A DNA stretch of 64,000 nt from Vampirovibrio chlorellavorus. Its GTDB lineage: Bacteria > Cyanobacteriota > Vampirovibrionia > Vampirovibrionales > Vampirovibrionaceae. Made by a program: the position numbers and the translations under genes. Where the stretch lies: contig CAIPMU010000020.1 in NCBI GenBank assembly GCA_903866275.1, positions 124,001-188,000 of the forward strand. Direction: 5' to 3'. Below the pieces are notes generated by a model. The model was not told the origin of the DNA. It made no database searches and saw only the letters and a list, made by a program, of their open reading frames with translations. Below, piece by piece: positions 1 to 64,000 of this stretch. Position 1 is the stretch's first letter. Every line of letters begins with the position of its first letter.

Positions 1-1422
1 GCCGGATTTTTTGGGGCCTCCATTCAGCTGACCGCTTTTGGGGATTGTCACAGTAAAGACCTCTGCCCGGCACTGTTAAAACCCGGTTATGTGCTTGCAG
101 AAGCCCCGATTCCGGATGTGGCGGAACGGGCGCATTGGCATTTGGGAAACAAGCTGAGTCGCAAGCATTTCAAGATGGCGTTACTAAGCCTGAAGCGAGA
201 ACCCTCGGCCACTTTTGGCTATGTGGAAACTGTGGGTCTGGTGCATTCGGTGCCTATGATTCTGGGTACGCTGTTCCCGCGGTTGTCCCTGAAGCTGAAG
301 CATTACTTCAAGCACTTGATGGAGCCCAACATTTCGGTGCGCCCGCATTTAACGCCGGATACCATGACGCATACCGCCGATGAGACCTTGCAATTGGGCA
401 TGCCGCTGGCGGCTCAGGTTCAGGTGGCTGAGGGCATGTTGAACAGTATTGGCCTGCGAGAGGGCTTTGCGCCCTTTGTGCTGCTGTGTGGACACGGGGC
501 GCAGGTGGCCAACAACCCCTATGCTTCGGCCTTGGATTGTGGCGCTTGTGGCGGCAATCAGGGTGGTTCCAATGCTCGGGTGCTGGCTGAAATCCTGAAT
601 ACCCTGCAGGTGCGAGAACAGTTGGCTGAGCGAGGCATTGTCATTCCTGCCCGTACCCACTTTTTGGCTGCCGAGCACAACACCGTGACCGATGAGGTCC
701 AGATTTTAAATACCTACTGCCTGGCCAATGCGGGGTCAGAGGTCGGACGTGAGTTTCAGCGGCTGGAAAAAGTACTGACTGAAGCCGCAGCCAGGAACCG
801 GGCAGTTCGTAGTGCCTTATTGCCTTCATTTCTGGAACCTTCGTCTTATGCCGGGGAGCATTTACACGACCATGCGATTGACTGGTCCCAAATTCGTCCA
901 GAGTGGGGACTGGCTGGCAATGCGGCCTTCATTATCGGCCCCAGAAGCCTGACTACCGATGTGAATCTGGAGGGGCGCGCCTTCCTGCATTCTTACGACT
1001 GGCAGAACGATCCCGACGGCAAGGTGCTGGAAGGCATTTTAACCGCCCCGTTGGTGGTGGGCGAATGGATCAACCTCCAGTACTGGTTTTCCCTGATGGA
1101 TAACCACCGTTTTGGCAGTGCCTCCAAGGTGCAGCATAATGTGGTTGGTCAACTGGGCGTCATGTTGGGCAATGCCAGCGATCTCCAGTTGGGCCTGCCC
1201 CAGCAATCGGTGATGCGGGATCCGGAGACGCCTTATCATATGCCCTTACGCCTCACGGCGATTGTGGTTGCCCCAGTGGAGACTGTGAATCGCCTGATTC
1301 AGCGGCAGCCCGTGCTGCAGACCCTCTTTCACAATGAATGGGTTAAGCTGGTGGTACTGGATCCCGTGACGGGCCAATTTCAGCGTTATGGCTCGGAGGG
1401 TCATTGGGCACGGGTGGCTTAA
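1..1422 (+). CDS. dabA: DabA, inorganic carbon uptake subunit (DUF2309), 3' part
   Basis: The reading frame is open from the first base, so the gene is cut by the window edge and only its C-terminal 473 residues are visible. DabA is the cytoplasmic zinc-containing subunit of the DabAB system, which with a membrane partner (DabB) drives CO2/bicarbonate accumulation. The family's zinc-site signature is visible around bases 484-570 (GHGAQVANNPY followed by CGACGGNQGG), and the C-terminal segment with WINLQYW and GNASDLQLGLPQQS is typical of DUF2309. DabB, if present, would lie upstream outside the window. The stop codon overlaps that of the convergent ogt gene. Family assignment is secure; whether it serves autotrophy or anaplerotic bicarbonate supply cannot be told here. 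Confidence 0.9.
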   Translation, partial: AGFFGASIQLTAFGDCHSKDLCPALLKPGYVLAEAPIPDVAERAHWHLGNKLSRKHFKMALLSLKREPSATFGYVETVGLVHSVPMILGTLFPRLSLKLKHYFKHLMEPNISVRPHLTPDTMTHTADETLQLGMPLAAQVQVAEGMLNSIGLREGFAPFVLLCGHGAQVANNPYASALDCGACGGNQGGSNARVLAEILNTLQVREQLAERGIVIPARTHFLAAEHNTVTDEVQILNTYCLANAGSEVGREFQRLEKVLTEAAARNRAVRSALLPSFLEPSSYAGEHLHDHAIDWSQIRPEWGLAGNAAFIIGPRSLTTDVNLEGRAFLHSYDWQNDPDGKVLEGILTAPLVVGEWINLQYWFSLMDNHRFGSASKVQHNVVGQLGVMLGNASDLQLGLPQQSVMRDPETPYHMPLRLTAIVVAPVETVNRLIQRQPVLQTLFHNEWVKLVVLDPVTGQFQRYGSEGHWARVA

Positions 1423-2093
1423 ATAATCTGCTTTTGCTCAAGCTGTTGTTGCTCAAGATCCAGTAGTGCTTGCTTGAGGTCACCCCCCCAGCGGTAGCCG
1501 CCTGGTTCGCCATTGCTGCGTATTACGCGATGGCAGGGAATCACCAGAGCAACTGGATTGGCGGCGCAAGCGCTGGCGACTGCCCTGACGGCGCCGGGTT
1601 GCCCGATGCCACGGGCAACATCACGATACGATCTCACTTGCCCGTATGGAATTTGCTGGAGGTAGGACCAGACTTTGCGTTGAAATTCGGTGCCTTGCAG
1701 CGTCAGAGGAAAATCCAGCGGGTGATTTTTGCCCGCTAAGAATTCAGAGATCGCATTGAGCCAGTCTTGTAGTGGTTCCGCTGTGTTGAAATGGCTTGTG
1801 GTGTCTGCATGTTGAGACACTGTAATCAGTTGAGCCTGAGGGTAACGGTTTTGTAGCGAAGTGAACAGGTGTGTTCTGCTGGGTCCGAACTGTAGAAAAC
1901 AAAGCGCATTTTGGGTGGCTCCCAACAGAAGGTGTCCCAGCGGTGAGTGTTCACTGATGCAGAAAATGGTGGCTTCATTTTGTGGTGGTTTCAGGGGCTG
2001 GCGGCTGAGGGAGGCAGTCCCGGCTGGATGGGTGAGCACTGTGGTCTCTCTTCTTGATGGGCGAGTTTTGCTGGTGTGAGCGTTTGACGTCAA
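1419..2093 (-). CDS. ogt: Methylated-DNA-protein-cysteine methyltransferase (Ogt/MGMT)
   Basis: Repairs O6-alkylguanine (and O4-alkylthymine) by irreversible transfer of the alkyl group to its own cysteine. The C-terminal domain carries the active site IPCHRVI with the acceptor Cys, preceded by GTEFQRKVW and the helix-turn-helix segment YGQVRSYRDVARGIG, in the usual order. At 224 residues it is about 50 longer than typical Ogt; the excess is an N-terminal low-complexity stretch. The TTG start at 2093 has no clear ribosome binding site, so the true start may lie further in, for example a GTG at 2039. It converges with dabA, the stop codons overlapping. Function is confident; the N-terminus is not. 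Confidence 0.88.
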   Translation of the reverse strand: MTSNAHTSKTRPSRRETTVLTHPAGTASLSRQPLKPPQNEATIFCISEHSPLGHLLLGATQNALCFLQFGPSRTHLFTSLQNRYPQAQLITVSQHADTTSHFNTAEPLQDWLNAISEFLAGKNHPLDFPLTLQGTEFQRKVWSYLQQIPYGQVRSYRDVARGIGQPGAVRAVASACAANPVALVIPCHRVIRSNGEPGGYRWGGDLKQALLDLEQQQLEQKQII

Positions 2094-2162
2094 AGTGTGC
2101 GCGATAGAAAGGACTTGGGCTTTGGGGCGATAACGGGAGCCAAAGACCGGGATGGGCTATTC

Positions 2163-2827
2163 ATGATTACCACCTGAACCAGGAGGGCACAAATGCTGGA
2201 GATGCAGAGCTAAAGATGCCACAGCCCCACTCTGTACTGGATGCCAAAGTTCCATAATCTCTGATTCTGCCATCGGGATAAATCCAGAATACGATACTTT
2301 TGGAAGGCCCATCCGCATTGGTGCCGCTGCCACCATACACACCATCCGGGTCTATATAAAAGTAGATGGCTGTATTTCCGGTTAAGCTTGTACAGAAATG
2401 GTGACCGATTGTATACATCATTGTGGCTCCATTATGGAGTCGAAGGCATTTGGAAATACCACTGCAACTGCCACTGATGCCACCCCCCGGATGGCCGTCA
2501 ACGACAAGTGCACCAGAGGTATCGATAGAAACATAGTTCATGTAGGGTGTCAGGTTATCGAGGGTGGTGCTCAGGGTCAGGATATTACTCGCTTTGTATT
2601 GCTGGAGTGCGGCACTGACCATACTCGCTGATTCTTTGGCAATGGCGTTGCTTTTTTCACTTTGAGAGCTGGCTAGAATTTTGGGGATAGCAATAGAAGC
2701 AATAACCCCAATGAGGGCTACAGTTATCATCACTTCGGCCAGTGTGAAACCTGAGAATCGAGGTGGTTGATGCATAAACGTCACTTGACCTTTCAGGGAA
2801 GTATGATTACCAGCTAAACCAGGAGGG
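2163..2827. repeat. 25-bp imperfect direct repeat bracketing the first prepilin gene
   Basis: Bases 2163-2187 and 2803-2827 are identical at 23 of 25 positions. On the minus strand each encodes the end of a prepilin-like protein (PSWFRW-stop and PSWFSW-stop) plus the following TCAT. The distal copy is therefore the tail of a second, otherwise missing pilin gene. The arrangement is what unequal recombination between tandem pilin copies would leave. Confidence 0.75.
2167..2775 (-). CDS. Prepilin-like protein with type IV/type II N-methylation motif
   Basis: Exported pseudopilin or minor pilin of 202 residues. From ATG 2775 the leader is short (MHQPPRFSG) and is followed by the prepilin-peptidase motif G/FTLAEVMITVALIGVIASI, with Glu at position 5 of the mature protein and the hydrophobic assembly helix. 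The C-terminal domain has conserved pieces shared with the second prepilin gene near 49 kb: DNLTPYMNYV, a Cys pair around CLRLHNG, and the PSWFxW terminus. A longer frame from TTG 2850 exists but would bury the leader, so 2775 is preferred. No pilus assembly genes are adjacent. The region is more AT-rich than its neighbours. Pilus class and function are not decidable. Confidence 0.85.
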   Translation of the reverse strand: MHQPPRFSGFTLAEVMITVALIGVIASIAIPKILASSQSEKSNAIAKESASMVSAALQQYKASNILTLSTTLDNLTPYMNYVSIDTSGALVVDGHPGGGISGSCSGISKCLRLHNGATMMYTIGHHFCTSLTGNTAIYFYIDPDGVYGGSGTNADGPSKSIVFWIYPDGRIRDYGTLASSTEWGCGIFSSASPAFVPSWFRW

Positions 2828-2833
2828 AGTCTG
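2807..2833 (-). pseudogene. Remnant 3' end of a second prepilin gene
   Basis: Read on the minus strand, these bases encode QTPSWFSW and a stop, matching the ending of the 49-kb prepilin (TPSWFTW) better than that of the adjacent intact gene. Upstream in the same frame a TGA occurs within 45 bases, so no intact gene remains. It is interpreted as what is left of a tandem pilin copy after deletion. Confidence 0.6.
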
Positions 2834-2850
2834 AGGGATGCTCGATTCAA

Positions 2851-3231
2851 TCGTTCACCATAGTTTTATTATCGCTCGATTGTTTGAATACTTTAGTGTT
2901 TGTGCGGGGGGGGGGGGGGGGGGATTGTAACATTTCTTCACGTTTTAGTGCTTTGACCCATTTTCCCAAAGAAAGAGCCACTCATTTCGTGTGGGGTAGC
3001 CGATTTCAGGCTGTTTGGATACTCTCGAACCTGGTTCTGCAATGTCTAACGGGGTCCTCTTTACTCGTTTGAATTGAATGCATCGGGTTGTGACGCACTG
3101 GCCCCCCTGACGTGCGAATGACATTCAAAAATTCTTTTTAAAGATTGTTTGAGAATTGCCGATAACGAGACTAAAGCGCATATTACTTTTTAGTCAATTG
3201 GGCAACCACCCAAGATCGGCTATTTCAGGAC
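2851..3231. other. Intergenic region between divergent prepilin and cyclase genes
   Basis: Besides the G18 tract and the pilin remnant, this 380-bp stretch holds no convincing gene. It must contain promoters for both divergent genes, but no clear consensus -35/-10 pair is visible apart from the TTACAAT next to the homopolymer on the minus strand. Confidence 0.5.
2906..2923. repeat. 18-base G homopolymer (poly-C on the pilin strand)
   Basis: An uninterrupted run of 18 G lies about 130 bp upstream of the prepilin start when read on that gene's strand as C18. On the minus strand it is directly preceded by TTACAAT, resembling a -10 box, so the tract may lie at the start of the transcript. Runs of this length are prone to slipped-strand mispairing. 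A sequencing or assembly error in the count is possible. Confidence 0.9.
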
Positions 3232-4653
3232 ATGATAGAAGTCAATAAGATGAATAACATTGGAAAGTCCGGCACTTTTAGGGCCACGTTGTTCGTGATG
3301 GCTTTTATTAGCGTGCTGCTGGGGCTTCGATTCTGGTTGATGCTCTATTTTCCGGGTACACCGGCAACCTCCGACCTGTTTAAGAGGATTGCTCCCTTTT
3401 GGTCCTGCTTTAGTAGTCTGACGTTTTTTCTGAAAAGTCCGATGTTGTCTCTGACGCAATGGACGCTGGTCCATTACCCTGATGTGATTCCAGGATGGTT
3501 TCCCTTGATGCCTGCTGCTGAATTAATGGCTCAGCTCACAAATCAGCCAGTGGGCTTACTGAAGTCTGAGTTTCCGGGGCAGGTTGACTGGTTGAGCCTG
3601 TTGGCCATTGGCTTCTGGAATCTTTTTCTGTTGTTTATCTATTATGGTGGGTGGTTTATTCTGGAAAACTCTGGTTATCAGCAGATTGCTGAAGAGGCCA
3701 GAAAGTGGACGTCCAGGTTAGTAGGCCAAGAGAATGCCGAACAGCCAACGATGACCAGTCAGTCTATTATTCTGAAATCCCCGAAGCGTGGGCAGAGGAC
3801 TGAGGCTCATGACCCCAGAACATCCGAGCGACTGGCTGAGACTAAAACCGCTCCTGTTCAGTCCGGGTTGGTCATTAAGCCGGTAACCACGCGTGATTGG
3901 GAGCAGTATAAAGCGCGTGAGGGTGATCTGATCGTTCGGGATATGGTTCGCCAGCTCCAGCAGGAAAACGCCAGTTTACAGGCCCAGCAAAATCAATTGC
4001 GGTCCACCTTTTCCCAGTATTTCTCCCCGCAAGCCTTGCAGTATCTGGAACAGAACAAGGGGTCTTTCCTGAACGTAGAAAATGAAAAGCATTTGATTAG
4101 TGTTTTGTTTTGCGATATTCGGGGATTTTCCAATTATTCCCTGTCTGCGAGCTCGGCTGATGTGGTGGCCTATCTGGAAGAATATTTTGGGATTGCCAGT
4201 CATTATATTCTGCAGAAGCACAATGGCATTGTCAGCAAATTGATGGGCGATGGCCTAATGGCCTATTGGGGCTTCCCGGCCCCTAACCCGGATCATGCCT
4301 ATACGGCCACGCAGGCCGCGCTGGATATTCTGCATGAGGTCGAGCTTCGGAATCACACCAAGCCTAGCGAGAAGCCTTTAAAAATTGGTATTGCCATTGC
4401 TACGGGCGAGGCGATAGTGGGCAATATTGGTTCCGAGGATTTTAAGGATTTTACCCTGATTGGGCCTTCGGTCAACCTGGCGGCCCGGCTGGAGGAGGCT
4501 AACAAAGCTCAGGGAACCAGTTTGCTGATCTCCAGTGAAACGTATAATCGCTTGGGTGGGCGTATTCCCTGTCGCAATGCCGGGAAAATCGAGATAAGAG
4601 GCTGGCAGCAGCCAGAACAGGTTTATGCCCCCGCGTTGAGGCCGTTACAATAA
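3232..4653 (+). CDS. Membrane-anchored class III adenylate/guanylate cyclase
   Basis: Makes a cyclic nucleotide (probably cAMP) from NTP. The order is N-terminal membrane helix (residues about 18-40), periplasmic loop of roughly 75 residues, second helix (about 119-144), low-complexity cytoplasmic linker, coiled coil (about 232-258) and catalytic domain to the C-terminus. The metal-binding Asp residues are seen in FCDIRGFS and LMGDGLMAYWG; DFTLIGPSVNLAARLE carries the Thr typical of class IIIb and the transition-state Asn and Arg. All key residues are present, so it should be active; class IIIb enzymes are often bicarbonate-responsive, which is suggestive next to dabA but is inference. The start may be 3232 or the Met at 3250. 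Confidence 0.88.
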   Translation: MIEVNKMNNIGKSGTFRATLFVMAFISVLLGLRFWLMLYFPGTPATSDLFKRIAPFWSCFSSLTFFLKSPMLSLTQWTLVHYPDVIPGWFPLMPAAELMAQLTNQPVGLLKSEFPGQVDWLSLLAIGFWNLFLLFIYYGGWFILENSGYQQIAEEARKWTSRLVGQENAEQPTMTSQSIILKSPKRGQRTEAHDPRTSERLAETKTAPVQSGLVIKPVTTRDWEQYKAREGDLIVRDMVRQLQQENASLQAQQNQLRSTFSQYFSPQALQYLEQNKGSFLNVENEKHLISVLFCDIRGFSNYSLSASSADVVAYLEEYFGIASHYILQKHNGIVSKLMGDGLMAYWGFPAPNPDHAYTATQAALDILHEVELRNHTKPSEKPLKIGIAIATGEAIVGNIGSEDFKDFTLIGPSVNLAARLEEANKAQGTSLLISSETYNRLGGRIPCRNAGKIEIRGWQQPEQVYAPALRPLQ

Positions 4654-4732
4654 GTTTGTATCGTTGGTGAGTGTTTCTGTTAGCGTGTAGTCATATGTAG
4701 AAGACTTCGGTCGGTGAGTGAAGGATAAAGCC

Positions 4733-4864
4733 ATGATTTGTCCCAATTGCAACACAGAATTGATTTATGGGGATTATAATTGCCCCAAATGCGGTGAACC
4801 TGTGCCGCAACCTCAACCAGAAGAGGAAAAGTCCTCGCTTAGGCTCGGGGTTTGGTTGCTGTAG
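4733..4864 (+). CDS. 43-residue double-CxxC zinc-ribbon microprotein
   Basis: Small ORF with a good ribosome binding site (AAGGAT, 6 bases before ATG). It begins MICPNC and has a second pair CPKCG at residues 17-21, an arrangement that binds one zinc in zinc-ribbon families, followed by a Pro/Glu-rich tail. It lies 79 bp after the cyclase in the same direction and could be cotranscribed. Function is unknown; similar short ribbons are often at the head of larger proteins, so it could also be a remnant. No partner is evident. Confidence 0.6.
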   Translation: MICPNCNTELIYGDYNCPKCGEPVPQPQPEEEKSSLRLGVWLL

Positions 4865-4881
4865 AATTCTCCGTTGGGTTT

Positions 4882-5030
4882 AGCTGATTGGTCTTGAGGG
4901 AGGCTAGGCCTCCCTCAAACTCCCTCCATTGGGGAAAACGTTTTCCCCAAACCCCTCCGAGTGTTGTTTTTTAGTGCGTGGCTGGGATGCTTTTTGGGCT
5001 TAGGAAAAGAGGCTTTGCCTCTTTTTGGAG
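4882..5030. repeat. Dispersed hairpin-rich intergenic repeat, copy A
   Basis: Starts AGCTGATTGG, contains a stem-loop (TTGAGGGAGG / CCTCCCTCAA at 4894-4918) and a perfect 22-bp palindrome at 4929-4950, then a tail with GCGTGGCTG, GCTTTTTGGG and AAAAGAG. The same order of elements occurs at 62171-62317 with diverged stems. It is noncoding, and the stems differ while their pairing is kept, indicating a structured repeat family. Confidence 0.6.
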
Positions 5031-5049
5031 GGCGGGCGTGTTTTTTTTT

Positions 5050-5077
5050 AGATCTATTTTCGTATAGATCTTTTTTT
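5050..5077 (+). terminator. Rho-independent terminator
   Basis: Perfect stem AGATCTAT / ATAGATCT (5050-5057 and 5064-5071) with a 6-base loop, followed by a T run. It ends plus-strand transcription from the cyclase and zinc-ribbon genes and insulates the downstream riboswitch. Confidence 0.75.
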
Positions 5078-5279
5078 GTAGATGCAATTCAGATGAGATT
5101 TAAACTTCATCCAGAATGGCATTGGGGGCCTTCTGGTCGGTTGGAAACAATCTGTGCTTTGCCGGAAAACACATGACTAATTCATAGTTTGTGATGTTTC
5201 TCTAATCTCCTGAAATGACCGATTGGTCACTGTCCAGCCTCTGTTCTTGTGTTTGGGGTAAGGCTAGTGCTTGCTGTCT

Positions 5280-5390
5280 GGGGGTGTCTATTGTATCTTT
5301 CTGGTTCCAGTCACTTTTGGGAAACCTGGTGCAAATCCAGGACTGTGCCGCAACTGTAATTCTGCCCCGCAGAAAGTCAGAACACCGGGT
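5280..5390 (+). ncRNA. Cobalamin riboswitch
   Basis: Aptamer core elements appear in order: GGGAA, CCTGGTGCAAATCCAGG, then CTGTGCCGCAACTGTAA (a variant of the B12 box GCCACTG), then AAAGTCAGAACACCGG. The closing helix can be drawn between GGTGT (5283-5287) and ACACC (5382-5386). It sits 260 bp upstream of btuB in the same direction, as expected for B12-repressed import genes. The intervening 5391-5640 segment is probably the expression platform; ACCAAAC near 5473 can pair with GTTTGGT near 5531, but switching cannot be proven by eye. Confidence 0.88.
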
Positions 5391-5646
5391 GACTTGTTTA
5401 CGATGTAGCAATCTCTTACGAGCATGAGAGGAATCCCCCATGATTTTGTCTATTCCGCGTTAGTGGGTTCATAACCAAACGGTTTAGCCAACCCTGTCAA
5501 CCGTGCAGTTGATGCTGTGGTTTCTCAAGGGTTTGGTGTCGGCCTGTTTTGTTGCTGTTTGATGATCGCAGCGTCATTTCGCCTGTGATGGGCGAACTCA
5601 CTGATTTTGATACAAATAAAGTTTTGATTTTAAAAGGATTTTTTCT

Positions 5647-7737
5647 TTGAACGATTTAAACCGGATGAATCTCTTTTTGGGTCGTCGTAGCGATTTAGTG
5701 CTGGCCGTCACGATCACGTTACTCGCTACAATTCCGGGGGCATTGGCCGCTCCCTCTGCGGATCAGACGCTGGAAACTGTAACCCTGGCATCCGCTGACG
5801 GAAATACAGAGGGTGCTGTTATGACGCCCCTCGTGCCCAATGAGGGCAATTTGTCGCCAGCAGCGCCGCAAGTGGCTTCGATGGATGTTCCCGCTGCCCC
5901 GTCCCTAGTGGTGGGGACGACCAAAATTGGCATTCCCCTCAATCGGGTGGGTAGTTTGGCCACGGTGGTCACCAGACAGCAAATTCAGCAGATGCAGGCT
6001 ACCTCTCTGCTGGATGTCCTGCGTCGGGTGCCGGGCGTGGATGTGGTGCAAAGTGGCGGGCTGGGGCAGACGGCTTCCATTTTTATTCGCGGGATGAACG
6101 CCGAGCACACGATGGTACTGGTGGACGGGATTGAGGTCAACGACCCCATTTCGCCGGGTAGAACCTTTAACTTCCCCGATCAGATTAGTCTGGACTCGGT
6201 GGATCGCATTGAAATTCTGCGTGGCCCGCAAAGCCAGTTGTACGGCTCCGATGCCATTGGCGGGGTGATCAATATCATTACCGAAACCGGTGCGGATAAA
6301 ACAGCCATGTACGTCCGCACGCAGGGTGGTGCTTATGGCACGGTGCAAGGTGATGCCGATGTGCGGGGCAACATTGGAAAAGATAAGTTCCGGTATACCT
6401 TGCATGGCATGAAAATCCGTTCTACCGGTTATTCTGCGGCCAGTAGCCGCTATGGCAACCCGGAACGTGACGGCTTCCAGAACAACGTCCTCACCGGGCG
6501 AGTCTCCATGCAGCCCTTGCCCAATGTCTCTATGAATTTTTTAAGCACCTACGCCAATTCCAAAACGGATTTGGATAACTTTGGTGGCTATGGTGGGGAT
6601 GACCCTAACTATAAGTTCCGCAATAAAAGCGTGCTGTTGGGCGGTCGTTCTCGTGTGACGCTGTTTAACAATAAGTTTGAGCAAATCACCCGGTTTTCGG
6701 TCAGCAATCAATGGCGACGCACCCAGAATGACTTTAATCCGGGGGATCCGTTCAGTAACAGCGAGCGCAGTCGGTATAACAGCCAACTCGTGAAGATTGA
6801 TGTGCAAAATAATTATCACCTGAATGAAACCAATACCCTGACCGGTGGTGCGGAAATCACCAACGAACGTGGTGACCTCCGGAATAACTATCAGTTTTCG
6901 TTTGGTGGGTTTAACAACGATTTTGCCAATCATACCGCCACCAACGTGGGTTTATATTTTCAGGATTATATTCAGCTGAGCAGTCGCTGGTATACCACTG
7001 CGGGTGTGCGTTGGGATGAATACAACCGCTTTGGTCACGCGACCACTTATCGCGGGGCTAGCACCTTTTTGATTCCGGAAACGGGTACCACGTTGAGAAC
7101 CAGTTATGGTACTGGCTTTAAGGCCCCCACCCTGTATCAGATGTATGCGGTTGAAGGCAATCAAAACCTGAATGCCGAAAAAAGTAAGGGCTGGGATGTC
7201 GGCGTTGAACAGAAGTTATTCCGTAATTCGCTGGTGGCGGGGGCCACTTATTACCACAACGGTGTGGATCATATGATTCAATATAACGATGCGACTTTCC
7301 TGTATCAAAACATCGGCAAAGCGCAGATGAAGGGTAGTGAGGTCTATGCTACCTGGACCCCTTGCCGTTGGCTGACCACGCGGGCCAGCTATACCGCCAC
7401 CATTGCCCGCAATTTGGTGACGGATCAGGATCTGGTGCGTCGTCCCCGGAACAAGTTTTCGATTAACATGAATATTCATCCAACCGAGAAGTTTAATTTG
7501 AACCTGGACATTACCCATATTGGCGTGCGCAGTGATTTGAATTTTGCCAATTATCCGGCCACGACCACCAAGTTAAATCCCTATACCTTGATTAACCTGG
7601 CCCTCAGTTATAAACTGACCAAGAACTGTACCGTTTTTGGCCGGTTAATGAATATTCTGGACACCCCTTATGAAACTGTTAAAGGGTATGGCTCGCCCCG
7701 GATTGCCGCTTATGGCGGCTTCCAGCTGGGCATTTAA
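5647..7737 (+). CDS. btuB: BtuB, TonB-dependent outer-membrane cobalamin receptor
   Basis: Takes up cobalamins or other corrinoids across the outer membrane using TonB energy. After a signal peptide ending near LAAPS come a spacer, the TonB-dependent plug (RVPGVDVVQSGG, SIFIRGMNAEHTMVLVDGIE, EILRGPQSQLYGSDAIGGVI) and a beta-barrel of about 550 residues finishing with an aromatic-rich terminal strand. The TTG start at 5647 is chosen because AAAGGA lies 8 bases upstream; the ATG at 5665 lacks one. The riboswitch upstream and btuFDC downstream support cobalamin as ligand rather than iron chelates. Confidence 0.92.
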   Translation: MNDLNRMNLFLGRRSDLVLAVTITLLATIPGALAAPSADQTLETVTLASADGNTEGAVMTPLVPNEGNLSPAAPQVASMDVPAAPSLVVGTTKIGIPLNRVGSLATVVTRQQIQQMQATSLLDVLRRVPGVDVVQSGGLGQTASIFIRGMNAEHTMVLVDGIEVNDPISPGRTFNFPDQISLDSVDRIEILRGPQSQLYGSDAIGGVINIITETGADKTAMYVRTQGGAYGTVQGDADVRGNIGKDKFRYTLHGMKIRSTGYSAASSRYGNPERDGFQNNVLTGRVSMQPLPNVSMNFLSTYANSKTDLDNFGGYGGDDPNYKFRNKSVLLGGRSRVTLFNNKFEQITRFSVSNQWRRTQNDFNPGDPFSNSERSRYNSQLVKIDVQNNYHLNETNTLTGGAEITNERGDLRNNYQFSFGGFNNDFANHTATNVGLYFQDYIQLSSRWYTTAGVRWDEYNRFGHATTYRGASTFLIPETGTTLRTSYGTGFKAPTLYQMYAVEGNQNLNAEKSKGWDVGVEQKLFRNSLVAGATYYHNGVDHMIQYNDATFLYQNIGKAQMKGSEVYATWTPCRWLTTRASYTATIARNLVTDQDLVRRPRNKFSINMNIHPTEKFNLNLDITHIGVRSDLNFANYPATTTKLNPYTLINLALSYKLTKNCTVFGRLMNILDTPYETVKGYGSPRIAAYGGFQLGI

Positions 7738-8692
7738 CCCTCAAAAAATCAAATGTCGTACTGGGCTTCCCGCACTGATGGTGTTGGGGAGTCTTTTGCT
7801 GGGGTTAACCGGCTGCCACGGGAAGGGCGCTTCGCTTTCGGGTTCTCCGGCGGCTCAAACTTCAGCACGGGCAGAACTCAGTTGCGCGCGCCTGATTTCG
7901 TTTTCGCCCAGCATTACCGAAGTGGTGTATGCCTTGGGGCTGGAAAATCAACTGGTGGGCGTGACCCGCTTTTGTAAGTATCCGCTGGATGCGCAAAAGA
8001 AGTCCTCGGTGGGGGGGTATCTGGATCCCAATCTGGAGTCTGTGATTCGCTTGCGGCCCACGCTGGTTTTGCTGCGGCAGGAGCAAGTGGATCTGCGCGG
8101 GAATCTGGCCAATTTGCAGCTTCCCTCGTTTTCGGTAGAGCATCGCAGTGCCGCGGGTATTCTGCAATCGTTCCGGCAAATTGGGCAAGTCTGCCACCGG
8201 GAGCCTCAGGCTGAGCAGCTTGTGGCTCAACTGGAAACGGAAATCCATCGCATTCAGCAAAAGACCCGGCGGGCTAAAACGCGTCCTCGGGTGCTGGTGG
8301 TGGTGGATCGCGATGTGCGCTACGGCAGCATTCGGCAAGTGTATGTGGCGGCCCACGATCAGTTTTACGACTGGATGTTGACGCAGGCGGGCGGGCAAAA
8401 TGCCTATCCCGTTGAAGGGCAGGGCTTTGCGGAAATTTCCACGGAGGGCATTTTACGCATGAACCCGGATGTGATTCTGGAGTTATTGCCCAGTCTGGCC
8501 AAACACCCCCAAACCCCTGAGGCCCTCTTTCGGCCATGGCGGGGGCTGGAACGGGTGTCGGCGGTGAAAACGCACCGGGTCTATCAACTCACCGAAGAAT
8601 ATATGGGCATTCCCGGCCCGCGCTTTGTGCGTATTCTGGATCGGTTTGCCCGTATTCTTCATCCGGAGCTGGATTGGAGCGGCCGTGGCTGA
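7670..8692 (+). CDS. btuF: BtuF-like corrinoid-binding lipoprotein
   Basis: Substrate-binding component that hands corrinoid to the BtuCD transporter. It has a lipobox (LTGC) and the type III periplasmic-binding fold signature ARLISFSPSITEVVYALG, then a second lobe ending with YMGIPGPRFV. The frame opens inside the end of btuB (68-base overlap); an ATG at 7712 would give a more ordinary signal peptide (basic stretch KIKCR before the hydrophobic core). Neither start has a strong ribosome binding site, so translation may be coupled to btuB. The last codons overlap btuD. Confidence 0.88.
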   Translation: MKLLKGMARPGLPLMAASSWAFNPQKIKCRTGLPALMVLGSLLLGLTGCHGKGASLSGSPAAQTSARAELSCARLISFSPSITEVVYALGLENQLVGVTRFCKYPLDAQKKSSVGGYLDPNLESVIRLRPTLVLLRQEQVDLRGNLANLQLPSFSVEHRSAAGILQSFRQIGQVCHREPQAEQLVAQLETEIHRIQQKTRRAKTRPRVLVVVDRDVRYGSIRQVYVAAHDQFYDWMLTQAGGQNAYPVEGQGFAEISTEGILRMNPDVILELLPSLAKHPQTPEALFRPWRGLERVSAVKTHRVYQLTEEYMGIPGPRFVRILDRFARILHPELDWSGRG

Positions 8693-9479
8693 GGCACCGT
8701 TGCTGGCAATTGAAAACCTTTCCGTGCAATTGGGCAAAAAAGTCATCTTGCAGGACGTTTCTTTTGAGATTAAAGCCGGGGACTGGGTGAGTGTGATTGG
8801 CCCCAATGGCGCGGGCAAAAGCACGCTCTTTAAAACCTTGCTGGGTCTGGCCCCAGTGAGCGCCGGCGCCATTCGATTGCTGGGTAAATCCTTGCAGCAG
8901 ATCAGCCCTCGGGATCGCGCGCGGGTGATGGGCTATGTGCCTCAGGTTGCCGAGCAGGGGCTCACTTGCACGGTGGAAGAATTTATCATGATGGGGCGTT
9001 ATCCCTATTTATCCGCCTTTGCCTCACCCGGTGCCGAGGATCGCCAAATCGTGGATCAGGTATTGGCGTTGACCGATACCGTGTCCTTCCGCCATCGTTT
9101 GATGGATAGCCTGAGCGGGGGCGAGCGGCAAAAGGTATTCATTGCCGGAGCCCTGGCCCAACAGCCCCGGTTGCTGCTGCTGGATGAACCGGCCAGCTAT
9201 CTCGACCCGCGCAACGAGCTGGACATTCAAGAGTTGTTGCAGCGCATTAACCGGGAAACGGGCATGGCCATTGTGATGGTCAGCCATCATTTAAACAGCG
9301 TGTTGCGTTATAGCCAGTTGGTGGTGGGCCTGAAGGCGGGCCAGTTGTTGTTTGACGGTTCGCCGCAGACCTTGCTGGAATCTAATATCTTGCAGGATTT
9401 ATTCGATGTGGAGTTTCAGGTGCTGACGGCCGCAGGCCAGTCATTTCCGGTGATTGTGCCGGATCGGGTGATGTCCTGA
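8685..9479 (+). CDS. btuD: BtuD-like ABC transporter ATPase
   Basis: ATPase that powers corrinoid import through BtuC. Motifs in order are Walker A GPNGAGKST, Q-loop (PQVAEQG), signature LSGGERQKV, Walker B LLLLDEPASYLDP and the H-loop SHHL. The frame could be extended upstream to 8625, but the GTG at 8685 is preceded by GGAG with 5-base spacing and overlaps the btuF stop, as usual for coupled genes. It is followed by btuC with a TGATG overlap. 264 residues, normal for FecE/BtuD. Confidence 0.92.
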   Translation: MAEAPLLAIENLSVQLGKKVILQDVSFEIKAGDWVSVIGPNGAGKSTLFKTLLGLAPVSAGAIRLLGKSLQQISPRDRARVMGYVPQVAEQGLTCTVEEFIMMGRYPYLSAFASPGAEDRQIVDQVLALTDTVSFRHRLMDSLSGGERQKVFIAGALAQQPRLLLLDEPASYLDPRNELDIQELLQRINRETGMAIVMVSHHLNSVLRYSQLVVGLKAGQLLFDGSPQTLLESNILQDLFDVEFQVLTAAGQSFPVIVPDRVMS

Positions 9480-10513
9480 TGTGGGGTTCACCGCGCTCCC
9501 GGTTGCTCGGGCTGATTTTGACGTCCGTTCTGGTGCTGTTCTGGATGCCCGGTTTTGGCAGTCGCTTCATTGCACCGTGGGACGTGTTGGGAGATCTCTG
9601 GTCGGGTTTCATTCAGGGCGGTTGGCATGTCCGGGAGACGCTGGATGCCCAGATCTTCTGGCAAATTCGTTTGCCTCGGGTGCTGTTTGCCTTTTTGGCA
9701 GGATCAGGGCTGGCGGTCAGCGGGATGACCTTTCAGGCGCTCTTTCGTAATCCGCTCACCACGCCGTATACGCTGGGGATTGCCAGTGGGGCTTCCTTTG
9801 TGGCGGTGCTGGCCACCTTTTTTGGCCTGACGGTGATGATCGGGACCTATTCGTTTCCCGGGCTTTTTGGCTTGGTGGGGGCGTTTGGTACCATGCTGCT
9901 GGTGTACAGTCTGGCCAGCCTGAGGCGCTATTTTTCGATGGAAGTGCTGCTCATGGCCGGGGTGGCAATTAATTACTGGATGGCCAGCGCCGTGGTGTTT
10001 GTGCAGTACGCCAGTGATTACACCAATGTGTTTCGGGTGCTGCGGACGTTGCTGGGAGGCTTTGAGGGCATTACCTATGGTTCATTTCTGGAGCTGTTGC
10101 CCTTTGTGCTGCCGGGTTTGCTGATTCTGGCGGGCTTGTGCAACGAACTTAACCTGATTGCGCTGGGAGATGAAATCGCGGTGGGTCGCGGGCTGGAATT
10201 GGCCAAAACCCGCCAATGGCTGTTTGTGGCCACGGCACTGATTGTGGGAGGCACAGTCGCGGTTTGTGGCCCCATTGGCTTTGTGGAGATCATTGCCCCC
10301 TATATTTGCCGCTTGCTGATTGGTAGTAATCACCGGATTTTAATGCCTGCCACGTTTTGTCTGGGTGGCATTTTGCTGTGCGTGTGCGACACTGTGGCCC
10401 GAACCCTGATCGCCCCGGCGGAGATTCCGGTGGGGGCCCTGACCGCTTTGCTAGGCGGGCCGTTTTTCATTGTGCTGCTGTTGCGTAAAAACCTGGGGAA
10501 AGTCTCGCTTTAA
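9479..10513 (+). CDS. btuC: BtuC-like FecCD-family permease
   Basis: Ten-helix inner-membrane permease of the iron-siderophore/cobalamin family; a dimer forms the channel for corrinoid. The family hallmark RLPRVLFAFLAGSGLAVSG is near residue 60, followed by QALFRNPLTTPYTLGIASG, and the C-terminal half has VAVCGPIGFVEIIAPYICRLL and the NHRILMP coupling segment. The start codon overlaps the btuD stop by one base. Length 344 is typical. A strong terminator follows, so the riboswitch-controlled unit is btuB-F-D-C. Confidence 0.92.
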   Translation: MWGSPRSRLLGLILTSVLVLFWMPGFGSRFIAPWDVLGDLWSGFIQGGWHVRETLDAQIFWQIRLPRVLFAFLAGSGLAVSGMTFQALFRNPLTTPYTLGIASGASFVAVLATFFGLTVMIGTYSFPGLFGLVGAFGTMLLVYSLASLRRYFSMEVLLMAGVAINYWMASAVVFVQYASDYTNVFRVLRTLLGGFEGITYGSFLELLPFVLPGLLILAGLCNELNLIALGDEIAVGRGLELAKTRQWLFVATALIVGGTVAVCGPIGFVEIIAPYICRLLIGSNHRILMPATFCLGGILLCVCDTVARTLIAPAEIPVGALTALLGGPFFIVLLLRKNLGKVSL

Positions 10514-10531
10514 AGTGGATGGATGCTTGAT

Positions 10532-10565
10532 AAAAAGCCTCTCCCAAAAGTCGAAGAGGCTTTTT
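10532..10565 (+). terminator. Rho-independent terminator of the btu operon
   Basis: Stem AAAAAGCCTCT / AGAGGCTTTTT (10532-10542, 10555-10565) ending in a T run 18 bp after the btuC stop. The symmetrical A and T runs let it serve the convergent small gene as well. Confidence 0.9.
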
Positions 10566-10587
10566 AGACGTCGAGGTTGTGAAAAAT

Positions 10588-10689
10588 TTATTTGGATGCC
10601 TTTTTGATATTTTTCTCGGCTTTTTTCTCTTTCATGGTTTTGGTTGCCTTCTTTTTAACATCCTTTTTCACGCTTTTTTCTTTAGACAT
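10588..10689 (-). CDS. 33-residue lysine-rich microprotein
   Basis: Very short ORF with a strong ribosome binding site (AGGAG, 7 bases before ATG). The product begins MSKEKSVKKD and continues with KKKATKTMKEKKAEKN, about 45% Lys and strongly basic, with no Cys or aromatic residues. Small Lys-rich proteins containing a KT(M/L)KEKKA-like core occur in many bacteria as uncharacterised products, which suggests nucleic-acid or ribosome binding, but no function is known to me. The SD, the single clean frame and its own flanking hairpin support a real gene. Confidence 0.65.
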   Translation of the reverse strand: MSKEKSVKKDVKKKATKTMKEKKAEKNIKKASK

Positions 10690-10756
10690 CGGCCATCTCC
10701 TCGGTCATTACCAGTTCCACAGTAGCACGTTTCGGAGCCCTTGAAGCGTTATTGGC

Positions 10757-11437
10757 TCAAGTGGCCTTGGGGTGTTTGAACGATTTGTTCCCGGGCAGTT
10801 TGGCCAACTGGTTGGCCCAGATCGGCATCGGGATGCTATTGAAGACAGCCACCAGAAAATAGACCAAAAAACTAAGCCGAAAGTAAAAGAAGGATAGCAT
10901 GGTGCCAATCGCGGCAATGATCAGCGGGACCAGCAAGCGGAGCTGAAACATGCGACGCAGGTGGGGATCGATGTTGGGCTTTAAAAATCGGGCCTCCGAG
11001 CAGGCGTAGGCGCACACGATGTTCAGCATGCCGTAGGTCAGGGTGATGCTGATGCCGTAGACAGAGGCTGTGACGGTGTCCCGGCCATACTTGCCCATGA
11101 GCGCCGTGGGGTAGGGTAAAAAGGTGACGGTCAGCAAGAGCAGCAGATTGAGCCAGATCAGGGTCTTATCGGTGCCCTGCAGGTGGGCAAACAGGGTGTG
11201 GTGCAGTACCCAGTAGCCCCCGATGTTCAGAAAACTGATGGCGTAGATGGCAAAATAGCGCCATTGATGCAGTAACAAGCCCGGCAATTGGGTTGTGACC
11301 ATATTCTGGCTGACCTGGGGCACAATAATCTGGGCGATCAACAGGGTCATAGCGAACCCAAAGATGTTATCGCTGAAGGATTTCAGGCGATCAATCTCCA
11401 TGATGTAGCGAGGCTGGCGTTGAAGTAAGTCAATCAT
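10757..11437 (-). CDS. TMEM175/DUF1211-family potassium channel
   Basis: Six-helix membrane protein of the bacterial TMEM175 family, which forms K+-selective channels. The hallmark first-helix motif appears as RLKSFSDNIFGFAMTLL (canonical FSDGVFAIAxTLL, so Gly-Val is replaced by Asn-Ile), followed by further hydrophobic segments. The frame is open up to 11482, but ATG 11437 has AAAGG 8 bases upstream and is preferred. It stands alone between divergent or convergent neighbours. Whether selectivity is retained with the altered motif is unknown. Confidence 0.8.
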   Translation of the reverse strand: MIDLLQRQPRYIMEIDRLKSFSDNIFGFAMTLLIAQIIVPQVSQNMVTTQLPGLLLHQWRYFAIYAISFLNIGGYWVLHHTLFAHLQGTDKTLIWLNLLLLLTVTFLPYPTALMGKYGRDTVTASVYGISITLTYGMLNIVCAYACSEARFLKPNIDPHLRRMFQLRLLVPLIIAAIGTMLSFFYFRLSFLVYFLVAVFNSIPMPIWANQLAKLPGNKSFKHPKAT

Positions 11438-11831
11438 GGATAAGGCCTTTGCGAATTTGGCACCTGGAATGCGTCTGGCCACTGCGGGCTGTATCTGCGT
11501 TCAGGATAGACCATTGGGGCCTTGTTGTGGATTAGGCAGGTGGTGAGTCCAGGGATGCTGGTTAGGGCATGGCCAATCGTCAGCGTAGAGGTTTGTCGCA
11601 ATCCCGGCTAATCACCCGACTGGTGATTCTGATTGCGCTCTCGGCTTGGGCAAGAGCGGCCTCAGGATTTAGCTATGATGCTTAACAATGCGGTAAGTTT
11701 CACTAGACAGGCTGTACCAGCATCGCTAAGATGAAATTGGAGAGCGCAGGATTTTAAGAATCGGATGTCCGAATTGCTTTCAGCTGTCGGGTATCCGCGC
11801 TTGTTGAGTTGATTGGAATTTTTGTGATTTT
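11438..11831. other. Intergenic region, contains a possible 38-codon ORF
   Basis: About 390 bp between divergent genes. The only coding-like item is a plus-strand ORF at 11569-11685 encoding a basic N-terminus followed by a hydrophobic segment (RLVILIALSAWARAAS), resembling a signal peptide with almost nothing after it. It has only a poorly spaced AGGG before its ATG. It could be a decayed exported-protein gene or chance. No clear promoter for the tolC-like gene is visible. Confidence 0.3.
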
Positions 11832-13367
11832 GTGAAAACGATCCCGGTCATGGCGTTATTTTCGTTGAAGGGGCGCTCCAGTCTTCAGTGTCGTCAGAGG
11901 ACTTTAGCGGCAGCTGTTCTGTTGTTTATGGCCCTATGCCTGAGCGGGCCTTTCGGTCTTTTGGCCATGGCTGAGGTGCCTGTTGTAACCCCAGCACCCG
12001 TTCACACGGCACCTGCGCCAGTGACTGCAATGCCGGGCCTACCCTTAAATCCATCTGGCGTGATCACGCCCGGAAGTGGTCCGTTATCCGTGCCGGTTGA
12101 CCCGGTCACGCTGGATCCGCTCTTTAGTTTTGCGACCCAGGGCATTACCTTGTCTGAAGCCTTTCAGCAGGCGGAACAGCATAACTTGCAGTTGCAGGCT
12201 GCTCAAAAAGATAACCTGATGGCCGGGTTGGATGTGCGCATTGCCCGACAATACGCCAACCCCCAGTTAACGCTGAACGGCTCCTGGGGTAAAGTTGTGA
12301 CGCACCAAAGTAACCCCCAGATGGTGGCCCTGAGTCAGGATATTGAAACGGCGGGGAAACATCGGCTCAAGGTGGAAATTGCGCAATCTGAGCAGGCATT
12401 GACCCGCTTTCAGGTGGATCAGATGCGTTGGGATATTCGCAATCAGGTACGACAAGCTTATGCCGGTTTGGTCGCTGCGGAACAAAGTCTCGACAATCTG
12501 GAGATTCAGCGCAGCTTGCTGGAGCGTTTGGTGGAAATTGCCAACAAGCGTTATCAGGCAGGCGCGGCGGCCTATTCTGAGGTGTTGCAGGCCGAGTTGG
12601 CCCGCAATCAGTTGACCGCCCAGAAGAACCAGTTTTTGGCCCGTACCGAGCAGGCAACCTACACGCTGAACAGCCTATTGGGCAATCAGCGTCCGCCTTA
12701 TTTTGAGCCCGCCGAAAAAGGGGTGCTGAAAATTCGGATTCAAAAAACGGAGTTGGCGCCCGATCTGAATTTTTCCATGCCGAGTCCGGCGACGCTCTAT
12801 GCCAAGGCCCTGCTGGTCCGCCCGGATTTGAAGGCCAGTGCCCAGTTAAAAGAGATTGCGGCACGGCAACTGAAATTGACCCGGCGTCAACGTATCCCGG
12901 ATATGAACCTCATGGCGGGATGGCTGTTTGCGCCGAATCCTCGCTTACCGGATGGCAATGTCGTTTGGCTACATGGGGCGTTTGTACAAACGATGTTTGA
13001 TTTGCCGGTTTATCATAACCAAAAATGGGAAATCCAGCGTGCCCAAACCCGGTTGCAGCAAACGGAGCTGGAAGTGCTGGACACTCAGCGTCAAGCGCAG
13101 CTGGAGATTGATCGTGCTTGCTCCCAGTTGCTGGCGTCCCGTAAAAATATTGAGTTGTACGAGTTGAATCTGATCCCTCAGGCCAGAACGTCCTTGCAGT
13201 TGGCTCAAAAAAGTTATGAAGTAGGTAAAACCTCTCTGGCGAACGTGGTGTTGGCTCAGCAAGCCACGCAAAACGTGCTGTCCAACTATCTGGATGTGGT
13301 GGTGGAGTATCAGAATGCCTGGGGTGAGCTGGAGCGTTCGGTGGGTGTGCCTGCGGAACAGTGGTAA
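11832..13367 (+). CDS. TolC/CusC-like outer membrane efflux protein
   Basis: Trimeric outer-membrane channel of tripartite efflux or type I secretion. A signal peptide (LAAAVLLFMALCLSGPFG) and Pro-rich spacer precede two OEP repeats, the first starting ITLSEAFQQAEQHNLQLQAAQ and containing the RYQAGAAAYSEVLQAE helix, the second with KSYEVGKTSLANVVLAQQ. 511 residues, slightly longer than typical because of the N-terminal spacer. The GTG at 11832 and the ATG at 11850 are both possible; neither has a strong ribosome binding site. No membrane-fusion or pump subunit is adjacent, so substrate is unknown. Confidence 0.85.
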   Translation: MKTIPVMALFSLKGRSSLQCRQRTLAAAVLLFMALCLSGPFGLLAMAEVPVVTPAPVHTAPAPVTAMPGLPLNPSGVITPGSGPLSVPVDPVTLDPLFSFATQGITLSEAFQQAEQHNLQLQAAQKDNLMAGLDVRIARQYANPQLTLNGSWGKVVTHQSNPQMVALSQDIETAGKHRLKVEIAQSEQALTRFQVDQMRWDIRNQVRQAYAGLVAAEQSLDNLEIQRSLLERLVEIANKRYQAGAAAYSEVLQAELARNQLTAQKNQFLARTEQATYTLNSLLGNQRPPYFEPAEKGVLKIRIQKTELAPDLNFSMPSPATLYAKALLVRPDLKASAQLKEIAARQLKLTRRQRIPDMNLMAGWLFAPNPRLPDGNVVWLHGAFVQTMFDLPVYHNQKWEIQRAQTRLQQTELEVLDTQRQAQLEIDRACSQLLASRKNIELYELNLIPQARTSLQLAQKSYEVGKTSLANVVLAQQATQNVLSNYLDVVVEYQNAWGELERSVGVPAEQW

Positions 13368-13507
13368 GTCATGTTACAGTTTGCCTGTGATCGATTGTCC
13401 GGTGGCGTGTCCCAAAAAGAGTTTCTGGGCGAGCGTGGCAGTTCTGATAGAATAGAGTGCATGTTAATCGTGGATAGATAGACGTTCAGGCAAGGGAAAC
13501 CCTTATT

Positions 13508-14416
13508 TTGTCGCTCCGCAAAAAATTGGCCGCTGGCGAACCCGTTGTGACGGTGGAGTTATCCCCACCCAAGGGTACGGATGTGACGCGTTTGCTGGCT
13601 CAGGCGCTGCCCTTAAAAGGTCGCGTGGATGCAATCAATATCCCGGATTGCCAGTTGTCGATGCTCAAGATGAACTCGATGGCCGCGTCCAAGCTGATTC
13701 AGGACGAGACCGGGATCGAGGCCGTCTGGCAACTAACCTGTCGGGATCGCAACCTGATTGCCCTGCAGGCGGATATGTTGGGGGCTTATGCGTTGGGGTT
13801 GCGCAACATTTTGGCCTTGACCGGCGATCCCGTGCAGATTGGAGATCAAAAAGAATACGCCAAGCAGGTGTTTCACCTGGAATCGGTGCGACTCCTGGAT
13901 TTGGTGCAGGCTTTAAATAGTGGGAAAGACGCCTGTGGCCAAGAGCTCAAGGCGCAGGGTACCCAGTTTACGGTCGGTGCAGCCATTAATCCCTTTAAAC
14001 TGTCCAATCGGGCGCAGCAGTTGCGCTTGCAGCAAAAAATGGAACGCCGGATTGACTTTTTTCAGACCCAGCCGGTGTATAACCGGGATACCATTGAAAA
14101 AATGCTGGAGCAGCTTCAGCTGAGCGCGGAACAGGTTGGATGCGTTCAGCCCAGGCTGTTGCTGGGGATTATTCCACCGCGCAACGCGGCGGCTGCCCGC
14201 CAGATGAATCGCACGATTGTGGGTGTCAACATTCCGGAGCATTTTATCGAGCTACTGGAGCGTTCCAGTCAGCCCGCCATGGACAGCCTGAAGTTTTGCA
14301 TGGATTTGGTGCATGAGTTCAAGCCCTTGGCCGATGGTTTTCATTTCATGCCGGTGGGCATGGCCTCTAAAATTGGCCTTCTGCTGGACGACTGTTTTGC
14401 AGTTTCCCCCACCTGA
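13508..14416 (+). CDS. metF: Methylenetetrahydrofolate reductase (MetF family)
   Basis: FAD-dependent reduction of 5,10-methylene-THF to 5-methyl-THF, supplying methyl groups for methionine synthesis in the cytoplasm. TIM-barrel signatures are visible: VTVELSPPKG at the start, AVWQLTCRDRN, LGLRNILALTGDP and RIDFFQTQPVYN, matching the family's E-x-x-P-P-K, H/Q-x-T-C-R-D-x-N and LTGDxP segments. It starts at TTG 13508 with AAGGGA about 10 bases upstream. 302 residues is normal for bacterial MetF. With B12 import nearby, B12-dependent methionine synthase is a plausible consumer, but that gene is not here. Confidence 0.88.
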   Translation: MSLRKKLAAGEPVVTVELSPPKGTDVTRLLAQALPLKGRVDAINIPDCQLSMLKMNSMAASKLIQDETGIEAVWQLTCRDRNLIALQADMLGAYALGLRNILALTGDPVQIGDQKEYAKQVFHLESVRLLDLVQALNSGKDACGQELKAQGTQFTVGAAINPFKLSNRAQQLRLQQKMERRIDFFQTQPVYNRDTIEKMLEQLQLSAEQVGCVQPRLLLGIIPPRNAAAARQMNRTIVGVNIPEHFIELLERSSQPAMDSLKFCMDLVHEFKPLADGFHFMPVGMASKIGLLLDDCFAVSPT

Positions 14417-14525
14417 AGGATACTTTTTTAGCCAGAATGACCGACTCTGGTATCAAGGCAGAATAACGCTGTGATCTGGTGTCCAATGCGTTTTGCTGTA
14501 GCATAAGTTTGAGAGTGAGGCAAAA

Positions 14526-15017
14526 GTGATGAGACGTTGGCCAGGATTGCTTCCGACACTGTTGTTGGGTTGTGTTTTGTTGGTGAACAGTGTGTCCCCT
14601 TTGTTGGCGCATAGCCAGGAAGCAGCGACCAGCCGTAAGAATATTTATATTTTCAATCCCGAATTTCCACCCAGTGTGATGGCGCAGTACCCGACCCCGC
14701 CTCTTCAGGAAACCCGATTCTGGCAGTTGCTGGATAAAAACTTTAACGCCACTGGTGATCTAGCCTTGACCCAAAATCTTGAAGATGCTGATTATCAGGT
14801 GGAATTACGCTGTTCTGGTGTCGTGAACTGCACCCGCTTGATCGTGGATGTAAAGGATGCCAAGCGCACGCAACTGGTCTCGTTCAGCTTTGGCAAGTAT
14901 ACACCTTATTGGGGGCTGGGTGCGCCTAACTTGCCTTATGTCGCCCAGCAGCTGTCTGAAAAGTTGAACGAGCATTTGAAGCTGCTGAACCAGGGTGGTT
15001 ACGGCTACTCAGAATAG
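14526..15017 (+). CDS. Exported protein of unknown function
   Basis: 163 residues with a clear signal peptide (RRWPGLLPTLLLGCVLLVNS, cleavage near LLAHS) and no further membrane segment, so probably periplasmic. The mature part has a Cys pair in LRCSGVVNCTRLIVDV that could form a disulfide, and a C-terminus rich in Tyr/Gly. I do not recognise the family; the layout (NFNATGDLALTQNLEDADYQV) resembles proteins that resolve stacked ancestral domains, but this is weak. GTG 14526 and ATG 14529 are adjacent; GAGG about 9 bases before the ATG favours 14529. Confidence 0.7.
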   Translation: MMRRWPGLLPTLLLGCVLLVNSVSPLLAHSQEAATSRKNIYIFNPEFPPSVMAQYPTPPLQETRFWQLLDKNFNATGDLALTQNLEDADYQVELRCSGVVNCTRLIVDVKDAKRTQLVSFSFGKYTPYWGLGAPNLPYVAQQLSEKLNEHLKLLNQGGYGYSE

Positions 15018-15082
15018 CGGAATCTTCTGAAGACCTCGAACACTATCCTTGGCCGTCATCGTCAGGCTTTTGGAGCCTATCA

Positions 15083-15130
15083 CCTGAAGCCGGAGATGGG
15101 CCCATGTGGGAAGCTCTCCGGGGTGCAGGC
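15083..15130. terminator. Bidirectional terminator-like hairpin
   Basis: Stem CCGGAGA / TCTCCGG (about 15090-15096 and 15115-15121), extendable by CCTG/CAGG across a small internal loop, followed by CTTTTT. It lies between convergent genes. Confidence 0.55.
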
Positions 15131-15146
15131 TTTTTGGCTGGCCGGT

Positions 15147-15581
15147 TTAGGGGGTGGCCTGCTTACCGGGCAGCATTTTTTGCAGTTGAGCCCGTTGGCT
15201 GGGGGTTAGCATATCGCGTTTTTTCAGGAAAGTGTCCATGGACTCGTTCATCAGGTACATTTTATTGTTGCTGATGCGGGTTTGGAGTTGGCGAATGCGC
15301 TGTGTATCGCCGGTGGGTAATATTTCTTTCATCTCAGCCATGTCTCGTTCAATCTGGCTGTTCACTTCCTGATGGGTTTTTTCCCAGTTGTTTTCCAGGT
15401 GTTGCATCTGGTTTTCCTGTTGAGATGTCAGATTCAACGTGCTCCAGTCAATATGCCGAGCTTCGCTGATGGATGAGAGATTGCAAAGCATGACGAGTGT
15501 AAAAAGTGTAATGCTGCCTTGACGGAGCTTCATAGTGGCTCGCGGTTCCCGAAGTTGTTGCTTAAAAACCTTGAAGTTCAC
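15147..15581 (-). CDS. Spy/CpxP-like periplasmic LTxxQ protein
   Basis: Small helical exported protein resembling periplasmic chaperones or stress sensors of the Spy/CpxP/CnrX group. After a signal peptide (hydrophobic ITLFTLVMLCNLSS) it shows two LTxxQ motifs, LTSQQENQMQHL and LTPSQRAQLQKML, separated by amphipathic helices, which is the family's signature arrangement. GTG 15581 has AAAGGTG 7 bases upstream; an internal Met at 15533 would give a shorter leader without a ribosome binding site. It ends the operon sigma factor, anti-sigma factor, Spy-like, so it is likely a product or sensor of the same envelope-stress response. Confidence 0.75.
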   Translation of the reverse strand: MNFKVFKQQLREPRATMKLRQGSITLFTLVMLCNLSSISEARHIDWSTLNLTSQQENQMQHLENNWEKTHQEVNSQIERDMAEMKEILPTGDTQRIRQLQTRISNNKMYLMNESMDTFLKKRDMLTPSQRAQLQKMLPGKQATP

Positions 15582-15627
15582 AATATGACACCTTTAATGT
15601 TTTGTTTGGTTTTGCTGCTGATCATGT

Positions 15628-16968
15628 TTATTTTCCCAGGATGTTTGAAATATCTTCGTCCGGCATTTGCTTGCTGAGGGCGTCAAAAAGATAAGCATCC
15701 GATGAGGGGGCCTTGCCTCGCGTGGACAGGGTATCGGATTGCAGGCTGCTAGCGCCTGCACGGTCTGCGTTGTTCACGTTGGCACTGGCCATGGCGGGCA
15801 CAGGCTCCAGAATGGGCTGCAAGTGTTGATCACCTGAAGAAGTCTTTTCTATGGGGCTGACGGGGGCGCTGTCTTCAAACATGGGACCGGGCGTGGCCAT
15901 ATCGCGGGCCCGTAAATGACGTCCTTCTGTCATGGCCGCTGGAATCGAAGCCAGCTCGCGTCCGTGCATGCTTGCAGAAGGATGAGAATGGAGGCTGGAA
16001 TCGGCGGATGACCCTGTCCCGTTTGTATTGTTTATTTCGACTTCCTCGACGGGGCTAATGCCCGGGATGTGCAGATTGGGAAGCGAAAGCACAATTAGCA
16101 GGATGGCCGCTGCCACCGGGATGGTTGCCCGTTTGGCCCAGTGCAGGCGTTTGGGACGGGCTCGATCCGCTGCCTTTTGCTGCGCCTGAATGTGTTCGAG
16201 TCGTTGTTGAATGTCGGGCCAGACATTGGGGGCTTGAGCCTGCATCTGTTTGGAGATGCGCTGGATGCCTTCACTGATCTGGTTGAACTGAAGCAGGCGG
16301 GTTCTCGCCAGATCGCTGGATTCAATGTGTTGTGTGGCCTGGATCATTTCCCGGGGAGTCAGGACTTGATCCACAAAGCCCGACAGGAGCTCCCATTGTG
16401 GGTCGATGGGGGTGTCATCAGCCTGAGGCTGGGCTTGGGAAACTGTCAGGCTGGCAGCCGCTTGCTCCGCCTGAAATTGAGCTATAATGACTTTGCTCTG
16501 CTCAAAGCTGCACTGGTTTTCCTGGCGATACCCGAATTGTTTAATCGTTTCTGAAACCTGCCGAAGCTGGGCCAGGCGTTCATTTGCCTCAGCGTTACGC
16601 GGTAATTGGCGCTCGAATGCTTTAAAATCTTCGCTCTGGCTGGGGATTTCACCGTCCATGTAAGCTGAAATCCATTCTGCCGGGTAATCGGAAGGAGCTG
16701 TGCCGGCATCCGCTTGCAGTTGACTGGAAAGCTTGCTCCAGAGTGCATCACCTTCGGGAAGAAGGTCCATTACTTTTTCCGGGGGGGAGACGCTGTTTTG
16801 AATCGCGGCTCGGGTCGCTTGTAACTTCAAAAATTCCTGCTGATACTCGGGATAGTCGTTGAGCAAGGCGTCCACCCTCAATATCTGAGACGCTTCAAGC
16901 ACTCCATCCAGATACTGGGAGAGGAGTAACCGAATTTCAGATAAAGAGTATGGGGGATTGTCCCTCAT
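15628..16968 (-). CDS. Anti-sigma factor with three repeated anti-sigma modules
   Basis: 446-residue single-pass membrane protein, placed 49 bp after the ECF sigma gene as is usual for cognate pairs. Three similar helical modules precede the membrane segment: residues about 14-60 (LLSQYLDGVL), 99-146 (WISAYMDGEI) and 192-240 (LLSGFVDQVL), each followed by leucine-rich helices like the anti-sigma domain of zf-HC2 proteins but without its His/Cys zinc ligands. The membrane helix is at about 282-298, after a basic stretch (RPKRLHWAKR), and the C-terminal 145 residues are low-complexity and probably periplasmic. Three modules are unusual; most such proteins have one. Confidence 0.75.
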   Translation of the reverse strand: MRDNPPYSLSEIRLLLSQYLDGVLEASQILRVDALLNDYPEYQQEFLKLQATRAAIQNSVSPPEKVMDLLPEGDALWSKLSSQLQADAGTAPSDYPAEWISAYMDGEIPSQSEDFKAFERQLPRNAEANERLAQLRQVSETIKQFGYRQENQCSFEQSKVIIAQFQAEQAAASLTVSQAQPQADDTPIDPQWELLSGFVDQVLTPREMIQATQHIESSDLARTRLLQFNQISEGIQRISKQMQAQAPNVWPDIQQRLEHIQAQQKAADRARPKRLHWAKRATIPVAAAILLIVLSLPNLHIPGISPVEEVEINNTNGTGSSADSSLHSHPSASMHGRELASIPAAMTEGRHLRARDMATPGPMFEDSAPVSPIEKTSSGDQHLQPILEPVPAMASANVNNADRAGASSLQSDTLSTRGKAPSSDAYLFDALSKQMPDEDISNILGK

Positions 16969-17017
16969 TGGATGATTATCCTTTGTTTTTTGTATCAGTT
17001 AAGGTCTATAGACAGGC

Positions 17018-17638
17018 TTATTTTCCTGCGAGGTAGGGTTCCAGTACCTCTTGGAGCTTTAAACGGGCACGGGCCAGTCTGGATTTTACCGTGCCAATAT
17101 TGGTTTCAGTCAGGCTCGCAATTTCTTCGTAGCTTAACCCTTGTATTTCTCTAAGGACGATAATGGTCCTAAACTGTTCCGGTAGATTTTGAATCGCTTG
17201 TTGAATCTTTCGATCCAACTCGGAGTTTAATGCCTGTTTGTCCGGCATGTCACTCGTGTCCGAAATGTCACGCGCGGGGCTTTGATCTTCATCCGAGTCA
17301 TAGAGCGGCTCGTCGAGCGAGATGGTCTTGAGCTGGCGAGGCGTCTTGCGTAATTCATCGTAAAACAGATTGGTGATTATGCGGTTAAGCCAGTATTTAA
17401 AGGTTTTAGGGTTGCGTAACGACTTGATAGAGCGACACATCCGCAATAACACCTCTTGGGTGAGGTCGGTAATGTCGTTTCGCTCGGGGGCTAACTGGTA
17501 AAGGCTAACGTAAACCAGTTTCTGGTGACGATAAACCAGCTCTTCAAGTGCCGCCATGCTGTTGTTTTGCGCTAAAACAACCAGCTCTTCAGTGGAAAGG
17601 GCTTTTAAGTCCTCTTTTGTGCTGCTTTTAGAGGTCAT
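17018..17638 (-). CDS. ECF (sigma-70 group 4) RNA polymerase sigma factor
   Basis: 206-residue sigma factor with region 2 (LVYRHQKLVYVSLYQL, DLTQEVLLRMCRS, YWLNRIITNLFYDELRK) and region 4 (LPEQFRTIIVLREIQGLSYEEIASLT, IGTVKSRLARARLKLQ). Region 3 is replaced by an acidic linker of about 50 residues, as in ECF factors. It heads the operon with its likely anti-sigma factor and a Spy-like protein, so it should direct an envelope-stress regulon and probably its own promoter. No terminal C-extension is seen. Confidence 0.9.
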   Translation of the reverse strand: MTSKSSTKEDLKALSTEELVVLAQNNSMAALEELVYRHQKLVYVSLYQLAPERNDITDLTQEVLLRMCRSIKSLRNPKTFKYWLNRIITNLFYDELRKTPRQLKTISLDEPLYDSDEDQSPARDISDTSDMPDKQALNSELDRKIQQAIQNLPEQFRTIIVLREIQGLSYEEIASLTETNIGTVKSRLARARLKLQEVLEPYLAGK

Positions 17639-17694
17639 ATCCCAGAAAATTCCGTATTCCCCAGTAACATGGCCCTATTTTAACACACGGGAAT

Positions 17695-18384
17695 TTAGAG
17701 TTGTTGTTTCCGTTTCAGCTCCCGGCGAAAGCATTCCCTAACCAGGATCATCTCTTTGGCGTTGTCAATGTCGTAAAATTGGCAAGCCGTAGAGTACAGA
17801 TCATCCTGGTGTCTGCGGATCAGGTTTTCCTTGGAAAAAATAACCGTGGCTTTTAGTGCCATGATCGGCTGGTCGTCATCAAACTGGATGTGAATGCCCA
17901 GTTTTTGCTCCTTTGAGAAGATTTTGCTGGAGGTGAAGCGCAAGCCTCCGCCGCTGACATCGCAAGTTCTGGCCGCCATCCGAATCTCGGAGTTTTTTTC
18001 CAGGCCGGAGTATGTGATTTCAAACGGGAGCACCATTGGAATCCGCACGTGTTTTCGCCGTTGAAAGACCTCTACTTCGGCATTCTGAAGGATTTTGAGC
18101 CAGATCCCCTGAGCAGGGTCCTTGGGGACCTCTGCGATGATGGGATAAAAAATGAAGGGTTTCGGGTAGGTTTCCAGAACGATACCGACGACCAGCCCTT
18201 TATCCAGTAGCGGTAAAACGCTGGGGGCTTTTGATTTATTGGGGGGGCCAATCCGAAACAGCAACCCGGAGGCTTCTGCAACATAACTATCGAAAGTGAG
18301 TTCTACACTTTCGTTATTTGGATCCCAGACCGTGACTTGTACATTTAAGTCCGGTTTAATGGCTTTTTGCAGATCGTCTAGCAT
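17695..18384 (-). CDS. PilZ-domain c-di-GMP receptor (YcgR-like)
   Basis: Two-domain protein of 229 residues: an N-terminal beta-rich YcgR-N-like part and a C-terminal PilZ domain. The c-di-GMP binding motifs are intact: RRKHVRIP (RxxxR) and DVSGGGLRF (D/NxSxxG). Such proteins act as effectors on flagellar or pilus motors or on exopolysaccharide synthesis; the target here is unknown, although prepilin-like genes exist elsewhere in the window. AAAGG lies 3 bases from the ATG, a tight spacing. It is encoded just upstream of the ECF sigma operon on the same strand with a 56-bp gap and may share regulation. Confidence 0.85.
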   Translation of the reverse strand: MLDDLQKAIKPDLNVQVTVWDPNNESVELTFDSYVAEASGLLFRIGPPNKSKAPSVLPLLDKGLVVGIVLETYPKPFIFYPIIAEVPKDPAQGIWLKILQNAEVEVFQRRKHVRIPMVLPFEITYSGLEKNSEIRMAARTCDVSGGGLRFTSSKIFSKEQKLGIHIQFDDDQPIMALKATVIFSKENLIRRHQDDLYSTACQFYDIDNAKEMILVRECFRRELKRKQQL

Positions 18385-18461
18385 AGACCTTTAAAAGAAC
18401 AGTTCGCTTTTACCCAAGTATTTATACAATCATAGCGGGTTTTAGCGGATTATGATCAAAG

Positions 18462-18480
18462 CCAGAGGGCAAAAGCCCTC
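18462..18480. terminator. Short hairpin between PilZ and RHH genes
   Basis: Inverted repeat AGAGGGC / GCCCTCT around an AAAA loop, 45 bp after the RHH stop on the minus strand. The following T content is low, so it may be a weak terminator or mRNA 3'-end structure. Confidence 0.4.
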
Positions 18481-18525
18481 TACTTTATGTATCAGTTTAC
18501 AGTCGCAGTCGGTTGAGACTGTCTA

Positions 18526-18699
18526 TTAGACGTCTGTCGCGGGCTGTGTGGGTGCCGTTGTGTTGGGCACCGAATTGCGGCGGATGTAGGTGCGTAACGC
18601 TTCACGAATCAGTTCACTGCGGGAGCGTTGCTCTTTTTCGGCAACTTCATCAATACGCTTCAGGAATTCACCCTTCATGGATATTAGAACTCTCGCCAT
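18526..18699 (-). CDS. Ribbon-helix-helix (CopG/MetJ-type) DNA-binding protein
   Basis: 57-residue protein. The beta strand RVLISMKGEFLKRIDEVA is followed by the two RHH helices with RSRSELIREALRTYI, the conserved helix A/turn/helix B signature. It binds DNA as a dimer through the strand; the natural expectation is autoregulation or antitoxin-like repression, but no toxin gene is adjacent. GAGAGG lies 8 bases before the ATG. A 14-bp palindrome overlaps its predicted transcription start, a good autoregulatory operator. Two close paralogues are at 56.8 and 57.1 kb. Confidence 0.85.
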   Translation of the reverse strand: MARVLISMKGEFLKRIDEVAEKEQRSRSELIREALRTYIRRNSVPNTTAPTQPATDV

Positions 18700-18736
18700 C
18701 GAGCCAACCTCTCTCGCAATGGTACATACCTAGGGG

Positions 18737-18762
18737 ATTGATATATCAATTATATTATAACA
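18737..18762 (-). promoter_or_regulatory. Promoter with palindromic operator of the RHH gene
   Basis: On the minus strand an extended -10 TGTTATAAT (18754-18762) is preceded by a TTGAAT-like -35 at 15-bp spacing. Immediately downstream is the perfect palindrome ATTGATATATCAAT (18737-18750), covering the expected start of transcription. The position is ideal for autorepression by the RHH dimer. Nothing similar is seen at the two paralogues. Confidence 0.6.
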
Positions 18763-18788
18763 AATTGAGTTGAAATTCAAGAAAAAAA

Positions 18789-18819
18789 CCTCCCGATTTG
18801 AGGTCGGGAGGCTCTTTTT
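18789..18819. terminator. Rho-independent terminator downstream of hppA (bidirectional)
   Basis: Perfect stem CCTCCCGA / TCGGGAGG with an A run on one side and T run on the other. It ends minus-strand hppA transcription. Confidence 0.88.
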
Positions 18820-18857
18820 GAGTGTTGGATGATTCGGATTCAAGTTCGTTGTTGGGA

Positions 18858-21002
18858 CTAGGAAACCAGCAAGGGCACCAGGAGCAAAGCAACGATGTTC
18901 AGAATCTTGATCACCGGGTTGATGGCCGGACCGGCGGTATCCTTGTAAGGATCGCCTACGGTGTCGCCGGTGACCGCTGCCTGGTGAGCAGGGGAGCCTT
19001 TGCCGCCGTGATGGCCATCTTCGATGTATTTTTTGGCGTTATCCCAGGCGCCACCACCGGAGGTCATGGAGATACCCACGAACAAGCCAGTGACGATACT
19101 GCCGACCAGCACGCCGCCAATCATCTTGATGGCTGCATAGTCTTTGACCAGGCCCGTATGGGGAACCAGGAAGGTGCCAATGGCCCACATGGCCACGGGA
19201 ACCAGAACGGGCAACAGGGCGGGAACCATCATCTGGCGCAGGGCGCTTTGAGTCACGATGTCCACGCAAGCGGCGTAATCGGGCTTGCTGGTGCCGTCCA
19301 TGATGCCTTTGTTTTCCTTGAACTGGCGACGGACTTCCTGAACCACTTCACCGGCAGCGGTACCGACGGCTTCCATTGCCATCGCGCCGAAGATGTAAGG
19401 GATCAGGCCGCCTACGAACAGGCCGACGATAATGTAGGGGTCGCCGAGCGAGAACAGGGCACTGAGGTGGGTCATATCAGCCAATTCAGCGTTTTTCACC
19501 ACGCCGTTGACGAGTTCGCCAGCGGCGGCGTTGATGTCCTGAATGTAGGAGGAGAACAACACGATGGCGGCCAGACCGGCAGAGCCAATGGCGTAGCCTT
19601 TGGTGATGGCTTTGGTGGTGTTGCCCACGGCATCCAGCGGATCTGTGACAGCGCGGACTTTTTCATCCATTTCGGCCATTTCGGCAATACCACCGGCGTT
19701 ATCGGTAATAGGGCCAAAGGCATCCAGCGCGATGACGATACCGGCCATCGACAGCATGGAAACTGCAGCGATGGAGATACCGTACAGCCCACCCAGGAAG
19801 AACGCTGCCAGAATGGCGATGGAAATCACCACAACGGGTGCTGCGGTGGATTTCATCCCGAGGGCGATGCCTGCGATGATGTTGGTCGCGTGGCCGGATT
19901 CGGACGCCTTGGCCACGTCACGCACAGGCGAGAACGAGGTGGAGGTGTAGTAATCGGTGATCCAGACCATGGCCAGGGTGACGGCAATGCCGGTCATGGC
20001 CGATCCAATCAGGCCAGTCATGCTGATGGCGGTGGTCCCAAAGCTCAACCCGGCGGGGAAGTACATATAGGTTGCACCGGAAATCAGGATGGCCACCAGG
20101 AAGATAGTGGCGTACAAGCCTTTGTACAGGGCTTTCATCGGATCGTTATCGGGGCCCACTTTCACAAAGTAGGTTCCGATGATGGAAGCGATGATGGACA
20201 AACCGCCCAGCATCAGGGGATACAGGATGGCGTTGGGGTCGTGATTGAAAATCAGGTTGCCCAGGAACATGGAGGCAATGGTGGTTACGGCGTAGGTTTC
20301 GAACAAGTCGGCAGCCATACCCGCGCAATCGCCTACGTTATCGCCCACGTTGTCGGCAATAACGGCAGGGTTACGAGGATCATCTTCCGGAATACCGGCT
20401 TCGACTTTGCCGACCAGGTCAGCGCCGACGTCGGCGGCCTTGGTGTAGATACCACCACCCAGACGGGCGAATACGCTAATCAAGCTGGAACCAAAGGCCA
20501 AGCCAACGATGGAGGGAAACAAAGCCGGGGTGTTGGCAAAATAGTAGAATCCGGTAACACCCACGAGGGCCAGTCCAACCACCAACAATCCGGTGACGGC
20601 GCCGCCTTTAAAGGCAACATCCATAGCGGGGGACATGCCGCTTTGTGCCGCTTCAGCTGTTCTTACGTTGGCTTTTACGGAAACAAACATGCCGATGTAG
20701 CCAGCCAGGCCACTCAAAAAAGCACCCAGGAAGAAACCGGCACAGACAAAGGTGGCGTATTCGGTTCCTTTTAATGCGTTAAACAGCAAAAACAGCACCA
20801 CAATCAGCAACACTGCGGCAATGGTGATGGTTTTGTACTGGCGGTCCATGTAGGCTTTGGCGCCTTCCTGAATGGCGTCGGCAATGGCCTGCATTTTGGC
20901 GTTGCCTGCGCTAAGTTTCAGGATGGAGCTCCGGGTAATGAAGCCATAGGCAATGGCTGCAAGACCGCAGAGGATGGAAAAAAGGAGGATGGGTGATTGC
21001 AT
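18858..21002 (-). CDS. hppA: K+-independent proton-pumping membrane pyrophosphatase
   Basis: Integral membrane enzyme of about 16 helices that hydrolyses pyrophosphate and pumps protons out of the cytoplasm. The catalytic Asp-rich loops are present ([39 protein letters not shown], and the C-terminal [18 protein letters not shown]). The subclass-determining position reads [10 protein letters not shown]: Lys in place of the Ala of K+-dependent enzymes, marking the K+-independent, H+-transporting subfamily. 714 residues is the normal length. Three 12-13-bp repeats lie just upstream. A large open frame on the opposite strand is a codon-bias shadow. Confidence 0.95.
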
Positions 21003-21032
21003 TTGACTAGCGGTTCTCCCTTGGATTGTACA

Positions 21033-21070
21033 TTGAGGTTAAAAATCAGGTTGAAAATTGAGGTTAAAAA
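21033..21070. repeat. Three tandem 12-13-bp repeats upstream of hppA
   Basis: Units TTGAGGTTAAAAA, TCAGGTTGAAAA and TTGAGGTTAAAAA lie end to end, about 30-70 bp upstream of the hppA start. First and third are identical, the middle diverged. Spacing near one helical turn suggests a same-face regulator site, but chance low-complexity duplication is possible. Confidence 0.5.
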
Positions 21071-21254
21071 CGAAGAAAACCATGGGGGTAATTCTGAGGA
21101 GTAGGGTATCTAAAACACTATTGCTTTAAAAGGATTATGTAATAAACACGTTTCTCAGCTTTACAAAGGCGACAGTGTCGAATTTGTAAACGTGAATGGC
21201 TGAGCTGTGATTAGACGACCTACCCAGTCGTTTTGACCACGGGGAGGGGGAAAT

Positions 21255-21328
21255 TGTGCCCGGCGCGACTCGAACGCGCGACCTACGGCTTCGGAGGCCG
21301 TCACTCTATCCAACTGAGCTACGGGCAC
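21255..21328 (-). tRNA. tRNA-Arg (CCG)
   Basis: Minus-strand cloverleaf with 7-bp acceptor stem GTGCCCG / CGGGCAC, D arm GCTCAGTTGGATAGAG, anticodon arm ACGGC-CTCCGAA-GCCGT (anticodon CCG, reading CGG) and T arm GCGCG-TTCGAGT-CGCGC. Discriminator base is A; CCA is not encoded. It sits alone between hppA and the phosphohexomutase. Confidence 0.95.
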
Positions 21329-21421
21329 AAAAGGAATTCATAATTTAGCACCAAGAACCTGATAAGTCCAGAACTCAGCGGATCAACCTGAAAACTCAGG
21401 TGATCCGCTGGTTTGAGTGTT

Positions 21422-23023
21422 TTATTTCTTTTCCTTAATATTGCCGGGCGCAACATTAAATTCAGTGATCAGGCTTTGCGTAATGGCTTCCAGCAGGCGA
21501 TCGCTCTTGGTCTGCGCTTCTTCATCCGTGGCAGCGACGCCTTCGACGTAAACGCGGGCAATGGGCTCGGTGCCACTGGCCCGAATGAGCAGCCAGCTGC
21601 CATCCTGAAGGTATAGCTTGGCGCCATCTCGAGTGCCGTATTTGCTTTCCAGTGCATCGGGGGCGCTTGTGGACTTTTGAGTGTCAATCGGGAAACCCGC
21701 AATATCGCCGCCTTTGCTTTGCAAGCCCTGGAAATGCTTCATGATCTCCAGGTTGCGTTCGGTTTTAACACCCAGTTCTCGGAAGATGAACCGTTGGGAC
21801 ACAGAAGCCTGAACCTCTTTCAGGATCTCGCTCAGGGCTTTGCCTTCTACGGCAATCAGTTCGGCAATCATCAGGTTGGCCAGAATGCCGTCTTTTTCCG
21901 GGATGTGGCCCAGTACGCTGATACCACCGGAGCTTTCGCCGCCAATGAGCACTTGCAGGCCACCTTCGGTTTCGTGATCAATAAACTCCTCAGCGATGTA
22001 TTTGTAGCCCACCGGGGTTTGAATCACCGGCAGGCTGGCCTTCGCAGCCAGAGCGTCCAGCAGGTGAGTGGTGGCCTGAGAGCGCACCACAACCCCGGTT
22101 TGATGGCGGTTGTTCAACAAGTGATACAGAATCAGGGAGAGTACTTCGTTGGAGTTCAGGTAGCGACCGGTTTCGTCCAGAACGCCAAAGCGATCCGCGT
22201 CACCATCGTTGGCAAGGCCAACTTTTAGTGCGTTGCTGGTGTCTGCCTGAATGAGTGCGGTCAGTTCAGTCAGGTTGCTACCAGTGGGTTCCGGCATCCC
22301 GGTGTAGCCTTCGGGGCGCTGATCGGTGTCGTGAATGACCGTGATGTCGATGCCTTCATCTTTTAAGAGCTGGGGCAGATAACGACGACCTGTGGCATAG
22401 AGTGGATCGTAGAAGATTTTCAGCCCGCTAGCCTTGATTTTGGCGTAATCGATGGCCATGCCATCTTTTAAGTGGGCCTGATAGAGTTTGTAGGGGTCGA
22501 ATTCGTGGATGATGGCGGGTGTGTTTACCCCCAGTTTGCTGCGATCCAGCTTGCGATGGCGAGGGTTGCCCTGGGCTTCCTCAAACTTCTTTGAGACTGG
22601 GGTTGGCATCACGGCGGCATCCGGGGTGAGGAAGTTGAACCCCCCATAGGGCCAGGGATTGTGGCTGGCGGTCATGAGAATTGCACCCAGAGTTTCCGGG
22701 TAGCCCAGATTGAGGGCCGCAAAGTATTTGGCGGCATAGGCCAACACAGGTGAAGGAAGATCGGTGCTGGCCTTGAACACTTCCAGTCCGTTTTCCTGCA
22801 GGATCTGGGTAATCAGGGGGATAAAGCGCCGGGTTTTTTCGCGCGTATCGCCACCCACCAAAATGGGCAGGAGTTTGCCCTTCTCTGCCAGTGTTTCAAT
22901 CAGGCAATCACTGATGGCTCCTGTGATTTGACGAATGACGGCTTCGTTAAACCCCTCTTCCTGATCATTCCGATAACCGGAGGTTCCGAATTTGTAGATC
23001 TTTTGTACGGATGCTGATTGCAT
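21422..23023 (-). CDS. Alpha-D-phosphohexomutase (phosphoglucomutase/phosphomannomutase)
   Basis: Interconverts hexose 1- and 6-phosphates in the cytoplasm. The four active-site segments are in order: the phosphoserine loop TASHNP, the metal-binding loop NDGDADRFGV, the sugar-specificity loop GGESSGGI and the phosphate-binding loop RASGTEP. An N-terminal KFGTSGYR motif is also typical. The frame runs to 23044, but the Met at 23023 has AGGGA with 6-7-base spacing and fits the family N-terminus. 533 residues. The GESSGG loop favours glucose phosphate, making a link to glycogen turnover (glgX nearby) reasonable but unproven. Confidence 0.88.
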   Translation of the reverse strand: MQSASVQKIYKFGTSGYRNDQEEGFNEAVIRQITGAISDCLIETLAEKGKLLPILVGGDTREKTRRFIPLITQILQENGLEVFKASTDLPSPVLAYAAKYFAALNLGYPETLGAILMTASHNPWPYGGFNFLTPDAAVMPTPVSKKFEEAQGNPRHRKLDRSKLGVNTPAIIHEFDPYKLYQAHLKDGMAIDYAKIKASGLKIFYDPLYATGRRYLPQLLKDEGIDITVIHDTDQRPEGYTGMPEPTGSNLTELTALIQADTSNALKVGLANDGDADRFGVLDETGRYLNSNEVLSLILYHLLNNRHQTGVVVRSQATTHLLDALAAKASLPVIQTPVGYKYIAEEFIDHETEGGLQVLIGGESSGGISVLGHIPEKDGILANLMIAELIAVEGKALSEILKEVQASVSQRFIFRELGVKTERNLEIMKHFQGLQSKGGDIAGFPIDTQKSTSAPDALESKYGTRDGAKLYLQDGSWLLIRASGTEPIARVYVEGVAATDEEAQTKSDRLLEAITQSLITEFNVAPGNIKEKK

Positions 23024-23246
23024 GGCCTGTCCCTGTCTCCTCATTGTTTACGCCATTTCGACGGATTTTCATCGAAACATGACGCTAACTGCAACTCTCA
23101 TGTTCTCATTAAGCCAGTCGGGTTAGCAAGGATGCAAGTGTTTTATATGGTTTTGTTGCATTTTCTATACCTATGTTGCTCAAGTGTCGATAAAACTGCT
23201 ACGATCCGACTATCTTGGCTATGGGTAGAGAAGTGAATCATCATTT

Positions 23247-25142
23247 ATGTCGAATCGTTTGAAAAGATTGATCGTTGGTAATCCCCTGGCCTCACATCGT
23301 GAGCGGCATGAGCGGCTGTCCATCCCTATTGGCCTGGCCGTTTTTGCCTCAGATGCCTTGTCTTCCACCGCGTATGCTACCGAAGAGATTTTAATCGCAC
23401 TGTTTTTATTCAGTGCTAATAAAGATGCCCTGATCCCCAAGGAAATTGCTCCGGCGTTCTACGGTTTCTGGGCGATTCCGGTGGCGATTGCCATTATCCT
23501 GCTGATGTTTATCGTGGTGATGTCTTACCGGGAAGTCATCTATGCCCATCCCAATGGCGGGGGCAGTTTTGAAGTGGCCAAAACCAACATGGGCGCTACA
23601 GCCAGCCAAATTGCTGGTTCGGCCTTGCTGATTGACTATGTGCTCACGGTGGCGGTGAGTGTCTGCTCCGGGGTGGCCAACATTACGTCCACAGGCTGGA
23701 TGCCGGCCGAGCATAAAGTGTCCTTGAGTGTCGGGCTGGTGCTGCTGATCATGATCATGAATCTGCGTGGCGTGAAGGAGTCGGGTAAGGCGTTCGCGGT
23801 GCCTGCGTTTATCTTTATGTTTTCCATGCTCGCATTAATTGTTTCAGGTTTGTATCAGGTCTTTACCGGCCAAATTCAACATCAAAGCGTATCGACATTA
23901 CAGGTCTTGCAGCAGGCTCAGGCAATGTCGCCGTGGCTTTTGGGAGCATTGTTGATTAAGGCGTTTTCTCATGGGTGTGCTGCATTGACCGGAGTTGAGG
24001 CGGTTTCCAATGGGGTGCAGGCGTTTAAAGAGCCTGCCGAGTATAACGCCAGTAAAACGATGGTTTACATGGGGCTGGTTCTGGCGGTGATTTTCCTGGG
24101 CGTAACCTATCTGGCCTATGTCATTCCCGGTATTGTGCCACCTGAGATGACCGTCGGAAACAAAACCGTGGTGTCTCAGATTGCTGCCGGGGTGTTTGGT
24201 AACGGGACGTTTATGTTCTTTCTGGTACAGAGTGTGACGGCCCTGATTTTGATTCTGGCGGCCAACACCAGCTTTGCCGGTTTTCCTCGGCTGGGCATGA
24301 TTCTGGCGCAGGAAGGCTACTTGCCCCGCCAACTGATGAACCTCGGTGATCGCTTGGTCTACAGCAACGGCATCGTGATTCTCAGCTTTTTTGCCATTCT
24401 GCTGATTGGTTTTTACAAGGCGGACTACAACGCCATGATGCCGCTATATGCCATCGGGGTGTTTCTCTCCTTTACCATTGCCCAGTGGGGCATGATTAAG
24501 CATCATAAGATCGAGAAAAAGCCCGGATGGGAGCATCGCGCCATCATCAATACCCTTGGTGCGCTTGCAACCGGTGTTGTGACCTTGATTCTAATCGTGG
24601 AAAAGTTCCGGGAAGGTGCCTGGATTGTGCTGGTGGCCATGCCAATTATTATTGCCATTTTCCGGAAGATCAAGAATCATTATGCGTCTATCGGTAAGCA
24701 GTTGGCCTTGCCTGAGGGCGGGTATTGCCCGATTGCCATTGAGCATACCGTACTCGTGCTGGTTTCTTCTTTGCACCGAGGAACTATCCCGGCGCTGGAG
24801 TATGCTAAAACCATCTCGGAGCGTGTAGAGGCGGTTCATGTGGAGTTGAATCCAGCCGCCACTGAACGGCTCAAGCGTGCCTGGGAGGCCTGGGGTTGCG
24901 GTATTCCGCTAACCATCCTGAAGTCTCCTTATCGATCCATCACGGAGCCCCTGATGGAATACATTGACGAGGTCGAAGATCGGTATGAGCACGATTTGGT
25001 CACAATCATTGTTCCTGAGTTCGTGACCAAGAAGAGCTGGCACAACCTATTGCATAACCAGACTTCCATTATGTTGAAGGCTCTCTTGCGGTATCGTCCG
25101 GGTAAGGTGGTGACCACCGTCCGGTACCATTTGCATGAGTAG
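23247..25142 (+). CDS. KimA-like high-affinity potassium transporter (APC superfamily)
   Basis: 631 residues with about 12 membrane helices and a cytoplasmic C-terminal domain of roughly 150 residues. The N-terminal signature FASDALSSTAYATEEIL is highly characteristic of the KimA/YdaO group of K+/H+ symporters, which in Gram-positives is controlled by c-di-AMP through a riboswitch and by direct binding. I see no ydaO-type riboswitch in the 220 bp upstream. Other APC amino-acid permeases lack this signature, so KimA is preferred. It is a further K+/H+-linked membrane system beside hppA. Confidence 0.82.
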   Translation: MSNRLKRLIVGNPLASHRERHERLSIPIGLAVFASDALSSTAYATEEILIALFLFSANKDALIPKEIAPAFYGFWAIPVAIAIILLMFIVVMSYREVIYAHPNGGGSFEVAKTNMGATASQIAGSALLIDYVLTVAVSVCSGVANITSTGWMPAEHKVSLSVGLVLLIMIMNLRGVKESGKAFAVPAFIFMFSMLALIVSGLYQVFTGQIQHQSVSTLQVLQQAQAMSPWLLGALLIKAFSHGCAALTGVEAVSNGVQAFKEPAEYNASKTMVYMGLVLAVIFLGVTYLAYVIPGIVPPEMTVGNKTVVSQIAAGVFGNGTFMFFLVQSVTALILILAANTSFAGFPRLGMILAQEGYLPRQLMNLGDRLVYSNGIVILSFFAILLIGFYKADYNAMMPLYAIGVFLSFTIAQWGMIKHHKIEKKPGWEHRAIINTLGALATGVVTLILIVEKFREGAWIVLVAMPIIIAIFRKIKNHYASIGKQLALPEGGYCPIAIEHTVLVLVSSLHRGTIPALEYAKTISERVEAVHVELNPAATERLKRAWEAWGCGIPLTILKSPYRSITEPLMEYIDEVEDRYEHDLVTIIVPEFVTKKSWHNLLHNQTSIMLKALLRYRPGKVVTTVRYHLHE

Positions 25143-25270
25143 CTGCAGGACTTGGGTTTAGGTCTTTTTTTTGCCGAGGTGATCCATACGGCTGGAAATG
25201 GCTTAAAATGTCATATAAGTAGGTAGAATTTTACGTTGTTACGACTTCCATAATCTGGGAAGAGTTTTTG

Positions 25271-25906
25271 ATGACGAATTTGCCCCCCGAAAAAAATCGT
25301 TGGTACGATCAGCAACCGACTGTTTCTAGAGCGGTGGATATTCTCAATGACTTTCCTGTGGAGTTTCAGGTCGTGCTGGCTGTCAGTATTGTGGAGATGG
25401 CGGAAACGCATTGTAAAGTCAATGAGATGATGGCGGACCTACGGACACTGGGGCCTGAAAAGGTTTTAAGTGTGTTCAAGTCCAAGAGCAAACGTCGCTC
25501 ACTGGATGTGAGCAAAGAAGTACACCATGCTCTGAATTGTCTCTATATTCTCGCGGAAGGTGATCGTATCTTTATTGCGAATCACTTGATTACCCTGGGC
25601 AGTTATCTGGTGGATTATTTTAAAATCTGCAAGACGGAAGGCATTCAACCCAGCTTAAACATTGCGCGTGAAATTGCTGCTGCCTATATTCAAGGGGATC
25701 TGCATGATCCGGCTATTTTTCTGACGATTATCCGCGCGCAAATTCAACTCAGTACACATTATTCGTTTCAGTTGACTCATTTAGGCAATGTCAATGAACC
25801 GTTGCCTGCCATTTCAAAATTGATGGAGCCTTCCCCGGTTGAATACGATGAAAAACTGGACAGCAACAAGAAGGGGATGCGGATTCGTCGGGATAAGCCG
25901 CTGTAA
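25271..25906 (+). CDS. Conserved-looking protein of unknown function
   Basis: 211 residues, soluble and probably all-helical, without signal peptide or recognised motif. Visible features are a Lys/Arg cluster (FKSKSKRRSLDVSKEVHHAL) near residue 70 and a basic tail (KKGMRIRRDKPL). ATG 25271 is preferred because GGAAGAG lies 6 bases upstream; a TTG three bases earlier is possible. It lies between kimA and the virion cassette on the same strand, with its own gap on both sides; nothing ties it firmly to either. Confidence 0.6.
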   Translation: MTNLPPEKNRWYDQQPTVSRAVDILNDFPVEFQVVLAVSIVEMAETHCKVNEMMADLRTLGPEKVLSVFKSKSKRRSLDVSKEVHHALNCLYILAEGDRIFIANHLITLGSYLVDYFKICKTEGIQPSLNIAREIAAAYIQGDLHDPAIFLTIIRAQIQLSTHYSFQLTHLGNVNEPLPAISKLMEPSPVEYDEKLDSNKKGMRIRRDKPL

Positions 25907-26270
25907 GAGCCAGCGGTTTTGTAAATTGCAGGCTGTATTTTGGGGATTATAAAATCATAAATTTGCTTCGCTATGTTTACCTCTAACCCTATGCGATACT
26001 CAATCTTGTAACGGATTTCTGGCACAGGGCTGTATTGATTGGGTGCTCTAGGCCGTTGCTACCAGCAGCTTGCTGCCCGTTCCATTTTTTCATGGGGGCA
26101 TCAAATTGTGAGTGATTCAATCACTGGATCTGTTGGTGAGGTGATTCTGAATCCATGTGAAGGGTGTGTTCTACGAATGTTGTTTAAATTGTCGCGACTC
26201 AATCGCTGACACAGGTTGTGTTGCTCGAATTGGAGTCGCTATTTTTTGTACCAAACCAAGGAGAATCCGC
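25907..26270. other. Intergenic leader of the virion cassette
   Basis: About 360 bp without a convincing gene. The portal frame extends upstream in this region, but the ATG at 26271 with AGGAG 8 bases before it marks the real start. It holds the inverted-repeat cluster at 26111-26207. No tRNA or obvious attachment site is present, and no consensus promoter is clear. Confidence 0.6.
26111..26207. promoter_or_regulatory. Cluster of operator-like inverted repeats ahead of the virion genes
   Basis: AGTGATTCAATCACT (26111-26125) is a perfect 15-bp palindrome with a central C. GATTCTGAATC (26143-26153) is a second, with similar half-sites. CGCGACTCAATCGCT (26193-26207) matches the first at 11 of 15 positions and keeps dyad symmetry through compensating changes. 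Centres of first and third are 82 bp apart. The pattern suggests sites for one dimeric regulator controlling the cassette. Confidence 0.5.
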
Positions 26271-28043
26271 ATGAGTGAAGAGCTCCTCAGTACTGATCCC
26301 AGTCTTTTACAATTCCTGAGTGAAGAGCAACAGCGCGAACTGGCGAGTTCTGTTGCAGGTGATTTTCGTCGTTGGAAGCAATCCCGTGTCCGGCTGGAAA
26401 GCAAGTGGCGGGAATGCTGGGAGGCGTATCTTTGCGAGGTGAAATCGCTGTATGCTGATCCCGTTGATGAAACCGTGGGCTTGAGTCAGGTGGCTCGTCC
26501 GGTGTTATATGAGGCGGTGGAAGCTATTCATGCGAACCTGCTGAATGCCTTGTTTCCGGCGAATGAGCGTTTCTTTTCTGTGGCGGGCAAGTCTGAATCG
26601 GATCATCAAAATGCTCAGGTGATTGAGGAATTTTTGCGCGGTAAACTGGAAGACGCGAACTTTATCGAAAAATACGCCATGTTCCTCAAACAGGCTGTTG
26701 TAATTGGGAATACGGTGGCTGCTGTGCCCTGGAGAAAGCAATCCCGAATTCGTCGGGTGGAGCAGCCGGTGCAACTGTTTGGGGTGACGGTGGGCTATCA
26801 GCGCGTGGTTCGGGAGGACGTTGTTTACAACGGTCCCGAGTTTGAAGTGCTGGATATGTTTGATTTTCTGATCGATCCCAATGCCACCAATTTTCGGCAA
26901 GCCAAAGTGATTCATAAGGTGGATCGCAGTTTACGTGAGCTGAAAAGTAATGCGGCCTATCATAACCTGGATCAGCTGAATCCGGTTAAGGACGGATTTG
27001 CGACTGATTTGGGTGATGCCAATAAAGCATCCAAACGGCGTGCTTTTGGGCTGGATGAATTGCCACTCGAACATTCAACCTCCAATGCGGATCAGGTCAA
27101 AGTGCTGGAGGCTTGGGGTGATTTTGTCATTGGGGATCAGGTTTTTTGTAATTATGTCTGTGCCATTGCCAATGAAAAAACCGTGATTCGCTTTGAACCT
27201 AACCCTTACGACTGCGGGTTGAAGCCTTTTATTTTTACAGGCTTTATTCCAGTGCCCAATGAAATTTATGGGATTGGCGCGATTGAAAAATCACTGGGCT
27301 TGCAACATGTCATTAATACCCTGACCAATCAGAAGCTGGATGTGATTAATTTATCTATCAATAATCCATTCACGTATCTTATTAATGATGATGTGTTTGA
27401 TCCGGACACGATGGTCACAAGGCCCGGTGCGCTTATTCCGGTGAAAGACCATGATACGTTACGACCCATTCAGTATCTGAATGACTTTACGGTTGCGTTT
27501 ACTGAAATTGCCGATTTGAAGTCTGAAATTCAGGAAGCAACCGGCGCACTCAAGTATTTTGTGGGTGGCGATAGTCTGCAAGGGCGAACGGCCACCGAAG
27601 TAAATGCATTGGTTAATGGCGGAACACAGAAGTTTTCCTCGTTTTTGTCGCATCTCGAAAAGACTTCATTGGAACCCTTTTTGCGGATTGTGTTTGAAAA
27701 TGCCAAGCAGTTTATTCAGGAAACTGAAAATTTTCGAGTGGCTTGTCATTCGGGTCGTACGCAGTATAAAAAACTCAGTCCTGCGTTGTTAAAAGGGGCT
27801 GAATGTTGCTTCCATATTGATGGCTCAAAGGGAGCTTTGTTTAAAGAGCAGGAATTGCGTTCCTTAACTGCTTTTTTACAACTGGTGGAGAGTAATCCTG
27901 CGATTCAGGCCCAGGTAAATGTTCCGGCCTTGTTTAAGAAGATTTACCGCAGATTGGGCTTTACCGATGAAACTGAAATATTCAAGCCGATCGTGCAGTT
28001 GGCGAATGAGCAAGTTCAGTCGAATCCGGAAGGTGGTTCCTGA
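26271..28043 (+). CDS. Phage portal (head-to-tail connector) protein
   Basis: 590-residue protein that would form the dodecameric ring at one capsid vertex through which DNA passes. The N-terminal region (KWRECWEAYLCEVKSLY, VARPVLYEAVEAIHANLLNALFP) and the later segments GYQRVVREDVVYNGPEFEVL, DMFDFLIDPNA and PNEIYGIGAIEKSLG are typical of portal proteins of short-tailed phages. ATG 26271 has AGGAG 8 bases upstream. It is the first gene of the cassette; in most phages the terminase genes would precede it or follow the fibres, and neither is seen. The stop overlaps the next start (TGATG). Confidence 0.85.
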   Translation: MSEELLSTDPSLLQFLSEEQQRELASSVAGDFRRWKQSRVRLESKWRECWEAYLCEVKSLYADPVDETVGLSQVARPVLYEAVEAIHANLLNALFPANERFFSVAGKSESDHQNAQVIEEFLRGKLEDANFIEKYAMFLKQAVVIGNTVAAVPWRKQSRIRRVEQPVQLFGVTVGYQRVVREDVVYNGPEFEVLDMFDFLIDPNATNFRQAKVIHKVDRSLRELKSNAAYHNLDQLNPVKDGFATDLGDANKASKRRAFGLDELPLEHSTSNADQVKVLEAWGDFVIGDQVFCNYVCAIANEKTVIRFEPNPYDCGLKPFIFTGFIPVPNEIYGIGAIEKSLGLQHVINTLTNQKLDVINLSINNPFTYLINDDVFDPDTMVTRPGALIPVKDHDTLRPIQYLNDFTVAFTEIADLKSEIQEATGALKYFVGGDSLQGRTATEVNALVNGGTQKFSSFLSHLEKTSLEPFLRIVFENAKQFIQETENFRVACHSGRTQYKKLSPALLKGAECCFHIDGSKGALFKEQELRSLTAFLQLVESNPAIQAQVNVPALFKKIYRRLGFTDETEIFKPIVQLANEQVQSNPEGGS

Positions 28044-28342
28044 TGCGTGTGGATTATAGGCAAATCAGTCTCCGGGAGCGCGCTGCCATGTGTTCCAGTT
28101 TGTTGCGTGAACCTGGATGGCTCATGTTGCAGCGTGCTTTTTCTCCGGAAATTCGAGTGCGGATTTCGGATCAAAACAGCAAGGAGGCGTTCATGTATGA
28201 GGCCATTCGATCGCAGGTCATTCAGGAAATTTTTTCCATGCCTCAATTGATCATTGATCAGGCTGAGCGGGAACGATTACGCCATCCGGTGAATCACAAC
28301 GCAAGCCCGGCGGATGACGCGAATAGCAATCTAACGCTTTAA
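28043..28342 (+). CDS. Small virion-cassette protein of unknown function
   Basis: 99 residues, basic in the first half (RQISLRERAAMC, EIRVRIS), helical in the second (YEAIRSQVIQEIFSMPQLIID), with a low-complexity Asn/Asp tail. Translation is coupled to the portal gene by a TGATG overlap. Its place between portal and scaffold matches small, poorly conserved genes in podoviruses. Its last codons lie inside a terminator hairpin. Function unknown. Confidence 0.65.
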   Translation: MRVDYRQISLRERAAMCSSLLREPGWLMLQRAFSPEIRVRISDQNSKEAFMYEAIRSQVIQEIFSMPQLIIDQAERERLRHPVNHNASPADDANSNLTL

Positions 28343-28364
28343 AAGTAGCGTTAGCGGCTTTTTA
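28331..28364 (+). terminator. Intra-operon terminator between portal and scaffold genes
   Basis: Stem CTAACGCT / AGCGTTAG (28331-28338, 28347-28354), then CGGCTTTTT. It overlaps the stop of the preceding gene. It would set portal transcripts apart from the abundant scaffold and coat transcripts, as in many short-tailed phages. Confidence 0.6.
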
Positions 28365-28475
28365 TCGAACGCTGATTACCCGGTTAAATGGAACGGAATC
28401 GTCATTCCTGAATTATCGTAGCAAGGTTTCCTTGGGGCATTTTTATCATAGTAGGCTTAATCGTGAGGAGGTATT

Positions 28476-29084
28476 ATGAATTACCCAGTACAAAGGGCCG
28501 AGGCTGAGACGTCTGGGTCTGCGGGTTTGCCAGCAGAACCGTCGGTTACATCCACGGCAGCGGCAAATGCGGCCAGTAGGTTTGAAAATAATCTGGATAC
28601 ACTGTCTGCGTCTCAGGCCATGCATTTATTCTCAAGCGATCCAGTTGGCTTTATTCAGAAAATTGTTTCGGATGCTGCCAATGAACATTTGGCGGACTTG
28701 AAAGAGCAGGCGGAACTGAATGGGGCCTTAAGTTTCTTCCGAAGGCTTCATCCTGAATTTCTTCGTTTTGAGCCTTTTATTGTGCAGGAAGCCGCCGAAA
28801 TACTGAGAAAAGATGACTCAATTGCAAGTGAACCCTGGCCCAAAATTCTGGAGAAAGCAATGGAACAGTTTAGACAAAAGTTTTCTGAAACCATTCAGGA
28901 AAATGTGACTGTGGCTCAAGCTCAGGCTCAGACGCCCCCGCATGTAGAAGGCTCTGCCAACCGGGCTTTACCTGAAATGCCAGCCAATTTTACGCGTGAG
29001 CAAATCGCCAAAATGTCGATGCAGGATTTCCTGAAAAACGAATCAGCAATTAATGACGCGCTGAAAAATAACCGGATTCGCTAA
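28476..29084 (+). CDS. Putative capsid scaffolding protein
   Basis: 202 residues, highly charged and predicted helical, without Cys, with low-complexity Ala/Ser-rich N-terminus, a central helical region (HLADLKEQAELNGALSFFRR) and a Gln-rich linker before a C-terminal helical piece (REQIAKMSMQDFLKNE). These properties, and the position directly before the coat gene, fit a scaffolding protein that guides procapsid assembly and is then lost. GAGGAGG precedes the ATG at good spacing. Assignment rests on position and composition, not on a diagnostic motif. Confidence 0.65.
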   Translation: MNYPVQRAEAETSGSAGLPAEPSVTSTAAANAASRFENNLDTLSASQAMHLFSSDPVGFIQKIVSDAANEHLADLKEQAELNGALSFFRRLHPEFLRFEPFIVQEAAEILRKDDSIASEPWPKILEKAMEQFRQKFSETIQENVTVAQAQAQTPPHVEGSANRALPEMPANFTREQIAKMSMQDFLKNESAINDALKNNRIR

Positions 29085-29117
29085 ATACAATTAAACCTTT
29101 AAAAAGGAGATGGATTT

Positions 29118-29954
29118 ATGGCACTTTCCAATTTTATTCCGGAAATCTGGAGCAAGAAACTGCTCAAAATTTTTAATAAGTCGGTGGTGATGGCCAATCT
29201 GGTCAATCGTGATTTTGAAGGCGAAATTCAAAGCGCGGGCGATGTGGTTCATGTGCGGACCTTTGGCGATGTGACCGTGAATGATTACTCCCGCGATATG
29301 ACCATTTCGTTTCAGTCCCTGACCGATCCCATGGTGGATTTAACCATTGATCAACAAAAGTATTTTGCCTTTAAAGTGGATGATTTGGACAAGGCGCAGG
29401 CGAATATTGATATTCTGGAAGGGTATGCCGGTCGTGCCGCTATTGCCATTCGCGATATCGTGGATAGCCGCCTGATTGGGCACTATGCCGATGTGGATTC
29501 CGGGAATGTGATTGGAACGGATTTGGCACCCGTCACCTTGACCAGCGGGAATATTTATAGCTATATCACTCAGCTGGGAGAAAAGCTGGATAATGCCAAT
29601 GTTTCTAGTGAAGGCCGTAATTTAGTGATTACGCCCAAGTTTAAAACCATGCTCTTGCAATCGACGGAATTTACCCGCGCCACCAGCCTGGGTGATAACG
29701 TGATTCAGAATGGGTATATTGGCAATGTTGCCGGTTTTGGGGTACATGTCACCACCAATAACCCTGCCGTGAGTGGTGTCGTTAATCTGATGGCCTTTAC
29801 GCAGGATTACATCAGTTTTGCCAGCCAGGTGAGCAAGGTGGAAACAGTGCGGCCTTACAATATGTTTGCCGATGCGGTGAAGGGGCTTTATCTTTATGGT
29901 TCCAAGGTGATGATGCCCAAAGCAGGCGCTGTACTGAAGGCTTCCTCAACTTAA
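29118..29954 (+). CDS. Major capsid protein (P22 coat-like, HK97 fold)
   Basis: 278-residue coat protein. The N-terminal ALSNFIPEIWSKKLLKIF, the E-loop region NRDFEGEIQSAGDVVHVRT and the IDQQKYFAFKVDDLDKAQA segment are characteristic of coat proteins of the P22 gp5-like group. The strong ribosome binding site AAAGGAG and a terminator immediately after are typical of the most highly expressed virion gene. The size is small for the group (P22 gp5 is about 430), so the inserted domain of P22 appears absent. No protease gene is nearby, consistent with a scaffold-directed assembly. Confidence 0.85.
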   Translation: MALSNFIPEIWSKKLLKIFNKSVVMANLVNRDFEGEIQSAGDVVHVRTFGDVTVNDYSRDMTISFQSLTDPMVDLTIDQQKYFAFKVDDLDKAQANIDILEGYAGRAAIAIRDIVDSRLIGHYADVDSGNVIGTDLAPVTLTSGNIYSYITQLGEKLDNANVSSEGRNLVITPKFKTMLLQSTEFTRATSLGDNVIQNGYIGNVAGFGVHVTTNNPAVSGVVNLMAFTQDYISFASQVSKVETVRPYNMFADAVKGLYLYGSKVMMPKAGAVLKASST

Positions 29955-30004
29955 TTTCTGGGTTTGATTGGTCTCTTCATCTCTCTTATCTACGTTCTCT
30001 TTCA

Positions 30005-30044
30005 GGCGACGTCGTAGCAGCGGTTACGGCGTCGTCTTTCTTTT
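30005..30044 (+). terminator. Terminator after the coat gene
   Basis: Twelve-base-pair stem with two G-U pairs (GGCGACGTCGTA / TACGGCGTCGTC) followed by TTTCTTTT, 50 bp after the coat stop. It probably lowers expression of tail genes relative to coat, like the terminator behind T7 gene 10. Confidence 0.7.
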
Positions 30045-30106
30045 AAAAGGGATGAATTGGGATGCAATATCGATGAAATTCAACCGATACCGCTGATTGT
30101 TAGCAG

Positions 30107-30373
30107 ATGATGCAAGGAATTGAAGCCGTGCATGAATTAAACTCCTCAAAACGGGAATCCGAAAAACAGGCCCTCGTGAGACGTCCGCTGGATGACTCGA
30201 TTTTGTACTCTGAGGAATCGGTTTGGTTGTGTGAAAACCGGAAAACCCAGTACAAGACTCGCATTCATGGGGCCTTGGCTCAAATCCTGAAAAAATATCC
30301 TCAAGATTATAGATTGCGCTTACTATTCGCAAAGGAGCCTCGTCATGAGCACCCTGCTGCAACTGGTGAATGA
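30107..30373 (+). CDS. Small virion-cassette protein, uncertain
   Basis: Up to 88 residues, strongly charged with a basic middle (ENRKTQYKTRIHGALAQILKKYPQDYRLRLL). It overlaps the next gene by 29 bases. ATG 30107 has no ribosome binding site; a GTG at 30128 with AAGGA upstream is an alternative start. It fills the gap between coat and adaptor where some phages encode a small head protein. Existence is less sure than for its neighbours. Confidence 0.45.
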   Translation: MMQGIEAVHELNSSKRESEKQALVRRPLDDSILYSEESVWLCENRKTQYKTRIHGALAQILKKYPQDYRLRLLFAKEPRHEHPAATGE

Positions 30374-30983
30374 AGTATTAAGGCGTACGGGGCAGGAAGA
30401 AATTGTCAACCTTAGTACGGCACAAACGCCTGCTTTACAGGCTCGGGATTTTTTAAACGAAACCTACTTTGAAATGCTGCAAAAGCTAAAAGCCCAACGT
30501 TTTTTGAAACAGGCTACTCTGACAACCGCTAATGGAACAGCCGCTTACAATCTTGCCAGCGATGCTGAAATTAATGCATTGCTGGGAAATTCTCTGCTTG
30601 AAACGGCGACGCAGCAACAGTTATGGGAAACGGATTTTACCTATCCCCTGTTGCGGGGCACCAGCGTGACAGGCAAGCCGGAATGTTTCTACCGCTCAGG
30701 CAACCAAATTTATTTTTATCCGACACCGAATGCGACTTATACGATTCAGTATGCATACTTGCTTAAACCCGTGAACTTGGCGGCAGATACGGATGCGCCG
30801 CAAATTCCCGCGGAATGGGAGAAGACATTAATCCTGGGGACCCAGGCACGGCTGGAAAAATTTTTGGGCGAATCGGCCCAGGAATCGTATTTATTGTACC
30901 AGGATAATATGAGCCAACTGAGGAAGCGGTCTGCGTTAAAGCCTCAACATCGGATGAAAGGGTTTTATCGCGGTCATAATTAA
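30345..30983 (+). CDS. Phage head-tail adaptor (gp4/gp11-like)
   Basis: 212-residue protein placed between coat and nozzle genes, where P22 gp4 and T7 gp11 lie. The helical N-terminus (LLQLVNEVLRRTGQEEI, ALQARDFLNETYFEMLQ) and the later IQYAYLLKPVNL followed by IPAEWEKTLILGTQARLEKFLGE are typical of adaptor proteins, which extend the portal ring to receive the tail nozzle. AAGGAG precedes the ATG by 8 bases. The terminal basic helix may insert at the portal interface. Confidence 0.75.
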   Translation: MSTLLQLVNEVLRRTGQEEIVNLSTAQTPALQARDFLNETYFEMLQKLKAQRFLKQATLTTANGTAAYNLASDAEINALLGNSLLETATQQQLWETDFTYPLLRGTSVTGKPECFYRSGNQIYFYPTPNATYTIQYAYLLKPVNLAADTDAPQIPAEWEKTLILGTQARLEKFLGESAQESYLLYQDNMSQLRKRSALKPQHRMKGFYRGHN

Positions 30984-30995
30984 GGAATCACTCAG

Positions 30996-32540
30996 ATGCC
31001 GATACAGACTTTTGGTTTTTTTGATAATACCGGCGGGATGAATCTGCGCTCCAATGATGTGTCGTTGGGTAGTGGGGAAGCTGAGGAGATTGTGAATCTC
31101 CATGCGACGTCTCGTGGGAGTTGGTCGAGCAACAATGCAGGTTACAGACATTTGAACACGGTGCCGCTCAGTGCTGGTGCTGCGGTGACGGCGTTATATG
31201 AATTTATTACGCTGGCAGGAACTTCTTACCTGATGACCGTTTCAGGTAGCCGGTTGGCGACCTTTGAGCCGGGTACAGGGAGTTCGACCACTTTGCTCAA
31301 TACTTTGACTCCGGATCTCCGGATCAACTTTGTGACGTTTAAGGGGTTGTTAATTGGCTGTAATGGCTCGGATGTCCCCAAGAAGTGGGATGGGGTTTCG
31401 GCGGTTACGGATTTGGCAGGGTGGCCGCCCAGTATTGATGGCGTCACACCGGGGCAGCCTTCGTTATCCGAGATTTTTGCCAATCGCCTGATTTTTTCCG
31501 GGGATGCCAATTATCCATCGATGTTGTATATTTCGGCGTTGGAAAATGCCGAGAATTTCACCCCGGCCTTTGGTGCAGCTTCAGCCGGGGCGATTCAGGT
31601 TTCTCCGGGAGACGGGGATAAAATAACGGCGATTAAAACCCTGTTTTTGCCCAACACCAACGAAGAAATTCTGATCATCTTCAAAGAGCGTTCCACGTAC
31701 ATGCTCACCGGCAATGATGCGACAAACTTTGCGCTGCAAAAGGTTTCCTGCGAGTTTGGTGCGGTGAGCCATCAAAGTGTGATTCTGGTGGGGAATGATC
31801 TCATGTTTTTGTCTCAGGAAGGGGTTACTTCGCTGACGACCTCCACCACGCAGGGCAATATCGTGACCGGCTTTTTGTCTAATGCGATTCAACCTCAAAT
31901 TACCCGTTTGAATCGTAATGCTCTGGGTCAAAGTTTTGCCATTCATTTGCGCCATCGGCAAGAGGTCTGGTGGTTTGTGCCGGATAGCGGGTACACGCAG
32001 AATCAGACTGTATTGGTTTATAACTACGGCATGAATCAGGCCTGGAGCAAACGCACCGGAATCGTGGCGGCGAGTGGCACGATGCGTCAGGGGATTTTGT
32101 ACACCGGCAACTACGCCGGATTTGTGCAAGAGCAACTCTATGGGAATAGCTATAATGGCCAGCCCATTTCCTGGATATACCGCACCGGTTTTATGAATTT
32201 TGCCGCACCCAAGCTGAGAAAGCGCATTAAGGATATTGAGCTGTTTTTAAAGCAGATTTCAACGGTGAGTGTGACGGTGAATTGCTACTGGGATTTTCGG
32301 CGAGGTTCGGTGAATCGACTGACCAAGGTGTTGAATGTGGTGCCGGATGCGTCCAGCAGTATTTATAGTACCGCTATTTTCGGGCAGGATTATTACAACG
32401 TGAGTGGATCGTCCATTTTCAAGTTTATTCCGCCGGGTTCCGGGGTTTATTTTCAGTTGGAATTCACGGGCCAGGACACTAACAAGCCGGTTGAAATTGA
32501 AGGTTGGAATATCACCACGATTTATGGAGGTTCTCATTAA
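30996..32540 (+). CDS. Tail nozzle / stabilisation protein (P22 gp10-like beta-propeller)
   Basis: 514 residues, all-beta in appearance, with repeated blade-like segments (IVNLHATSRGSWSSNNAGYR, FKGLLIGCNGSDVPKKWDG, FANRLIFSGDANYPSMLYIS, LFLPNTNEEILIIFKERSTY). This wording is very characteristic of hub/nozzle proteins of short-tailed phages: an N-terminal GGMNLRS segment, the phrase about object-like W/D-G in the middle, and a C-terminal jelly-roll-like region. Order after the adaptor gene matches P22 gp10 / T7 gp12. It closes the DNA exit channel until ejection. Confidence 0.78.
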   Translation: MPIQTFGFFDNTGGMNLRSNDVSLGSGEAEEIVNLHATSRGSWSSNNAGYRHLNTVPLSAGAAVTALYEFITLAGTSYLMTVSGSRLATFEPGTGSSTTLLNTLTPDLRINFVTFKGLLIGCNGSDVPKKWDGVSAVTDLAGWPPSIDGVTPGQPSLSEIFANRLIFSGDANYPSMLYISALENAENFTPAFGAASAGAIQVSPGDGDKITAIKTLFLPNTNEEILIIFKERSTYMLTGNDATNFALQKVSCEFGAVSHQSVILVGNDLMFLSQEGVTSLTTSTTQGNIVTGFLSNAIQPQITRLNRNALGQSFAIHLRHRQEVWWFVPDSGYTQNQTVLVYNYGMNQAWSKRTGIVAASGTMRQGILYTGNYAGFVQEQLYGNSYNGQPISWIYRTGFMNFAAPKLRKRIKDIELFLKQISTVSVTVNCYWDFRRGSVNRLTKVLNVVPDASSSIYSTAIFGQDYYNVSGSSIFKFIPPGSGVYFQLEFTGQDTNKPVEIEGWNITTIYGGSH

Positions 32541-32542
32541 CC

Positions 32543-34423
32543 ATGTCTCAAATTTCACGTTTGCGAAATGCGGAAATTGCCAATGGCAATTTGATTAATG
32601 CGGATGATATTGCGGCAGAACTCAACCAGTTGGTTACGGAATCCAACGCGCAGGATACCCGGATTGGCACCGTTGAATCCGGGGCGTTTACGCAATCCGG
32701 TACCTTGACTACGACCCACAATCTGTTGACCAACGGCATTTCGGAGCGCACTGCAGATGCCGGGGTGACGGTGGATGGCACGCCGATTCGTAACGGGTAT
32801 TTGAACGTGCAGGCCATCAGTGCCACGGTGAGCAACATTGATACTTCGGTGGATGTGATCACTACTGCGGCTGCCCATGGCTTTGCCACGGGCGATTCGC
32901 TGAAGGTTCGTGCGGTGAGTGGGGCGACATTACCCGGTGGTTTGTCCGGGGCGACGACTTATTATGCCAAAGTGTTGACCGCGACCACACTGAGTCTGGC
33001 TACCACGGCTGCGTATGCACTGGCTGGAACGCCCGTGGTGGATCTGAGTTCGGCCGGAAGCGGAACGATTCATCTGATTGGGACGCCGTCCATCGTGAAA
33101 GAAGGCGATTTATTTGCTGATGCCATGGGCTTGAAAACGGTACTGGCGGGCTCTTCTGTTAAAGTGTTAACCACGGCGGATGTGCTTACCCCTACTGGGT
33201 ATCATGGCAGCGCTGCGCCGGTGTATGCCAGCAGTACCACGTTCTCGGTCGCGTTTATTCGGGAACGCGACGCCAGTGATGCCAGCACCATTGCCAAAAC
33301 CGCTGCGACCACGGTGGATATTGCCACTGTGGGCTTGAACGGCCTGGCGCAATCGGATGTGTTGGCGGGTACCGTCAGTACGATGCCTGCGCTTACCATT
33401 TCCTCGGTGAACGCAACCACGGATGTGATCACGTTCAGTGCATCGCATGGGATGACCACGGGTCAGTCGATTGTGTTCAAGGGAACAGTGCCTGCCGGGG
33501 TTTCGGTGGGCACGGTGTACTGGATTAACAATCAGAGCAGCACCACAGTGACACTGTATAACAGCGCCGCCAATGCGATTGCAGGAACCGGCACGGGAAA
33601 AATTGACATTACCGCTACCACTTCCGGTGCAACGACTGATCCGACCTATATCATGGGTAACGGCACCGCGTTTAACACGGCTGGTATCAATCAGTTTAAA
33701 GTGGGTGATGTGATTGCGGTCACCAGCGGTGAAACTCGCAAGGTCACTAGCGTGATTTCGGATACGCTGTTGACGGTGAGTCTGGCGACGACTTCCAATT
33801 TAAATAATGCGACCTACAAGCGCGGCGGGAAAGCGGCCAGCACCTCAGGGACGGGTTCGCACTACTGCTTATATGCGATCAGTGACGGCACGACGCCGGG
33901 GCTGATTTTATCGCCTCGCAACGTGGCGGGTGGTGATACCTTGGTCGATTTGCCTACGGGTTATACCGTCAGTCGTCAATTGGCCTTCGCGGTGAGCCTG
34001 GACAATGCGGGCAACCTGGTGCCCTTCCGGGTGGGATCGGGTTGGCCGAATCGCCCCCGGATAATATTGACGCAATGCGAGGCGGCAGCTGGTTACTATC
34101 AGCTGGTTAGTTCTTTCGCCGTGACCAGTTTTACCACTTTTAATGCCAACCTCATTGTGCCGTCTGTAAGTCGGTTGATGGATATTGATATGGCTGCTGC
34201 GGGCAGCGGTACGGCGCAAACCACGTTTTACATGCGAGAAACCGGCAGCGGGCTCAGCACTGGGAGAACGGTCACCGAGCAGGCAGGTTCTACTTATTTT
34301 GTCGTGAATGCGCTCTCGGAAGTGCCCATTAATGCCATGCAACAAATTGATTTTAAAGCGAACGGAACCGGTACGCCAATTAGCATCTGGGTTTCCGGTT
34401 ACACCATTACGGAGGTGATTTAA
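32543..34423 (+). CDS. Phage tail structural protein with HG-x-TG repeats
   Basis: 626 residues, Thr/Ala/Gly-rich and likely beta-structured. Two internal repeats of about 70 residues are visible: SVDVITTAAAHGFATGDSLK followed by TTYYAKVLTATTLSLATTAA, and TTDVITFSASHGMTTGQSIV followed by VYWINNQSSTTVTLYNSAAN; they end with similar valley segments (GTIHL, GKIDIT). Such modules occur in tail and fibre proteins as stacked beta units. The start is the ATG at 32543, just after the preceding stop, with GGAGG about 13 bases away. Exact role (fibre shaft or baseplate-like) is unknown. Confidence 0.7.
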   Translation: MSQISRLRNAEIANGNLINADDIAAELNQLVTESNAQDTRIGTVESGAFTQSGTLTTTHNLLTNGISERTADAGVTVDGTPIRNGYLNVQAISATVSNIDTSVDVITTAAAHGFATGDSLKVRAVSGATLPGGLSGATTYYAKVLTATTLSLATTAAYALAGTPVVDLSSAGSGTIHLIGTPSIVKEGDLFADAMGLKTVLAGSSVKVLTTADVLTPTGYHGSAAPVYASSTTFSVAFIRERDASDASTIAKTAATTVDIATVGLNGLAQSDVLAGTVSTMPALTISSVNATTDVITFSASHGMTTGQSIVFKGTVPAGVSVGTVYWINNQSSTTVTLYNSAANAIAGTGTGKIDITATTSGATTDPTYIMGNGTAFNTAGINQFKVGDVIAVTSGETRKVTSVISDTLLTVSLATTSNLNNATYKRGGKAASTSGTGSHYCLYAISDGTTPGLILSPRNVAGGDTLVDLPTGYTVSRQLAFAVSLDNAGNLVPFRVGSGWPNRPRIILTQCEAAAGYYQLVSSFAVTSFTTFNANLIVPSVSRLMDIDMAAAGSGTAQTTFYMRETGSGLSTGRTVTEQAGSTYFVVNALSEVPINAMQQIDFKANGTGTPISIWVSGYTITEVI

Positions 34424-34424
34424 G

Positions 34425-34835
34425 ATGCGCGCGTTTATGCAGTCGGTGAGTCATCCCGATCAATTTTTAAATGCGGGAGATTATGCCGATATCGATCAGG
34501 TGACCTTGCCCGCCGGGTTTGTCTGGGTGGAGGGCGAACCGCCTGTGGGGACTAAGCCTTATATTGCGCTCGATCCGCTGACGCTGGTCGAGCAAGGCAT
34601 TACCCAGGGGCAGGCGCTTATGTCGGCTAATCCGTTGCCATTGGATTTGCAGAAACAGATTTTTGATCTGGAACTTTTTATTCAAAATTATTATAAGCGG
34701 GGCGCCATCGGCTTGATTTTGGAGAGCCTTCAGGGATTTGTGATTCCAGACGATCGCATTGATGTCAGCAGTGAGCAGCGGGCGATTATCGCGCAGTTAA
34801 AAGCGCAGATGCTGGCGGTGTTTAATGCCTTATAG
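34425..34835 (+). CDS. Virion-cassette protein of unknown function
   Basis: 136 residues, start 1 bp after the preceding stop. The first half is beta-like (TLPAGFVWVEGEPPVGTKPY), the second helical (LQKQIFDLELFIQNYYKRGAIGLILESL). The composition and place between tail proteins recall small tail-fibre accessory or chaperone proteins, but no motif decides. Its end overlaps the next gene by 11 bases, so translation is coupled. Confidence 0.6.
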   Translation: MRAFMQSVSHPDQFLNAGDYADIDQVTLPAGFVWVEGEPPVGTKPYIALDPLTLVEQGITQGQALMSANPLPLDLQKQIFDLELFIQNYYKRGAIGLILESLQGFVIPDDRIDVSSEQRAIIAQLKAQMLAVFNAL

Positions 34836-35187
34836 TCATGCCAAGGTTGATTTATCCCGTGTTCCGGATGGCACTTTAAAAGAAACGTTTATCCATTTCG
34901 CAGAGAAGCACAATGCGCTGGTGGACGGCGCGAACGAACTTAAGCAGGATCTGGATCAAATTTCCGGGGTCACGCCTGAAGAAAAAGAAGAGATGCATAC
35001 GGCCATGAGCGTATTTCGGCAAGTGATGCACTATCTGCACGGGAAACGCTTTAGCGTGACTTTGGCCGGGTTGCAGACTTATCTGCTGTTGGCGATTGTG
35101 CGCCAGTTTGAAGGGCATTCCAGTGCCATTACTCATTTGCTGGATGCGGTGATTTCCCTGTTTGAAAAAATGGTCAATAATCCCTAA
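34825..35187 (+). CDS. Virion-cassette helical protein of unknown function
   Basis: 120 residues, helical, with an acidic centre (SGVTPEEKEEMHTAMSVF) and a long hydrophobic C-terminal helix (LAGLQTYLLLAIVRQFEG, AITHLLDAVISLF) that might cross or touch a membrane. One could think of a holin-like or ejection role, but there is only one moderately hydrophobic stretch. It overlaps the preceding gene and is closely followed by the exported-protein gene. Confidence 0.55.
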   Translation: MPYSHAKVDLSRVPDGTLKETFIHFAEKHNALVDGANELKQDLDQISGVTPEEKEEMHTAMSVFRQVMHYLHGKRFSVTLAGLQTYLLLAIVRQFEGHSSAITHLLDAVISLFEKMVNNP

Positions 35188-35206
35188 ATTCAAAGGAGAT
35201 AGTTCC

Positions 35207-35617
35207 ATGAGAAATTTATTGACGGCGCTTCTGGCCGTGGCGACGACCTGGACGATTCTGTCGTGTGCGGCTTTGGCAACGACCCAAACTGCCGACACGC
35301 TGGCTAAAACCGATGCGACTGATTTCAAGTATATTGAAGACAGCAGCAACGCTACTGTGACTCTGGTGGCGGGTGTGACCGGTCAAACGATTAGTCTGTA
35401 CAAGTTCACTTTGTCCACATCCACGGCGGATAATTTTTATCTGAAATGCGGCACCAATCATAAAACCGGGAAACTTTATTTGGGTGCCAATAGTGGCTTG
35501 GATAGCACGATTTATCCCTTGTACATTCGGTGCGCCAGCGGTGAATCGCTCTCTTTGGTGAAAGGCAGCGCCAGCAGCCCCATTGGGATGACGCTCTGGT
35601 TTAATCAGGAACCTTAA
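35207..35617 (+). CDS. Exported protein encoded within the virion cassette
   Basis: 136 residues with a clear N-terminal signal peptide (LLTALLAVATTWTILSCAAL, cleavage near ALA-TTQ). The mature domain is beta-rich and holds two Cys (YLKCGTNHKTGKLYLG, PLYIRCASGESLSL) that may pair. ATG 35207 has AAAGGAG at ideal spacing, so it is surely translated. Virion genes rarely encode Sec-exported proteins; the product could be a surface exclusion or receptor-modifying factor, or a host-beneficial moron. Family not recognised. Confidence 0.65.
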   Translation: MRNLLTALLAVATTWTILSCAALATTQTADTLAKTDATDFKYIEDSSNATVTLVAGVTGQTISLYKFTLSTSTADNFYLKCGTNHKTGKLYLGANSGLDSTIYPLYIRCASGESLSLVKGSASSPIGMTLWFNQEP

Positions 35618-35643
35618 TGCGTTCACGCTGAGGAGGTTTTTCG

Positions 35644-35859
35644 ATGGGCTTTTTTGCACCGGGTTCTCACGGGACGGGCTTTGTGGTGTCGCCGGATACT
35701 ACGCCACTTACCGATTTTTTACTGCTGGAAAACGGCAGTTATTTATTGCTGGAAGATGCGGTTAGCAAGCTGATTTTAGAGCTTTCCAACCATTTTTTGC
35801 TGGAGGATGGTAGTGACCTGTTACTGGAAGATGGCACGGCCATTTTATTGGAGAACTAA
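35644..35859 (+). CDS. LLLEDGS-repeat microprotein of the tail region
   Basis: 71 residues. After a Gly-rich start come five copies of a short unit: FLLLENGS, YLLLEDAV, (KLILELSN), FLLEDGSD, LLLEDGTA, ILLEN. The 7-8-residue periodicity of alternating Leu and Glu-Asp-Gly suggests a small beta-solenoid or sheet that stacks with fibre proteins. AGGAGG precedes the ATG, and the next gene starts 3 bp after the stop. Similar short LLLE-repeat proteins are encoded beside tail genes of other phages; function unknown. Confidence 0.65.
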   Translation: MGFFAPGSHGTGFVVSPDTTPLTDFLLLENGSYLLLEDAVSKLILELSNHFLLEDGSDLLLEDGTAILLEN

Positions 35860-35862
35860 GCC

Positions 35863-37179
35863 ATGACTTTAAAAATTTCTCAACTCAGTCAGGTGACTTC
35901 GGTTTCTGATGCCTGGGTAATTCCTGCGGCGGGGGCGGGGGCCAATGTTGGTATCCCGGCGGCGTATCTGGCGCGCCCCAGTTTGGGGAAACGCTTGTTG
36001 GGCAACCTGAATAATAGTTATACGCGTCATTGGAAAGAGCAGCTCAGCGTGGGACAAATGGCGTATAGTTCCACGTTTGGGATGATCACCAAAGCGCCTT
36101 GCCTGGAATACACCCATGTACGCGTGGTGCTTAAAAATGCGGAGGCCACGCCGCCGTCCGTTACCGGTGTGTTGGTTGCTGCGACGGCTTCCAATGCCAA
36201 CAAGGTAGTGCCGACGACCGGCAATAACTTAACCAATAACGGGGCCACGGGATGGGTTCAAGCCACGTTTGGCGGTTCCAATTCCCCCACGCTGGTGACT
36301 GGCACACAGGCGGCCCCTTCGGTGGTGGTGAGTGACTGGATGCCGTTGAATTCCATTGCGCCCACCGATGGCACGACTTACCCGTATGTGATGGCGCGCA
36401 TTAAGTTGGGCGGCAATTACAGTGCGCTGTTTACCGGCACCTCCAACAACGACAACACCAAGGACACGTATCTGGAAATGATTGGTACGGTGGGCGATTA
36501 TGTCACCTCACCGCAATCATTGACCACGAGTAGTTCGCAATCTTTCAGCCCCATTTTCGGGTTGGAGTTTTTAAGTTCCAGTCGGGTGATTAAAGTGCTG
36601 TGTGTTGGGAGTTCCACCACGCAGGGTTATGGCTCCACACCGATTGACAGCGCGTATCGCTCCTGGGTGCCCATTGCGCAAGAATTGCTATTGTCAGATG
36701 GCGTTCCAGCCAACCTGTTTAACTATGGGTATGCCGCGCAAACCACCAGCACCTATGCGGCTTACGGCAAAACCGCGATTGATACCCACTTGCCCGCTAT
36801 GGTGTTTTATCAGGTGTTTAGCCCGAACGATGGCACACCCACGCAAAATACCGTCAACGCTCAGTACCAGCGGGCAATGGATTTTGCCAACTATGCGATG
36901 TCTAAAAATTGCCTGCCGGTGTTTTTGTTTACCAATCCCAACGACAGCTACGATGCGACCACGGATAACTTCCGCAAGTCGTTGATCAATCGCTGCAAGG
37001 CCTCAGGTTTCGCGGTCTGCGATTTAAACCCGGCAGTGGGCGATGGGGCCACACCGGAGCGGTTTCAGTCCGGTCTGGCATACGACACCTTGCACCCCAA
37101 CGATGCCGGATATGCTGCGATGGCGGCCATTGCGGCCAGCACGATTAAAGATATTCTAAGCCGAAATATTACCTATTAA
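35863..37179 (+). CDS. Tail protein with SGNH/GDSL hydrolase domain
   Basis: 438 residues. A short N-terminal attachment segment (LKISQLSQVTSVSDAWVIPA) is shared in style with the next fibre gene. A beta-rich region follows, and then a C-terminal SGNH hydrolase from about residue 245: block I CVGSSTTQGYG with the nucleophilic Ser, and block V DTLHPNDAGY with catalytic Asp and His. Phage SGNH domains deacetylate surface polysaccharides during adsorption, so this is a candidate receptor-modifying tailspike. The catalytic residues look complete. Confidence 0.78.
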   Translation: MTLKISQLSQVTSVSDAWVIPAAGAGANVGIPAAYLARPSLGKRLLGNLNNSYTRHWKEQLSVGQMAYSSTFGMITKAPCLEYTHVRVVLKNAEATPPSVTGVLVAATASNANKVVPTTGNNLTNNGATGWVQATFGGSNSPTLVTGTQAAPSVVVSDWMPLNSIAPTDGTTYPYVMARIKLGGNYSALFTGTSNNDNTKDTYLEMIGTVGDYVTSPQSLTTSSSQSFSPIFGLEFLSSSRVIKVLCVGSSTTQGYGSTPIDSAYRSWVPIAQELLLSDGVPANLFNYGYAAQTTSTYAAYGKTAIDTHLPAMVFYQVFSPNDGTPTQNTVNAQYQRAMDFANYAMSKNCLPVFLFTNPNDSYDATTDNFRKSLINRCKASGFAVCDLNPAVGDGATPERFQSGLAYDTLHPNDAGYAAMAAIAASTIKDILSRNITY

Positions 37180-37202
37180 TCGGCACAAGGAGACATTGAA
37201 TT

Positions 37203-38720
37203 ATGACGGATACCAAAGGGAGCGCGTTGCCCCATCCCGCCAGTCTGGCCACAACTGATTTGGTGCTGGTGGTGACCACACCGGGAGGCACGCCCGCCAG
37301 CCAGTCGATCACCTTTGCCAATTTGCTGAAGAGTGGATACAGTCTTAGCACGTTCTCGGACGCCAATTATGCAGCGGTGGCCACGGATACCATCGTGGGC
37401 CAAACCGGAACCCTCACAGCGGCGCGGGTGGTGACTTTACCCGCCGCCAATGCGGTGCCGGCTGGTTATGAACTGATTGTCTGCGATATGAGCGGAAGCG
37501 TGACGGCGACCAACACGATCACCCTTCAACGCGCGGGCAGTGATACTTTAAACGGGTCGACCTCGGTTGCGATTAATTCGGCTTATGGCGCACGACGCCT
37601 GATTAGCAATGGCAGCAACAAGTGGACCTTTGATGCGGGTGTGCTGCGGGCCAGTAACAATTTGAGCGACGTGGCCAGCGTCAGCACTGCCCGCACCAAT
37701 TTGGGGCTGGATGTGATCAGCACCTGCAAGTCGAATCTGGGTGCCAGCACTGACCCCGGCACGGGCAACGACAACACTCAGGGCTATGGCATCGGCAGCG
37801 TGTGGGTCAACACCAGCAACAACGTGGCCTGGATTTGCACCAACGCCAGCACGGGGGCGGCCAAGTGGGCCAAGGATAGCCCCGCGCTGCCCGATGTGCA
37901 ACTCTTCACCTCGTCCGGCACCTGGACCAAACCGGCAGGCGCGACCGTGGTGATGTTATACCTGATTGGTGCGGGTAGCGGTGGTGGCGCAGGTCGTCGA
38001 GCGGCGGCGGGTACGGTGCGTTGTGGTGGTGGCGGCAGTGGCGGCGGTGCGCTCACGATTTTATCTTATCCTGCATCGGTGCTGAGCAGCACGGAAACCG
38101 TGACTATTGGCGGCGGGGGCTCCGGTGCTCCGGCGCAAACTGTGGATAGTACCGATGGTGCTGCGGGCTCTTTTGGCGCTGTTTCCTACTTTAAAAGTTT
38201 GAATTTCGCCCGTGCTTCTTCGGGAAGCCCCGGTTCGGGCGGTACTGCCTCTTCGGGAGCCGGTGGTTTTTCGGGTGCTGGCACCACGGCGGGCGCAACA
38301 GGCGCTGCGGCTTCGGTGACTGGCGGTGCCGGCAACGCGGGCAGCAGTGCTCTCCATGCCGGATGCAGCGGCGGATCTGGCGGCGGCATTACCTCTGGCG
38401 ATGTGGAAGGTGCAGGCGGCGCGGGAAGCGGTTGGCCGTCCGCATCGGGTGGTGGAAGCGGCTCGGCCGGTGGCGCGGCGGGTGGTAATAATCCCGGCCC
38501 CAACGGCGCAGCAATTAGCACGGTGGCCAGCACCTATACCATGACCGGCGGTCAGGGCGGTGGCGGCGGTGGCGCGAGCAAAACCACCGCAGCGGGCGCA
38601 GGCGGCAACGGCGGAAAATACGGCGCGGGTGGCGGCGGTGGCGGCGCGTCCTTGAACGGGTTTGCCTCCGGCGCGGGCGGCAATGGCGCGGATGGCGCTG
38701 TGCTGGTGATTTCGTATTAG
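37203..38720 (+). CDS. Glycine-rich tail fibre / adhesin
   Basis: 505 residues. The N-terminal 40 residues (PASLATTDLVLVVTTPGGTP) form the attachment segment; a middle region has LFTSSGTWTKPAGATVVMLY, the usual lead-in to glycine-rich fibre tips. The last 240 residues are dominated by Gly/Ala/Ser with runs such as GGGGGGASL and end GADGAVLVISY. Polyglycine-II-type tips of this kind bind receptors in phages such as S16. The extreme composition produces long antisense frames, which are not genes. Likely the primary or alternative receptor-binding protein. Confidence 0.78.
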   Translation: MTDTKGSALPHPASLATTDLVLVVTTPGGTPASQSITFANLLKSGYSLSTFSDANYAAVATDTIVGQTGTLTAARVVTLPAANAVPAGYELIVCDMSGSVTATNTITLQRAGSDTLNGSTSVAINSAYGARRLISNGSNKWTFDAGVLRASNNLSDVASVSTARTNLGLDVISTCKSNLGASTDPGTGNDNTQGYGIGSVWVNTSNNVAWICTNASTGAAKWAKDSPALPDVQLFTSSGTWTKPAGATVVMLYLIGAGSGGGAGRRAAAGTVRCGGGGSGGGALTILSYPASVLSSTETVTIGGGGSGAPAQTVDSTDGAAGSFGAVSYFKSLNFARASSGSPGSGGTASSGAGGFSGAGTTAGATGAAASVTGGAGNAGSSALHAGCSGGSGGGITSGDVEGAGGAGSGWPSASGGGSGSAGGAAGGNNPGPNGAAISTVASTYTMTGGQGGGGGGASKTTAAGAGGNGGKYGAGGGGGGASLNGFASGAGGNGADGAVLVISY

Positions 38721-38736
38721 AAAGGAGCTTGATTTC

Positions 38737-38922
38737 ATGCATCGAATTGCCATGATTTTGAACGGTATCGTGGAAAATATCGCCGTCTGGGATGGCGTTT
38801 CCCTATGGCAGCCCGAAGGCTTTACGCTGGTGGATGTAACCGATCAGCCGCAAGTGAGTCCAGGCTATCGGTATGACCCGGAAACCGGTCTGTTTTCGAT
38901 GGGATTGCCAGCGCCCAACTAG
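38737..38922 (+). CDS. Short fibre-associated protein
   Basis: 61 residues starting MHRIAMILNGIVENIAVWDG and containing LVDVTDQPQVSPGYRYDPETG, a wording common to small proteins encoded just after tail fibre genes and to fibre assembly factors. AAAGGAG precedes the ATG. It probably assists folding of, or binds, the glycine-rich fibre, but no direct evidence exists. Confidence 0.6.
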   Translation: MHRIAMILNGIVENIAVWDGVSLWQPEGFTLVDVTDQPQVSPGYRYDPETGLFSMGLPAPN

Positions 38923-39028
38923 CGGGCAGCCAGGAACCGTCAGTTTTTTCACGGGAGCGTAGGTTTTGGCTGGGGGAGCCTCCTGTGCCAAGCCACGCTC
39001 CAGCCTGGAGCCCTAACGAAGGGAGTCG

Positions 39029-39409
39029 ATGATGACACTGGATACGCAGCAATGGCTGGCGCCCAATTTCAAGCTCTGCGAGTTTTTGCACGGGGATGAC
39101 CCCTTGCCGCCGCCCTGGGTGGTGAAAAACCTCACCCGGCTGGCCCAGCGGTTGCAACTGGTGCGCGAGCAACTGGGCCTGCCCATACTGATCAACTCCG
39201 GTTACCGCACTGTGGCCCATAATCTGGCCGTGGGCGGCATGAAAAACAGCTATCACCTGCGCGGGCTGGCGGCGGATATTATCGTGCCCGGCCTGCCCGC
39301 CAGTGAAGTGCAGGCGCAGCTCCGCGACTGGTCGGGTGGCCTGGGCAGCTACGCCCATTTCACTCATTTGGACATTCGCCCGTATCGCGCCCGTTGGATA
39401 CAACGCTAG
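39029..39409 (+). CDS. M15-family peptidase endolysin
   Basis: Single-domain zinc peptidase of 126 residues cleaving peptidoglycan cross-links (D-Ala-D-Ala carboxypeptidase or L-alanoyl-D-Glu type). The zinc ligands are visible in NSYHLRGLAADI (SxHxxGxAxD) and in HFTHLDIRP (HxD), after the conserved INSGYRT. It has no signal peptide and so needs a holin or membrane damage for access. GGGAG precedes the ATG. Position after the fibres matches a lysis module, but only one further small gene follows. Confidence 0.85.
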   Translation: MMTLDTQQWLAPNFKLCEFLHGDDPLPPPWVVKNLTRLAQRLQLVREQLGLPILINSGYRTVAHNLAVGGMKNSYHLRGLAADIIVPGLPASEVQAQLRDWSGGLGSYAHFTHLDIRPYRARWIQR

Positions 39410-39548
39410 CGAGAACCGTTCGGCAAAATTTGCCCGGTTCGGGATTAATGCGGATGTTGCACCGTTATTTAAAACCGTAATTTCTTTAATTGAAATGCTT
39501 ATTGAATCCAATGAAAACTCAAGGATAACGCTAAGAAAAGGATGACGT

Positions 39549-39806
39549 ATGTTATTCACACGCTTTTCTCATTTTGCTGCCCAACTGTTTCTGGGCAAGG
39601 AGCTGGGCTTGTCCCTGCTGCTGTTGCGCATTATTCGCCAAGCCCTGAATAATCCCAAAATTGGCGATGTGGCCCGTTTTGTCTTTGCCCAGTTGCCCGC
39701 CAACTGGCGCACCCCCCAAGGCCCCGTCACCGAAACCGAATTCGTGGACATGGTCGTCGCCGGGCAGGCGTTTCTCAGCAAGGTTCAGGCCCTGCTGAAA
39801 GCTTAA
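39549..39806 (+). CDS. Last gene of the virion cassette, unknown
   Basis: 85 residues. The first third is hydrophobic (FAAQLFLGKELGLSLLLLRIIRQAL) and could be an amphipathic or membrane helix; the rest is soluble and acidic. A holin would be expected beside the endolysin and this is the only candidate, but it lacks a clean transmembrane segment. GGATG(A) just precedes the start, and a strong terminator follows the stop. Role undetermined. Confidence 0.55.
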   Translation: MLFTRFSHFAAQLFLGKELGLSLLLLRIIRQALNNPKIGDVARFVFAQLPANWRTPQGPVTETEFVDMVVAGQAFLSKVQALLKA

Positions 39807-39843
39807 CTTTTTTCCTGTTCTCTCTCTTGTTCATGTTGTTATC

Positions 39844-39881
39844 GCCCATCCGGAGAGCTTCTCGCCGGGTGGGCTTTTTTT
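39844..39881 (+). terminator. Terminator closing the virion cassette
   Basis: Ten-base-pair perfect stem GCCCATCCGG / CCGGGTGGGC with an 11-base loop, followed by seven T. It separates the plus-strand cassette from the convergent TonB-like gene. Confidence 0.88.
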
Positions 39882-41085
39882 ATTGGGGTGATGTTTTTAG
39901 GTGGAAATTCATAAAGACATAAATATTTTTTTTCACCCCGGATATGTTATCAAGTATAATTTGAGGCGGTTTTCCAAAAAAAGAAGCTTTAACAACTGCC
40001 TGAGCTGCTGATTCATCAAAGTCTTTATAGCCGGACGGCTCACATAGCCAATAGCGAAGTAGGCGCCCTTGCTCATCCAGTGAAAAAGTGATTTCTGCAT
40101 TGAACTTTAAGTGCATCGGACTAGCAATTTCAGGTTCTTTCCATTTGCGAACAATTTTTTTTTCAATTGATTTTACATAGAGTTTCCATTCTGTTTTTGT
40201 ATCATCGCTTTTATCCGGTAAAGTAGTTTGCTTTGACCAAATTTGTGGTCTTTGCTGAGCGATTTCTGCTTTTGCCTTTTCATCATTCGAGTCATGTGCT
40301 AATAATTGCTCGCACTCACTGATAAGTTCTGCTTTAAGGTTACGTGTTTTTAAAAATTCAATTCGATTCAAGCTTGCTTCACGATTATTTAGATTTAATT
40401 GTGTTCTTATTCGCTCTATTTCAAACAAAATAGATTTTTCAAGTTCCGAATTTGTCATGGGTTGTTGTGAATTTTCTGTGGGGCCATTCCATTTTAAGAA
40501 AAATAAAGCCGAATCAAGTTCCAGTAATGCCGCCGGTGAATCATCCCAGTAATCAATGTAACGTCTTCCCTGATAATACGATAGTAAAGCAAGTCGGATA
40601 TTTAAGCTGGGTTTATCCATGTCTGGAGCAAGCCAAAAAGCCCTGTGGTAAGAGCTGCGTGCTAAATTTAAATTGACTTTATCTTGGTCGATTAGATAAC
40701 GTTTGTAATATTGATCTCCAAAAAATTTAAAATAGGGGTATGTTCCAATGGATGAACTGCTCGAACAGTTGACGCCGTTTTCAGAACCGCCAATAAAAAG
40801 AGGTCGATATTGATTATCTCTCAGTACGAGTTCATTACATCCTAGGGGGTATAATGCTCCGGAGGGCATTCGGATTTCTTTAATGTAGTTGTCCGTATCA
40901 GAAACTAAACAGCCTTTGCAAACTTTTTCATCCCCAAAAATAATAGTTTCATATTTTACATTGACAGGTGGGGGGACATCAGGGCCTGCCTGAACAGGTT
41001 GCGACCAGGCTTTGCTGGCACTGCTGAAAAATAGCAGGATGATGGTCACACTAAATGTACGGAGGGATAACCAGTTTGGCAACAT
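39880..41085 (-). CDS. Exported protein with TonB-type C-terminal domain
   Basis: 401 residues from the Met at 41085, with signal peptide (TFSVTIILLFFSSASKAWS). A Cys-containing N-terminal region (KVCKGC) and a helical, TPR-like middle (ARSSYHRAFWLAPDMDKPS) precede a C-terminal domain of about 85 residues (FNAEITFSLDEQGRLLRYWL, DFDESAAQAVVKASFFGKPP) with the TonB_C/energy-transducer signature. Usually TonB needs an N-terminal membrane anchor and a Pro-rich linker, both lacking, so it is not the classical transducer. It is noticeably more AT-rich than both neighbours, suggesting recent acquisition. Function uncertain. Confidence 0.65.
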   Translation of the reverse strand: MLPNWLSLRTFSVTIILLFFSSASKAWSQPVQAGPDVPPPVNVKYETIIFGDEKVCKGCLVSDTDNYIKEIRMPSGALYPLGCNELVLRDNQYRPLFIGGSENGVNCSSSSSIGTYPYFKFFGDQYYKRYLIDQDKVNLNLARSSYHRAFWLAPDMDKPSLNIRLALLSYYQGRRYIDYWDDSPAALLELDSALFFLKWNGPTENSQQPMTNSELEKSILFEIERIRTQLNLNNREASLNRIEFLKTRNLKAELISECEQLLAHDSNDEKAKAEIAQQRPQIWSKQTTLPDKSDDTKTEWKLYVKSIEKKIVRKWKEPEIASPMHLKFNAEITFSLDEQGRLLRYWLCEPSGYKDFDESAAQAVVKASFFGKPPQIILDNISGVKKNIYVFMNFHLKTSPQ

Positions 41086-41183
41086 GACTTTGCTTTCAAA
41101 AAAAGTTTTCAAAGAATAAAGCAGGCTCAACAATAGAGCAGAGGGTAAATTTAATGAAATTATGGTGTAGCAAGAGTGTTATT

Positions 41184-42983
41184 CTAATCCGACAGCTTCA
41201 GCACGGCCATGAAGGCTTCTTGGGGGACTTCTACGCTGCCGACGGATTTCATGCGCTTTTTGCCTTTTTTCTGTTTTTCCAGCAGCTTGCGCTTGCGGCT
41301 AATGTCGCCGCCGTAGCATTTATCCAACACGTTTTTGCGCTGGGCTTTCACGGTCGAACGCGCGACGATCTTCCCGCCTATCGCGGCCTGAATGGCCACT
41401 TCAAACATCTGCCGCGGAATGATTTCCTTCAGCTTCTCGGTCAGGATCTGCCCCACGTTGTGCGCTTTATCCCGGTGGACAATCACGCTCAGGGCATCCA
41501 CAATCTCGCTGGCCAGCAAAATATCCAGCTTCACCAAATTGGAACGCTTGTACTCGGAGAAATTATAATCCATCGAGGCATAACCCTTGGAGCGCGATTT
41601 GAGCTGGTCATAATAATCCGAAACCATTTCGTTCAAGGGCAGCTCATACTGCAAATTAACCCGCGTCGGGTCCAAATAATCCATCCCCAGGAAAATCCCG
41701 CGCCGCCCTTGCGATAATTCCATCAACGCGCCCACAAATTCGTTGGGCACAATAATGCTGATTTTCACAAAGGGCTCTTCAATATAATCCCGCTTCACCG
41801 GGTCGGGTAATTTAGACGGGTTGTCGATTTCGATAATATCGCCGTTGGTCATGTGCACGCGGTAAACCACGCTGGGCGCGGTGGTAATCAAATCCAGGTT
41901 ATATTCGCGCTCCAAGCGCTCCTGAATGACTTCCATGTGCAGCAGGCCTAAAAAGCCGCAACGGTACCCAAAGCCAAGCGCCTCGGATGTTTCCGGTTCA
42001 AAGGCAATACTGGAATCATTCAGTTTTAATTTTTCCAGCGAATCCTTGAGAATCGTATAATCATCGTTATTCACCGGGTAGAGGCCACAGAACACCATCG
42101 GCATCACCTTCTGGTAACCCGGCAGCGGCTCGGAAGCGGGCTTGTTCACTAGCGTGACGGTATCGCCCACAAAGGAGCCCATTTCTTTGATGGAAGCGGC
42201 AATATAACCCACTTCCCCGGATACCAGTTTGTCGCAAGCCTGACGCGCGGGCTTCATCACGCCCACCTCGGTCACATCATGCACGCGCTGGTTGGCCATA
42301 AAGCGAATCTTGTCGCCTTGTTTCAGCTCGCCATCAATAATCCGCACGTAAGTAATAATGCCCAGATAGGGGTCAAAATAACTGTCAAACACCAGCGCGC
42401 GCAGGGGCTTTTCCCGGTGAATTTCCGGCGGCGGCACATGCTCCACCACCGCTTGCAGGATCTCTTCAATCCCAATGCCCTCTTTGGCGCTACAGAGAAT
42501 GGCGTTGCTGGCGTCAATGCCCACCACTTCCAGGATTTCCTTTTTCACGCGATCCGGATCAGCGCCGGGCAAGTCAATTTTATTCAGTACCGGAATAATT
42601 TCTAAATTGGCTTCCAGTGCTAAATACACGTTGGCCAGCGTTTGCGCTTCCACACCCTGGGAAGCATCCACCACCAAAATCGCACCCTCGCACGCTTGTA
42701 ACGACCGTGACACTTCGTAGGTGAAATCCACGTGGCCCGGGGTGTCAATCAGGTTCAGGACGTAATCTTCGCCCTTGTAGTGGTAATCCATACGGGCCGC
42801 TTGCAGCTTGATGGTGATCCCGCGCTCGCGCTCCAGTTCCAGGTTGTCCAGTACCTGGGCCTTCATCTCGCGCTTGTCGATGGTCTTGGTGACCTCCAGC
42901 AGGCGGTCGGCAATCGTGGATTTGCCGTGATCGATGTGGGCGATAATACAGAAATTGCGAAGATTGGATTTCGGAGCGGTCAT
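41184..42983 (-). CDS. lepA: Elongation factor 4 (LepA) GTPase
   Basis: Ribosome-bound GTPase that promotes back-translocation/initiation fidelity. The G motifs are [23 protein letters not shown] and [10 protein letters not shown], and the LepA-specific C-terminal domain contains [21 protein letters not shown] and ends with [20 protein letters not shown] and [16 protein letters not shown]. 599 residues, standard length. AGGGA lies 8 bases before the ATG. It is followed upstream (in genome order) by proS on the same strand. Confidence 0.97.
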
Positions 42984-43074
42984 AATGGTATCCCTAGTGA
43001 GGTTGGGGAAAATAATAGTAACTTGACTTTGCTTGAATTAAATTGATTGGAAATCAATTTAATTCGACGATAAT

Positions 43075-45045
43075 TTAAACCGAAGCCGGTTCGGCGGCCT
43101 GTGCAAACGGACGCCATTCGGCAATTTGACGCTGAACATAAGCCAGCACCTCGGCTGCGGGAATGTCCTGTGCGCTGTCCTGATCGCGCAGCTTGACTTC
43201 CAGCAGACCTTCAACGGCCTTTTTGCCCGCCGTCACCCGAATGGGGAAGCCAATCAGGTCGGCGTCTTTGAACTTCACGCCAGCGCGCTCGTCGCGGTCA
43301 TCCAGCACCACTTCGATGTCAGCGGCCTGCAATTGTTCGTATAGTTGTACGCCGAGATTCATCTGAGTTTCATCCAGCACGTTGACGGGCACCACGACCA
43401 CTTGATACGGCGCAATCGCCATTGGCCAGATAATGCCGAACTTGTCGTGGAAGCGTTCAATCGCCGCCGCCGCCGTGCGCGTGACGCCAATGCCGTAGCA
43501 CCCCATAATAAAGGGCTGTTCCGTCCCGTCTTCGGCGGTGTACGTTGCACCCATCGAGCCGGAATACTTGGTGCCCAACTGGAAGATGTTCCCGACTTCA
43601 ATGCCTCGGGTCATTTGCAGCGTGCCTTGCTGGCATTCTGCGCAGGTGTCGCCTACATTAGCGCGACGCAGATCTGACTGTAGCTCGTCAGCGTTTTTCT
43701 GTAAGAGCTCTTTGAAATAGGGGCTTTTGTCCCAGTTGAAATTAACAATATGGACATTCTTTTTGTTTCCAGCTATGACAAAGTTTTTCAATTCTAAGAC
43801 AGATTTGTCTAAAATGAAGGGGATGCCAGAATTGTTTGCGAGTTCCGCAAGTGTCCCATATTGCAATGTAATATTCAGAGATGTCGGGAATTGACGATGT
43901 TTTCTAATGTATTCAATGTCTCTGTGAGCATAGGCTTTGTCAGTGAATTCACTAATGTCACCTATACCAATAAATCCGGGTGTCGTTTTTAAATGTTCCC
44001 AAATTTCTTTTTCGTCTGCTGGACGTATTTCTTGGGCTTGAACGGCGTTTAATACTTTTATCTCTTCAGCTTTTAAGTCGCCTCTGATTAGTACAATAAA
44101 GGGCTCATTTTGCTCATTCATATATAAAATAGCTTTACAGATCAGAGTAGGCGGGCAGTTGAGTTGTTTGCAAAGTTGCTCAATTGTTTTAGTGCCTGGC
44201 GTCTCAACTTCTTCATAAGCTTTATACTTTGAGAATATATCAGTGCCATCAGTGATTACTGGTTCTAAATTATTTGATCCTTCAAACATAATTTTTTTAT
44301 TGGGTAAAATTGAATCCGCGCGTTCCACGTTGGCGGCGTAGTCGCAGTGGTCGCAGAAGAAGACTTCGTTTTCGCCGCTTTCCTGTTCGCCGGGGGCAAT
44401 GCGGGTGAGGACCATGTATTCGTGGCTGACGCTGCCGCCGATTGAGCCGCTGTCACTGCGCACTTGGCGGGTTTCCAGGCCGCAGCGGTTGAAGATGCGG
44501 GTGTAGGTGGCCGCCATACTCTCATATTCACGTTCCAGGCACTCCTGCGAGGCGTGGAAGCTGTAGGCGTCCTTCATGATGAACTCGCGGCCACGCAGTA
44601 AGCCAAAGCGGGGGCGGATTTCATCGCGGTACTTGGTTTGAATCTGGTACAGATTCACGGGTAACTGGCGGTAAGAGCGCACTTCTTTTGTGGCGATGTC
44701 GGTGATGACTTCTTCAGCCGTGGGGGCCAGCCCGTACCAGCGATCGTGGCGATCTTTCACGCGCATCATCAGGTCGCCGTATATATCCCATCGGCCAGAA
44801 GCCTGCCAAACTTCGGCGGGTTGCAGGATGGGCATCAGCAATTCTTGCGCGCCTGCCCGATCCATCTCTTCGCGCACGATTTGGTCTACTTTGCGCAGTA
44901 CGCGCCACATCAGAGGCAGATAGTTGTACACGCCATTGGCCAAACGCCGGATATACCCGGCTCGCACCAACAGTTGATGGCTGACCACTTCGGCCTCAGC
45001 CGGGTTTTCCCGTAGGGTGGGTGCTAATAGTCTGGTCATTTTCAT
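43075..45045 (-). CDS. proS: Prolyl-tRNA synthetase, bacterial type, with composition-shifted editing domain
   Basis: Charges tRNA-Pro. Class II motifs are seen: motif 1/2 region (LLMPILQPAEVWQASGRW, YRDEIRPRFGLLRGREFIMKD) and motif 3 (GCYGIGVTRTAAAAIERF), followed by the anticodon-binding domain. Between them is the INS/YbaK-like editing domain (TIEQLCKQLNCPPTLICKAI, PGFIGIGDISEFTDKAYAHR) that deacylates mischarged Ala-tRNA-Pro. From roughly 43,700 to 44,310 this inserted part is visibly AT-rich while both flanks are GC-rich, as if the editing domain alone was replaced by recombination. Length 656, at the long end of bacterial ProRS. Confidence 0.96.
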   Translation of the reverse strand: MKMTRLLAPTLRENPAEAEVVSHQLLVRAGYIRRLANGVYNYLPLMWRVLRKVDQIVREEMDRAGAQELLMPILQPAEVWQASGRWDIYGDLMMRVKDRHDRWYGLAPTAEEVITDIATKEVRSYRQLPVNLYQIQTKYRDEIRPRFGLLRGREFIMKDAYSFHASQECLEREYESMAATYTRIFNRCGLETRQVRSDSGSIGGSVSHEYMVLTRIAPGEQESGENEVFFCDHCDYAANVERADSILPNKKIMFEGSNNLEPVITDGTDIFSKYKAYEEVETPGTKTIEQLCKQLNCPPTLICKAILYMNEQNEPFIVLIRGDLKAEEIKVLNAVQAQEIRPADEKEIWEHLKTTPGFIGIGDISEFTDKAYAHRDIEYIRKHRQFPTSLNITLQYGTLAELANNSGIPFILDKSVLELKNFVIAGNKKNVHIVNFNWDKSPYFKELLQKNADELQSDLRRANVGDTCAECQQGTLQMTRGIEVGNIFQLGTKYSGSMGATYTAEDGTEQPFIMGCYGIGVTRTAAAAIERFHDKFGIIWPMAIAPYQVVVVPVNVLDETQMNLGVQLYEQLQAADIEVVLDDRDERAGVKFKDADLIGFPIRVTAGKKAVEGLLEVKLRDQDSAQDIPAAEVLAYVQRQIAEWRPFAQAAEPASV

Positions 45046-45191
45046 GGCTTAAATTCTCTTCCGCTTGATCGTCTTTAAATGCTATAGATGATTTAAAATG
45101 CTAGGCGTGGATGCTGAGTCCTCATGGAGCCACTTTGGGCCAGGATAGTCTGCCACCACTCTCTTATCTTATTTTAAAGATGCCCAATTGG

Positions 45192-45224
45192 AAAGGGCAC
45201 CCGGTGCGAGTCCGGATGCCCTTT
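45192..45224. terminator. Terminator-like hairpin between ftsH and proS
   Basis: Stem AAAGGGCA / TGCCCTTT reinforced by an inner CCGG/CCGG pair. It follows the minus-strand ftsH by 28 bp. The T run is short, so efficiency is uncertain. Confidence 0.6.
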
Positions 45225-45251
45225 TGAAAAATTGATGAAAACAGGTTGGCC

Positions 45252-47396
45252 TTAAGTGTGGGAGTCCTGACTACCCACTGGCTCGGTCACACAGGCTTCA
45301 GCGCCTGTGGGCTGGATGATCAGCGGGCTTTCCTTGTGGGGAGCATCTGCGTTCTTCTTGGGGACGTCCCGGCGGCCGCTGCCATTGGTGCGTGCTGCTT
45401 TGACTTCATCCCAAATATCGATGACTTCCTTGTCATCCAGCGTTTCTTTCTCCAAGAGGACTTTTACCACAGCATCCAGCACATCGCGGTTCTCGGTCAG
45501 CAAGGATTTGGCATATTCATACTGGCTGTCTACAATCAATTTGACTTCGCGGTCAATGATGGTGGCCACTTCCTCGCCGTAATCACGCTCGGTACCAAAG
45601 TCACGGCCCATGAAGACGTGCTCGTTGCGCTTACCGTAAGTGATAGGGCCCAGTTTTTCGTTCATGCCGTAGGCGGTCACGATGCGACGGGCAATGGAGG
45701 TGACTTTCTCCAGGTCGTTGCTCGCGCCGGTGGTGATGTCCTGGAATACCACTTCCTCGGCAGCACGGCCGCCCAAGGCCATTGCGATGGTGGAGATGAG
45801 CTGGTTCTTGCTGACGTGGACTTTATCGGCATCGGGCATCGTCCAGGTCAAGCCCAGCGCCATCCCGCGGGGGATGATGGTGACTTTGCGCAAGGGATCG
45901 CAACCGGGGGTCATAATCGCCACCAGTGCGTGCCCGACTTCGTGGTAGGCGGTCAGTTCCTTGTCGGTCTCGGACATGATCTTGTTTTTCTTCTCGGGCC
46001 CGGCCAGCACCTTGTCGATCGAGTTTTCAATGTCGCTCTGATGAATGACATCCTTGTTGTAGCGGGCCGCGAGCAGCGCGCCTTCGTTCAGCAGGTTGGC
46101 CAGATCGGCACCGGTAAAGCCGGGGGTACGCTTGGCGAGGAGTTTCAAGTCTACATCGCTGGCCAAGGGCTTTCCTTTGGCGTGGACTTTCAGGATCTGT
46201 TCGCGCCCTTGGACATCGGGACGGTCGATCATGACCTGGCGATCGAAGCGGCCCGGCCGCAGTAAGGCGTTATCCAGAATGTCGGGGCGGTTGGTAGCGG
46301 CGATGACGATGATCCCGGCATGCGGGTCAAAGCCGTCCATTTCCACCAGTAACTGGTTGAGGGTCTGTTCGCGCTCATCGTGACCGCCACCCATGCCCGC
46401 GCCACGCTGGCGACCGACGGCATCGATTTCGTCCACGAAGATAATGCAGGGAGCGTGCTTTTTGGCCTGTTCAAACAGGTCACGTACCCGGCTGGCGCCG
46501 ACGCCCACGAACATTTCCACAAAGTCGGAACCGGAAATGGTGAAAAAGGGCACGCCCGCTTCTCCTGCAACGGCTTTGGCCAACAGGGTTTTACCGGTAC
46601 CGGGAGAACCCACCAGCAAGACGCCTTTGGGGATTTTTGCGCCCAACTTCTGGTAGCGTTCGCCATTTTTCAGGAAGTCCACGACTTCTTCCAGTTCGGC
46701 CTTGGCTTCATCAATCCCGGCCACGTCGCTGAAAGTGATTTTAACTTTGCTGTCCATGTTCATTTTGGCGCGGCTTTTGCCGAAGGACATGGCCTGAGAG
46801 CCCCCACCCTGTGCGCTGCGGAGCAGGATGTAGATGAAGCCGATTAGAATCAACGGGAGAAAGAACGAGGTCAGGATGCCCAGCCATGCGCCTTCCGTTT
46901 TGGGTTCCTGGAAGGTAAAGGCCACGTGGTTTCGTTGCAGGACCGGAACCAGTAACTGAACACCAGCCCCGCCTTCCTCAGGCAGAATGGTTCTGAACTG
47001 GGATGACTTGGTGCCCAGGTGATTCCCTGAAGGTAGTATACCTTGTGGCGTTCCGGGATTGACTTCCGGCGGTGCTTTTAAAGTGTCGGCGCCTTGCCCT
47101 GGCGGGTTTGGGGGCATCGTTGCGGAAGGACTGGGTGATGTTGACTCTTCCGTTTTGGGGATGACAGCAGTGGTGGGGGTGTTCTGTGAGGATAAGCTAC
47201 TGGTGTAACCAAATGCCTGATTGCCTTCGAATTTCACCGAAGTAATTTCATGTTTTTCTACCCGGGCGACAAATTCGGAGTAGGTTTGCTCCGTCGGTCC
47301 GGATGAAGCATTGGGTTTGAGCACCATAGGGATGAACAGGAACAGAAAAATCAGGATCATCAGGATCCAGAAACCCGTGAGTTGATGTTTTTTCAT
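45252..47396 (-). CDS. ftsH: ATP-dependent zinc metalloprotease FtsH
   Basis: Membrane-anchored AAA+ protease degrading misfolded membrane proteins and regulators. Two membrane helices (residues about 8-26 and 180-200) flank the periplasmic part; then come Walker A GSPGTGKT, Walker [13 protein letters not shown], the second region of homology [20 protein letters not shown] and the protease site [10 protein letters not shown] (HExxH). The periplasmic domain is expanded by a Pro/Ser/Thr-rich stretch of roughly 80 residues ([18 protein letters not shown] onward), making the protein 714 rather than about 640 residues. AAGGAT lies about 12 bases before the ATG. Confidence 0.96.
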
Positions 47397-47891
47397 AAAG
47401 TCCGCTGATCCTTCTTGTCGGGTTAATAAATTTGGAAGCTGTTCCTCTAGAGATTGTCAGAAAACCCGGTGCTTTCTCTATCGCCAATGCGTGGTATTCC
47501 AAAAGACTCTCTATGTCAGGAGACAGGTTATACGTGAGCTACGCAACAGATGCGAAAAGCGTAGACTTGATTATAACATATCCGGTCTGTGGGCCGGGCA
47601 TTGGCTGAATTCGAGTCAATCATTCAGAGGGATTGGTTTTGCTTTGTTCGGTTGGCGGGTTTACGCCGTTGGGGGTTTCGCTCGTACCAGGGGTTGCTCT
47701 GACATTCTGAACCGTCTGTTTTAGAGGGGCCAGAGGGTGCTTCCGTTGGTTTTGATCCAATCGGAGCGATCATTTTACTTCTGGCTGCGAAGCTGGTAAA
47801 AGTGTAGGGTTATCGTGGCCCCTGTTTGTGGCAGGGCCGCCTTGTGGTAAGATAAACGGTGTTGAGCTTTTAAGGATGGGTTAGAGAGACA
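47397..47891. other. Divergent intergenic region between ftsH and the MerR-like gene
   Basis: About 495 bp. It contains the ftsH promoter candidate (47570-47578) and, near 47,830-47,852, TTGTGG with 16-base spacing to TAAGAT as a possible promoter for the downstream gene, next to a GGCCCCTG/CAGGGCC hairpin. Open frames inside it lack ribosome binding sites and I take them as chance. The remainder holds nothing I can identify. Confidence 0.5.
47570..47578 (-). promoter_or_regulatory. Extended -10 promoter element, probably for ftsH
   Basis: Minus-strand TGTTATAAT, an extended -10 box identical to that of the RHH gene at 18.7 kb; no good -35 is seen. It would give an ftsH leader of about 165 bases. 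Confidence 0.45.
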
Positions 47892-48557
47892 ATGACATCC
47901 CTGACGACCGAGGATTTTCCCTATACGATTGGCTACGTGATGGAGCTTTTGGGGCTGGATGAGCGGGAGTTGATGACCTACGTCCAGATGTTGAGCCTGT
48001 CTCCCCGCAAGGATGACAAGACGGGTCGGCTGATTTTTACGCATCGTGACATTGAGTCCCTGAAAAAAGCCAAAGATATGAAAAGACATGGGGATAACCC
48101 GGACACCATTGCGCGTCAGTTGGGCGGCAAGCCTGCGGGTCCGGGTGTGGCGCCCGGTTCGATGCAAGCTGGCGTCATGAGCAGTCTGAATGCCCCAGTG
48201 AACAAGTCCACTTACTCGGGTGAGAAGGATTTTGTGTCATCTGGCTCCGGGAAGTCGGCTTATATGTCGAGTGTGACACCCAGCCAGACCCTGCGCCCTT
48301 CGGCCAGCAAAGACAACATCACGGTGATGGTGGAAGCCGTCAGCCAGGTGAAAGAAGGCATCCTCAAGGATCTCTCCCGCCTGCTGGATGACAAGCTCTC
48401 CGGGTTGGATGAAGTGGTGGTGGAGTTGATTCGCTGCAAGAGTGAGAATGATACGCTGAAGAAAAAGCTGGATGAGGCCGTGCGCAGCAAAGAAGCGCTG
48501 GAGTATGAGCTGTCTCGCTTTAAGCCGGTGCAATTCGGGTTTTACCGCAAGACCTAA
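47892..48557 (+). CDS. MerR-like winged-helix protein with C-terminal coiled coil
   Basis: 221 residues. The N-terminal 70 (YTIGYVMELLGLDERELMTY, RLIFTHRDIESLKKAKDMKR) follow the MerR pattern: helix-turn-helix, then the wing with LIFTHRDIE. A low-complexity Ser/Gly linker of about 60 residues follows, then a long helix with heptad pattern (KSENDTLKKKLDEAVRSKEA) that should dimerise. No effector-binding Cys or ligand domain is visible, so it may act structurally or as a partition/segregation-like DNA-binding protein rather than a sensor. GAGAGA precedes the ATG. Confidence 0.65.
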   Translation: MTSLTTEDFPYTIGYVMELLGLDERELMTYVQMLSLSPRKDDKTGRLIFTHRDIESLKKAKDMKRHGDNPDTIARQLGGKPAGPGVAPGSMQAGVMSSLNAPVNKSTYSGEKDFVSSGSGKSAYMSSVTPSQTLRPSASKDNITVMVEAVSQVKEGILKDLSRLLDDKLSGLDEVVVELIRCKSENDTLKKKLDEAVRSKEALEYELSRFKPVQFGFYRKT

Positions 48558-48747
48558 TCGCTTGTCTTCGTTCTGATTGGATGACATGGCGTGGTGATTC
48601 GTGCAGTCTCGATAGTGATTTTTCGGGTTGAGTTGAGTATTTGCATGGGCTGAAGTCGTCTGTGGGGTTTTAAGAAATTTTTTTAAATGCTTTTTTGCGA
48701 GTTGCCCTCAAGTTTTTGGGTATCCGGACGATACTTGAATAGGTGAA

Positions 48748-49494
48748 TTGAATTTAAGTAGGAGTATTGAGAGTGTACCCCCCCCCCCCGAAAACTTAAT
48801 GATTGAGCTGCGATTGCTTTGGTGCTCTCTGCGCTCTTGGTTGGGGCGGCCTAGCCCTAGGCTGAGTGCGCTGGCTTTAAAGTGGCTGGGTTGGCTCCCT
48901 TCGGTGTGTCATCGTCGTTGGGCGAACGAGCAGGGCTTTACCTTGGCTGAATTGCTGATTTCCTTAGCGATTCTGGGTGTGATTGCCACGTTTACAATCC
49001 CTAAAATTATATCGGGTCAGCAAAATGGCAGATACAACACTGCAGCACACGAGGTGGTTGCGATGGTTTCTGCCGCTTATCAGCAGGCTCAGGCTGCTGG
49101 CACGGTGAATGGCAATACACAAATGGGGGATTTAACGCCTTACATGAATTATGTGAGGGTGGATACCAGTTCAACCATTAATGATCGTTTTGGCTGGGGG
49201 AATCAAAGTTGTTCTAGTTCTACGTGGATTTGTTTAAAACTTCATAATGGTGGCATTGCCTGGATGGCCTCTCCTAGCGCCAATGTTTCGTTTGGTGGGG
49301 CTTCAAGTTTAAACATGAACTGGTTGAATTTTGATCCGGATGCTTCCGTGAATCAAGCTGCCAGTGGTATCTCATTTGCGCTTTATTATAATGGCCAAAT
49401 TACTAACTTTCGTGATTTGAAATCTGGTACGGTCAATAGTAACGGGGCCGTGCCTGCAGAACCCAATAGCACCCCCAGTTGGTTTACTTGGTAG
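48748..49494 (+). CDS. Prepilin-like protein with long leader and poly-C tract
   Basis: Paralogue of the 2.2-kb prepilin. The N-methylation motif G/FTLAELLISLAILGVIATF begins about 65 residues after the first possible start, and the C-terminal domain shares DLTPYMNYVRVDTS, the Cys pair with CLKLHNGG, and the TPSWFTW end. Upstream the frame includes four Pro codons from a C12 tract. The in-frame TTG at 48748 lacks a usable ribosome binding site and the ATG at 48799 has none; the best start, GTG 48773 with TAGGAG 8 bases upstream, is out of frame at 12 C and in frame at 13. Expression may thus be phase-variable. A 48-residue leader from ATG 48799 would be exceptionally long. Confidence 0.75.
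   Translation: MNLSRSIESVPPPPENLMIELRLLWCSLRSWLGRPSPRLSALALKWLGWLPSVCHRRWANEQGFTLAELLISLAILGVIATFTIPKIISGQQNGRYNTAAHEVVAMVSAAYQQAQAAGTVNGNTQMGDLTPYMNYVRVDTSSTINDRFGWGNQSCSSSTWICLKLHNGGIAWMASPSANVSFGGASSLNMNWLNFDPDASVNQAASGISFALYYNGQITNFRDLKSGTVNSNGAVPAEPNSTPSWFTW
48778..48789. repeat. 12-base C homopolymer in the prepilin 5' coding region
   Basis: C12 immediately follows GTGTA, 3-16 bases after the well-placed GTG start at 48773. One added or two lost C would fuse that start to the prepilin frame. It is the second of only two long G/C runs seen in the window, both at prepilin loci. Confidence 0.9.
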
Positions 49495-49559
49495 TGTGTG
49501 GGTGTTGTTTCATCTTTAGCGGTTAGCGACACGGTATAAACACCATTAACGCTGTTTTA

Positions 49560-51779
<2,220 letters not shown>

Positions 51780-51945
51780 GTGGGCTGTTGTCCTTTCTCT
51801 ATCCGGGTGAAACTGGATTCAGTGTGCCTTTTAACCAAGTGATTGAATCATTTTAATTGAACTCAATGGATTGAATTTAATTAAAATCTGGTGCTGACAA
51901 TCTGGCGCTTGTTTTTAATCTCTGTATTTTAATCCAAACACTGGC

Positions 51946-53127
51946 TTAGGCGGATTCTTCTGTTTTAACTGGCGTTACCGGGTTAGCCCAGTTCGGTGGG
52001 CCTCCGGGAAATTCCAGATGCACCACCCGTTGGGGCAAGGGCAGGTTAATTTTTTCTTCAAGCAGGCGCTCATGCAGTGCTTTCAAGAGTTCGTGCTTGA
52101 CCAGCGCCGCATCCATCGGAATGGTAAAGGGCATTTGCACGGTCATATTGATCCACGCTTCGCCGTAGGAGACAAAGCGTACCAGGGGGGTAAACGTAAT
52201 GGCCTTGTTTTTCCCGCTGGATTTTTGGCGCACCAGCTTGAGGCCCACGGTTTCCGCCACTGCCAGCACGATGGTTTCCAGTTGGGCCAAATCGGTGGTC
52301 AAGGGAATCGCCAGGGGTAAGCTGATGGTTAAGTCCGGGTGCGGTTGTTTATAACTGATGATCATATTAGAAGCCAGCTTGCTATTCGGCAAAATTAGCA
52401 AATTCCCCGAGAGTTGGCGCAGGGTGGTGGTGCGCCAGGCGATGTCCACCACTTCGCCGGTTTGACCGTTTTCCAGCTGAATGGTGCTGCCTACTTTAAT
52501 TTGTCGGGCCAGCAGCATTTGAATGCCCGCAAACAGGTTGGCCAATGTATCTTGCAGCGCCAGCGAAATGGCCAGACCGCCCACCCCCAGGGCGGTAATC
52601 AGTGGCACCACGGAGATATTCAGGGTTTGCAGCAACATCAGCGCGCCCATGACATACACGGTCACACGCACAATATTTTCAAAGATGGAGGTGTTGGGCA
52701 GCGCCGAAAACACCGTGGAATACTTGAGGTAAAACCGCAGCACCGAAACCGCCACTCTGGCCAGCAGTCGAATGGACAGCATCATGGCGATGATGAATAC
52801 CAGATGTCGCACCAGCGTGACCTGATTGTCCTGCAGGAAGGGCATGCCGTAGGTGGCCATGTAAATGGCCCACATGGTAAACAGCCAGAAAATCACACCG
52901 CGTAGGGTATCCGTAATTTGCTGGTTCAGCTCCAGCGAGGTGTGTTTGAGAATTTCCTGCACCGCGCGCAACATAATTCGGTCCGCAATCCAGCCCACCA
53001 CCAGACCCAGAAATACGGTAATGCCCGGCCAGGTCCAGGGTTCCCATGCCAATAGCAAGGGCGGGGTTTTCAGCGATCCATGCTGTAACAGGGCTTGGTT
53101 CAAAACGGTGTTGACGTCACGAAACAT
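51946..53127 (-). CDS. MscS-family mechanosensitive channel
   Basis: 393 residues with four to five N-terminal membrane helices and the conserved pore helix TM3 with a Gly/Ala-rich pattern (VPLITALGVGGLAISLALQD), followed by the cytoplasmic beta domain (VGSTIQLENGQTGEVVDIAW, TTLRQLSGNLLILPNSKLAS) and alpha/beta C-terminal cage. It releases ions and osmolytes upon hypoosmotic shock. Length is longer than E. coli MscS (286) because of the extra helices, as in YbdG-like members. It stands alone. Confidence 0.92.
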   Translation of the reverse strand: MFRDVNTVLNQALLQHGSLKTPPLLLAWEPWTWPGITVFLGLVVGWIADRIMLRAVQEILKHTSLELNQQITDTLRGVIFWLFTMWAIYMATYGMPFLQDNQVTLVRHLVFIIAMMLSIRLLARVAVSVLRFYLKYSTVFSALPNTSIFENIVRVTVYVMGALMLLQTLNISVVPLITALGVGGLAISLALQDTLANLFAGIQMLLARQIKVGSTIQLENGQTGEVVDIAWRTTTLRQLSGNLLILPNSKLASNMIISYKQPHPDLTISLPLAIPLTTDLAQLETIVLAVAETVGLKLVRQKSSGKNKAITFTPLVRFVSYGEAWINMTVQMPFTIPMDAALVKHELLKALHERLLEEKINLPLPQRVVHLEFPGGPPNWANPVTPVKTEESA

Positions 53128-53324
53128 ACGATTGGTCTGGGTTCTCCCTCAGCTGAAATCCGGATTTCGGGCGGGCCACAGGTGTGGGCGTGACGCATCC
53201 CTCTGGCGCGTTTTTCACTTTAACCCCGGCTGCTCTGTCAAAACTTCACCCGATGAACGATCAGGTGCTGCGTTTATTATGACATCGAAACGGGCCCAGC
53301 AGAACTACTCGACGGATGGATTTG

Positions 53325-54620
53325 CTATAAGCCGAAACGGGCATATACCGCAGGCACGTTGCGGAGGTAATCCGCCACATCGAAGCAAGCTTCAATGTCT
53401 TCGGGGGATAACTTGGTCAATACATCCGGGTCGCCAAGCAGGTTGGCCTTGAAATCGCCACCAATGACATTCCACGCCGTATGCGCGTTTTTTTGCACCA
53501 GTCGGTAAGCGTCCTCTCGACTCATCCCCTGATCGATTAGGGATAACAGCACACGCTGCGAGAAGATAATGCCCCCAAAGCGGTTCATGTTGACGCGCAT
53601 GTTGTCCTCATGCACCACCAAATCCTGCATGACGGTGTTGAAGCGGTTGAGCATGTAGTGCGCCAGAATAAAGGCATCCGGGAAAATCACTCGTTCCACG
53701 GAGCTGTGGCTGATGTCCCGTTCGTGCCAGAGCACCACGTTTTCCAGCGCCGGGGTGATGTAGGCGCGCAGCATACGGGCTAGTCCCGTCAAGTTCTCCG
53801 AACTGATGGGGTTGCGCTTGTGAGGCATGGCCGAAGATCCTTTTTGCCCTTTGGCAAAGCCTTCTTCCACTTCTAAAATATCTGTTTTTTGCAAGGCGCG
53901 AATTTCCACCGCGAATTTCTCAATCGAAGTGGCCAACGAGCCCAGCGCAATAAAGAATTGCGCGTGAATATCGCGGGAAATCACTTGGGTAGAAGTGCGG
54001 GCAGGCTTTAAACCCAGCAACTCGCATACTTGTTCTTCCACGGCTGGGCTGATGTTGGAATAGGAGCCCATGGCGCCGCTGATTTGCCCTACCCGGTTTT
54101 CTTCCAGCGCGTCGTTTAGGCGTTTCTGCTGACGCTCCAGTTCATCCATCCAGTTGAGCAGCTTGAGCCCAAAGGTGATGGGTTCGCCGTGAATCCCATG
54201 AGAGCGGCCCACCATGACGGTATCCCGGTGCAGCACCGCTTTGGCCTTGACGGTGTCAATCAGGGTGGCCAATTTGTCGGTGATCAGCTTTCCCGCAGTC
54301 TGGATTTGCAGGGCCAACGCGGTGTCAATCAGGTCAGAGCTGGTCATGCCCATGTGCACAAAGCGGGAATTCTCGCCCACGTGCTCCGCCACATCCGTCA
54401 GGAAGGCGATCACATCATGGCGCACTTCGGCTTCAATCTCATCGATGCGGTCAATGTCAAAGCCCGCTTTGGCCCGCACATCGGCGGTAACGCCAGCGGG
54501 TACCAGACCCATGCGCTCCTGGACTTCCAGAACGGCGAGCTCAACCGTCAACCAGGTTTCAAAGACGGCATGGCGGGTCCACAGGGCGGACATTTCAGGG
54601 AGGGTATAGCGTTCAATCAT
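53325..54620 (-). CDS. purB: Adenylosuccinate lyase
   Basis: Catalyses fumarate elimination from SAICAR and adenylosuccinate in purine synthesis. The fumarase/ASL superfamily signature SSAMPHKRNPISSENLTG contains the flexible catalytic loop, and TSSDLIDTALALQ plus GRSHGIHGEPITFGLKLLNW are the other conserved regions. The frame extends upstream to 54773, but the Met at 54620 (MIERYTLPEM) matches the family N-terminus and gives 431 residues, the usual length. No clear ribosome binding site precedes it. Confidence 0.95.
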   Translation of the reverse strand: MIERYTLPEMSALWTRHAVFETWLTVELAVLEVQERMGLVPAGVTADVRAKAGFDIDRIDEIEAEVRHDVIAFLTDVAEHVGENSRFVHMGMTSSDLIDTALALQIQTAGKLITDKLATLIDTVKAKAVLHRDTVMVGRSHGIHGEPITFGLKLLNWMDELERQQKRLNDALEENRVGQISGAMGSYSNISPAVEEQVCELLGLKPARTSTQVISRDIHAQFFIALGSLATSIEKFAVEIRALQKTDILEVEEGFAKGQKGSSAMPHKRNPISSENLTGLARMLRAYITPALENVVLWHERDISHSSVERVIFPDAFILAHYMLNRFNTVMQDLVVHEDNMRVNMNRFGGIIFSQRVLLSLIDQGMSREDAYRLVQKNAHTAWNVIGGDFKANLLGDPDVLTKLSPEDIEACFDVADYLRNVPAVYARFGL

Positions 54621-54823
54621 GGCGGTAGGGGCTTCTCTAAAGAAATCAACTATTTTTCCGATTATTTTGCGCCAGACAGACCGCATAATCAAGGAACGGG
54701 AAAGGACCGGGCATGCTGAGCCATCTGCAAGGGCCTTGTCGTCTCTCCAGCGTGTTTCGCTCGTCAGGGCCATTTAGCGCCATTCTTCCGAAAGCAATTT
54801 TGTGGTCAAGGAGGGTACTTCAG

Positions 54824-56596
54824 ATGAAAAACCGACAGCATGCTCCTGGCGGGATGGATGTGTTGCCCTGGTTGACAATGGCCCGCTGGGGCTTTTGTGT
54901 CATGCTGCTGGCCGGTGGTTTCTCCCTGACTGCCGTGGCTCAAGGCTTTCTGCCCTCTCTGGAATCTTCCGGCACCTTGCCCAACGGCATGACGCCCGTC
55001 ATGGAATTAATGGCCCCTGCCAGCGCTTCCCCGATGTCTGCCAGCCAGCCCCTCGCCGCCAAAACTGAATCGGCTGTGAAACCGGCCAGTCAGTCCGCCG
55101 CCGGGGTTCAGCCGATTGTGAAAGCCCCCTCCAGCGTTCTGGAGTCGATGCCTCTGAAGCCTGCGGCTGCCAAGATAGCCACCTTGCCGAAACCCGAACT
55201 GTCCCCGTTGCCGGGGTATGGCGATACGGTCCCGCCGGTGGAGCGTTCCGCGCAAGCCCCGATGCAACCATCTGAGCAGGCCCCGGAGCAACACCCGGCG
55301 GCAGGCCCGGTTGCACCGTTGACCTCGGACCCTTCGGCAAGTTTGTCCACGCCGGATGCTGATTTTCGCCTGAAACCCGCCGCCATTATTCAGGATGCCG
55401 CATCTGATTCAGAATCATCTATGAGGAAAGGACGCTCCCGGCAGAAAAAGCATCGGCCCTCCAAAGCTCAGCCTGAGTCTTTGACGGGTACGGCATACCC
55501 GCAGGCCGTGTTGAATCAGGAAAACGTGAAACCCGTTGCCCAAAGTGCCAAGCTTGAATCACGTTCTGTGCAACCTAAGCCCCAGAGTCAGGCTCAGGCC
55601 AAGGCGCAGCCCCTGGTGCTGGAGGCAACGCCGCTGGCATCGCCTTCTGCTTTGATAAAGCCGGAATCCACTCCGCCCGAGGTTTCAGATGCTGAAGCCG
55701 CAGCAGCCAGAAAGCCGCTCAAGATCTCGGTGGATGTGAGTCAGGCCATTCAGGACGCCAAAAATATTTTCAAGCCGGATGCGATCAAGGCTGTCAGTTA
55801 TACCCCCATGCCGGGGATTGCCGTATTTGCAGTGGTAAAACACGGCAACGAGCGCGTGTTCGGTGATTTACCGACCCTGTTTGCCCGCGAGTATGCCCAG
55901 CGGCTGGGCGTGAAAGTGCCCGGCACGAAGATCTACAACCCCATTTATACCGTTGATGAGTTGCGCATGCAGGGTCTGGGGCATGTATACGATCAAATTA
56001 TGTCCTATTACATCAAAACCGGCGCTCCTGAACCTACAGCAATGGACTATCTGCTCAAGCAGATCAGCGCCAACCGTCCTTCGATCACCCGTGTGGTCTT
56101 TGTGGAGGCCGATGTGGATTTTACGCATCCGGATGCCAGCACCAACCTGATGGATCGGGTGAAATTGGCCATGACCGATGATACCCCCAAGCAGATGAAG
56201 TACTTTGTGAACAGTCGTTTGCAGATTTTTGACGCGGAAAAGCCCGGTTTTCCGGTGGTGTGGGGCGGCAGTTGGCGGCGTTCGGTCAAGATGGACCAGT
56301 TTTATAACGTCACGCCCTCGGTTTACACCGATAGCGACAGTCAGCAGGCGTTTGCCAGGGTTTCTCGCCAAATGAGTCAGGAGATTCTCTTCTTGACGCC
56401 CAAAGAAGCCTATATGATTCCGCAGTATGATACAGCTGTGCAGGGTGAGCTGGTGAATAAGGGGCTTTCTGCCAATAGCACGCAGGCGTTTCCCAATCTG
56501 CCGGAAACCCAGCCGCAGGCCAATGGCCGTTTAAGCAACGAAAACAAGCAGGCCATTGAGCGGATTCTGGAAAGGCAAAACAGTATTGCACCCTAG
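54824..56596 (+). CDS. Proline-rich exported protein of unknown function
   Basis: 590 residues from ATG 54824, which has GGAGG 9 bases upstream; the frame is open to 54713 without support. A signal peptide (MARWGFCVMLLAGGFSLTAV) is followed by about 270 residues rich in Pro, Ala, Gln and Lys, including a basic patch (GRSRQKKHRPSKAQPES), and then a folded C-terminal domain of about 250 residues (ISVDVSQAIQDAKNIFKP, GIAVFAVVKHGNERVFGDLP, RVVFVEADVDFTHPDAS). I do not recognise it. The architecture suggests a periplasm-spanning linker with a globular module. It converges with the RHH gene. Confidence 0.7.
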   Translation: MKNRQHAPGGMDVLPWLTMARWGFCVMLLAGGFSLTAVAQGFLPSLESSGTLPNGMTPVMELMAPASASPMSASQPLAAKTESAVKPASQSAAGVQPIVKAPSSVLESMPLKPAAAKIATLPKPELSPLPGYGDTVPPVERSAQAPMQPSEQAPEQHPAAGPVAPLTSDPSASLSTPDADFRLKPAAIIQDAASDSESSMRKGRSRQKKHRPSKAQPESLTGTAYPQAVLNQENVKPVAQSAKLESRSVQPKPQSQAQAKAQPLVLEATPLASPSALIKPESTPPEVSDAEAAAARKPLKISVDVSQAIQDAKNIFKPDAIKAVSYTPMPGIAVFAVVKHGNERVFGDLPTLFAREYAQRLGVKVPGTKIYNPIYTVDELRMQGLGHVYDQIMSYYIKTGAPEPTAMDYLLKQISANRPSITRVVFVEADVDFTHPDASTNLMDRVKLAMTDDTPKQMKYFVNSRLQIFDAEKPGFPVVWGGSWRRSVKMDQFYNVTPSVYTDSDSQQAFARVSRQMSQEILFLTPKEAYMIPQYDTAVQGELVNKGLSANSTQAFPNLPETQPQANGRLSNENKQAIERILERQNSIAP

Positions 56597-56757
56597 TCAG
56601 AGCGGGGCGCAATAAGTGGTGGGTCTAACGATGATGCGTGGTCCGGGTGACGCTCAGTCGTCTGGCGATCCCGCTGATTTGCTCGATGGTGTTTCAGCAG
56701 AAATGTTCACCAAACGACCTGTAGAAGTCCTTTGGCTCTGCGCTTTTGGGGGAGCCT

Positions 56758-56937
56758 TTATTCCACGACCTGGGATTTGTACCCATCAGAATCGTGCTGA
56801 CGGATATAGTTCCTCAAGGCTTCCCGAATCAATTCACTCCGTGAGCGCTGCTCCTCGTCAGCCAGCACGTCAATTTCGGTTAGAAATTTTTCGGGCAAGG
56901 AAATCAGTACACGGGTACTTTTGGTTGTTTTCGCCAT
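56758..56937 (-). CDS. RHH (CopG-type) DNA-binding protein, paralogue 2
   Basis: 59 residues: strand RVLISLPEKFLTEIDVLA, then EEQRSRSELIREALRNYI as the two helices. Compared with its paralogues it has a 6-residue N-terminal insertion (TTKST) and a different tail. GGAG is about 10 bases before the ATG (after AGGATTCATCTCC, a weaker site). Transcription probably follows on from the RHH gene at 57.0 kb, 66 bp upstream. No toxin partner is seen. Confidence 0.78.
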   Translation of the reverse strand: MAKTTKSTRVLISLPEKFLTEIDVLADEEQRSRSELIREALRNYIRQHDSDGYKSQVVE

Positions 56938-57002
56938 TGGAGATGAATCCTTTCATTTGGAGGACGGGGATTTGGAGAATACTGACCAGTGTGAATAACC
57001 TG

Positions 57003-57170
57003 CTAATCCTGCAGGAGGGCATCTACAAGCTGAGGCGAACCACCCCGGCGACGGATGTAGACACGTAAGGCCTGACGAATCAGTTCGCTCCGCGAACGTT
57101 GCTCGACATCTGCAATTTCATCGATCTTACCCAGAAAATCTTCACGCATGGAAATCAATACTTTGGCCAT
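57003..57170 (-). CDS. RHH (CopG-type) DNA-binding protein, paralogue 3
   Basis: 55 residues beginning MAKVLISMREDFLGKIDEIA, continuing EQRSRSELIRQALRVYIRRR. The core is nearly identical to that of the 18.6-kb protein. The frame is open upstream to 57221, but the Met at 57170 with GGAGAG about 8 bases away matches the family start. It is encoded in tandem with paralogue 2, so the two could heterodimerise or regulate each other; this is inference. Confidence 0.82.
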   Translation of the reverse strand: MAKVLISMREDFLGKIDEIADVEQRSRSELIRQALRVYIRRRGGSPQLVDALLQD

Positions 57171-57750
57171 CAATCGGCTCTCCTCTGTCTCACTACAAAC
57201 TATGAAATCTCTATAAAGCAATGGGGAATAGACTCTCTAAAAGAAATAAAAACAATCAGAATTGTTTTATTGCCTGAAAGGTCCATTTTGTTACATCCTT
57301 TTTACAGCCATTACCTGACCTTCATAGATAAAATGGGAAGTGCTGATTGGGTTTTAAGCTGATGAATGATGTCGATGGCCTTGATGGCGGAGGGATATAG
57401 TTCCTCTTTCACGAAAGTCAATCTGACATCTACTCAACATGAATTGGACTTCAATGATATTACATAAGTATCTATTCTGGACTGGTAAGTGATATTTGGG
57501 TATCCCTCCAGAGGGTGAAATTATGAAAGCGTCTTTGCCGTGACAGACAAAAGTGGGGCAATTCTCTTGTCTCAGGCCCTTTTTTAGGGGAGTATCCTAA
57601 GTAGCGTCGTTGGGCAGATGACTGGTTTTGGGTTGTTCTGTAGGCACTGGATTGATCATTTGCCCTGGCTGACAGAAAATAAACAGGCTTTTTTGAGCTT
57701 GAAACCACTGTTTTTGACTTCACGATTTACCCCGATCCACAGGAGCCCTT
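57171..57750. other. Intergenic region ahead of mtaB
   Basis: About 580 bp without a convincing gene. It contains an inverted repeat AAAACAAT / ATTGTTTT (57249-57268) about 80 bp upstream of the RHH start, a candidate operator or terminator. An 83-codon minus-strand frame inside it has no ribosome binding site and random-looking composition. The rest is unexplained and fairly AT-rich. Confidence 0.5.
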
Positions 57751-59178
57751 ATGGCCATTGAGTCTTTCGTCACGCGTGAAAATACCGGTTCAGCGGGCTT
57801 GCCATCACCCGAAGGCTTAACCGTCGCTGAGGCGGACGCGACACAGGAGGAGGCATTCGCCCCTGAAACCCTGTCAGGGCGAACCGTGGCGTTTCATACG
57901 CTGGGCTGCAAGGCCAATCAGCTGGAAACTGCCACGATGGCCCATCAGTTTCAGGATCAGGGCTGGCGCATTGTGCCGTTTGATGAAGCCGCAGAAGTCT
58001 ATGTGATCAATACCTGTACGGTTACGGAGCGCAGCGATCAGGAGTCCCGGCGCATGATTCGCCGGGCGCGACTGTCCAACCCGGCGGGGCGGGTGGCTGT
58101 AACGGGCTGTTATGCCCAGGTCTCTCCGGATGAACTGGCCGGGGTGGAGGGTGTGAGTTTTGTCATCGGCAACAACTTTAAAGATCAACTGGTGCGGATT
58201 GTGCAAGACGCGCCAGTCAGCGAGAGTCCCCTCGTGCAAGTCTCCGAGATTGATAAAAGCCGCATGATGGAAGGGGCCTCGTCCTCGGCCATTGATCGGA
58301 CGCGGGGCAGTCTGAAAATTCAGGATGGCTGCGATTACAAATGTACCTACTGCATTATCTGGGAAGCGCGTGGCCTGAGTCGCAGTTTGCCGGTGGAGGA
58401 TGTTCAGTATCAGCTCAAGCGCATGCTGGCTGAAGGCTTCAAGGAAATCATGCTCACCGGGATCAACATTGGTCAATATGAGCATGATGGCCGGGATCTG
58501 GCCGATCTCCTGCAAGTACTGATTGAGTTGCCGGGTGAGTTTCGCCTGCGCCTGACCTCGCTGGATCCGATGGAGGTCAGTGATAAGCTGATTGATGTGG
58601 TGGCGCAGTCGGAAGGGAAGATTTGTCCGCACTTTCATCTCTCCGCGCAAAGCGCTGAGGACTTTGTGCTCAAGCGTATGGGCCGTCGGCACCATGTGGC
58701 TGATATGGTTTATGTTTGCGAGACGATTGCCCAAAAAATCCCGCACGCCTCGGTGGGTTCCGATATTATTGTGGGCTTTCCCGGCGAAACCCCGGAACGC
58801 TTTGCTGCCACTTTTGAAACCTTAAAAAACACGACCATGAATTACTTTCATGTGTTCAGCTATTCAAAGCGCAAGGGAACCCCAGCGGCGAGTTTTCCGG
58901 AACAGGTGCCGGAGCGTGAGAAGAAGGCGCGGGCACAGCAACTGCGTACCTTGTCGGATGTCAAAAGTCTGGCTTATCGTCAGCGCTTTTTAGGCCAAAC
59001 CCTTGCGGTGATCGTGGAAGAAGGGTTGACGCAAGGCATGAGCGAAAATTATCTGAAAGTGCAACTCAACGCCAACGGCTTTGCCCTTCAGCCCAATGAT
59101 GTAGCCATCACCCTGATTGCTGAAGTCAGCGAGCAGGATACTTTTGGCAAGGTGCTCAGTGTGTTCCAGGTGAATTAA
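57751..59178 (+). CDS. mtaB: MtaB, tRNA t6A37 methylthiotransferase
   Basis: Radical-SAM enzyme inserting the methylthio group of ms2t6A at position 37 of ANN-decoding tRNAs. The N-terminal UPF0004 domain has its three cluster Cys (LGCKANQLE, NTCTVT, VTGCYAQ), the radical SAM motif is CDYKCTYC, and LTGINIGQY and a C-terminal TRAM domain follow. MtaB enzymes usually continue CIIPYARG after the SAM motif; here it is CIIWEARG, a small departure. The first 45 residues (before RTVAFHTLGCK) are an acidic extension absent from most family members. AGGAG precedes the ATG by 6 bases. Confidence 0.92.
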   Translation: MAIESFVTRENTGSAGLPSPEGLTVAEADATQEEAFAPETLSGRTVAFHTLGCKANQLETATMAHQFQDQGWRIVPFDEAAEVYVINTCTVTERSDQESRRMIRRARLSNPAGRVAVTGCYAQVSPDELAGVEGVSFVIGNNFKDQLVRIVQDAPVSESPLVQVSEIDKSRMMEGASSSAIDRTRGSLKIQDGCDYKCTYCIIWEARGLSRSLPVEDVQYQLKRMLAEGFKEIMLTGINIGQYEHDGRDLADLLQVLIELPGEFRLRLTSLDPMEVSDKLIDVVAQSEGKICPHFHLSAQSAEDFVLKRMGRRHHVADMVYVCETIAQKIPHASVGSDIIVGFPGETPERFAATFETLKNTTMNYFHVFSYSKRKGTPAASFPEQVPEREKKARAQQLRTLSDVKSLAYRQRFLGQTLAVIVEEGLTQGMSENYLKVQLNANGFALQPNDVAITLIAEVSEQDTFGKVLSVFQVN

Positions 59179-59200
59179 TTTCGTAACAACGGCGCCTTTA

Positions 59201-59950
59201 TTAAAAGGGCAATAACAATTCCAGCGCTTGCTGAATGGGCAGCAGATCCACGCCTGTTTCTGTGGCGCGGAGCAGGTTGCCCTGTTGCAGGGCTTCCACC
59301 GAAATGCTGGGGCTGTAGGGGATTTCGCCCAGAAAAGGCACATCGTACTGGGCGCGCAAATACAAGATTTCCTGATCCCAGTCCGGGGTGTCGATGGGCG
59401 TGGTTTCCACAGCGAGCCAGCCTGCTACTTTGGCGTCCCGACTCCATAAATAGGCAAACACGGGGGCCAGTGCGCCAATAATATCGGGTTGTTTTGCAGT
59501 CACAACCAGCATTTGCAGGCCCAGTGTTTCCGCCAGATCGGCGGCATCCAGCAGTTCGGTGCTGGAGAACCGTATGGGCGTGGCGGCGTTGCCGGGGCTT
59601 TCCAGCAAGTAAGGATAAACCCGTTTACGGCAAGTCTCCAGCAAGCGCTGATACGCGACCGGGTTGACCGAGCGGGGCGCTTCCGTGGTCAGGACATCCA
59701 CGTGCTGCAAGGGCGGGATTATGCGATCGAAAAAGGCTTGTTCGTAGCCCTTTCGCAAGGACACTTCTGGCTGGAAGGCGAGTGGTTTCATTGCCTGAGC
59801 ATGAAACCCCAGCTCGTTGAGCACGCCCGCCAGACCTGCGCAGGCGACGGTTTTTCCGCATTTGGGATGGGTACCCGTGACGATCAGCCCGCGTGCGTCC
59901 ATCGGGTTGCGCCCGGAGGGATTTCCACTTAGCAGCAAATTACTGGACAT
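59201..59950 (-). CDS. BioD-like dethiobiotin synthetase family protein
   Basis: P-loop enzyme related to BioD, which makes dethiobiotin from DAPA, CO2 and ATP. The loop reads TGTHPKCGKT rather than the usual GTDTxVGKT: the Asp is replaced by His and Val by Cys. MKPLAFQPE supplies the KP segment that holds a catalytic Lys, and VTAKQPDIIGAL resembles the later nucleotide-binding part. The ATG at 59950 is preceded by GAGGCGG, overlapping the end of the CCA-adding gene. No other biotin gene is near, and the altered loop leaves open a different substrate. Confidence 0.72.
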   Translation of the reverse strand: MSSNLLLSGNPSGRNPMDARGLIVTGTHPKCGKTVACAGLAGVLNELGFHAQAMKPLAFQPEVSLRKGYEQAFFDRIIPPLQHVDVLTTEAPRSVNPVAYQRLLETCRKRVYPYLLESPGNAATPIRFSSTELLDAADLAETLGLQMLVVTAKQPDIIGALAPVFAYLWSRDAKVAGWLAVETTPIDTPDWDQEILYLRAQYDVPFLGEIPYSPSISVEALQQGNLLRATETGVDLLPIQQALELLLPF

Positions 59951-61709
59951 CACGACCCGCCTCTAACTGAACGTCTGTAGCATGAATGGGTGTTATCTGC
60001 TGGTCTGAACCTTCCATTGCGGTTTCAGACGGCGGGTTTTCGGCCTGCATGGCCTGTTTTAAATCCGCCAGATGGTTTTGAATATACTGGATTTCGTCCA
60101 GCCGGTCACGCGTTTGTCCGGCGAGTTTGGCGTGCAACAACTGATCCAGCAGTTGACCCATCTGCTTGCCTTCGGGGACGCCCAGCTTTTTTAAATCGTT
60201 GCCGTCCAGTTCCAGACGCAATTTTTCCCATTTGCGTTTGTACTTTAAAAAGGCTTCCAGCATGATTTTCATGCGTTTGCGATCTGCCAGGCCCAGCTCC
60301 ACCAGGCAGGCGGTTATGGTAATCAGGTGCACACCCCGAAAGAGATCATAAATTTCGGCGGGCGAGGAAAAATCGTGCAGGTGGGCCAACTGCTCGGGAA
60401 TGACCGTTTTCAGCCTGCGGAACTGCTCCACGAAATCACGCTCGTTGCGGGTCAGCCCCAGCCGGTGGGCCAGATGCTGAAAGCGCTCCGGTTCCATGTC
60501 CCGGCAATACAGGCACAGGTAGGTGTCAAACCGAAAATCCGCATCAGTATACTGGGCCAGCGCTGCGCCAATCTCTGGCAAAATGGATCCGATAGCGACC
60601 ATACGCGCCACGGTGTCGGCATCGGGTTGATACCGATTTTCCATATCCAGCAGGCGATGACAGCCGGATTCCAGAAAGAAGCCCACCCAGTGACTTTTGA
60701 CCGGGGAGTCTTCCACTCCGAAAAAGCTTTTGAGCTCCTGCTTGATTCGTTCTCCCCCGCCCTTATAATACTGGAGGCACTCTCCGGGTGCTGCGGCCGG
60801 TGCTTCCGGGTTCTGTTCCTCAGGGAGGGCACGGGGGAGTGGCTGGGCCTGTAAAAAGTTTTCCAGTAATTGCCGGGTTTCTTCGGCCAGATTGAAATCG
60901 AAGCGGGCGCAAAATTTCATGGCCCGCAGAATCCGACTCGGGTCTTCAAAGAAGGAGACTGCGTGCAGCACCCGCAGTTCCCGTTTTTGAATATCGCGGA
61001 TGCCGTTGGCATAATCCAGCACCTTGCCCAGTTCGTGAATGGAGAAGGCCAGGGCGTTTACGGTGAAATCCCGGCGAATAATATCATTGACCAGAGGCAC
61101 ACCCCGGTTCACCACCACGGGCAAACTCCCGCAGGCTGTGTATACTTCCTGCCGGGTTGAAGCCAGATCGAACATCAGGCTGTCTTTGTACCGCATTTTG
61201 GCGGTGCCAAATTCAGCGTACTGTTCCATCAGCGTGAAATTTCGGGAATGTTCCACCAGAAAGTGGGCCAGCGCAATGGCGTCGCCTTCCACCGTGATGT
61301 CCACATCCTTCACCTGCAGGCGTTTTTCGTTGTAGATCAGGAGATCGCGGGTAATCCCGCCAATGACATAGGCCTTGATCTCAAAGCGGTTCATCAGGGA
61401 TTGCAGCTCGTAGAGTGCCGCGACAAAGTACACTGGAAAAAACGCGCTAAGCTGGCGGGAGTAATCGACGGCACTGCTCAGTTTAGCCCGGTGGCTGTGC
61501 AGCAGTGGAGAGGTTTCCGTAATGGCCAGGCTGGACAGCGGTAGTTCGCCCAGGCCCATGTGCACCATTTTACTCAGGTCGTCCTGATGGGCAACAAAGC
61601 CCTGAACATCCAGTTTGTAGCCTGCCAAATCGGTGTGTTGCTCTTGCAGGCGGGCCAGTACATTGGCAATCGCTGCGCTGGATTCAACAGTCATGAGGGA
61701 TTGAGACAT
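59940..61709 (-). CDS. cca: tRNA nucleotidyltransferase / poly(A) polymerase family (CCA-adding)
   Basis: Adds or repairs the CCA end of tRNAs, needed here because the visible tRNA gene lacks CCA. The class II nucleotidyltransferase core has VIGGITRDLLIY (GG...RD) and KDVDITVEGDA with the catalytic Asp pair, then RRDFTVNALA and the arginine-bearing DPSRILRAMKFCARF; C-terminal helices bind tRNA. An N-terminal 100 residues precede the core and are not typical, and the protein is 589 residues against about 400. It overlaps the bioD-like gene. Whether it adds all of CCA or only CC or A cannot be decided by eye. Confidence 0.88.
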   Translation of the reverse strand: MSQSLMTVESSAAIANVLARLQEQHTDLAGYKLDVQGFVAHQDDLSKMVHMGLGELPLSSLAITETSPLLHSHRAKLSSAVDYSRQLSAFFPVYFVAALYELQSLMNRFEIKAYVIGGITRDLLIYNEKRLQVKDVDITVEGDAIALAHFLVEHSRNFTLMEQYAEFGTAKMRYKDSLMFDLASTRQEVYTACGSLPVVVNRGVPLVNDIIRRDFTVNALAFSIHELGKVLDYANGIRDIQKRELRVLHAVSFFEDPSRILRAMKFCARFDFNLAEETRQLLENFLQAQPLPRALPEEQNPEAPAAAPGECLQYYKGGGERIKQELKSFFGVEDSPVKSHWVGFFLESGCHRLLDMENRYQPDADTVARMVAIGSILPEIGAALAQYTDADFRFDTYLCLYCRDMEPERFQHLAHRLGLTRNERDFVEQFRRLKTVIPEQLAHLHDFSSPAEIYDLFRGVHLITITACLVELGLADRKRMKIMLEAFLKYKRKWEKLRLELDGNDLKKLGVPEGKQMGQLLDQLLHAKLAGQTRDRLDEIQYIQNHLADLKQAMQAENPPSETAMEGSDQQITPIHATDVQLEAGRDVQ

Positions 61710-61775
61710 GGGAGATGGAGCGACCTCATTAGTAAAACCTGAGAAAAAAGGGGAGGCGGGTCAAAAACCCGTCCT

Positions 61776-61803
61776 TTGAAAACCCGAAAGCCTATACTAT
61801 AAT
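61776..61803 (+). promoter_or_regulatory. Strong promoter directly before the zinc-ribbon gene
   Basis: TTGAAA, 16-base spacer, TATAAT (61798-61803). Transcription should start 6-8 bases later, at or just before the ATG at 61811, predicting a leaderless mRNA. No ribosome binding site exists in the 7 bases between. Confidence 0.7.
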
Positions 61804-61810
61804 CTCTAGT

Positions 61811-62122
61811 ATGCCAGAAGAATCCCGAAAGCCCAAGCTTACGCAATATCCTCGCATCACGCTGCACTGTGATTGCGGGAATGAGTTCAATGCGAATGTC
61901 ATTCGTCTGAAAAACGGTGAACCCGTGTTGTGCCACATCTGCGGCGAGACCTTTCCGGTCGAGTTGGGTAAAAAGTTTGCCAATGCCCTGCAGGAAATGT
62001 TTGCCGTGAAGTATGAACTCGACAAAATTAACTCCGGCTTTGATCTGTCGTTTATCTACAAATCTACCTTTAAACAACCCCCGGCTCCTTATCCTTTTGA
62101 GGCTGCGGATTTTCCAGAGTAA
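61811..62122 (+). CDS. Leaderless zinc-ribbon protein
   Basis: 103 residues. Four Cys in CDCGNEF and CHICGETFPV form a likely zinc-binding knuckle pair, within a protein otherwise helical (ELGKKFANALQEMFAVKYEL) and ending in a Pro/Phe-rich tail. The start is dictated by the promoter: no ribosome binding site, and the -10 box ends 7 bases before the ATG. Function unknown; the ribbon suggests nucleic-acid or protein binding. Confidence 0.7.
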   Translation: MPEESRKPKLTQYPRITLHCDCGNEFNANVIRLKNGEPVLCHICGETFPVELGKKFANALQEMFAVKYELDKINSGFDLSFIYKSTFKQPPAPYPFEAADFPE

Positions 62123-62170
62123 ATTTGCTGGGCTTAGTTTTTTGGGGGACTGAATCATGGTTTCAGTTCC

Positions 62171-62317
62171 AGCTGATTGGTATTAGGGGGCTTGCCCCCT
62201 ATCAATCCCCTTTGGGGGCAGTGGCGCCCCCAGACAAACCCTGCCAAGCGTGCGTTGCTTTCGCGTGGCTGTTCGGGCTTTTTGGGTGGATGAAAAGAGC
62301 CAAGGCTTTTTTGGGCT
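62171..62317. repeat. Dispersed hairpin-rich intergenic repeat, copy B
   Basis: Same start (AGCTGATTGGT) and order as copy A: stem-loop TAGGGGGC / GCCCCCTA, a second GGGGGC-type stem (GGGGGCAGTGGCGCCCCC), AAACCCTGCC, then GCGTGGCTG, GCTTTTTGGG, AAAAGAGCC. The stems have changed sequence but kept pairing. Confidence 0.6.
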
Positions 62318-62455
62318 TGCAGTGGGGCTTTTCTTCTTGTCGGGAATCGTTAAAGGTGTTCGTGCGTGTTTAATTAAATCTTGTGTTTCTAGCGTTTAAT
62401 TGGCGTGATGGGGTTTACATGGAACGATGCTTGAACTCTCAATGCTTTGAAAGCA

Positions 62456-62487
62456 GCCTAAGAGGCTATCTGAAAAGTCTCTTAGGC
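62456..62487. terminator. Hairpin near the end of ubiX
   Basis: Perfect 9-bp stem GCCTAAGAG / CTCTTAGGC with 14-base loop, 46 bp beyond the minus-strand ubiX stop. The T run is poor; it is a possible terminator or 3'-end structure. Confidence 0.5.
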
Positions 62488-62532
62488 CCAAGCTTCTGGG
62501 ACGGCATCGGATGAGTTAGGTGTGTGGCAGAC

Positions 62533-63207
62533 TTATGCTTCTGTGAGGGCTTTCGAGGGGCTGGTGTGTTGGCCCCACCGGGTGTATAGCGTGTGCTGGA
62601 AGCCGAACTGATCCAGCACCTTGCCCACGGTGTAGTTGATTTGCCCTTCGATGGTGCCGAAATCGGGCAGATAGAAGGACAACATGGGGGGCAGGATGAC
62701 GGCGTTGCACTGGGCCAGCGTGGTCAGGTTACGCAGATGAATCTGGTTGAAGGGGCTCTCACGGGGCACAACGACCAGCTTGCGGTGCTCCTTGATGGTG
62801 ACATCAGCGGCACGGGCGACGAGCGTGTCTGTGATGCCGTTGGCAATGCGTCCCAGTGTCCCCATCGAGCAAGGAATTACGGCCATCCCTTGGGTCATGT
62901 GGGTGCCACTGGATGGCGGGGCGTCTAGCCGGTTGTTTTCGTAAACTTTGAGCTGCTCTAGTCGTTCCTCGGCCAGCCCGAGATGGCGAATGACCCGAAC
63001 GGCCTTGTCCTGACCGCCCATTTTAAAGCCGGTTTCCTCAAAGATGACCTGATAGGACTTTTCGGTCATGACCATTTCCACGCACTGGCCCAGCAGGATG
63101 AGTTCCTCGATCAGGCGAAACCCGAGAATGCTCCCGGAAGCCCCGGTAATGCCGACCACAATGGGCGGTCGATGCTGATTAGGTACAAAAGCAGATGAAG
63201 CAACCAT
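62533..63207 (-). CDS. ubiX: Flavin prenyltransferase UbiX
   Basis: Joins a dimethylallyl group to FMN, making the prenylated cofactor of UbiD decarboxylases. N-terminal flavin-binding GITGASGSILGFRLIEEL, then VIPCSMGTLGRIANGITDTL with the catalytic region, and KLVVVPRESPFNQIHLRNL with phosphate-binding residues are all standard. The frame extends to 63255, but the Met at 63207 has GGAGA 8 bases upstream. 224 residues. No UbiD gene is adjacent, so the decarboxylase partner is elsewhere. Confidence 0.92.
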   Translation of the reverse strand: MVASSAFVPNQHRPPIVVGITGASGSILGFRLIEELILLGQCVEMVMTEKSYQVIFEETGFKMGGQDKAVRVIRHLGLAEERLEQLKVYENNRLDAPPSSGTHMTQGMAVIPCSMGTLGRIANGITDTLVARAADVTIKEHRKLVVVPRESPFNQIHLRNLTTLAQCNAVILPPMLSFYLPDFGTIEGQINYTVGKVLDQFGFQHTLYTRWGQHTSPSKALTEA

Positions 63208-63410
63208 CAGTAAAATCTCCGTCAGTCCTTCTATTCTACCCAAGACACAAAGCAATATCAGCCTGAATCTGTTGGGCGTTCGGGTGCGTTTTGATGCAGG
63301 GCTGCTCTTAAGGCAGGAAATCGGCTTCTCGCCTAATCGTGTGGGTTAGCAGGGGCTTCTCAAGGTGAAAATAAACATTGCAAAGCCCAAGAGCTGGAAA
63401 TCCCTCAAAA

Positions 63411-63445
63411 AAACACCGGTCAGGGGGCTACCTGACCGGTGTTTT
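63411..63445. terminator. Rho-independent terminator after the CoA-binding gene
   Basis: Perfect stem ACACCGGTCAGG / CCTGACCGGTGT with a 6-base loop; the A run on the plus side becomes a T run for minus-strand transcripts from the gene at 63.5-63.9 kb. Confidence 0.88.
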
Positions 63446-63500
63446 GAAGCATATATTCGGGGTTTGGTCATCCCAGAAACGGTTCTGACGGAACCGTGTG

Positions 63501-63890
63501 TTAAAAAGCCACCTTCTGAATCATGATGCAGGCATCATAAACGACTTCCATGCCGCCAGCCTGAGCCATATTCACGGCCTCGCTCGATTCAGAGCCCGGC
63601 TGGAACCAGATGCGCTTGACACCAGTCGCCAAGCAGTCTTCCACCACTTTAGTCGCGGCAGCGGGAGGCACCACTAAATCCACGACATCGGGCACTTCGG
63701 GTAGATCTTTCACGGATGGATAACAGGGATCGCCTTCCACGGTTTCAATCTTGGGGTTCACGGCAAAAACCTGATACCCGGCGTTGCGTAGATCGCGATA
63801 AATTTTGTTGCCGTATTTCTCGCGATCTTCGGAGACGCCAACCACAGCCCATTTACGGTATTTCGGAAACTCGGAAACGTAGTTGCTCAT
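63501..63890 (-). CDS. CoA-binding Rossmann protein (YccU-like)
   Basis: 129 residues, a stand-alone CoA_binding_2 domain. The N-terminal nucleotide loop WAVVGVSEDREKYGNKIY, followed by YQVFAVNPKIETVEGDPCY and the late IWFQPGSESSEAVNMAQ, are family hallmarks. It probably binds CoA or a related dinucleotide and may take part in CoA-linked regulation; no enzymatic function is established for such proteins. AGGAG lies 7 bases from the ATG; the terminator at 63.4 kb follows it. Confidence 0.9.
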   Translation of the reverse strand: MSNYVSEFPKYRKWAVVGVSEDREKYGNKIYRDLRNAGYQVFAVNPKIETVEGDPCYPSVKDLPEVPDVVDLVVPPAAATKVVEDCLATGVKRIWFQPGSESSEAVNMAQAGGMEVVYDACIMIQKVAF

Positions 63891-64000
63891 ATCAGACTCC
63901 TCATCTGTTCAACAGTCGAACATCACAATCGATGCAATTACCGTACCCCGATTCTACCGGAATCGCCTAACGGAAAAAATAATTCCCCTTTGTTGAAACT

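What the first reader, a model, noticed from the sequence alone, without database searches (positions are those of the whole stretch)
48748..48870. Second prepilin appears translationally OFF at 12 C and ON at 13 C
The only start with a proper ribosome binding site (GTG 48773, TAGGAG 8 bases upstream) reads through the C12 tract into a stop after eight codons. With 13 (or 10) C it joins the prepilin frame through four Pro codons. In the present sequence the prepilin frame is reached only from starts with no usable ribosome binding site (TTG 48748, ATG 48799). This is a precise, testable phase-switch prediction.
Basis: seen in the sequence. Interest (0 to 1): 0.66.

Follow-up and report, generated by a model that had tools for sequence, protein, structure and literature searches.

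The report
Slippery on/off switch in pilin genes
In a bacterium of the algae-hunting genus Vampirovibrio, this pilin gene is one of about ten in its genome (and a similar number in a sister species) that carry a slippery DNA repeat just after the start signal, so gaining or losing one repeat unit should switch the protein on or off.

Summary
GTG 48773 follows AGGAG by 8 nt, then a C12 run. The GTG frame stops after 8 codons; only C counts of 10 or 13 (n = 1 mod 3) join the prepilin frame. This genome (genus Vampirovibrio, inferred) holds about 40 related prepilins. Of its 13 C/G runs of 10 or more, 9 (10 with one contig-end case) lie just 5' of family members. Many paralogs share the layout promoter, AAGGAG, ATGTA, C(n), leader. 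Tract genes are in or out of frame at about the random one-third rate (7 in, 13 out, two species); tract-free paralogs are nearly all in frame (42 vs 4; Fisher 5e-6). A sister genome shows the same, also with CAGA, AAGA and CTCA repeats. The post-tract leader is under purifying selection. The repeat lies in the leader that prepilin peptidase removes. New points: a sigma28/FliA-like promoter precedes most members; and the 12-C stop overlaps ATG 48799 (TAATG), so the '12-C' state may leak by reinitiation. Gut relatives independently carry poly-G runs in prepilin leaders, but at fixed length. Switching itself is unproven: no reads or second strain were available.

The parts
48708..48734 (+). sigma28/FliA-like promoter TCAAGTTT-N11-GACGATAC (13 of 16 consensus positions)
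   Evidence: genome-wide AAGTWT-N13-CGATA 35 sites vs 2 in reversed control
48760..48764 (+). Shine-Dalgarno AGGAG, 8 nt before GTG 48773
48773..48775 (+). predicted start codon GTG; homologous in position to ATG of ATGTA-C(n) in paralogs
48778..48789 (+). C12 tract, slippage switch, codons 2-6 of the leader
48797..48799 (+). stop TAA of the 12-C frame, overlaps ATG 48799
48799..48801 (+). ATG in prepilin frame without Shine-Dalgarno; possible reinitiation site (TAATG)
48790..48936 (+). prepilin leader after the tract, related to the leader of paralog L061 in the prepilin frame, ends at cleavage Gly
48937..49494 (+). mature pilin (185 aa) plus stop; long N-terminal helix and beta-rich domain, pLDDT 93
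2167..2775 (-). other family prepilin in the window
2869..2895 (-). sigma28-like promoter of the other prepilin (TAAAGTAT-N11-AGCGATAA)
2906..2923 (-). C18 tract (coding strand) about 10 nt upstream of the -35 of that promoter; not in the coding sequence

Best explanation
The gene is one of a family of slipped-strand, translationally phase-variable type IV prepilins. A sigma28-like promoter makes a short mRNA; ribosomes start at GTG 48773 and read through a C tract at codons 2-6. Replication slippage changes the number of C. One frame in three reaches the prepilin; the other two stop early. Because the tract lies in the leader that prepilin peptidase cuts off, changes of three C leave the mature pilin unaltered. 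With about ten tract-bearing members switching independently, cells of one clone would differ in the pilins they expose. Shown: anatomy, homology of layout, association of tracts with the family, mixed frames, selection on the leader. Inferred: actual slippage, sigma28 use, surface exposure, role in attachment to prey.
For: About 40 paralogs in this genome. C/G runs of 10 or more: 9 certain plus 1 inferred of 13 are 5' of family members. Shared element AAGGAG-N7-ATGTA-C(n)-GAAATC with n = 7, 8, 8, 10, 13. Frames 7 ON, 13 OFF with repeat against 42 ON, 4 OFF without, Fisher 5e-6. Interrupted tracts are in frame (L064-1795 CCCCCCTCCCCC, L067 CCCCCACCC, L080). Sister genome G004 repeats it with C9-C26 and with CAGA, AAGA, GACA and CTCA repeats at the same place; L138 holds two neighbours with identical 48 nt before ATGTTCGCA, one without tract (ON), one with C10 (OFF). 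Leader pN/pS 0.30 in 11 long-leader paralogs, third-position changes dominate, so OFF copies are not decaying.
Against: No reads and no second strain: length variation within a population was not seen. Soo et al. 2015 reported no SNP or indel microheterogeneity in the V. chlorellavorus assembly (PMC4451040), though not tract by tract. The 12-C allele may be leaky through TAATG 48797-48801. mutS and mutL are present, so no general mismatch-repair loss explains instability.
Confidence: 0.8

Rival explanations
1. 12 C is not OFF but attenuated: the 8-codon ORF ends in TAATG and ribosomes reinitiate at ATG 48799, giving a complete prepilin with a shorter leader (MIELRLLW...). The tract is then a three-level rheostat (13 C high, 12 C low, 11 C off). 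Compatible with the best explanation, but it changes what 12 C means.
For: TAA 48797-48799 overlaps ATG 48799-48801. In two paralogs with C8 (L063) the OFF ORF also stops at ATGA over an in-frame ATG. The leader from this ATG on is the part related to L061.
Against: No Shine-Dalgarno before ATG 48799. The internal ATG is absent in several paralogs (L062, L064-1795, L079, L090: Ile instead).
Confidence: 0.35
2. Programmed slippage: RNA polymerase or ribosome slips on the C run, so a fixed tract always gives a mixture and no genetic switching is needed.
For: In gut relatives the poly-G tracts in prepilin leaders have nearly one fixed length per genome and uniformly need +1 (13 of 14).
Against: In this genome and G004 lengths scatter (7 to 26), repeat units differ (C, CAGA, AAGA, CTCA), and frames are mixed at about one third ON, as expected of mutational switching.
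Confidence: 0.12
3. Pseudogene or assembly error: the tract count is wrong or the gene is a dead frameshift.
For: Homopolymers are error-prone; contigs C9 and, in G006, C44 end inside such runs.
Against: Same pattern at many loci and in two genomes, also with tetranucleotide repeats; no premature stops in the prepilin frame; pN/pS 0.30-0.44; confident pilin model.
Confidence: 0.07
4. The true start is downstream of the tract, which is only 5' UTR.
For: ATG 48799 is in frame; typical leaders are 6-26 aa (PMC4471445), while GTG gives about 54 aa.
Against: No ribosome site there. In paralogs L077, L135, L140 the start before the tract gives an ordinary 10-16 aa leader with the tract inside it.
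Confidence: 0.1

Closest known systems
Slipped-strand translational phase variation of Neisseria and Haemophilus surface genes (e.g. gonococcal pilC frameshift switching, Jonsson 1991, cited in PMC4471445)
   Same: Pure repeat early in the coding region; one frame in three productive; surface-structure gene
   Different: Here the pilin-type subunits themselves switch, with about 10 tract genes per genome; the repeat is in the cleaved leader; the bacteria are relatives of cyanobacteria, not animal pathogens
Bordetella fim2/fim3/fimX poly-C promoters (PMC1891110)
   Same: Long C runs at fimbrial major subunit genes; resembles the C18 upstream of the other window prepilin
   Different: Bordetella tracts act on transcription; the 48778 tract is inside the reading frame
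Neisseria pilE antigenic variation and Moraxella pilin inversion (PMC11868660)
   Same: Variation of type IV pilins within a clone
   Different: Those use recombination; here simple repeats in many separate, apparently complete genes

Membership tests
Type IV prepilin | Class III signal peptide: Gly, Phe+1, Glu5, hydrophobic helix | tested here: met
   PF07963 31.3 bits over 21.2; TIGR02532 28.0 over 16.3
Type IV prepilin | Pilin architecture: long N-terminal helix then beta-rich domain | tested here: met
   AlphaFold2 pLDDT 93.3, helix 4-54 then strands
Type IV prepilin | Globular domain matches a solved pilin | tested here: not met
   No PDB match at E 0.001; FimU only rank 9, E 0.92. Not a strict requirement: pilin globular domains are very diverse
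Type IV prepilin | Leader of 6-26 aa (usual range, PMC4471445) | tested here: not met
   About 54 aa from GTG at 13 C; many paralogs have 8-25 aa
Simple-repeat contingency locus | Pure repeat between an SD-preceded start and the coding frame | tested here: met
Simple-repeat contingency locus | Repeat number decides the frame; homologs found in different phases | tested here: met
Simple-repeat contingency locus | OFF copies kept intact by selection | tested here: met
   leader pN/pS 0.30 in 11 paralogs, most of them OFF
Simple-repeat contingency locus | Repeat length varies reversibly within a clone | not testable with these tools
   no reads, one genome per species
Sigma28 (FliA) regulon | Promoter TAAAGTTT-N11-GCCGATAA and a FliA in the genome | tested here: met
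   12 or more of 16 matches in 54 of 73 prepilin upstreams, 0 of 73 shuffled; flagellin L196 14 of 16; FliA TIGR02479 252 bits over 189.6
Sigma28 (FliA) regulon | Transcription lost without FliA | not testable with these tools
   no expression data
Bordetella fim-type promoter tract (for C18 at 2906-2923) | Tract length changes transcription | tested here: inconclusive
   Tract lies about 10 nt above the -35 box; effect unknown

The most novel reading that the evidence does not exclude
Slippery runs in the disposable leader of type IV prepilins are a device that arose at least twice in the class of Vampirovibrio. In the gut lineage it is not random switching: fixed G10 (or G11) with a 0-frame stop just behind it and a uniform +1 need would mean that dozens of prepilins per genome are read only after programmed slippage, or are kept OFF by default with rare ON cells.
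Probability: 0.3. Interest if true: 0.82.

Novelty: new variant of a known kind. Interest (0 to 1): 0.66.

Why it matters
Simple-repeat phase variation is best known from host-adapted pathogens. Here it appears to control the pilin subunits of bacteria of an algae-preying genus, many genes at once, which would let clones vary their pili against changing prey or phages. It gives the otherwise puzzling 40-gene prepilin family of these genomes a testable logic, and suggests a link to flagellar (sigma28) timing. I found no paper on it (0 papers with Gastranaerophilales and phase variation, 1 incidental with Vampirovibrio) in the open library searched.

Tried and rejected
The first DNA alignment used badly placed windows and was discarded; replaced by start-anchored rows. 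An early Fisher table used provisional counts; use. Class-wide universality rejected: none of the 10 C/G tracts examined in G011/G013 (same order) is near a prepilin, and the long C tracts of G001-G003 are not at prepilins. RNA structure at the 5' end is no stronger than in shuffles; no Rfam family, no tRNA. The sigma70 promoter scan gave nothing useful.

Full report
Checking the finding. The sequence is as described. AGGAG (48760-48764) is followed after 8 nt by GTG 48773, TA, C12 (48778-48789) and GAAAACTTAATG. With 12 C the GTG frame is GTG TAC CCC CCC CCC CCG AAA ACT TAA. With 10 or 13 C it enters the prepilin frame, which is open to the cleavage site Gly-Phe at 48934-48939 and to the stop at 49492-49494. 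No in-frame start of this gene was found with a Shine-Dalgarno match of 4 or more nt at usable spacing. TTG 48748 lies about 14 nt behind the predicted -10 box, so it is barely inside the mRNA. One detail was missed: the 12-C stop overlaps ATG 48799 as TAATG, a classical arrangement for reinitiation (general knowledge), so the 12-C state may be low rather than off.

The gene family. A search with the protein found 40 matches in this genome (G000, 3.0 Mb) and 42 in G004. G004 is very probably the Vampirovibrio chlorellavorus assembly of Soo et al. 2015: its contig C27 of 217,646 b equals the published N50, and about 30 contigs fit 26 plus two plasmids. The window is thus from another species of that genus (inference). 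Pfam and NCBIfam confirm the prepilin N-terminus only. The mature protein is modelled with high confidence as a long helix plus a beta-rich domain, without a significant match to a solved pilin.

Tracts belong to the family. G000 has 13 C/G runs of 10 or more. Nine lie just 5' of family members, and a tenth (end of contig C9) follows a family-type promoter and start but is cut off by the contig end. Of the 7 runs of 12 or more, 6 are at family members; the seventh is in a glycosyl hydrolase gene. Chance expectation is 0.04 of 13. One of the ten, C18 at 2906-2923, lies above the promoter of the other window prepilin and could only act on transcription.

The frames tell the mechanism. Many paralogs share AAGGAG-N7-ATGTA-C(n)-GAAATC. 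The GTG of the window corresponds to this ATG. With n = 7, 8, 8, 10 and 13 they are out of frame; others with n = 10 and 13 in slightly different contexts are in frame. Copies whose tract is broken by another base are in frame. Counting by one rule in both genomes: 7 in frame and 13 out with a repeat, 42 in and 4 out without (Fisher 5e-6). Some of the 4 are probably wrong start picks of the rule. One third in frame is what random repeat numbers give. In G004 the same place holds C9 to C26, but also CAGA, AAGA, GACA and CTCA repeats; G003 has an AGAC repeat. Different repeat units at the same spot argue for selection on slippage, not on the encoded residues. Two neighbours in L138 share 48 nt before ATGTTCGCA; the one without tract is in frame, the one with C10 is not.

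The OFF copies are not dead. In 11 paralogs with the long leader, the leader behind the tract has pN/pS 0.30 and the first 60 mature codons 0.44; third positions change most. Sequence in this frame is therefore translated and useful at least part of the time. The tract lies before the peptidase site, so it never forms part of the mature pilin.

Regulation. The motif AAGTWT-N13-CGATA occurs 35 times in G000 and 37 in G004 against 2 each for the reversed control. About 21 of the 35 in G000 precede family members by my reading of the coordinates. Scored against the FliA consensus as I know it, 54 of 73 upstream regions reach 12 of 16, none of the shuffled ones do, and one flagellin has 14 of 16. 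A FliA above the curated cut-off is present. Co-control with the flagellum is therefore likely, though not shown.

Relatives. Long C/G runs in G001-G003 and in G011/G013 are not at prepilins, so this is not a class-wide trait by descent. But gut relatives (family f6) carry poly-G runs in prepilin leaders: 10 of 13 runs in 382 kb of G030 and 7 of 7 in 400 kb of G049 lie within 200 nt of a prepilin cleavage site. In genus g15 most are exactly G10 (except G057), the start frame hits a stop within about 15 nt, and 13 of 14 checked need one more G. Fixed length does not look like random switching; programmed slippage or default-OFF are both open. In G049 the run sits in a 16-aa upstream ORF followed by a terminator-like hairpin. 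This deserves its own study.

Limits. One genome per species, no reads, no expression data. The switch is a strong inference from anatomy and comparison. Mismatch-repair genes mutS and mutL appear present. A PMC search found no description of phase variation in this group; most subscription journals and preprints were not covered.

Noticed in passing
G020, G025, G030, G035, G040, G044, G049, G053, G057; e.g. L279-L298, L215-L234, L255-L274: Gut relatives: poly-G run about 27 nt after the start of many prepilins, mostly G10 in genus g15 (91 exact-10 runs in G044), 0-frame stop just behind, 13 of 14 checked need +1 G. G049: G11 in a 16-aa upstream ORF before a terminator-like hairpin.
   Followed up: partly
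window 2906-2923, gene 2167-2775 minus: C18 run about 10 nt upstream of the sigma28-like promoter of the other prepilin: possible transcriptional switch, like Bordetella fim promoters.
   Followed up: partly
L089:712-2001 (G000:C13), tract at L089:884-895: C12 run in the linker behind the signal peptide of a GH8 glycosyl hydrolase (PF01270, 135.6 bits), in frame at 12: perhaps a second phase-variable secreted protein.
   Followed up: partly
upstream of prepilins in G000 and G004: Most prepilin genes have a sigma28/FliA-like promoter, suggesting co-regulation of pilins with the flagellum.
   Followed up: yes
G000:C9 end, G000:C3 start/C5 end, G006:C44 end: Contigs break at or next to poly-C runs or prepilin paralogs, so the family is probably undercounted.
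   Followed up: no
L061-L079 and window leaders: Unusually long prepilin leaders (about 50 aa) with a conserved LGWLPxxCH motif and a hydrophobic stretch before the peptidase site; function unknown.
   Followed up: no
G030:C1:83248 and 102603: G12 and G14 runs (coding strand) at non-prepilin ORFs of about 500 aa, with the run near the start of the open frame.
   Followed up: no
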